A stretch of DNA of 26,707 bases from Methanomicrobia archaeon (lineage in GTDB: Archaea > Methanobacteriota_B > Thermococci > Methanofastidiosales > NM3), in assembly GCA_030603445.1 (NCBI GenBank), contig JAUVXU010000018.1, positions 1 to 26,707 of the forward strand, written 5' to 3'. The translations under genes were made by a program, and so were the position numbers. Below the pieces are notes generated by a model that worked only from the letters and a program-made list of their open reading frames with translations, did no database searches and was not told where the DNA came from. This document shows positions 1 through 26,707 of this stretch, piece after piece (position 1 is the stretch's first letter; each line of letters opens with the position of its first letter).

Positions 1-1
1 C

Positions 2-484
2 GAGATTTGTGGAAGAGACTTCAATGGCAAGGGATTCAAGATCATCGTTGAGAGGGCTGAACTTAATGTATGTCCATCATGCAGGAAATTTGGAGGAACG
101 CCTCAATTGCAACATCGTGTTCCTAGCAGCAAAATGCAACCACAAAAAGGTGGAGGGGATATTCGTCCGCAGAGCCGCCCTCCAAGCTCCCGGCAAAGGG
201 CACGCAGTCTAGAGCTTGTGGAAGACTATAACGTTGTTTTGAAGAACAAGCGAGAGAAACTGGGATTATCCCAATCAGATCTTGGTAAGCGCGTGAATGA
301 GAAGGAGTCACTAATACACCGTATAGAAACTAAGGCAATAAGGCCTTCTAATAAAGTGGCACTCAAAATAGAAAAGGAGCTTGATATCAAATTATTAGAG
401 CAAGTGGAGGGTTTTGAAGTCGAAAAGAAAGTGTCCCTAAGCCGCGGTCTTACTATAGGAGATATTATTAATTTTAAGAAATGA
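2..484 (+). CDS. mbf1: Multiprotein-bridging factor 1 (MBF1), 5' end cut by window edge
   Basis: The frame is open from the first bases of the window, so the start lies upstream; about 160 residues are visible. The product begins inside an N-terminal zinc ribbon: the last Cys of the first CxxC (EICGR) and the whole second pair (CPSC) are present. A basic, Gln/Pro/Ser-rich linker follows. The C-terminal half is a Cro/C1-type helix-turn-helix (KNKREKLGLSQSDLGKRVNE, then a segment ending in IRPSNK). This order, ribbon, linker and HTH, is that of archaeal MBF1, a conserved HTH protein thought to act in transcription or translation. The TTG at 107 and ATG at 23 are internal or out of frame and are not the start. 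The gene converges on the histidine kinase, with 53 nt between the stops. Confidence 0.93.
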   Translation, partial: EICGRDFNGKGFKIIVERAELNVCPSCRKFGGTPQLQHRVPSSKMQPQKGGGDIRPQSRPPSSRQRARSLELVEDYNVVLKNKREKLGLSQSDLGKRVNEKESLIHRIETKAIRPSNKVALKIEKELDIKLLEQVEGFEVEKKVSLSRGLTIGDIINFKK

Positions 485-537
485 ATAAATTCTTGTATCT
501 CTTTGTATTAAGAAGACATATGACATTGTTTCAATAT

Positions 538-2058
538 TTAATTACTTTTATTAGGGTTATTATCCGAAGTCGGCAGTGAGAACCAGAATGTTGCTCCCTT
601 TCCTAACTTGGAATCAACCCATACTTCGCCACTATAATCCTCGATTATCTTTTTCACAATAGCAAGGCCTATTCCTGTTCCCGTCTTCTTGCTCTTCAGT
701 TTCTCAAAAGGTTCGAATATCTTTTCGTGGTATTCGGGCGCAATCCCAACACCGTTGTCTTTAACGTAGAACTGGTACGAATCTTTCATCTTCTTAGAAC
801 CTATCTCTATTCTTGGATGAGGCAGAGTCTTAGCATGTTCTATGGCATTTATTATGAGGTTCGAAAACACTTCTTCTACATTCTCTTTTTCAACAAGCAG
901 TATTGGCATCTTGGAAGAAACAACGATCTCAACACCATTTTTTGCTCTAGGTATTTCTAAATCGTTCACGATCTTTCTTACGAGTGTGTTGAAGTCAGTC
1001 TTTGTGAAAGATGATTTTTTCCACCCTAGCCTCCCAATCTTTAGGATACTTTCGATAACATTATCCATCTGGTGAGTTGCACCTGTTATTCTTTTTAAGG
1101 ATTCTTCTGCTTCCTTGATGTTTCTCTCTTTCAAATCACCCTCCAAAAACTCGCAAAAACCACGGATGGTAACAAGCGGAGTTTTGAGATCGTGTGTGGT
1201 AGTATATAAAAATCTCTCGAGTTCTTCATTTTTCTTCTTAAGATCCTTTGATATTTTTTCCTTTTCCCCTTCTGCTCTCTTCTGCACAGTAATGTCACGG
1301 GCGATTGCAAATACACCTTCCTGCCCATTATGAAAAACCGCAGCGTTAAATAGAACGGACGTACTATGGCCTTCCACATGGCGTACTTCCAATGGATAGT
1401 CCCGTAGGATGCCTTCAGTAAGAGTTTTATGATAACCGCCATAGGCATTGTCAGGCTCTGTGAAGTAGTCTATGAAATTAGTGTTAATCATTTCCTTTCT
1501 CGTGAAACCAGTGGTATCTTCTGCAATTCGATTAATATCGATAATCTTTCCATCAGTGTTGATAGCAACAAGGAGGTCTGGGCTTGTTTCGAATAGAATA
1601 CGCATATGGTGTGCCATCTCTCGGGCTTTCTCTTCAGACTTTTTTAGTTCCTTTGTTCGTTCCTCCACTTTTTTCTCCAGCGTCCCAGTGTACTCTTTTA
1701 ATTTATTTTTTACAATGTTATTATTTTCACCCGCATATGCAAAAATGATGCCAACAATGCAAAACATGAGAACTCTTGTTATATCATTTATCCACGAAAT
1801 ATCTGTTCTGAAGAAATGATGATTCAAAAGCAAGAAAAGGGAAAAAAACAGACTTATAATGAAGCCTTTTCTCCCCCACCAGAAACATGCCATGACAATT
1901 GGGATGTAAAAGAGATGGCTATATACTGCTCCTTTATTTAAAATAATTATGGCGTAATATGTTATACCTATAAGTATCCCTACTAATAATAGAATAGAAA
2001 TTATTTTTAAACTATTATTATCCTCCCTTCTTTGATTGTTTTTCATTTTTCCCTTCAT
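538..2058 (-). CDS. Membrane-bound PAS sensor histidine kinase
   Basis: This is a 506-residue sensor kinase. The first ~110 residues hold about four hydrophobic helices, with charged stretches between them, forming a membrane sensor. A coiled coil (roughly 120-150, rich in K/E) leads to a PAS domain (about 152-260, ending FAIARDITVQKRAE). The HisKA dimerisation domain carries the phospho-acceptor in THDLKTP (His ~289). The HATPase domain has the N box (NLIINAIEHA), G1 (DNGVGIAP), F box (FEPF) and G2 (GTGIGLAI). It should autophosphorylate on His. No response regulator lies beside it, so its partner is unknown. Two starts are possible: ATG 2058, without a visible ribosome site, or ATG 2046, preceded by AAGGGA. 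A minus-strand TATA box (2129-2137) lies upstream. The signal it senses cannot be told from the sequence. Confidence 0.93.
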   Translation of the reverse strand: MKGKMKNNQRREDNNSLKIISILLLVGILIGITYYAIIILNKGAVYSHLFYIPIVMACFWWGRKGFIISLFFSLFLLLNHHFFRTDISWINDITRVLMFCIVGIIFAYAGENNNIVKNKLKEYTGTLEKKVEERTKELKKSEEKAREMAHHMRILFETSPDLLVAINTDGKIIDINRIAEDTTGFTRKEMINTNFIDYFTEPDNAYGGYHKTLTEGILRDYPLEVRHVEGHSTSVLFNAAVFHNGQEGVFAIARDITVQKRAEGEKEKISKDLKKKNEELERFLYTTTHDLKTPLVTIRGFCEFLEGDLKERNIKEAEESLKRITGATHQMDNVIESILKIGRLGWKKSSFTKTDFNTLVRKIVNDLEIPRAKNGVEIVVSSKMPILLVEKENVEEVFSNLIINAIEHAKTLPHPRIEIGSKKMKDSYQFYVKDNGVGIAPEYHEKIFEPFEKLKSKKTGTGIGLAIVKKIIEDYSGEVWVDSKLGKGATFWFSLPTSDNNPNKSN

Positions 2059-2137
2059 CTGTTCGATTTGTTTGATATTAGTTCTTAAACTTTTTAATTT
2101 TTCCCTTAATCCATCTTTTCACCACAAGAATATATAC

Positions 2138-2272
2138 TTCTTAGGGGAAAGTACAACTGTGGCAAACGTTGGGATGTCGATTGTGGAAAAGATAATAAAA
2201 GCCCATATCGGGAAGATAAAGATAAAAAGTAAGGGGGGGAAGGACGATATTTACAATAATGCTTCCAAGTGA
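2138..2272 (+). pseudogene. Probable decayed C-terminal end of a histidine kinase
   Basis: A plus-strand frame ending at the TGA at 2270-2272 encodes GMSIVEKIIKAHIGKIKIKS, followed by KGGK. This matches the G2 box and last strands of a HATPase domain (compare GIGLAIVKKIIEDYSGEVWV in the intact kinase next door). No HisKA, N box or G1 is found upstream in any frame; the sequence before it is the promoter and 5' end of the intact kinase on the other strand. I read it as the 3' remnant of a second kinase lost by deletion. It lies in the 385-nt gap between the kinase and proS, whose remainder holds only promoter sequence. Chance similarity is possible because the match covers only about 30 residues. 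Confidence 0.55.
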
Positions 2273-2377
2273 TACAGTCTCTAAAAAATAAGTAATAACC
2301 AAAAGATTTATAAATTATCATTGTTATCTGACCTTTATGTTGTCTGCACAATTTTACAGGCGGGATTTACTTCCAGG

Positions 2378-2387
2378 CCTATAAATC
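2378..2387 (+). promoter_or_regulatory. TATA box for proS-proC
   Basis: CCTATAAATC lies about 60 nt before the proS ATG, which puts a start site near 2406-2412 and gives a leader of about 35 nt containing the GGTGAT ribosome site. A second AT-rich candidate (TTTATAAATT, about 2307-2316) lies further upstream. Confidence 0.5.
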
Positions 2388-2443
2388 GCTTATTTTATTA
2401 GCTGTGCGGCCCCATAATATTCAATTTTATCCGGTGATTCTAC

Positions 2444-3877
2444 ATGAGTGAAGATGAAGGCATTACTGTCAAGAAGGATGAGAATTTTTCAGAATGGTAT
2501 AATCAGGTAGTTCTACGTGCCGAGCTTGCCGATTTCTCGCCTGTGAAAGGGTGCATGGTAATACGCCCATATGGTTTCCAGATATGGGAAAAAATTAAAG
2601 GATATCTTGACAAGAGGATTCAAGAGACTGGACATTCTAATGCTTATTTTCCTTTATTCATTCCTGAAAACCTGTTACAAAAAGAAGCAGACCATGTGGA
2701 AGGATTTTCTCCAGAGGTTGCATGGGTAACGCAGGGCGGAAATACGCCTTTAGAAGAACGCTTGGCAATACGCCCTACATCCGAGACGATAATGTACACA
2801 ATGTATTCAAAATGGATACGCTCATATCGCGATTTGCCCCTTCTTATAAATCAATGGGCAAACGTGGTAAGATGGGAGACGAAGATGACAAAACTGTTCA
2901 TGCGAACTCGCGAGTTCCTCTGGCAAGAAGGCCATACCGTTCATGCAACAAAAGAAGAGGCAGATGAGGAAGTAATGAAGATGCTTCATGTGTATGAGGA
3001 GGTTTACGAAAAGATCCTTGCAATACCTGTTATCCTGGGAAAGAAAACGGAAAATGAAAAGTTTGCCGGAGCATTATACACTACTACATGCGAGGCACTC
3101 ATGCCTGATAAAAAAGCTGTCCAGGGATGTACATCGCATAATCTGGGCCAGCACTTCTCAAAAGTGTTTGATATAACATTTACCGACAAAGATGAGAAGA
3201 AGAAGTATGCATGGCAGACATCATGGGGCCTTACAACTCGTACAATAGCCACGCTAATAATGGTGCATAGCGACGATAAGGGTCTAGTCCTCCCGCCAGA
3301 AGTCGCACCTATAGAGGCGGTAATCGTGCCCATTTTATTCAAGAAGGGAAAAGAGAGTGTAATTGAGGCAGCTGTCGCGATAAAAGATTCTTTATCCAGT
3401 TTTAGAGTGGAACTTGATGACAGGGAGGGTTACTCTGCAGGTTATAAGTTTAATCACTGGGAAGTGCGCGGAGTGCCTGTGCGTATAGAAGTTGGCCCCA
3501 GGGATGTAAAGAACAATCAAGCTGTGCTTGTTAGAAGGGATTCTGGTGAAAAAAGAACAGTACCTATTGAATGCATAAATGAAGAGGTAAAGACCCTTAT
3601 TAAAGATATACAGTCTAACCTATTTAACAAGGCAGAGGCATTCCTCAACGAAAATACGCATGTAGTCGATGACTACGAAGAGTTTATGGCGCTAATGAAA
3701 GATAACGGCGGTATAATAAAAGTGAACTGGTGCGGAAACGCTGGTTGTGAAGAGGCTATAAAAGACGAGACCGGTGCAACATCCTCCTGCATACCTTTTG
3801 AGGGTTCGCCAAATGGGAAATGCATCTACTGTGGCGAAAATGCCAATGAAATAGTATACTTTGCAAAGCATTACTAA
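2444..3877 (+). CDS. proS: Prolyl-tRNA synthetase, archaeal/eukaryotic type
   Basis: It charges tRNA-Pro with proline in the cytoplasm. The 477-residue length fits the archaeal/eukaryotic type, which lacks the bacterial editing insert. The N-terminal signature EWYNQVVLRAELADFSPVKG is followed by class II motif 2 (VRWE at 142-145, then FMRTREFLWQEGHT), an anticodon-binding domain (about 280-390), and a C-terminal zinc domain with Cys 430, 435, 460 and 463. The chain ends in Tyr (AKHY), typical of this type. The ATG follows GGTGAT with good spacing, which supports this start. It is the first gene of a pair with proC: only 11 nt separate them, so supply of proline and its loading on tRNA are probably co-transcribed. 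Confidence 0.98.
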   Translation: MSEDEGITVKKDENFSEWYNQVVLRAELADFSPVKGCMVIRPYGFQIWEKIKGYLDKRIQETGHSNAYFPLFIPENLLQKEADHVEGFSPEVAWVTQGGNTPLEERLAIRPTSETIMYTMYSKWIRSYRDLPLLINQWANVVRWETKMTKLFMRTREFLWQEGHTVHATKEEADEEVMKMLHVYEEVYEKILAIPVILGKKTENEKFAGALYTTTCEALMPDKKAVQGCTSHNLGQHFSKVFDITFTDKDEKKKYAWQTSWGLTTRTIATLIMVHSDDKGLVLPPEVAPIEAVIVPILFKKGKESVIEAAVAIKDSLSSFRVELDDREGYSAGYKFNHWEVRGVPVRIEVGPRDVKNNQAVLVRRDSGEKRTVPIECINEEVKTLIKDIQSNLFNKAEAFLNENTHVVDDYEEFMALMKDNGGIIKVNWCGNAGCEEAIKDETGATSSCIPFEGSPNGKCIYCGENANEIVYFAKHY

Positions 3878-3888
3878 CTTGTGATCAA

Positions 3889-4740
3889 ATGGATGGAATA
3901 GAAGTAGATAAAACAACGGGCGATTGCAGCTGCACAGAAAGCACATTGCCTCTTGGCTGCGTTGGATTTATTGGTGCAGGAAATATGGCTTGCGCTATAA
4001 TGGACTGTATTTCTGGAACGAGCGAGATTATCGCATCAAGGCGTTCTGTAAACGCACTGCGGGCATTAAAGAGCAAATATAATCTGCACACAACTACAGA
4101 CAACAGGGCTCTAGTGGAGGCTAGCGACATAATCTTCATTTGCGTGAAACCACAATCAGCAGATGCCTTGTTTCAGGAGATAGCCGATCTTGACTTTTCC
4201 GATAAAATGGTCATAAGTATTCTAGCTGGGAAAAAGATAGAGTACTTTACAAGTAATTTAAAGGGTTGCACAAGGGTAGTTCGCGCAATGCCAAATCTTG
4301 GGCTCCTCGTTGGAAAAGGCGCAACAGCATATACCCTTTCTAAAAAGTGCACAAAAAACGATGAGAAAAAGGCGCACATAATTTTGAACTCTGGCGCCAT
4401 TGCTATAAAAGTGCAAGAAGAAGACCTAGACACTATAACTGCATTAAGTGGGTGTGGGCCAGCATTTCTTAGCTACTTTCTTAGCGCGATGGAAGACGCT
4501 GCTGTTTCCCAGGGCTTAGACAAACATGTTGCAAGGACCCTTCTATTCCAAACTGTAGTAGGTACGTACGACTATCTGAAGCAAAACGACGAACCATACG
4601 ATTCGTTCATAAAACGTGTTGCATCAGAAGGCGGGGCCACTCAAGCAGGTATAAAAGCTGCAAACAAGGCTAAAATTCCAGAAGCAATATCTGAAATGTT
4701 GGAATCAGCAGTAAAGCGTGCAATAAAGTTAGGAGAGTGA
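3889..4740 (+). CDS. proC: Pyrroline-5-carboxylate reductase
   Basis: It reduces pyrroline-5-carboxylate to proline with NAD(P)H, the last step of proline synthesis. The Rossmann nucleotide-binding loop is GFIGAGNMACAIM (about residues 26-38). The C-terminal helical dimerisation domain carries the family's signature around ALSGCGPAF and ASEGGATQAGI. The length of 283 is slightly more than usual because about 22 residues (with a CSC motif) precede the first strand. GTGATC stands just before the ATG at 3889, which supports translating this extension. It follows proS by 11 nt. Its stop lies 4 nt from the stop of the convergent FkbM gene. Confidence 0.97.
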   Translation: MDGIEVDKTTGDCSCTESTLPLGCVGFIGAGNMACAIMDCISGTSEIIASRRSVNALRALKSKYNLHTTTDNRALVEASDIIFICVKPQSADALFQEIADLDFSDKMVISILAGKKIEYFTSNLKGCTRVVRAMPNLGLLVGKGATAYTLSKKCTKNDEKKAHIILNSGAIAIKVQEEDLDTITALSGCGPAFLSYFLSAMEDAAVSQGLDKHVARTLLFQTVVGTYDYLKQNDEPYDSFIKRVASEGGATQAGIKAANKAKIPEAISEMLESAVKRAIKLGE

Positions 4741-4744
4741 CGAG

Positions 4745-5560
4745 CTATATCGAGAAGTAGAGATCTCCGCATTTTCCTTCTGTATCTTTTAGCAGTGTGA
4801 ATCCTTTCTTTGCCATATTATTTTTTATTTTTTCTTTTATTTCGTCACTATGGCACTCAACTACAACATTGCTTGTCTTAAGCAACGTCTTTTCTGCCCC
4901 GTTTAGCACTTTGTGCTCTGCACCTTCCACATCTATTTTCAATATGTCTATATGATTTTCATCTCTTAGCATTTCATCAAGTGTAAATGACCTTACCGTT
5001 ATGCGCTTTATCCTATCAACATCAAGCCACGGCCGATAACCAAATATTCTAAAGCCCCCTATTGCGGTTATCTCATCCACTATTTGAAATGAACGCTGTT
5101 CGCTGGTGTCTGAGAGGGCGCATTTGTGTATATGTACATTTTTGATATTATTTTCCTTGATGTTCTCTTCAAGGAGGGAAAGCGCATTTGGATTTGGTTC
5201 AAACGAATGGACTTTTAGATCAGGATTTCCTCGCTTTAACTTCATGACATAAAATCCCTCGTTGGACCCTACATCTGCTACAACACTAGCGGCACTGCCA
5301 TCGAAACCTGGTAGAAGTTGGTGTTGATTTTCCTCAAAGATCTCATAGAGTATACTAAGTGATGAGCAGGCACATCTTTTTTGTAGATGAAATGTGTAGC
5401 CATATAACTTTAATTTGAGAACTTCATCCCCCTTGATTATCTTGCCATGGTCAAAGACCTCATGTTGGTCTGATTGTATTTGAAGCAGTAGCTTCCTGGT
5501 GTCGTCATTCTCGGCATGTTTAAGGAGCGTTGTGTAGTTAGTGTTACCCATTACTTCCAT
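4745..5560 (-). CDS. FkbM-family SAM-dependent methyltransferase
   Basis: This 271-residue protein has an FkbM-type Rossmann methyltransferase in its C-terminal two thirds. It shows the SAM-binding motif I (VVADVGSNEGFY), the acidic end of strand 2 (VHSFEPNPNA), and the family hallmark ILKIDVEGAEHKVLNGA. Members usually O-methylate sugars or secondary metabolites; the substrate here is not evident. About 90 residues of unassigned sequence come first. ATG 5560 and ATG 5551 (MEVMGN) are both possible, and neither has a strong ribosome site. A minus-strand TATA box (TTATAAATC, 5590-5598) gives a start site close to the ATG. It is divergent from glyS and sits between two synthetase loci without an obvious link to them. 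Confidence 0.88.
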   Translation of the reverse strand: MEVMGNTNYTTLLKHAENDDTRKLLLQIQSDQHEVFDHGKIIKGDEVLKLKLYGYTFHLQKRCACSSLSILYEIFEENQHQLLPGFDGSAASVVADVGSNEGFYVMKLKRGNPDLKVHSFEPNPNALSLLEENIKENNIKNVHIHKCALSDTSEQRSFQIVDEITAIGGFRIFGYRPWLDVDRIKRITVRSFTLDEMLRDENHIDILKIDVEGAEHKVLNGAEKTLLKTSNVVVECHSDEIKEKIKNNMAKKGFTLLKDTEGKCGDLYFSI

Positions 5561-5586
5561 ATAAGATTAGGATAATTTAAGTTTTT

Positions 5587-5605
5587 TTGATTTATAACAA
5601 ATCAA
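5587..5605. promoter_or_regulatory. Inverted repeat over the FkbM promoter
   Basis: TTGATTT-N5-AAATCAA is a perfect 7-bp inverted repeat whose centre covers the minus-strand TATA box of the FkbM methyltransferase gene. A dimeric regulator bound here would block TBP. It may also be chance in AT-rich sequence. Confidence 0.4.
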
Positions 5606-5624
5606 TTTGTTCTTTTTGTAAGAT

Positions 5625-5638
5625 ATATTTTTATATAT
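5625..5638 (+). promoter_or_regulatory. TATA box for glyS
   Basis: The run TATATTTTTATATA gives an expected start site near 5655-5660, leaving a very short leader that includes the AAGGTG ribosome site before ATG 5668. Confidence 0.65.
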
Positions 5639-5667
5639 GACAACAGTTTTTAGGAAAAGGTGTTACA

Positions 5668-7128
5668 ATGAAAATTGATGATGTTATGGATGTTGCCTTA
5701 AGAAGGGGTTTCATCTTTCCGGCTTCTGAGATATATGGCGGCGTTTCTGGGTTCTGGGAATACGGCCACTTAGGTACCATGGTAAAGAGGAAGTGGGAAG
5801 ATGCATGGAGGCGGCATTTCCTCAAGCTAGACCCAAATTTTTATGAGATTTCCACAACTAATATCATGCCTAAGGCAGTATTTGAGGGTTCGGGGCATCT
5901 TGAAAACTTCAACGATCCCTTAACATCATGCAAAAAATGCAACCAGCGCTTCAGGGCAGATGATATAATTGCCGAATCAACAGGAAAAAACGCAGAAGAC
6001 CTCACAGCAGAAGAGATGACCGACCTGATAATATCAGGAAAGATACAATGCCCGAAATGCAAGGGGGCCCTAGGGGAAGTTAACTGGTTTAATATGATGT
6101 TTAGGTTGGATATAGGGGCATCTGGAGGCACGACAGGGTATCTTCGCCCTGAAACTGCCCAAGGTTCCTTCATTTCTTTCAAGCGCATGTTTGAGGTCTT
6201 GCGCAACAGGCTTCCTATTGGGCTTGCCATAATAGGCAGGGTCTACAGGAACGAGATATCCCCCCGCCAGGGATTCTTCAGATTGCGTGAGTTCAATCAG
6301 GCTGAATTGCAAATATTCTTTGACCCTGATAAATTTGAAGAGCATGAGGACTGGGAATCTGTCAAGGACGTGAAATTGAGACTAAAGCCCCTTGATACGG
6401 ACGATATAATTGAAATGAGCTGTGAATCATTTAGCGATACTTATGGCATAGGCAAGTTCTACGTTTATTATATGGCAAGGACCCAGGAGTTCTACCTTGA
6501 GAAACTGGGATTGTCCCGCGATATGTTTCGCTTCAGGGAGCTTTCTGAAAAGGAGAAGGCATTTTACAACAAGGTGCACTGGGACGTTGAGGTGTTCATG
6601 GAGACTCTTGGGGGCTATAAAGAAGTTGGCGGAATCCACTACCGTACCGATCATGACCTATCTGGGCATCAGGCGATATCAAAACAAAAAATGCAGGTAA
6701 ATATAGATGGGAAGAAGTTTATTCCGCATGTGCTAGAACTTAGTTTTGGTGTTGATAGGAACTTCTGGACACTTTTGGATGTTAGCTATGATAAGGAGGA
6801 TGAACGCACAGTTTTTAGATTTAAACCTCCAATGGCCCCTAAAACCGTTGCAGTTTTCCCTTTGCTAAATAAACCAGAGCTTATATCAAAGGCAAAGGAG
6901 ATCTACGACCTTCTTTCTATGGTGATGGAAACTGATTACGACAAAGGCGGGTCCATAGGCAGAAGATACAGGCGACAAGATGAGATCGGAACACCATACT
7001 GTATAACTGTTGACTTTGATACATTAGAAAAAGGCACTGTTACGCTGCGTGATAGGGACACGATGAATCAAGATAGGATACCAGTAGATTCTGTGCTTCA
7101 GGAGATCGTTACTAGGATCTCCTCTTGA
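5668..7128 (+). CDS. glyS: Glycyl-tRNA synthetase, alpha2 type
   Basis: It charges tRNA-Gly with glycine. The class II core shows MKIDDVMDVALRRGFIFPAS and GFWEYGHLG at the N-terminus, a zinc-type pair of CxxC motifs (CKKC about 91-94, CPKC about 129-132), LRPETAQGSF, the motif 2 region (GRVYRNEISPRQGFFRLREF) and motif 3 near LELSFGVDRNFW. A C-terminal anticodon-binding domain follows (APKTVAVFPLLNK to the end). At 486 residues it is shorter than many archaeal homologues as I remember them, though all core motifs are present. AAGGTG six nt before the ATG supports the start. It is divergent from the FkbM gene, and a T-rich tract follows the stop. Confidence 0.97.
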   Translation: MKIDDVMDVALRRGFIFPASEIYGGVSGFWEYGHLGTMVKRKWEDAWRRHFLKLDPNFYEISTTNIMPKAVFEGSGHLENFNDPLTSCKKCNQRFRADDIIAESTGKNAEDLTAEEMTDLIISGKIQCPKCKGALGEVNWFNMMFRLDIGASGGTTGYLRPETAQGSFISFKRMFEVLRNRLPIGLAIIGRVYRNEISPRQGFFRLREFNQAELQIFFDPDKFEEHEDWESVKDVKLRLKPLDTDDIIEMSCESFSDTYGIGKFYVYYMARTQEFYLEKLGLSRDMFRFRELSEKEKAFYNKVHWDVEVFMETLGGYKEVGGIHYRTDHDLSGHQAISKQKMQVNIDGKKFIPHVLELSFGVDRNFWTLLDVSYDKEDERTVFRFKPPMAPKTVAVFPLLNKPELISKAKEIYDLLSMVMETDYDKGGSIGRRYRRQDEIGTPYCITVDFDTLEKGTVTLRDRDTMNQDRIPVDSVLQEIVTRISS

Positions 7129-7141
7129 TTATTTTTTATTT
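7129..7141 (+). terminator. T-rich terminator after glyS
   Basis: TTATTTTTTATTT follows the glyS stop directly. Archaeal RNA polymerase commonly ends at such T-tracts without a hairpin. Confidence 0.45.
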
Positions 7142-7213
7142 GATATGCGCTATTTTAGATATAATTCAATTTTAAAATAAATCTAAAAAAACATAAAAAT
7201 AAGATAATGCCAC

Positions 7214-7246
7214 TTGAAGATGCCCAAGATGAATCGGGCCCTTCAA
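7214..7246. other. Hairpin between convergent glyS and FKBP genes
   Basis: The arms TTGAAG/CTTCAA and GCCC/GGGC nest with a small internal bulge (AT opposite C) and a 10-nt loop. It lies in the 156-nt gap between convergent genes. It may help end transcription. A 43-codon ORF starting at 7207 runs through it into the FKBP gene on the other strand; I see no support for that ORF. Confidence 0.4.
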
Positions 7247-7284
7247 ATATATTAAGGAGTGACATTTTTTCTAAAGATCGGGAA

Positions 7285-7731
7285 TCAAGCTTGCTCCTTT
7301 TTCTTTATTACTTCAAGCAACGTTATATCAAAAGTTAGGTCCTGGCCTGCAAGTGGGTGATTGGCATCAAGGACAACCTCTTTTTCATTTATATCTAATA
7401 CAATAAATTCCACTGCATCATCTTTGCTTGCGCCTACTAGTATCCGTTGTCCTACCTCAAATTTTACATCGTCTGGTATTTCTGCCCTATCAATTACCTG
7501 GACAAGCTCCTCAATATGGGGGCCATATGCCTCCTTATCAACTATTCTTATCGTCTTTTTGTCATTTGGGGACATTCCTATAAGGGATTGTTCAAATGCA
7601 GGGATGATGTTTCCATCCCCAATTATAAATTCAAGAGGCTCGGCTTCATCGGTGCTATCAAACACACTGCCGTCACTTATTTTTCCAGTATAATTAACTT
7701 TTACTTTATCTCCGTTTTCTGCTTGTGTCAT
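7285..7731 (-). CDS. FKBP-type peptidyl-prolyl isomerase, SlyD-like
   Basis: It catalyses cis-trans isomerisation of Xaa-Pro bonds and acts as a folding helper. The FKBP half (KVKVNYTGKISDGSVFDST, then PLEFIIGDG and IPAFEQSLIGM) is interrupted by the 'insert-in-flap' domain of the SlyD class (about residues 70-125), and the fold closes with LDANHPLAGQDLTFDITLLEV. No His-rich metal-binding tail is present. I choose ATG 7731 (MTQAENGDKV): homologues start just before this point, and the TATA box at 7761-7773 predicts a transcript start near 7740, downstream of the in-frame ATG at 7752. It is divergent from the Ca2+ ATPase. Confidence 0.95.
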   Translation of the reverse strand: MTQAENGDKVKVNYTGKISDGSVFDSTDEAEPLEFIIGDGNIIPAFEQSLIGMSPNDKKTIRIVDKEAYGPHIEELVQVIDRAEIPDDVKFEVGQRILVGASKDDAVEFIVLDINEKEVVLDANHPLAGQDLTFDITLLEVIKKKEQA

Positions 7732-7760
7732 TTGTATCATTCCAATATGCAATTAAATGC

Positions 7761-7773
7761 AATTATATTTACA
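7761..7773 (-). promoter_or_regulatory. TATA box for the FKBP gene
   Basis: Read on the minus strand, AAATATAATT lies about 35 nt before ATG 7731, giving a leader of roughly 10 nt. This position argues against the longer start at 7752. Confidence 0.55.
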
Positions 7774-7832
7774 AATGCCCTTAAAAGACATCTATAACTT
7801 TGCTGTTTTTCTATTCTTTTATAAGCGTTGCG

Positions 7833-7845
7833 TATGCTTTGCATA
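7833..7845. promoter_or_regulatory. TATGC-TTT-GCATA palindrome in the FKBP/ATPase divergent region
   Basis: This is a perfect 5-3-5 inverted repeat about 25-30 bp upstream of the ATPase TATA box and about 60 bp upstream of the FKBP TATA box. It could be an operator. The evidence is only its symmetry and position. Confidence 0.3.
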
Positions 7846-7870
7846 TTTTTGCTAAAATTAATATGAGGAA

Positions 7871-7884
7871 AATTATATATAAAT
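7871..7884 (+). promoter_or_regulatory. TATA box for the Ca2+ ATPase
   Basis: ATTATATATAAATA is centred about 27 nt before ATG 7905, so the transcript should start at or within a few nt of the ATG (leaderless or nearly so). No good ribosome site is seen. Confidence 0.65.
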
Positions 7885-7904
7885 AATTAAAATATAGGGT
7901 TGCA

Positions 7905-10460
7905 ATGGTAGATGAATTTTATATGCATCCATCGGAGGAAACAGTTGATTTTTTCAAATCATCAATTGATGGATTGTCTTCTGACGCCATTTCTGATATC
8001 CAGTCAGAATACGGCAGAAATATCCTTGTAGAACCAGAAGGGGTGTCCAAGCTCAGCCTTTTTTTTGAACAGTTCAAGGATTTCCTTACGTATATACTAG
8101 TTTTCGCAGCTGTTATATCCCTTCTTATAGGAGAGATCCCAGATGCCATACTTATCACAGTAATATTATTGGGCAATGCAACACTTGGGTTTTTCCAAGA
8201 ATACAAAGCTGAACAGGCACTTGAGTCTATAAAAGAATACCTCTCATTATCTGCCACTGTGCGCCGGGATGGGAAAATAGTTAGCATCAATGCAGAGGAC
8301 CTTGTTCCAGGCGACATACTGCTTCTGGAGGCAGGAAATAAAATCCCTGCAGACGCCCGTATAATAAGTTGTAATAATTTATTTATCGATGAATCAATGC
8401 TAACAGGGGAATCTCTCCCTGTTGAAAAAAACAATGCCGCGCTTGATAAAAAAACACCGATTGCCGAATGCTTTAACATGCTTTTTATGGGGACGGATAT
8501 TGTACGCGGCAATGCTACGGCCATTGTCGTGGGTACTGGAATGAGAACGGAGATTGGTTCTATTGCGCGCCTCATTGATACAAAAGAGCAGACATATTTT
8601 CAAAAAAAGCTTGACATTTTAGGAAAGACTTTAGGAAAAGTCGTGCTTGTAATTGCACTTATAGTGTTTGTTCTAGGTGCACTTAGCAACGAACCGCTAG
8701 TTGAGATGGCACTCATATCACTTAGCCTTGCTGTAGCCGCCATACCCGAAGGGTTGCCTGCTGTTGTCACAATATCCCTTTCATTGGGTGTACGCAAGAT
8801 GGCGATATTTAATGCCATTGTAAAACGTCTTCCGGCTGCAGAGACATTAGGTTCATGCACAGTTATATGTTCTGATAAAACAGGCACGATTACCAAGAAC
8901 ATGATGACTGTACGCATGCTCTATATTCCGGGACAAGAACTTTTCATTGAAGATGCAAGTGCCGATGTTGCAGGAGTCCAAATTCTTATGAAAATTGGAT
9001 TCTACTGCAACAGCTCGTCACTCGAGGGGCGTATTGGGGATCCGACCGAGCTTGCACTGCTTGATTCGGCCCAAGCTCTTGAGGTCAGCGGACATTCTGC
9101 CCAAGTCGCAATCAACCCATTTGATTCAGAACGCAAGAGGATGTCTGTTATCTGCACCGAAGACGGCAAGAACACACTGTACTGCAAAGGCGCAACAGAG
9201 CAAGTGCTCAATATATGCGACCGCATCATGATCGAAGGCGAGATACGCCCTATACTTCAAGAAGATAAGGATGCCATAATTAGGACAAATGATAAATACG
9301 CTTCTATGGCAATGCGTGTCCTTGGTTTTGCATATTCGCCTGTAAGTGGCCTGGATACCAAGGAGGACAATCTGATCTTCGCAGGGCTGCAGGCGATGAT
9401 AGATCCTCCAAAAGATGGCGTAAAAGATGCAATATCAAAATGCGCTCATGCAGGGATTAGGGTAGTAATGATAACAGGAGACCATGCGCTGACCGCTAAA
9501 GCAATTGCTAAAGAGGTCGGCATCTTTTCTGAAGGGGACATTGTGCTTACAGGCATTGAAATAGATCAAATGGATGACAAAAGCCTTCTTGCAGTTGTTA
9601 AAAAGGTAACAATATATGCTCGCGTAAATCCTGAACACAAACTAAGGATAATACAGACACTCAGGGAGAGCGGCGACATAATGGCAATGACAGGCGATGG
9701 GGTCAACGATGCCCCGGCACTTAAAAACGCCGACATAGGGGTGGCCATGAACAGCGGCACGGACGTGGCAAAAGAATCTGCGGACATGGTGCTTTTGGAT
9801 GATAATTTTGCGACCATAGTTGCATCTGTTGAGGAAGGGCGCCATATCTTTGACAACATCAGGAAGTTTGTGCGATACCTGCTTTCCACAAACTTTGGAG
9901 AAGTGTTTACAATATTTCTTGCAAGCCTGGTTGGATTCCCATTACCACTTGTGGCGGTGCAGATACTTTGGATCAATCTGCTAACAGATGGCCTGCCTGC
10001 CTTGTCCCTTGCTTTTGAAGATAAGGAACCTGCAATTATGGAACGCCCACCTAGAAAACCCCATGAAAATATAGTTGATAGATCAATGGCAATAAACATT
10101 GGGTATACCGGGCTTATAATGGCAATAGGCACCCTTTACTTATATTCTATCGCACCCGAAGGAAAAGGCATGACAATCGCATTCACAACGCTTGTGCTGT
10201 TCCAGCTGGTCAACGTGTTTAACTGTAGGTCCTTTACTGAATCGGTCTTTTCAAGAAGATATAACAAGTATCTGATTGGCGCTGTTCTAATATCGCTTGC
10301 ATTGCAGCTCATGGTAATCTATGCGGACCCGCTTTCTGGCGTCTTTAGGACAGAGGTTCTAGGGGCAAGAGAATGGGTTCTAATGATATTGGTATCTTCT
10401 TCCCTTCTTATTATAGAGGAAGCACGAAAACTCCTATTTACCAAGCGACCTTCCTTATAA
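7905..10460 (+). CDS. P-type Ca2+-transporting ATPase, SERCA-like (P2A)
   Basis: This is an 851-residue cation pump of the plasma membrane, expected to export Ca2+ using ATP. The N-terminal cation-ATPase domain is followed by the actuator loop TGES (167-170), phosphorylated Asp 324 in DKTGT, nucleotide-binding CKGATE, the hinge motifs DPP and TGDH, and TGDGVNDAP (D598, D602). About ten membrane helices are arranged as usual. Ca2+ ligands known from SERCA are conserved: Glu 282 in helix 4 (PEGLP), Asn 663 and Glu 666 in helix 5 (STNFGE), and Asn 691, Thr 694 and Asp 695 in helix 6 (NLLTDG). The helix 5/6 set argues for SERCA-like two-site binding and not the one-site PMR1 type. It has a strong TATA box and a nearly leaderless start. 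Confidence 0.95.
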   Translation: MVDEFYMHPSEETVDFFKSSIDGLSSDAISDIQSEYGRNILVEPEGVSKLSLFFEQFKDFLTYILVFAAVISLLIGEIPDAILITVILLGNATLGFFQEYKAEQALESIKEYLSLSATVRRDGKIVSINAEDLVPGDILLLEAGNKIPADARIISCNNLFIDESMLTGESLPVEKNNAALDKKTPIAECFNMLFMGTDIVRGNATAIVVGTGMRTEIGSIARLIDTKEQTYFQKKLDILGKTLGKVVLVIALIVFVLGALSNEPLVEMALISLSLAVAAIPEGLPAVVTISLSLGVRKMAIFNAIVKRLPAAETLGSCTVICSDKTGTITKNMMTVRMLYIPGQELFIEDASADVAGVQILMKIGFYCNSSSLEGRIGDPTELALLDSAQALEVSGHSAQVAINPFDSERKRMSVICTEDGKNTLYCKGATEQVLNICDRIMIEGEIRPILQEDKDAIIRTNDKYASMAMRVLGFAYSPVSGLDTKEDNLIFAGLQAMIDPPKDGVKDAISKCAHAGIRVVMITGDHALTAKAIAKEVGIFSEGDIVLTGIEIDQMDDKSLLAVVKKVTIYARVNPEHKLRIIQTLRESGDIMAMTGDGVNDAPALKNADIGVAMNSGTDVAKESADMVLLDDNFATIVASVEEGRHIFDNIRKFVRYLLSTNFGEVFTIFLASLVGFPLPLVAVQILWINLLTDGLPALSLAFEDKEPAIMERPPRKPHENIVDRSMAINIGYTGLIMAIGTLYLYSIAPEGKGMTIAFTTLVLFQLVNVFNCRSFTESVFSRRYNKYLIGAVLISLALQLMVIYADPLSGVFRTEVLGAREWVLMILVSSSLLIIEEARKLLFTKRPSL

Positions 10461-10526
10461 TAATATGAAAAATTCCCTTATATATGTTCTAATAATCTTT
10501 TTATTCTTTGAAAGATAACAACAAGT

Positions 10527-11168
10527 ATGGGGAATAATGCAACAAAAAACGACGAGACGGGGTATGTTGGAAATGATGTGCTAAAAAGGAAAATAATATT
10601 ATATTTTTCGTCTGTTTATCCTATAACTGTTTCCTTTATGAGCATGCGTCACTTTTTGAAAAAAATGGGATTTATATTCTCAAATGATCAAATCCATAAA
10701 GTTTTTCAAATGTTGTCTGATGAGGGCATAATAATACAAAATACACCAGAACAAGACAAATGGGCCTTGTCCCCATCACAAAAAATGCTAAAAAAGATTG
10801 CCAGGGAGCAGTTGGAAAATGAGGACAAGTTTATTTTCACGCAGTCCCCTTTTGTACAAGAGCTAGCAGATAAAGACCTGTTTATCAAGAATGCGCCTTT
10901 ATTCAAAAAAGCAGTTTCTAGTATGTCAAAGGAACTGCTTTCACACATTGGGTGTGATGGGACCAAGAAAAGTGTAAACGAACTCTACGAGTCGGTTATA
11001 AATGAGTTGGATACCGTAGAAGGATTAGCATCACAACCTGAGCTATTATACTGGTTCTTGTATCCGGGGGATATGGCAAAGCGAATCAAAAAGGTCTATG
11101 AGGCCGTTGGCCCGTTATGCATGCATAATTTGATGGAAGAAGATGTTGGGTCTGACCACAATGAATAA
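10527..11168 (+). CDS. Unknown protein with possible N-terminal winged helix
   Basis: I do not recognise the family of this 213-residue soluble protein. Residues about 18-90 (VLKRKIILYFSSVYPITVSF onwards, ending FQMLSDEGIIIQN and KWALSP) look like a winged helix: three helices, then a short strand pair. The rest is helical and charged, with no membrane segment. A TATA box (TTATATATG, 10478-10486) lies upstream, giving a leader of about 20 nt. Its last 8 nt overlap the ATG of the lipoprotein gene that follows, so the two are probably translated together. A regulatory role is a guess from the fold alone. Confidence 0.75.
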   Translation: MGNNATKNDETGYVGNDVLKRKIILYFSSVYPITVSFMSMRHFLKKMGFIFSNDQIHKVFQMLSDEGIIIQNTPEQDKWALSPSQKMLKKIAREQLENEDKFIFTQSPFVQELADKDLFIKNAPLFKKAVSSMSKELLSHIGCDGTKKSVNELYESVINELDTVEGLASQPELLYWFLYPGDMAKRIKKVYEAVGPLCMHNLMEEDVGSDHNE

Positions 11169-11559
11169 TGTTTTGAAAGTGCGTTATCTTGTATTATTGT
11201 GCACAATAATATTGATATTCTCCTGCGGATGTTTGAGCGATTCCAAACAGGATGAAGTTTTGACCTATTCTACAGATAAGGATGCATTTTTGTTCAACAG
11301 CTATATGGGGCTTGATCACTTCTCTCTATCAATCGGAGATGCTAAACAGTTGCAGGGTATAACAGTATATTGCAAGGACATTAGCGTGCATGGCGGCAGC
11401 TCGCTACTACTGGTAAATGGACAGGATATCTTGTTAAAGGAGTTAGGGATAACATCATGTTCTGTTAGGCCATATAGTGTTTTTATATGCCTTGCGGACA
11501 TAGTGCAGCCAGAAGAGAAGGGCTATGAGATTGAACTATTCATTTTTGTAAAAAGATAA
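11161..11559 (+). CDS. Small predicted lipoprotein, function unknown
   Basis: This 132-residue protein has an N-terminal hydrophobic stretch (VLKVRYLVLLCTIILIFSCG) ending at a Cys that fits a lipobox (SCGC, then LSDSKQ). It is probably secreted and held at the outer face of the membrane by lipid. The mature part is about 105 residues, likely beta-rich, and not recognised. I start it at ATG 11161, inside the last codons of the upstream gene (8-nt overlap); the TTG at 11143 in the same frame adds six residues and has nothing to support it. It converges on the MazG-like gene 12 nt away. Confidence 0.72.
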   Translation: MNNVLKVRYLVLLCTIILIFSCGCLSDSKQDEVLTYSTDKDAFLFNSYMGLDHFSLSIGDAKQLQGITVYCKDISVHGGSSLLLVNGQDILLKELGITSCSVRPYSVFICLADIVQPEEKGYEIELFIFVKR

Positions 11560-11571
11560 CATGATCATTTT

Positions 11572-11883
11572 TCAAATGTCTAGATCAAAGGCAGTCCGTA
11601 TTCTTTTCTTTTTTTCTTCTAGTTCTATGTCAAGATCTATTCCAACTTCATTTGCAAGATGAAATATGCTTAATACCAAATCCCCTATCTCTTCACGCAA
11701 CGCCTCTGGTGTTGTTTTTTTGCCTTGGTAATCCTTTGCTCCAGAACCATACATCTTATTGATATCAGATGCGACCTCTCCTAATTCCTCAGTAACCACG
11801 GCAAGTGCCCTAAATGGATCTTTTCCACTGCCAAATAGTTTTGATAACGCATCAGCGATCCTTTGTATTTCTTTTACTTCCAC
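11572..11883 (-). CDS. MazG-like nucleotide pyrophosphohydrolase
   Basis: This 103-residue all-helical protein carries the MazG metal-binding pattern: TEELGEVASDI (EExxE type) followed after about 30 residues by REEIGDLVLSIFHLANEVGI (ExxD type). Such proteins hydrolyse NTPs, often non-standard ones, to NMP and pyrophosphate using Mg2+; the substrate of this one is unknown. Its size fits the short single-domain class. The start is GTG at 11883, preceded by a strong GGGGGAT five nt upstream. It is divergent from the DJ-1/PfpI gene. Confidence 0.88.
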   Translation of the reverse strand: MEVKEIQRIADALSKLFGSGKDPFRALAVVTEELGEVASDINKMYGSGAKDYQGKKTTPEALREEIGDLVLSIFHLANEVGIDLDIELEEKKKRIRTAFDLDI

Positions 11884-11991
11884 AATATCCCCCCACTAGA
11901 TGATTTTCATTTGTTATTATTTTAGTAATACACGCCATTTTTTATATTATTTTGCAATACTGTTAAATATTATAAAAATTGTCATACTTCA

Positions 11992-12549
11992 ATGAAAACA
12001 TGTGTTTTGTTGTACGATAATTTTATGCATTTTGAGGTAAGCATCGCAACACTGCTGTTTAGCAGGGAAGGGGATGTTATATCCGCTTCTCCTGACAAGA
12101 AACCTGTAAGAAGTTACGAGGGACTTACATTTATGCCTGATGCCTCTATTACAGAGCTTGACGAAGAGAAAGTTGATGTGCTCTTAATCCCTGGAGGCAA
12201 TCCGCGGCCATTCTCAAAGAACTTACCTCTTATAGGAGTAATACGCTCATTAAATGATAGGGGAGTTCCTATTGGGGCAATATGCGGGGGTTCCCTATTT
12301 TTAGCAGACGCTAAAGTGCTTGAGAACAGGCAATGCACTACAAGCATTAGCAATGAATCGGAGGAATTTGAATCATTTAAAGGATGCGAATTAATAGATA
12401 GCGATGTTGTAGTGGATAAGAACATAGTAACTGCACAAGGAAATGCATTTGTTGAATTTGCAATGGCGATTGCTAATGTAGCGCATATTTTTAAAGACAA
12501 GGCCGAAATAGAAGAAACATACTTGTGGCTGAAAAATAGGGATAAATAG
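11992..12549 (+). CDS. DJ-1/PfpI family protein
   Basis: This 185-residue protein has the class I glutamine-amidotransferase-like fold. Recognisable parts are the first strand (KTCVLLYDNF), the LLIPGGNPRP loop, and the nucleophile elbow AICGGSLFLADAKVL with Cys 98. Relatives include YajL, archaeal Pfp-type proteins and ThiJ. Roles proposed for the family include chaperone, deglycase and protease activities, so no single reaction can be given. A TATA box (TTAAATATTATAAA, about 11963-11976) close to the ATG suggests a leaderless transcript. The phosphodiesterase gene follows after 38 nt on the same strand, probably in one operon. Confidence 0.88.
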   Translation: MKTCVLLYDNFMHFEVSIATLLFSREGDVISASPDKKPVRSYEGLTFMPDASITELDEEKVDVLLIPGGNPRPFSKNLPLIGVIRSLNDRGVPIGAICGGSLFLADAKVLENRQCTTSISNESEEFESFKGCELIDSDVVVDKNIVTAQGNAFVEFAMAIANVAHIFKDKAEIEETYLWLKNRDK

Positions 12550-12587
12550 GCCCATTATTTTAAAAACATGTTATAGGGGAATACCAT

Positions 12588-13745
12588 ATGCATATGCCTA
12601 ATTATCGCAATGGATGCATAGTGAATCTGATGAGTAGTATAGCCGCTAAGCATGGCGCCTGTCTTCCATATGCCCAATTGTCCAAGAACTACTCCAAGGC
12701 AATATCCTCTTCAAGTAACACGCTGCTTTTAGTTCTAGATGGATTGGGATATGAGTTCATAAAAGAGTTCGGGGAAAACAGCACTTTCAAAAAATATCTT
12801 ATGGGGGCTATGACATCCGTTTTTCCGTCCACAACATCTGCTAGCCTTAATTCATTTGCAACAGGGCTTACACCCCAGCAGCATGCGATAACAGGATGGT
12901 TCATGTACTTAAAGGAACTAGGCATTGTTTCAAAGATACTCCCATTTTGTCCACGCATAGGGGGGAGGGCCTTTAGTGAGGATGGCGTGAATCCACAAGA
13001 CATATTTGAAAATAAGCCGCTTTTTGATATACTGCCCGTAGATACACACTACATCACGCATGAATCATTCATAAACTCCGACTTTACATTAGCAACGGCC
13101 GGAGCGGCCTGTAGGCATTCATACTCTGGAATATCGGGCCTATTTGATACTATCACTAATGTAGCGAATTCGTGCTCCAACGAAACATATACTTATGCTT
13201 ATTGGCCCAGATTTGATACAATATGCCATATGCACGGCGTGCATGATAAAAAAGCTATAGATCATTTTTCAGAACTTGACTTCATGTTCTCATCACTATT
13301 GGAATCTCTTGATGGCACGGACACGACAATCATTGCAACTTCTGATCATGGCCTTATCGATGTGGGCGAAAGGGACACAGTATCACTAGATGAACATCCG
13401 AAACTTGCAAGTACGTTAGCTCTACCCTTATGTGGCGAGGCTCGTGCAGCCTATTGTTATGTCCGCCCATCCAAGACCGATGCATTCGAACGCTATGTGA
13501 CTCAAAATCTATCATATTGCTGTGATTTATTTCCCAGCGAGGAACTTGTAAAAAAAGGATTTTTTGGTCTATTTGAGCCAAATAAGAAGCTTTACGATAG
13601 GATAGGAGATTACGTTCTTATAATGAAAGATAATTATATAATAAAAGATCAATTGCAAGGGGAAGATAATAATATTTTGAAGGCATACCACGGGGGCCTT
13701 AGTAGGGAGGAGATGCTAATTCCCCTTATTGTTGCAAATGTTTAA
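12588..13745 (+). CDS. Type I phosphodiesterase/nucleotide pyrophosphatase (AlkP superfamily)
   Basis: This 385-residue soluble enzyme has all metal and catalytic positions of the NPP branch: Asp 51 (LLVLDGLG), the Thr nucleophile in FPSTTSAS (Thr 82 or 83), Asp 210 and His 214 (RFDTICHMHG), Asp 253 and His 254 (SDHG), and His 368 (YHGG). It should bind two Zn2+ (or similar) ions and hydrolyse a phosphodiester or phosphomonoester; the substrate is unknown. No signal peptide is seen, so it is probably cytoplasmic. AGGGGA lies seven nt before ATG 12588; ATG 12594 is also in frame. It follows the DJ-1 gene by 38 nt. Confidence 0.88.
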   Translation: MHMPNYRNGCIVNLMSSIAAKHGACLPYAQLSKNYSKAISSSSNTLLLVLDGLGYEFIKEFGENSTFKKYLMGAMTSVFPSTTSASLNSFATGLTPQQHAITGWFMYLKELGIVSKILPFCPRIGGRAFSEDGVNPQDIFENKPLFDILPVDTHYITHESFINSDFTLATAGAACRHSYSGISGLFDTITNVANSCSNETYTYAYWPRFDTICHMHGVHDKKAIDHFSELDFMFSSLLESLDGTDTTIIATSDHGLIDVGERDTVSLDEHPKLASTLALPLCGEARAAYCYVRPSKTDAFERYVTQNLSYCCDLFPSEELVKKGFFGLFEPNKKLYDRIGDYVLIMKDNYIIKDQLQGEDNNILKAYHGGLSREEMLIPLIVANV

Positions 13746-13854
13746 GAGACAAGAAATCCTGCCTATAACAAAAACTATATGTTCACATTACGCGCGCTCT
13801 GTCTTCCCATATTGATATAATCTTGTTGTGTATACTATGATTTAGAGGTATTTT

Positions 13855-14199
13855 ATGTATACAAAATCAGTTATAGGACTAGATGCACTTATGCCAAAAG
13901 CATGCAACGAACAAATGGCCTTGGAAAAGCTTGTGGACCACATAATTATTCATCAAGATGATGTTGAGGATGGTTGCCCCCTTATATTTCTCTATAGCTT
14001 TATTGAAAAGGAGAATCTCACCACACGTTGGCTCTATAGGGCACTTGATTCGCTATGGATAGAGAGGGCGATTATAAAACCCAAGCCAAAACATTATAGG
14101 GTCATTGCGGGAAGGTCGCAAGTTGAAAAGGCAGTATCTCGTGCTTTTAATGGGATTGTGCAACGTTTTTCCCCCATACGTTACTGTGCCCTTAGATAG
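13855..14199 (+). CDS. Small protein, possibly winged helix, function unknown
   Basis: This 114-residue basic protein belongs to no family I recognise. The middle (LVDHIIIHQDD, then IEKENLTTRWLYRALDSLWI, ending KPKHYRVI) is laid out like a winged helix with a recognition helix near LTTRWLYRALDSL. No membrane or secretion signal is present. GAGGT five nt before the ATG is a good ribosome site, and a TATA-like GTATACTATG lies just upstream. The gene stands alone between the phosphodiesterase and the convergent LysE exporter. The 76 nt after it contain a short CTTTTT-TATG-AAAAAG hairpin that may act as a terminator. Confidence 0.7.
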   Translation: MYTKSVIGLDALMPKACNEQMALEKLVDHIIIHQDDVEDGCPLIFLYSFIEKENLTTRWLYRALDSLWIERAIIKPKPKHYRVIAGRSQVEKAVSRAFNGIVQRFSPIRYCALR

Positions 14200-14275
14200 A
14201 TGTCTCTTGGCCACATGCCCTTTATGTTCCATCTTTTTTATGAAAAAGAAACAGTGCATGGGGGCATTTGTATTG

Positions 14276-14875
14276 TTAAAGAAACAACCCCCGGATTCCA
14301 TCAAATATGAAGTATATTCCAAAGATAACTAGCATTGTTACAGATACTATCGTAAGCAGCCTTTCCGCACGAGGTCCCATCGCTTTGGCGGAGTGATGGG
14401 TGGTAAGTGACACAAACCCCAACCAGGCGATATCACAAAATTCATGGATTATAATAAATAGGATTAATCCTATCAACCCATACTGTGTAGATTGCATAAT
14501 CAGATGAAATCCTATCGTAAGCCACCATATAATAAAATAAGGGTTTAGAGTGCTCATTGTAATGCCTGCTATTATCCCTTTTACAGGTCTTGCTTCATTA
14601 GAAGGTCCTAATTCGGTGTATGCAAAATACAGAAGAGCTAGGCCTCCTGCTAAAGCTATAAGTGATTCAAATGTGGTGCTAGTTGCAATTGTTCCAAAGA
14701 AATAAAATGCAATAATTAAGGGAACCTCTACTATCACATGCCCAAACCCTATGAAAAACCCTGCAAACTTATTGCTCTTCCCTTCCGCTATTGTTGTGGC
14801 TAGTAAAGGCCCTGGAGCAAGTACGCCGCTAAGGGTAATTAACACTACGCTTGCTAGGTACGCATAGAGATTCAT
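14276..14875 (-). CDS. LysE/RhtB-family exporter
   Basis: This 199-residue membrane protein has about six hydrophobic helices. The family's first-helix motif is present as LAPGPLLATTI, and the central TLNPYFIIWW matches the conserved loop of LysE/RhtB transporters. Members export amino acids or similar small molecules down the proton gradient. The substrate of this one cannot be told; nothing beside it hints at one, and the arg operon is about 6 kb away. The ATG has no clear ribosome site, and an AT-rich TATA-like stretch (about 14897-14908) suggests a short or absent leader. It converges on the small gene before it and is divergent from the secreted-protein gene. Confidence 0.9.
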   Translation of the reverse strand: MNLYAYLASVVLITLSGVLAPGPLLATTIAEGKSNKFAGFFIGFGHVIVEVPLIIAFYFFGTIATSTTFESLIALAGGLALLYFAYTELGPSNEARPVKGIIAGITMSTLNPYFIIWWLTIGFHLIMQSTQYGLIGLILFIIIHEFCDIAWLGFVSLTTHHSAKAMGPRAERLLTIVSVTMLVIFGIYFIFDGIRGLFL

Positions 14876-14996
14876 ATCTTTCGTACTATACAGTGGCTAT
14901 TAAACTTTTTCCAAAAGAAAATGATATTTTTAATATTCTTATCAATATCAAGAAATATTTATTAAGACGTAGGTGCATTAATATCGGGTGAAAAAA

Positions 14997-16142
14997 ATGG
15001 TTTCTAAAAAACAAAAGAGTGTAATAGCACTTTTTTTTGTAATTATCTTATTATTGGCAGGTCTCCCTTTTCTCATATGGAGCTTCAAAGATTCACAAAC
15101 ATTTAATGTTATCGTGTTGGACAACACCGTACCTGATAATTCATATAGGGAGCACAAAGGGCTGTTTTGGATACTTAACAGCCAAAAATATGTGCATGAG
15201 ACTGAAGGGATGTATGATGCTAGCATGGACTACTACGGATTTTTTCCTTTTCCGGATTATAAGTATGAGATAAGAAAACTACCAGATACTATTGAGAATA
15301 CGGACCTCATATACATTGCAGATACGTACGGGGTGTATGAAGAGGAATTCTATGGTGAGAATCCAGAAGGGCTGCGCTCCGAAATAATATATGGTGGCCT
15401 AAAGTCCGAGGAGCTCGATAAGATAGAAGCAGCGGTGCGTAATGGTGTATCTCTTGTGGCAGAATTCAATACTTTTGGAAGCCCTACCGCAGGCGATGTG
15501 AGAGAAAGGCTCTACGATATTTTACACGTCGAATGGACTGGATGGATAGGCAGGTATTTTTTAGACTTGACAAGAGGAGTAGAAGTCCCACTTTGGGCTG
15601 TTATGAACTACGAGGCACAACATGGTGTGGAATGGGATTTCCATGGCCCGGGAATCCTATTTGCAGACGAGAATGACCAGATAGTTGTGCTCTTAGAAGG
15701 GGAAGGGGTTACAAGCGACAACTGCAAAATAGAGTTTACAACAATCGGCAAGGAGTTCTTTAACATTAGCGAAAAAGTCCAATATAACTATTGGTTTGAT
15801 ATAATCACCCTCGATGAAGAATGTGAACCATATGCCCTATTCTCTCTTGCACTAACTGAGGAAGGAAAAGAACAGTTGAGTTTATATGATATTCCTCAAG
15901 AATTCCCTGCTGTTGTCAAATATTGTGGCAATGATTATCTCTCATACTACTTTGCAGGGGACTTCGTCGACATAGACACCATACCAAAATATTATCAATA
16001 CTATGGATATGACGCGTTCCAGGCTCTCATCACGGGCGACACAGGGTCCTATGAGAACAGAGGCTTTTACTGGAAGTTTTATGTCCCCATGGTAAAGACC
16101 ATACTTAAAGAAGTATATGTAGAAAAATTGGACAACGTGTAA
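14997..16142 (+). CDS. Membrane-anchored extracellular protein of unknown function
   Basis: This 381-residue protein begins with a positive N-terminus and one hydrophobic helix (about residues 8-29, VIALFFVIILLLAGLPFLIW). The rest is soluble and lies outside the cell. The body has few gaps and many aromatic residues, with blocks such as LVAEFNTFGSPT, EWTGWIGRYF, YNYWFDI and YYFAGD. I recall similar uncharacterised proteins in bacteria, but I cannot give a family name. The early part (TDLIYIADTYGVY, then GVSLVAEFN) resembles a Rossmann-like or amidotransferase-like fold. ATG 14997 is chosen because GGGTGA lies at the right distance; the GTG at 14988 overlaps that site. The stop directly abuts the stop of the next, convergent gene. 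Confidence 0.8.
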   Translation: MVSKKQKSVIALFFVIILLLAGLPFLIWSFKDSQTFNVIVLDNTVPDNSYREHKGLFWILNSQKYVHETEGMYDASMDYYGFFPFPDYKYEIRKLPDTIENTDLIYIADTYGVYEEEFYGENPEGLRSEIIYGGLKSEELDKIEAAVRNGVSLVAEFNTFGSPTAGDVRERLYDILHVEWTGWIGRYFLDLTRGVEVPLWAVMNYEAQHGVEWDFHGPGILFADENDQIVVLLEGEGVTSDNCKIEFTTIGKEFFNISEKVQYNYWFDIITLDEECEPYALFSLALTEEGKEQLSLYDIPQEFPAVVKYCGNDYLSYYFAGDFVDIDTIPKYYQYYGYDAFQALITGDTGSYENRGFYWKFYVPMVKTILKEVYVEKLDNV

Positions 16143-16598
16143 TTACTTTTTGTCCTTTGTGCATTTGAGCAATGAGTGAAGATCCTCCTCATAAGAGGAG
16201 AGAATATGTATCCCAGAGTAAAGTATCTCCAACCCTAGCATCGCCCTTTCATAGATGTGTTCATTTACGTACTTCTCCTTTGGGGACATCTCCTTGGAGA
16301 TGTTTTGTATTACTTCCTCATGTTTTCGATTAAGCAGTCGCTTCAAGCGGAAGTACCTGTTTTCATTCATATCATAATTTTCATTTTTGGTTATTTTGGT
16401 ATAAGTTACAAGGGATTCACCATAGTAATACTTATACAATTTTAGAAGTTCATCATAGAATATAACTTCGCTTATCATGGAGGCTTCCTCATCCTTGACC
16501 TTAAATGATAAAATAAGCTTGTCACGTATTGAGATTATATTGTTTCTTTTTTCCAGAAAAACACTAAATCCCATGTCCGATGTTTCATAAAGCGTCAT
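16143..16598 (-). CDS. Unknown 151-residue protein
   Basis: No family is recognised. The product is charged and mostly helical, with a Tyr-rich segment (LLKLYKYYYGESLVTYTKIT) and a Lys/Arg/Glu-rich second half (FRLKRLLNRKHEEVIQNISK). No membrane helix or signal is visible, so it is probably cytoplasmic. A GGGGGTAT ribosome site lies just before the ATG, which supports both the gene and its start. It converges on the secreted-protein gene with no base between the two stop codons. The YegP-fusion gene lies upstream on the same strand, 85 nt away, and could be co-transcribed. Confidence 0.75.
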   Translation of the reverse strand: MTLYETSDMGFSVFLEKRNNIISIRDKLILSFKVKDEEASMISEVIFYDELLKLYKYYYGESLVTYTKITKNENYDMNENRYFRLKRLLNRKHEEVIQNISKEMSPKEKYVNEHIYERAMLGLEILYSGIHILSSYEEDLHSLLKCTKDKK

Positions 16599-16683
16599 TT
16601 GGATACCCCCAAATTATTAATTAAACTTCCTTGACTCTGCATGCATCCAATAAATAATTAATGCCATTACTAATAGAAATATA

Positions 16684-17388
16684 TCAGGTTAATTCGCTCA
16701 CTTTCGCTATAATGGCATTTCTCTTAATGCTATCAATACCCTTTAAGCACGATGCCTTTGATGCGTAAGCCTGGCTGGATGCTATGATCTCCCCGTTAGG
16801 TGCTTTCAATCTGAATCTAAATTTGTCCTTAGAGTCGCGATATACCTCAAATTTAGGATATTTTACCCTATCTTTTCCTACGCCATGTTTTTGTTCGACA
16901 TGCTTGATGCCTAAATCAGTTATCTGCAGTTTCGATAAATATGGGCCCTTTAGCTTTATTAAAAATCCATTATATTTTAATCCTTCCAGAATAAATGATG
17001 CATCACTGCTGCTAATTCCCATCATGGAAATAAGCTTTTCCTCCGGAACGAAGTGTAGATTGCCTAATACGTATTCTTCATGTAAAATATCAAGTGCCTT
17101 TTGATTAAAAAAGCGATATAATTCACGCTCATTGGACATCTCAACATCCCCGCCGTTTATGGCATTGATGCCTTTCTTGCATAATTTTAGAAGAAATGAT
17201 GGCCCCGTTCCTTCTTCCTTTTGAACATATCCTTTACGCTCCAATTCAGTAGCAAATGGATGTATTTCATCAAGTGGCATGCCTAATCGCACGCACAATT
17301 CGCTTGAAGGCACGAAGTGAAGGGCGTCCTTATCATAATATTCATTCAGAATAGATAATATTTTCACATAAACGTCTTGGCTGGACAA
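16684..17388 (-). CDS. Tandem winged-helix protein fused to a YegP/DUF1508 domain
   Basis: This 234-residue protein has three parts. Two related winged-helix repeats come first: about 8-76 (ILNEYYDKDALHFVPSSEL, then LERKGYVQKE) and about 98-170 (ILHEEYVLGNLHFVPEEKL, then LKYNGFLIKL). The shared 'LHFVP' and similar ends show they arose by duplication. A YegP/DUF1508 domain follows (about 178-226: KFEVYRDSKDKFRFRLKAPN, then GEIIASSQAYASKASCLKGI). YegP domains are small beta-rich modules of unknown role, often in tandem. The start is TTG 17388, fixed by a perfect GGAGGT six nt upstream. It probably binds nucleic acid through the N-terminal part; that is inference from fold. Confidence 0.85.
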   Translation of the reverse strand: MSSQDVYVKILSILNEYYDKDALHFVPSSELCVRLGMPLDEIHPFATELERKGYVQKEEGTGPSFLLKLCKKGINAINGGDVEMSNERELYRFFNQKALDILHEEYVLGNLHFVPEEKLISMMGISSSDASFILEGLKYNGFLIKLKGPYLSKLQITDLGIKHVEQKHGVGKDRVKYPKFEVYRDSKDKFRFRLKAPNGEIIASSQAYASKASCLKGIDSIKRNAIIAKVSELT

Positions 17389-17479
17389 TAATATACCTCC
17401 ATTTTATAAAATATACATTATAGATTATTAAATATTATGCAATAGAAGCTTAATTTACAAAAAGAAATTAAATATGATC

Positions 17480-17575
17480 TTATAAGCCGTTTGGAGCACC
17501 ATAAATAAAGAAGACGCTTTGCTCGTGTTCTTTTACTAATACTACTTCTACGGGCAAAAATAGACATCTATTCAT
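17480..17575 (-). CDS. Possible 31-residue small protein
   Basis: An ATG-to-TAA frame encodes 31 residues, including LPVEVVLVKEHEQSVFFIYG. It stands out because its composition is protein-like and its sequence is richer in GC than its flanks. A TATA-like stretch (17582-17600) lies about 20-25 nt before the ATG, as for a leaderless gene. It sits between the candidate ncRNA and the YegP-fusion gene, all on one strand. It may be a real small gene, a remnant of a lost gene, or chance. Confidence 0.3.
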   Translation of the reverse strand: MNRCLFLPVEVVLVKEHEQSVFFIYGAPNGL

Positions 17576-17626
17576 TGTAAATTAAATATATTATATTATA
17601 GAACCATATGTTAATGCCATCCTAAT

Positions 17627-17840
17627 AAAAAAGTGAGCCAGCACCTCCAACAGAGTTGGATTCGAAGGTGTTTGTTCAGTACATTCACCTTTTCTTTTCA
17701 GGCACTGACTCGTGCAACAGTTCCCCACTTCCTCTCTTTCGAGACTGGCAGTTTTTTACATTTCTGCTCATGAAACACATATGATCGACGCTCCAGAATC
17801 AGTACAAGCCTGTTCTTTCACTCCCATATGCCGTTGCTAA
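17627..17840 (-). ncRNA. Candidate structured non-coding RNA, unassigned
   Basis: A block of about 215 nt, richer in GC than its very AT-rich flanks, has no convincing reading frame but much pairing on the minus strand. In transcript order there are: CATATG 17830-17825 pairing with 17783-17778 around a hairpin AGAACAG/CTG-A-TTCT (17816-17795); TCTC-GAAA-GAGA (17744-17733), a GNRA tetraloop; GCAC/GTGC (17715-17702); AAGGTG/CACCTT (17691-17686 with 17670-17665); and TCCAAC/GTTGGA (17660-17646). CACCT near 17670 can instead pair with AGGTG at 17646-17642, so two 3' structures exclude each other. A T-run (17632-17627) ends it. A TATA box at 17861-17870 fits a start near 17840. I found no match to RNase P, SRP or tRNA signatures. 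Confidence 0.55.
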
Positions 17841-17860
17841 AAGTACATATACTGGCAGAG

Positions 17861-17870
17861 TATAAATAGT
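17861..17870 (-). promoter_or_regulatory. TATA box for the candidate ncRNA
   Basis: On the minus strand this reads ACTATTTATA, preceded by an A-rich BRE-like stretch, about 25 nt before the first structured bases near 17840. A second TATA-like site slightly upstream (about 17878-17888) would start the RNA near 17858 and include a GCCAG that can pair with CTGGC at 17641-17637. Confidence 0.45.
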
Positions 17871-18119
17871 TTTCTTGACATAAATATTAGATATTTTTGT
17901 GTATCCGACCTACAAATAACCATATACATGTAAACTTATAGATTTCCCTCTAAAACCCATATGTCTATAATATCTAAATATACCAATAATTTGTTATGGC
18001 CCATAAATAATGTGATAACAATAATTTAATTTTTGATATAACTACCCATTATTTTTTTACATTTTGAATATTATTTTTTCTAACAATACCATAAGCAAAA
18101 AATAAACAGTGCAGATGCC
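17871..18119. other. AT-rich gene-free stretch
   Basis: I see no gene or RNA here. A minus-strand T-run (A-run at 18097-18102 on the plus strand) just beyond the stop of the 71-residue gene is a probable terminator for it. The rest is AT-rich without recognisable structure. Confidence 0.5.
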
Positions 18120-18335
18120 TCAATCAACTATATTTTCTCCTACGACCTCAAACCACGTCTCCTCAGTGTCTTTGTTGATCCAAAACATGACCATGCCTGC
18201 TTCAATTAGCATTGATGTTTCCTCAACTGATTTTTTAATGACGCTTGCAACATGCTGCGTGGCTTTCACTTTCGCTTCTTTATATGGTTCTATGTCTTTT
18301 ACAAAATAACATGTTAGGTTAGATGATTCTTCCAT
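18120..18335 (-). CDS. Unknown 71-residue protein
   Basis: This small soluble protein belongs to no family I recognise. It runs from MEESSNLTCYFVKD through a helical middle (VASVIKKSVEETSMLIEAGM) to a strand-rich end (MFWINKDTEETWFEVVG). I start it at ATG 18335. A TATA box (TTTAAA region, 18381-18390) predicts a transcript start near 18360, downstream of the in-frame ATG at 18374, and GGGGAT stands about eight nt before 18335. It is divergent from trmO. Confidence 0.65.
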   Translation of the reverse strand: MEESSNLTCYFVKDIEPYKEAKVKATQHVASVIKKSVEETSMLIEAGMVMFWINKDTEETWFEVVGENIVD

Positions 18336-18427
18336 AAAATAATCCCCAAGTATTATATGTAAGTGAGAAATCATGATGTCTATTTAAAACATTTGTGCAG
18401 GATTTGGATAATCTCAAAAAAAATTAC

Positions 18428-18454
18428 ACTTCTGTATAAATAATGATAAGAAGT
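18428..18454. promoter_or_regulatory. Inverted repeat in the 71-aa protein/trmO divergent region
   Basis: ACTTCT and AGAAGT, 15 nt apart, flank a TATA-like GTATAAATAATG. The trmO TATA box itself may be TTATAAAA (18468-18475), close enough to ATG 18498 for a leaderless message. An operator is possible but rests only on symmetry. Confidence 0.3.
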
Positions 18455-18497
18455 CCACTTAAGCAAATTATAAAAACAAACGACGTATAGACAAGCC

Positions 18498-18869
18498 ATG
18501 CCAAAAATAGTCGCAGAGATCTATCAAGTGGGTACAGTAACAGAAGTCCAGGATAATGTTTCCACCATAATCATATTCGATGAATATATGGATGCACTCT
18601 ACAAGATAGAGGAGATGGAATACTTGGACATACTTTTTTGGATACCTCTTAAACGAGATGTCTTAAAGGTACATCCAAAAGGAAATTCTTCAAATCCGCT
18701 GCGAGGTGTGTTTTCTACAAGAAGTCCGAAAAGACCAAATAATATAGGTGTCACGACAGTCAAACTTTTGCGTAGCAAGGGCAATACGCTTTATGTTGAA
18801 GGGCTAGATGCATTCAAAGACACAGCAGTAATTGATATCAAAAGTGGAAGAGATGCCAATGGACATTGA
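18498..18869 (+). CDS. trmO: tRNA t6A37 N6-methyltransferase TrmO (TsaA/YaeB/VirR family)
   Basis: In E. coli TrmO uses SAM to N6-methylate t6A at position 37 of tRNA-Thr. The 123 residues form the single beta-barrel domain of the family, with the signature GVFSTRSPKRPNNIGVTTVKL around residues 73-93 and the later LYVEGLDAFKDTAVIDIKSG. Two differences from the usual pattern stand out: RPNNIG where RPNPIG is common, and a short end after DIK (SGRDANGH) where DIKPY is common. I looked for a frameshift there and saw none. The last 11 nt overlap the MutS-like gene, which points to coupled translation. Confidence 0.87.
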   Translation: MPKIVAEIYQVGTVTEVQDNVSTIIIFDEYMDALYKIEEMEYLDILFWIPLKRDVLKVHPKGNSSNPLRGVFSTRSPKRPNNIGVTTVKLLRSKGNTLYVEGLDAFKDTAVIDIKSGRDANGH

Positions 18870-20874
18870 TTTAGTTGAGATTTACGGGGAGAAGATGGCA
18901 GGACAGCTTTCCCTTGCACTAGGGGACGGGGCTGTAGAAACTATAACACGATGTGAGATCGAGCGATTGCTGCAGGTGCCTGGATTAGGCAGGAAAAAAG
19001 CCCTTGCCATCATAAGAAAAGCATATGAATATACACACGGTGAGGCCTTTGATAACATTTTAACAGGCAATGCAGAAGCCACTTATGATAAGCTAATCAC
19101 ACTATTGCAATCATACCTTGTTACAGAAGGTGCAAAAAACAAACTGCATGTATATTTTCCTGTAAAGGATAAAGACACCATCATAACACGCCAGGACTAT
19201 TTTGAAAATGCAACGTGCATGTATAAGAAACTAGAAAGCAACTACCAAGAGCTAAAAATTCTTCTAAAACATATCTCAAGGATAAAGAACGTAGCTGTGA
19301 AGAAGTATCGTGATTATGTTGTTCTAACAGACTCCGAAGAATCTATGGCGCAACTAAAAAACCCATACTGCGATGTGCTGTTCATGTCATCGCCCGACGA
19401 GGCAAAATATGCACATAACTCTTATCCATTCGTGATTTATGTAAGGGGGCCTGATTCAAATCTAGCTGAATATGGGGATCAGTACGCTGATAGGAGTATA
19501 GATATAGAGGAGTTTGACCCTTCAAGCATCGTGCCGGATGCTGCTGTTAACAAATTTCTTCAAAATGAGGAGACGATAAAGGCAATTGAAAGATTTTTAT
19601 GGATTATAGGGGAGGAAGAATCATTTCTTAAAGAGATTTTGGGGCTTATCGACCAATACAAGAGCAAAGACGCCATAAAGGATAAAAAAATAACTCCTGA
19701 TGAATTTATAGAACTGCTAAAAACGAAGGAAAAGGAGCTAAACAAGAAACTAAGTGACACCATACAAGAGCGTGGGATAGGCATTAAGGCAAACGATCTT
19801 CTCCAACTTGTTTCGTCCCTTGGTGCAAGCGAGGATCCTGTGGAAGCGCTGAAAAGGAGCCTTCCTGAAGAGTTTGGCAATGTCTACCAGAGCTTGGTAA
19901 AAAAAGTAACAGAAGAAGTATATGGTCTATCCGGAATGGACATATCTTCCCTCTTCCCACAAGACTTCACTTATCCTGTTGTACTTGATAGTGAGAAAAT
20001 ATATGACATGCGCAGCGAGCTTGAGGCAAGTGACTTCAAGTCCCAGTATAAACTCAAGAAAGAAATAGCATCATATTCAAAAAAATGGGGAGATATAGAT
20101 CGCCTTTTTTTTGATGTTAGTGAATATGATTTCATGCTTGGCATCGGAAGGTTCATCAATGAAAATTGCTGCACGCGCCCAAGCTTTGTTAATAATGGGA
20201 TATCTTTTATCAATAGCAGTAATCCTTTCATAAAAAATCCTGTACCTATCTCCTACAAGCTTGGAGTTACAACGCATCACATGGCAACAGAAGACCGCAT
20301 CACTCTTCTTACAGGCGCCAATTCTGGAGGGAAGACAACGCTTCTGGAAACTGTGCTGGTATGCCAAATTCTAACTCAGATGGGATTTTTTGTGCCAGCT
20401 GAATCAATGCAAACAACAATCTATGAGAAGATACGTTACCTTGCAAAGGCAAAAAGCCAAAACGCAGGGGCGTTTGAGGCCACAATATCGTCACTTGTTC
20501 CAATCGCCATAGAAGGGGGGAAGCGTCTCATTCTCATTGATGAGCTTGAGTCTATCACAGAACCAGGAAGCGCGGCATGCATAATTGCAACACTAATAAA
20601 CATACTGCAGGGAAATGAGGATGCATTTGCCATAATCGTCACACATCTTGGGGACGAGATAGACAAGCTGTGTAATGTTCGGGTTGATGGAATTGGCGCA
20701 AATGGGCTTGATGATGACCTGAATCTGATAGTCGACAGACAACCGGCGTTTGGCACGATAGGAAAAAGCACGCCAGAGCTTATAGTGGAAAAATTATATA
20801 GGAAATCAGAAGGGGAGACGAAGAGGGTGTATGGCGAAATGCTAAAAAAATTAAAGGAAACACAGCAAGGCTAA
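18859..20874 (+). CDS. Archaeal MutS-like ATPase with N-terminal helix-hairpin-helix
   Basis: This 671-residue protein belongs to the archaeal MutS5/MutS2-like group. It starts with a helix-hairpin-helix (about 34-52, LLQVPGLGRKKALAIIRKAY) that likely binds DNA. A long middle follows, part of it coiled coil (about 240-300), then a MutS ATPase domain: Walker A GANSGGKTT (Lys 492), a segment containing QNAGAFEATISSL, Walker B LILIDELESITEPGSA, and a switch near VTHLGDE. No mismatch-binding domain and no C-terminal Smr nuclease are seen, so it is unlikely to do classical mismatch repair; branched DNA is a better guess. I use ATG 18859, with GGAAG upstream; ATG 18853 and TTG 18832 are also in frame. 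Its stop overlaps the argD stop. Confidence 0.88.
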   Translation: MDIDLVEIYGEKMAGQLSLALGDGAVETITRCEIERLLQVPGLGRKKALAIIRKAYEYTHGEAFDNILTGNAEATYDKLITLLQSYLVTEGAKNKLHVYFPVKDKDTIITRQDYFENATCMYKKLESNYQELKILLKHISRIKNVAVKKYRDYVVLTDSEESMAQLKNPYCDVLFMSSPDEAKYAHNSYPFVIYVRGPDSNLAEYGDQYADRSIDIEEFDPSSIVPDAAVNKFLQNEETIKAIERFLWIIGEEESFLKEILGLIDQYKSKDAIKDKKITPDEFIELLKTKEKELNKKLSDTIQERGIGIKANDLLQLVSSLGASEDPVEALKRSLPEEFGNVYQSLVKKVTEEVYGLSGMDISSLFPQDFTYPVVLDSEKIYDMRSELEASDFKSQYKLKKEIASYSKKWGDIDRLFFDVSEYDFMLGIGRFINENCCTRPSFVNNGISFINSSNPFIKNPVPISYKLGVTTHHMATEDRITLLTGANSGGKTTLLETVLVCQILTQMGFFVPAESMQTTIYEKIRYLAKAKSQNAGAFEATISSLVPIAIEGGKRLILIDELESITEPGSAACIIATLINILQGNEDAFAIIVTHLGDEIDKLCNVRVDGIGANGLDDDLNLIVDRQPAFGTIGKSTPELIVEKLYRKSEGETKRVYGEMLKKLKETQQG

Positions 20875-22079
20875 TGCTGTGTCATTATACGGCATACATC
20901 CTTTATCGTATCAACGGCCTCATCGATTTGTTCTTTGGATATCATAAGTGGCGGCACAAGACGCATAACGAATTCTCCTATGCTTCCCACAAGCAGGCCC
21001 TTCTCGGCGCATGCATCCTTAAATGATGATGCAAATGGCCTTGTAAATGACACGCCGACAAGCAGGCCCTTGCCCCGTATAGATTCTATACAATCATATG
21101 ATTCTTCTGATGCAGCAAGCAAGCGCATGGCATCACTTAGATATGCACCCATCTTGGCGGAGTTTTCCACAAGCCCTTCGTCCTTTATTACATCAAGGGT
21201 CGCAAGCGCGGCAGTGCATGCTAAGGGATTTCCTCCAAAAGTGCTTCCGTGATCCCCAGGGGAAAAAACTCTTGCAACATCATCAGTAGCAAGCGTTGCT
21301 CCTATTGGAAATCCACTTCCCAGCGCCTTTGCAAGTGTTATTATATCAGGGCGGATGCCAAAATGTTCGAATGCAAAGAATTTTCCTGTACGCCCCATGC
21401 CAGTTTGTACCTCATCAAATATTAGGAGCGTGCCTGTATCATTGCAAATGTCTCTTGCACAATTAACATATTCTTGTGAGGCAGGGATTATGCCGCCTTC
21501 ACCTTGGATGAGCTCAAGCATTACAGCTGCTGTTCTGTCGCATACTGTCTCTTTTAGCGCCTCAACATCGTTATAAGGCACATGGTGGAATCCTGCGGGG
21601 CGTGGCCCGAAACCTTTCTGGTACTTGGGCTGTCCTGTAGCTGTGACAGTTACAAGGGTCCTGCCATGAAAACTGTTTTTTGCTGTTATTACTTCAAAGT
21701 GTTTTTTTCCATGCACATGCGCCCATTTTCGGGCAAGCTTGATAGCTGTTTCATTTGCCTCAGCACCGCTGTTGCTAAAAAAGGCCTTGTCAAATCCGGA
21801 TATGTTACAAAGCCTCTTGGCAAGCTCCACTTCCTTTGGTATGCCATAAAGATTTGAGCAGTGTATTAGCTGCTTTGCTTGTTCGCATAGTGGCCCCGTC
21901 ACATTAGGGTGGCAATGGCCTGTTCCACAAACTGCAATACCTGCAATAAAATCAAGATATCTCTTGCCATTTATATCCCACACAGTTGCGCCTTTTCCCT
22001 TATCCAACCATATGGAAGGAGTATTAAATACACCAAGGATATTAGCATCAAAGTCATTTTTCAGCTGTTTTTCATCCAA
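20871..22079 (-). CDS. argD: Acetylornithine aminotransferase
   Basis: It transfers an amino group from glutamate to N-acetylglutamate semialdehyde, giving N-acetylornithine, with pyridoxal phosphate. The 402-residue class III aminotransferase shows the N-terminal GKGATVWDINGKRYLDFIAG, the cofactor-phosphate region FSNSGAEANETAIKLAR, the Asp in LLIFDEVQTGMGRTG, and the Schiff-base Lys 251 in TLAKALGSGFPIGA. It is the last gene of the arg operon, four nt after argB. The start is TTG 22079, preceded by GGGGGAT that overlaps the argB stop region. The TAG stop shares four bases with the opposite MutS-like stop. Confidence 0.96.
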   Translation of the reverse strand: MDEKQLKNDFDANILGVFNTPSIWLDKGKGATVWDINGKRYLDFIAGIAVCGTGHCHPNVTGPLCEQAKQLIHCSNLYGIPKEVELAKRLCNISGFDKAFFSNSGAEANETAIKLARKWAHVHGKKHFEVITAKNSFHGRTLVTVTATGQPKYQKGFGPRPAGFHHVPYNDVEALKETVCDRTAAVMLELIQGEGGIIPASQEYVNCARDICNDTGTLLIFDEVQTGMGRTGKFFAFEHFGIRPDIITLAKALGSGFPIGATLATDDVARVFSPGDHGSTFGGNPLACTAALATLDVIKDEGLVENSAKMGAYLSDAMRLLAASEESYDCIESIRGKGLLVGVSFTRPFASSFKDACAEKGLLVGSIGEFVMRLVPPLMISKEQIDEAVDTIKDVCRIMTQH

Positions 22080-22083
22080 GATT

Positions 22084-22947
22084 TTAATCCCCCTTTATCA
22101 TTGTGCCTATGCCTTCATCGGTCAGAAGCTCTATTAGAATTGCATGTTTTGTTCGCCCGTCTATTATATGCGCCTGAGGGACCTTGCCTTCTAGTGCTGT
22201 GATACAAGACTGCAGTTTTGGCAGCATGCCTCCGTTTAGCACACTGCTTCCAAGCAGCTCCCGCGCCCCTTCAAGAGATAACTCATGGATTAATGTTGAT
22301 GGATCTTTGATATCATGCATGATGCCGGTAACATCCGTTAAGCAGATGTATTTTTCTGCTCCAAGCGCGGCTGCTATATTCCCTGCAACGATGTCTGCAT
22401 TGATATTATAGCTAAAGCCATCTATTCCAAGGCCTATGGGAGATATAATTGGAATGTAACCCTCATCAACAATAACATGGATTATATGCGGGTCGATAGA
22501 CTCAACATCTCCTACATATCCGAGGTCTGCTGTGCTTGTCTCCTGTTTTTTCGCTTTTATGCTCCCTGCATCTTTCCCGGACAAACCTATGGCCTTTCCG
22601 CCAAGATGATTTATATTTGATACGATCTCTTTGTTCACCTTTCCGGAGAGCACCATTTCCACAAGTTCTAAAGAGTCTGCATCAGTCACCCTAAGTCCAG
22701 ATAGGAATTTGGGTTCTTTTCCAACCATTTTCATGAGTCTGTTTATTTCTGGGCCTCCTCCATGAACGACCACAGGTTTTATGCCTGCGTGCTTAAGGAA
22801 AAGCAGATCTTTTGCAAACGCCTTTTTTAAGTCATCATCAACCATTGCATGGCCGCCATACTTTATCACAACTATCTTGTTGTGGAATTGCATGATGTAA
22901 GGGATGGCCTCTATTAAGATTTCAGCCCGTAGTTGTATATCCTTCAT
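22084..22947 (-). CDS. argB: Acetylglutamate kinase
   Basis: It phosphorylates N-acetylglutamate with ATP. This amino-acid kinase fold has the N-terminal VVIKYGGHAM (catalytic Lys), the substrate loop KPVVVHGGGPEIN, the region AGSIKAKKQ, and a C-terminal segment NGGMLPKLQSCITAL with the conserved Lys. The length is 287 from ATG 22947, which has AAGGG five nt upstream and matches where homologues begin (MKDIQLRAEILIEAIPYI). GTG 22959, overlapping the argJ stop as GTGA, is the alternative and would add four residues. I see no clear arginine-feedback N-terminal helix, but I cannot exclude feedback control. Confidence 0.96.
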   Translation of the reverse strand: MKDIQLRAEILIEAIPYIMQFHNKIVVIKYGGHAMVDDDLKKAFAKDLLFLKHAGIKPVVVHGGGPEINRLMKMVGKEPKFLSGLRVTDADSLELVEMVLSGKVNKEIVSNINHLGGKAIGLSGKDAGSIKAKKQETSTADLGYVGDVESIDPHIIHVIVDEGYIPIISPIGLGIDGFSYNINADIVAGNIAAALGAEKYICLTDVTGIMHDIKDPSTLIHELSLEGARELLGSSVLNGGMLPKLQSCITALEGKVPQAHIIDGRTKHAILIELLTDEGIGTMIKGD

Positions 22948-22955
22948 AACACCCT

Positions 22956-24176
22956 TCACGTCCTGTAATGTGCATTTATTTTCACATATTCACTTGTAAG
23001 GTCGCATCCCCACGCCTTTGCGGATGATGAACCATTTTTTAAATCAACTATAAAAGTGAGATATTCTTTTTGCATAAGCTTTTGCGCCTTTTTTTCGGAG
23101 TAGTTTGTGGGGCTTCCATCCTCAAAAAGAGCAAGTGCATCCTCTTCTGCTGCAATTGTGAGCTTCATTGAGCTTGGATTAAAATATGCATTCGAATAGC
23201 CTGCGGCACATACTATCCTGCCCCAGTTTGGGTCTCCCCCATGAACAGCGGATTTGACAAGACTTGATGAAACAATGGACTTCCCGATCTTTCTTGCATC
23301 TAAAAGCGTTGGAGCATTTATTACATGCACCTCAAACATTTTAGATGCCCCTTCGCCATCCTTGACTATCATCTTCGCTAACGTTTCGTTTACAGTGTCA
23401 AGTGCAGCTAGAAACTTGTCGTATTCTGCAGAGCCAAGTGTTATAGGGGAATTTCCTGCCTTGCCGTTTGCCAAGACCACGACCATGTCGTTTGTGCTGG
23501 TATCCCTATCAACACTTATCATATTATACGTCTTATCAACAGATGAGCTAAGCGCCATTGACAACACGTCGGATGATATAAGGGCGTCCGTTACTATGAA
23601 TGATAGCATCGTTGCCATATTGGGGTGTATCATGCCAGAACCTTTTGCTATTGCACCAATTGTTACAATAGTATTGCCAAGGTCTGCTTTTACAACAACT
23701 TCTTTTACGATTGTATCAGTTGTCAATATGCCTTCTGCTGCCTCTGCCCCACATTCTTTTCCTAATCTATCCGACACAAAATAAATGGCCTTTGTTATCT
23801 TATCCATAGGAAGAGGCATGCCTATAACGCCAGTTGATGCCACAACCACGTCATCAGGTGCGCACTCCAATACATGTGATGCTACAGATGCCATTGTATG
23901 AGCGTCCTTAATGCCCTGCTCCCCAGTGCATGCATTTGCAACACCGCTATTGCAGATAATTGCTTGTGCCTTTCCATTTTTCAAATTATCTTTTGTAACA
24001 AGAAGGGGTGCTGCTATGACCTTGTTCGTTGTATATACTGCTGCAACGTTACAAATTGTATCACTTTTGATTATTGTGAAGTCCTTGCGCTTTTTACGCA
24101 AGTTGCAATGCGCCCCAAATGCGTTAAACCCTGGAACAGACCATATGTGGCCATCAACTACAGTTACTTCATTCAT
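22956..24176 (-). CDS. argJ: Ornithine acetyltransferase / glutamate N-acetyltransferase
   Basis: ArgJ moves the acetyl group from N-acetylornithine to glutamate, closing the acetyl cycle; bifunctional members also use acetyl-CoA. The 406-residue precursor cleaves itself before the Thr in KGSGMIHPNMATML (Thr 189), which becomes the N-terminal nucleophile of the beta chain. ASTGVIGMPLPM and GGDPNWGRIVCAAGYS are further signatures. Whether it is mono- or bifunctional cannot be decided here; no argA-type synthase or argE is seen in the window. ATG 24176 overlaps the argC stop as ATGA and has AGGTG seven nt upstream, which fixes the start. Confidence 0.96.
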   Translation of the reverse strand: MNEVTVVDGHIWSVPGFNAFGAHCNLRKKRKDFTIIKSDTICNVAAVYTTNKVIAAPLLVTKDNLKNGKAQAIICNSGVANACTGEQGIKDAHTMASVASHVLECAPDDVVVASTGVIGMPLPMDKITKAIYFVSDRLGKECGAEAAEGILTTDTIVKEVVVKADLGNTIVTIGAIAKGSGMIHPNMATMLSFIVTDALISSDVLSMALSSSVDKTYNMISVDRDTSTNDMVVVLANGKAGNSPITLGSAEYDKFLAALDTVNETLAKMIVKDGEGASKMFEVHVINAPTLLDARKIGKSIVSSSLVKSAVHGGDPNWGRIVCAAGYSNAYFNPSSMKLTIAAEEDALALFEDGSPTNYSEKKAQKLMQKEYLTFIVDLKNGSSSAKAWGCDLTSEYVKINAHYRT

Positions 24177-25240
24177 ATGCAAACACCTGTGGCATTTAGT
24201 CCTAAATCTTCCTTTAGACCGAACATGATATTCATGTTCTGGATGGCTTGTCCGGCCCCGCCTTTGATAAGATTATCAATTGCAGATACTATTATTGCCT
24301 TACCGGTCCTTTTGTCTATTGTTACTTGAATATCGCAAAAGTTGGTTCCTCTAACGAAACGCGTTTCAGGCCATGTCCCTTGTTCAAGCATTCGTACAAA
24401 CGGTTTTTTCTCATATGCATCCATATAAAGCGACGACAGCTCTTCTGTTTCCATGCTTTTTTTGAGTGTGCAGTAAACTGTGGTAAGTATCCCCCTATTT
24501 ATAGGGATGAGGTGTGGAGTGAAGTTCACGGTAATAGGGGAAGATGCATGGATTGAAAGCTCCTGCTCTATCTCGGGTGTGTGGCGATGTGATGCAACTG
24601 CATATGCTTTTAGATTCTCATTGCATTCAGGATAATGAATCTGTTGTGAAAGTGATCTTCCTGCGCCCGATGCCCCTGATTTAGAATCAATGACTATGTT
24701 ATTTGGATCTGCAGCACCAGATCTTAACAGCGGTGCGAGAGCCAAGATGGCACTAGTTGGATAGCATCCCGGATTTGCCAAGAGGCGCGCCTTTGCGATT
24801 TTAGCATGATAAAACTCGGGCATCCCATAGACAGCATTCTTTAGCCAAGCAGTCTGGGTATGTTTCGTGTTGTACCATTCCTGGTAAGTTTTTGCATCAC
24901 GAATGCGAAAATCTGCGCTAAGATCGATAACCTTTAATGAACTGTTTTCCTTCAACAAGTCTGCGACAACACTTAACGCAGCACGATGTGGAACTGCACA
25001 AAAGACTACATCAGATGAAGCTGCAACCTGCTTATAATCAAAATGCTCGAATTTCATGTCCAGTACATTTCGTAGGGTAGGGTGAAAAGAAAAGATAGGC
25101 ATGCCCGCACTCGAATTTGAGGTAAGGTGCTTGATCTTTACAAAAGGATGGTTGAGAAGCAATCGGATGACTTCTCCACCCAGATATCCCGTTGCGCCTA
25201 CGACCGAGGCCTTAATAACGGAGGAATTATCAGTATTCAT
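24173..25240 (-). CDS. argC: N-acetyl-gamma-glutamyl-phosphate reductase
   Basis: It reduces N-acetylglutamyl phosphate to the semialdehyde with NADPH. The 355-residue protein has the Rossmann loop ASVVGATGYLGGEVIRLL (about 12-29), the region VVFCAVPHRAA, the catalytic Cys 159 in LANPGCYPTSAILAL, and the conserved IDSKSGASGAGR. It is the first gene of argC-argJ-argB-argD; the tight overlaps indicate one transcript. GTGATG lies about four nt before the ATG. Upstream lie an AT-rich promoter and two copies of a 12-bp repeat that may serve control by arginine or nitrogen supply. Confidence 0.97.
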   Translation of the reverse strand: MNTDNSSVIKASVVGATGYLGGEVIRLLLNHPFVKIKHLTSNSSAGMPIFSFHPTLRNVLDMKFEHFDYKQVAASSDVVFCAVPHRAALSVVADLLKENSSLKVIDLSADFRIRDAKTYQEWYNTKHTQTAWLKNAVYGMPEFYHAKIAKARLLANPGCYPTSAILALAPLLRSGAADPNNIVIDSKSGASGAGRSLSQQIHYPECNENLKAYAVASHRHTPEIEQELSIHASSPITVNFTPHLIPINRGILTTVYCTLKKSMETEELSSLYMDAYEKKPFVRMLEQGTWPETRFVRGTNFCDIQVTIDKRTGKAIIVSAIDNLIKGGAGQAIQNMNIMFGLKEDLGLNATGVCI

Positions 25241-25272
25241 GGCACATCACACTTAATGCATTTAAAATAGTT

Positions 25273-25285
25273 AATGATAAATAAT
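25273..25285 (-). promoter_or_regulatory. Probable TATA region of the arg operon
   Basis: On the minus strand GATTATTTATCAT lies about 38 nt before the argC ATG, giving a start near 25253 and a short leader that keeps the GTGATG ribosome site. Other AT-rich candidates are at 25258-25270 and 25287-25300, so the exact box is uncertain. Confidence 0.4.
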
Positions 25286-25304
25286 CTTCTATATTTACCG
25301 TGTC

Positions 25305-25335
25305 TTTGTCAAATTTCAAATATTTTGTCAAATTT
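25305..25335. repeat. Two direct copies of TTTGTCAAATTT upstream of argC
   Basis: Exact 12-bp copies at 25305-25316 and 25324-25335 are set 19 nt apart (start to start), about 65-95 nt before the argC ATG. They lie upstream of the likely TATA box, where an activator would sit; a repressor is also possible. No known arginine operator is recognised. Confidence 0.5.
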
Positions 25336-25446
25336 GGCAATATCACGATATATAATGTCCTTTAAACATATTAAAAACATGTTCCATAAAAGTAATGAGA
25401 CTGTATTAGCATTTTATGATAATTAATCCGTTAACCATTTATTTTT

Positions 25447-25473
25447 AAAAAAAAAGAAAAGTTAAAGAAAAAA
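25447..25473 (-). terminator. T-rich terminator of the DUF4389 gene
   Basis: A-runs at 25447-25455 and 25468-25473 on the plus strand are T-runs when read after the minus-strand stop at 25479. They separate this gene from the arg promoter. Confidence 0.45.
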
Positions 25474-25478
25474 TGCAA

Positions 25479-25796
25479 CTATCTCTCAGATTCGAAAATA
25501 TCTACAGGCACAGGCATTATATTTGGTCTCTTGTCAGTCATTAGATTTATATAAGCCATTACATAGACCTGATATTCCAGATAGCCTCGTATGAACTCGC
25601 TTAATCCATGGTTCCTTCTCCCAAAAATGAGCACTACCCACCACTGCACAAAAAGGCATATGTTTGCTATAAATCCATATACACCAAGTACAAGTGAAAT
25701 ACAAAACGCATAAATGATGCGTATGAACAGCTCAAATCTGCCAGCATCTTCCTCATATACGAAAAGCTGTTTGCTATTTTGTAATTTTTCATCCAT
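25479..25796 (-). CDS. DUF4389-like membrane protein
   Basis: This 105-residue protein has two hydrophobic segments (about 25-45 and 46-58, IIYAFCISLVLGVYGFIANI and then FVQWWVVLIFG). It fits the DUF4389 pattern: an aromatic start, R-x-x-x-R-I-I-Y, a WWVVLIFGRR turn, an amphipathic FIRGYLEYQVYVMAYINLM, and an end near DKRPNIMP. The function of the family is unknown. The ATG is preceded by a weak GTGGTATT site. It is divergent from the unfinished membrane-protein gene, and the region between them has symmetrical sites. Confidence 0.75.
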   Translation of the reverse strand: MDEKLQNSKQLFVYEEDAGRFELFIRIIYAFCISLVLGVYGFIANICLFVQWWVVLIFGRRNHGLSEFIRGYLEYQVYVMAYINLMTDKRPNIMPVPVDIFESER

Positions 25797-25823
25797 AATA
25801 CCACATCTTTTAAAAAATCAATT

Positions 25824-25875
25824 CAATATTGTCTCAGACAGTACATCTTTTGGATGTCCTATAGGAACAATATTG
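25824..25875. promoter_or_regulatory. Paired CAATATTG palindromes around an ACATC/GATGT inverted repeat
   Basis: Two 8-bp palindromes (25824-25831 and 25868-25875) are 44 bp apart, about four helical turns, with an ACATC-N5-GATGT inverted repeat (25843-25857) between them. The set lies between two divergent genes, nearer the DUF4389 gene. It could bind a regulator shared by both genes. Confidence 0.35.
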
Positions 25876-25993
25876 CTCTAGTTTAGTTTGAGCATATAAA
25901 ACTTTATCTAAAAGTTAGTTAAGTAATATATTTCTACTATAAAAGTGGATAAGAGGGATAAATTTATTATTAATCACTGACTTAATATTAGTA

Positions 25994-26707
25994 ATGTCTG
26001 CACGCAAGGTACTTATGGTATTGGCATCTGTAGCATGCGTTCTCCTTCTTACAGGCGGTATTATTACATTTGACACAGAACGTACAATTCTAAATCCTGA
26101 CTTCTATATTAATAGTCTTGATGATGCAGATGTGTATGAAAAACTACCAGACATAATATCCACTGGGCTGGCAGATAGCTTAGAAGATGAGATGGAAGAC
26201 CTAAATGCTGATGAGATATACGACATACTTTTTGAGGTTATCACCCCGCAATGGACAAAGGATAGCATTAGTGCCATAATAAGTGGGCTCCTCAACTACA
26301 TCAATGGAGATAGTGAAGTTCTTCAAGGATATGTGGATATGGGGCCGATGAAGGATGACTTCATTACAGTTGTAAAACGCGACCATCCAGACCTTGATCC
26401 ATCCACTGTAGAAAGCGAGATACCAGACACGATATATATTCATGAGCTGGTAGAAATTGATGATTTGGACGATGCACGTTCAATAGTATCATTTATACAC
26501 TCTTTGGTGCTTGTCCCCATATTGCTTGCCGCAGCACTACTGATAATCATATTCGTCCTAGGAAAGGACATACTTGAAAAATTAAATACTGTAGGAATAG
26601 TACTTCTTGTTTCAGGTGTCTTTGTAACATTATTCTCCTTTGTCATAGGAGATAAAGTATCTGGGATTCAAGGGGGCGGAGCAGAAGATGCACTCTTCGC
26701 AAGTATT
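25994..26707 (+). CDS. Membrane protein of unknown function, 3' end beyond window
   Basis: A frame opens at ATG 25994 and stays open to the end (238 codons visible). It starts with a hydrophobic segment (KVLMVLASVACVLLLTGGII), then an extracellular region of about 145 residues. That region is acidic and holds repeated Asp/Glu helices (YEKLPDIISTGL, ITPQWTKDSISAIISGLLNY, INGDSEVLQGYVDMGPMK). Two more membrane helices follow (LVLVPILLAAALLIIIFVLG and GIVLLVSGVFVTLFSFVIG). The layout, especially 'NPDFYINSLDDADVYEKL' and 'ING', resembles uncharacterised bacterial and archaeal membrane proteins I cannot name. A TATA-like AAATTTATTATT (25960-25971) about 30 nt before the ATG suggests a leaderless message. 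Confidence 0.8.
   Translation, partial: MSARKVLMVLASVACVLLLTGGIITFDTERTILNPDFYINSLDDADVYEKLPDIISTGLADSLEDEMEDLNADEIYDILFEVITPQWTKDSISAIISGLLNYINGDSEVLQGYVDMGPMKDDFITVVKRDHPDLDPSTVESEIPDTIYIHELVEIDDLDDARSIVSFIHSLVLVPILLAAALLIIIFVLGKDILEKLNTVGIVLLVSGVFVTLFSFVIGDKVSGIQGGGAEDALFASI

Follow-up and report, generated by a model that had tools for sequence, protein, structure and literature searches.

The GC-richer block at positions 17627 to 17837 on the minus strand of the window (the whole 26,707-nt stretch of DNA, from an uncultured methanogenic archaeon, analysed here) is probably the gene for a free-standing, multi-copy and trans-acting structured RNA of ~210 nt, the founding member of its family. 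This RNA would be transcribed from its own TATA promoter, with transcription starting at helix P1 and ending at a U-run, and it would work as the scaffold of a ribonucleoprotein with L7Ae. The features of the block are as follows.

17627..17837 (-), RNA gene spanning ~211 nt between the first base of P1 and the last of the U-run; the matches of covariance models R1 and R2 (see below) cover 17624-17842
17861..17866 (-), TATA-like box TTTATA in the context AAAACTATTTATA, putative own promoter of the RNA, 29 nt upstream of the first helix in the window copy
17627..17632 (-), U6 run, probable termination site as judged from the sequence
17714..17837 (-), predicted 5′ domain, closed by P1 (17837-17832 with 17719-17714)
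17778..17830 (-), P2 (17830-17825 with 17783-17778), predicted kink-turn and P3; P2 and P3 covary
17816-17795 (-), P3 hairpin within the kink-turn arm
17823-17822 (-), GA of the predicted kink-turn, opposed by a 3-nt bulge (17789-17787) and then GA (17786-17785); sequence signature
17760..17776 (-), P4 hairpin, variable in sequence and weak in the window copy, yet forming a hairpin in all aligned homologues
17725..17751 (-), P5, with a YUG/YRR lower stem and an upper stem with the invariant GAAA cap (17740-17737)
17635..17711 (-), predicted 3′ domain, a three-way junction closed by the 11-bp P6 (17711-17701 with 17645-17635)
17665..17691 (-), P7 hairpin with the loop ACUGA (17680-17676), with covariation in both its inner and its outer stem
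17646..17660 (-), P8 hairpin, 100% of cells paired

An earlier note on this DNA had described a GC-richer block in AT-rich surroundings, and indeed the GC content of the RNA block was ~0.38-0.50 as compared to ~0.12-0.33 in the adjoining non-coding DNA. The minus-strand TCTC-GAAA-GAGA hairpin, the TATA box (TTTATA, 17866-17861) and the closing T-run (six U at 17632-17627) reported there were likewise present. The energy of the window copy folded on its own was within chance (z = -0.92 for the minus strand and -0.86 for the plus strand) and, since it is not unusual, the case for an RNA rests on the comparison of homologues.

When the genome that contains the window (G000) and 60 relatives were searched at the DNA level, a second G000 copy was found (c2, at G000:C31:55852-56132) that is 92% identical to the window copy (c1). 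The homology between the two spans ~17584 to 17935 of the window with 90% identity overall, including the promoter and some flank. In addition, a 19-bp exact promoter match in the related genome G001 and a 78% match in the related genome G002 were both found to precede divergent homologues, the exact match leading to the copy G001a. Covariance model R1, built from the two G000 copies and the G001 and G002 homologues, found seven further homologues with E-values from 1e-34 to 1e-15. G003 contributed three of these, including a partial one at the start of a contig, G001 a tandem pair, and G002 and G004 one each. Model R2, with nine sequences and 53 pairs, returned the same eleven places. Altogether, there are 11 copies in five genomes from three genera of one archaeal family, with one to three copies per genome and two to three in four of the five. 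R2 found nothing beyond the eleven loci in 115 genomes of the class and phylum, nor, with stricter filters, in 396 relatives from 216 genera, where the 391 other genomes were empty. Weak R1 matches in sister families of the order (up to 16.5 bits) reached at best 9.7 bits with R2 and were dropped, and no viral contigs carrying the RNA were found. The RNA family has thus been seen so far in only one archaeal family, which includes methanogens; an MCR alpha gene is present in G000.

The copy G003b (L053 371-657) gave a 287-nt match with enlarged P3 and P4 regions, showing that these arms tolerate insertions. In some genomes, the copies may belong to two paralogous types, A (the window copies, G001a, G002a, G003a and G004a) and B (G001b, G001c and G002b). 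We tentatively suggest that each type could have its own partner, within a new class of housekeeping RNP RNA, confined to one archaeal family, whose 5′ domain would be organised by a kink-turn and whose 3′ domain would offer the ACUGA loop for recognition. The two B-type copies in G001 lie ~930 bases apart (L061 10072-10305 and 11001-11236), with a flavodoxin-like gene, recognised by eye, on the other strand between them.

Nine full copies were aligned by hand, and each letter was compared with the loci. In this alignment 445 of 466 pair cells (95.5%) were kept, and 94% were kept on a model-made alignment. Double (compensatory) changes were observed in 28 of the 53 pairs, which provided the covariation among homologues that had been set beforehand as a check. 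When the letters within columns of the model-made alignment were shuffled among sequences (500 shuffles), the means were 80% and 20, and values of 94% or 28 never occurred; sliding the partners by 1-3 columns lowered the pairing to 37-51%. In a tree-aware null, for which parsimony changes were re-thrown along a FastTree tree in 500 replicates, the maxima were 73% and 18, a somewhat generous contrast as the alignment was not re-optimised in the null. Six pairs were individually significant under this null (E < 0.05), a small number that can be attributed to the presence of only ~five independent lineages; alignment and structure were, moreover, derived from the same sequences. The pair-preserving changes over family-level distances indicate selection on the structure, and by this comparison the block almost certainly encodes a conserved structured RNA.

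No reading frame was open in all copies, and a protein-coding function of the block was thereby rejected. On the minus-strand reading, the aligned pair cells contained 48 G-U as opposed to 9 A-C combinations, so that 95.5% of the cells are paired on the minus strand versus 87.1% on the plus strand. This asymmetry agrees with the choice of the minus strand as the RNA strand in the earlier note. In 7 of 10 copies, TTTATA precedes the first P1 base by 28-30 nt, while the other three, all of the B type, carry the related CTTAAATA at about the same distance upstream of P1; an own promoter at a fixed distance is what marks a free-standing non-coding RNA. From this near-constant TATA distance, we infer that the transcript starts at P1 or within a few bases of it. 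At the other end of the window copy, AC and then six U directly follow P6. Just downstream of the RNA, a GC-richer islet contains a 31-codon frame, MNRCLFLPVEVVLVKEHEQSVFFIYGAPNGL (17483-17575, minus strand), of which no relative was found in seven other genomes.

Comparison of the copies shows that the 5′ and 3′ domains of the predicted structure are closed independently of each other. By the same comparison, the predicted 5′ domain is a four-way junction with a kink-turn sequence signature in one arm. Pairs 1-4 of P1 change on both sides, with substitutions such as GC for CG and CG for UA, and pairs 1-5 are kept in 9/9 sequences; for P5, pair-level E-values of 0.002 and 9e-5 were obtained. 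The signature of the putative kink-turn consists of two invariant GA dinucleotides and a bulge of always 3 nt in 9/9 sequences, although the third bulge base, C in all copies, counts against it.

The comparison further shows the predicted 3′ domain as a three-way junction that displays an ACUGA loop with almost no variation. P6 has seven pairs with changes on both sides, and its first pair is absent in the three B-type copies. The inner stem of P7 occurs as UGU/ACA, CGU/ACG or UAU/AUA, and its loop reads ACUGA in 8 of the 9 aligned sequences; G003a has AAUGU instead and also misses the last P6 pair. A kissing contact of the P3 loop (UCAGU in G001b, G001c and G004a) with the ACUGA loop, seen by eye, was rejected as it is absent in c1, c2, G001a and G003a. 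A scan of all column stacks returned almost only the model helices and no convincing covarying contact outside the model.

The genes beside the RNA in the window (14988-17388) encode a 384-aa and a 151-aa protein, both without a Pfam match, and one protein with a C-terminal DUF1508. In G003 the association of the first two genes with copies of the RNA persists, as does that of the second gene in G001: the ortholog of 16143-16598 adjoins G001a and lies ~3 kb from G003c, while that of 14988-16142 is located just downstream of G003b (orthology by eye in both G003 cases). Since some copies share neighbours and others differ, one locus appears to be old and the others additional. Farther away in the window of this methanogen genome, 538-2058 (minus strand) encodes a large sensor-kinase-like protein with PAS and histidine kinase regions recognised by eye. 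Downstream of the RNA there is an RNase III-like gene at G001a, the DUF1508 protein gene ~240 nt away in the window and a phosphoglycerate-mutase-like gene ~480 nt away at c2. No downstream gene is common to all copies, and the conserved position of a riboswitch was thus not found. Together with the own promoter and terminator and the one to three copies per genome, this makes action in trans the better reading, and we consider it likely that the RNA is its own transcript acting in trans.

A cis-acting, riboswitch-like leader controlling the next gene would agree with the succession of P1, kink-turn arm, P4 and P5, a layout that resembles SAM-I, and with the gene starts located ~40-90 nt from the 3′ end of the RNA in G001 and G004. 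However, the genes that follow differ from copy to copy, the U-run comes directly after P6 in the window copy, and no member gave a SAM-clan or other Rfam match even at E 2-5, which renders such a leader unlikely. The earlier note had favoured a stand-alone small RNA, perhaps with a sensing or regulatory role, built on mutually exclusive 3′ hairpins. In agreement with it, CACCU (in 17670-17665) is complementary both to AAGGUG (17691-17686) and to an AGGUG further 3′, such that P7b could alternate between P7a and the 3′ strand of P8/P6, and both complementarities exist in the window copy, c2 and G004a. Yet the rival P7b:P8b/P6b pairing reaches six pairs in only these three of nine sequences, with no more than four in the remaining six, the loss of P7a costs 6-12 kcal/mol, and P7 and P6 are each conserved through double changes. 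The mutually exclusive hairpins were consequently not upheld, the rival pairing not being conserved and P7 being kept by pair-preserving changes. The stand-alone nature of the RNA was supported, whereas switching and cis-acting sensing did not, the latter because a sensor in cis is at odds with the lack of a common downstream gene. Of all readings considered here, a switching RNA is the most improbable.

The kink-turn signature could also belong to a modification guide RNA of the H/ACA or C/D type that recruits L7Ae, and the P7 loop contains a CUGA that resembles a D box. Nevertheless, no H/ACA or C/D match was obtained in Rfam, and inspection of the alignment showed neither a conserved ACA/ANA box where one is usually located behind P6 nor a pseudouridylation pocket in the conserved structure. 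A conserved C box (RUGAUGA) was not found either; the CUGA has no C box as pairing partner and lies outside the kink-turn. A guide function is therefore improbable, and to the same degree we doubt that the block is a passive or selfish repeat that multiplies together with its promoter without performing any task in the cell. Such an element would be consistent with four of five genomes having two to three copies and with the G000 copies sharing flanks beyond the promoter, but selection on the structure and the position near orthologous genes in two genera speak against it, as does the lack of a transposase recognisable by eye among the neighbouring frames.

With regard to the favoured ribonucleoprotein scaffold, L7Ae-family genes are present, and in combination with the invariant kink-turn signature they make an L7Ae RNP likely; we thus consider it reasonably probable that the RNA is bound by L7Ae. 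L7Ae would bind the predicted kink-turn and help the 5′ domain to fold. The conserved unpaired parts could then be the places at which a partner, protein or RNA, docks or is recognised, the candidates being the GAAA tetraloop, the GRRR(Y) purine strand joining P5 to P1, the A-rich UKAAAA strand joining P6 to P7, and the ACUGA loop, although for this loop a role as recognition site is rather doubtful.

The window matched nothing in Rfam 15, and eight loci likewise stayed without a match up to E 2, while a relaxed search gave chance matches to unrelated families only (best E 3.3). The Infernal/Rfam scan proposed in the earlier note thus left the RNA unassigned. It represents a new RNA family, matching none catalogued in Rfam; the novelty lies in the family, as there are precedents for free-standing orphan RNAs as such. 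Conserved free-standing RNAs without a known family are uncommon in archaea. An RNA that three genera maintain in one to three copies, and that has an own promoter together with a probable L7Ae site, suggests the existence of an undescribed RNP. Since the RNA is missing from the sister families of the order, one may ask what takes its place there, or which role it has in this lineage only. With a covariance model and eleven loci at hand, the RNA is directly testable in metatranscriptomes.

Among known systems, archaeal RNase P RNA is free-standing, L7Ae-associated and ~200-320 nt long. The window RNA is also free-standing and of similar size but multi-copy; it gave no covariance match to RF00373, and the genome's own RNase P RNA is located at G000:C5. 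Archaeal SRP RNA is a free-standing structured RNA as well, with a different architecture; there was no covariance match to RF01857, and the SRP RNA of this genome is found at G000:C41. The view that the block is neither RNase P nor SRP RNA was thereby borne out. The SAM-I riboswitch has a P1-closed four-way junction with a kink-turn arm. Its apparent likeness to the window RNA is one of layout only, and it gave no Infernal match; unlike SAM-I, the window RNA has an extra 3′ domain and no common downstream gene. The Hgc RNAs of Thermococcales and OLE-type orphan RNAs, to which the window RNA has no covariance-model match in Rfam 15, are likewise structured, free-standing and of unclear role, and OLE RNA needs a kink-turn for protein binding (PMC9723947).
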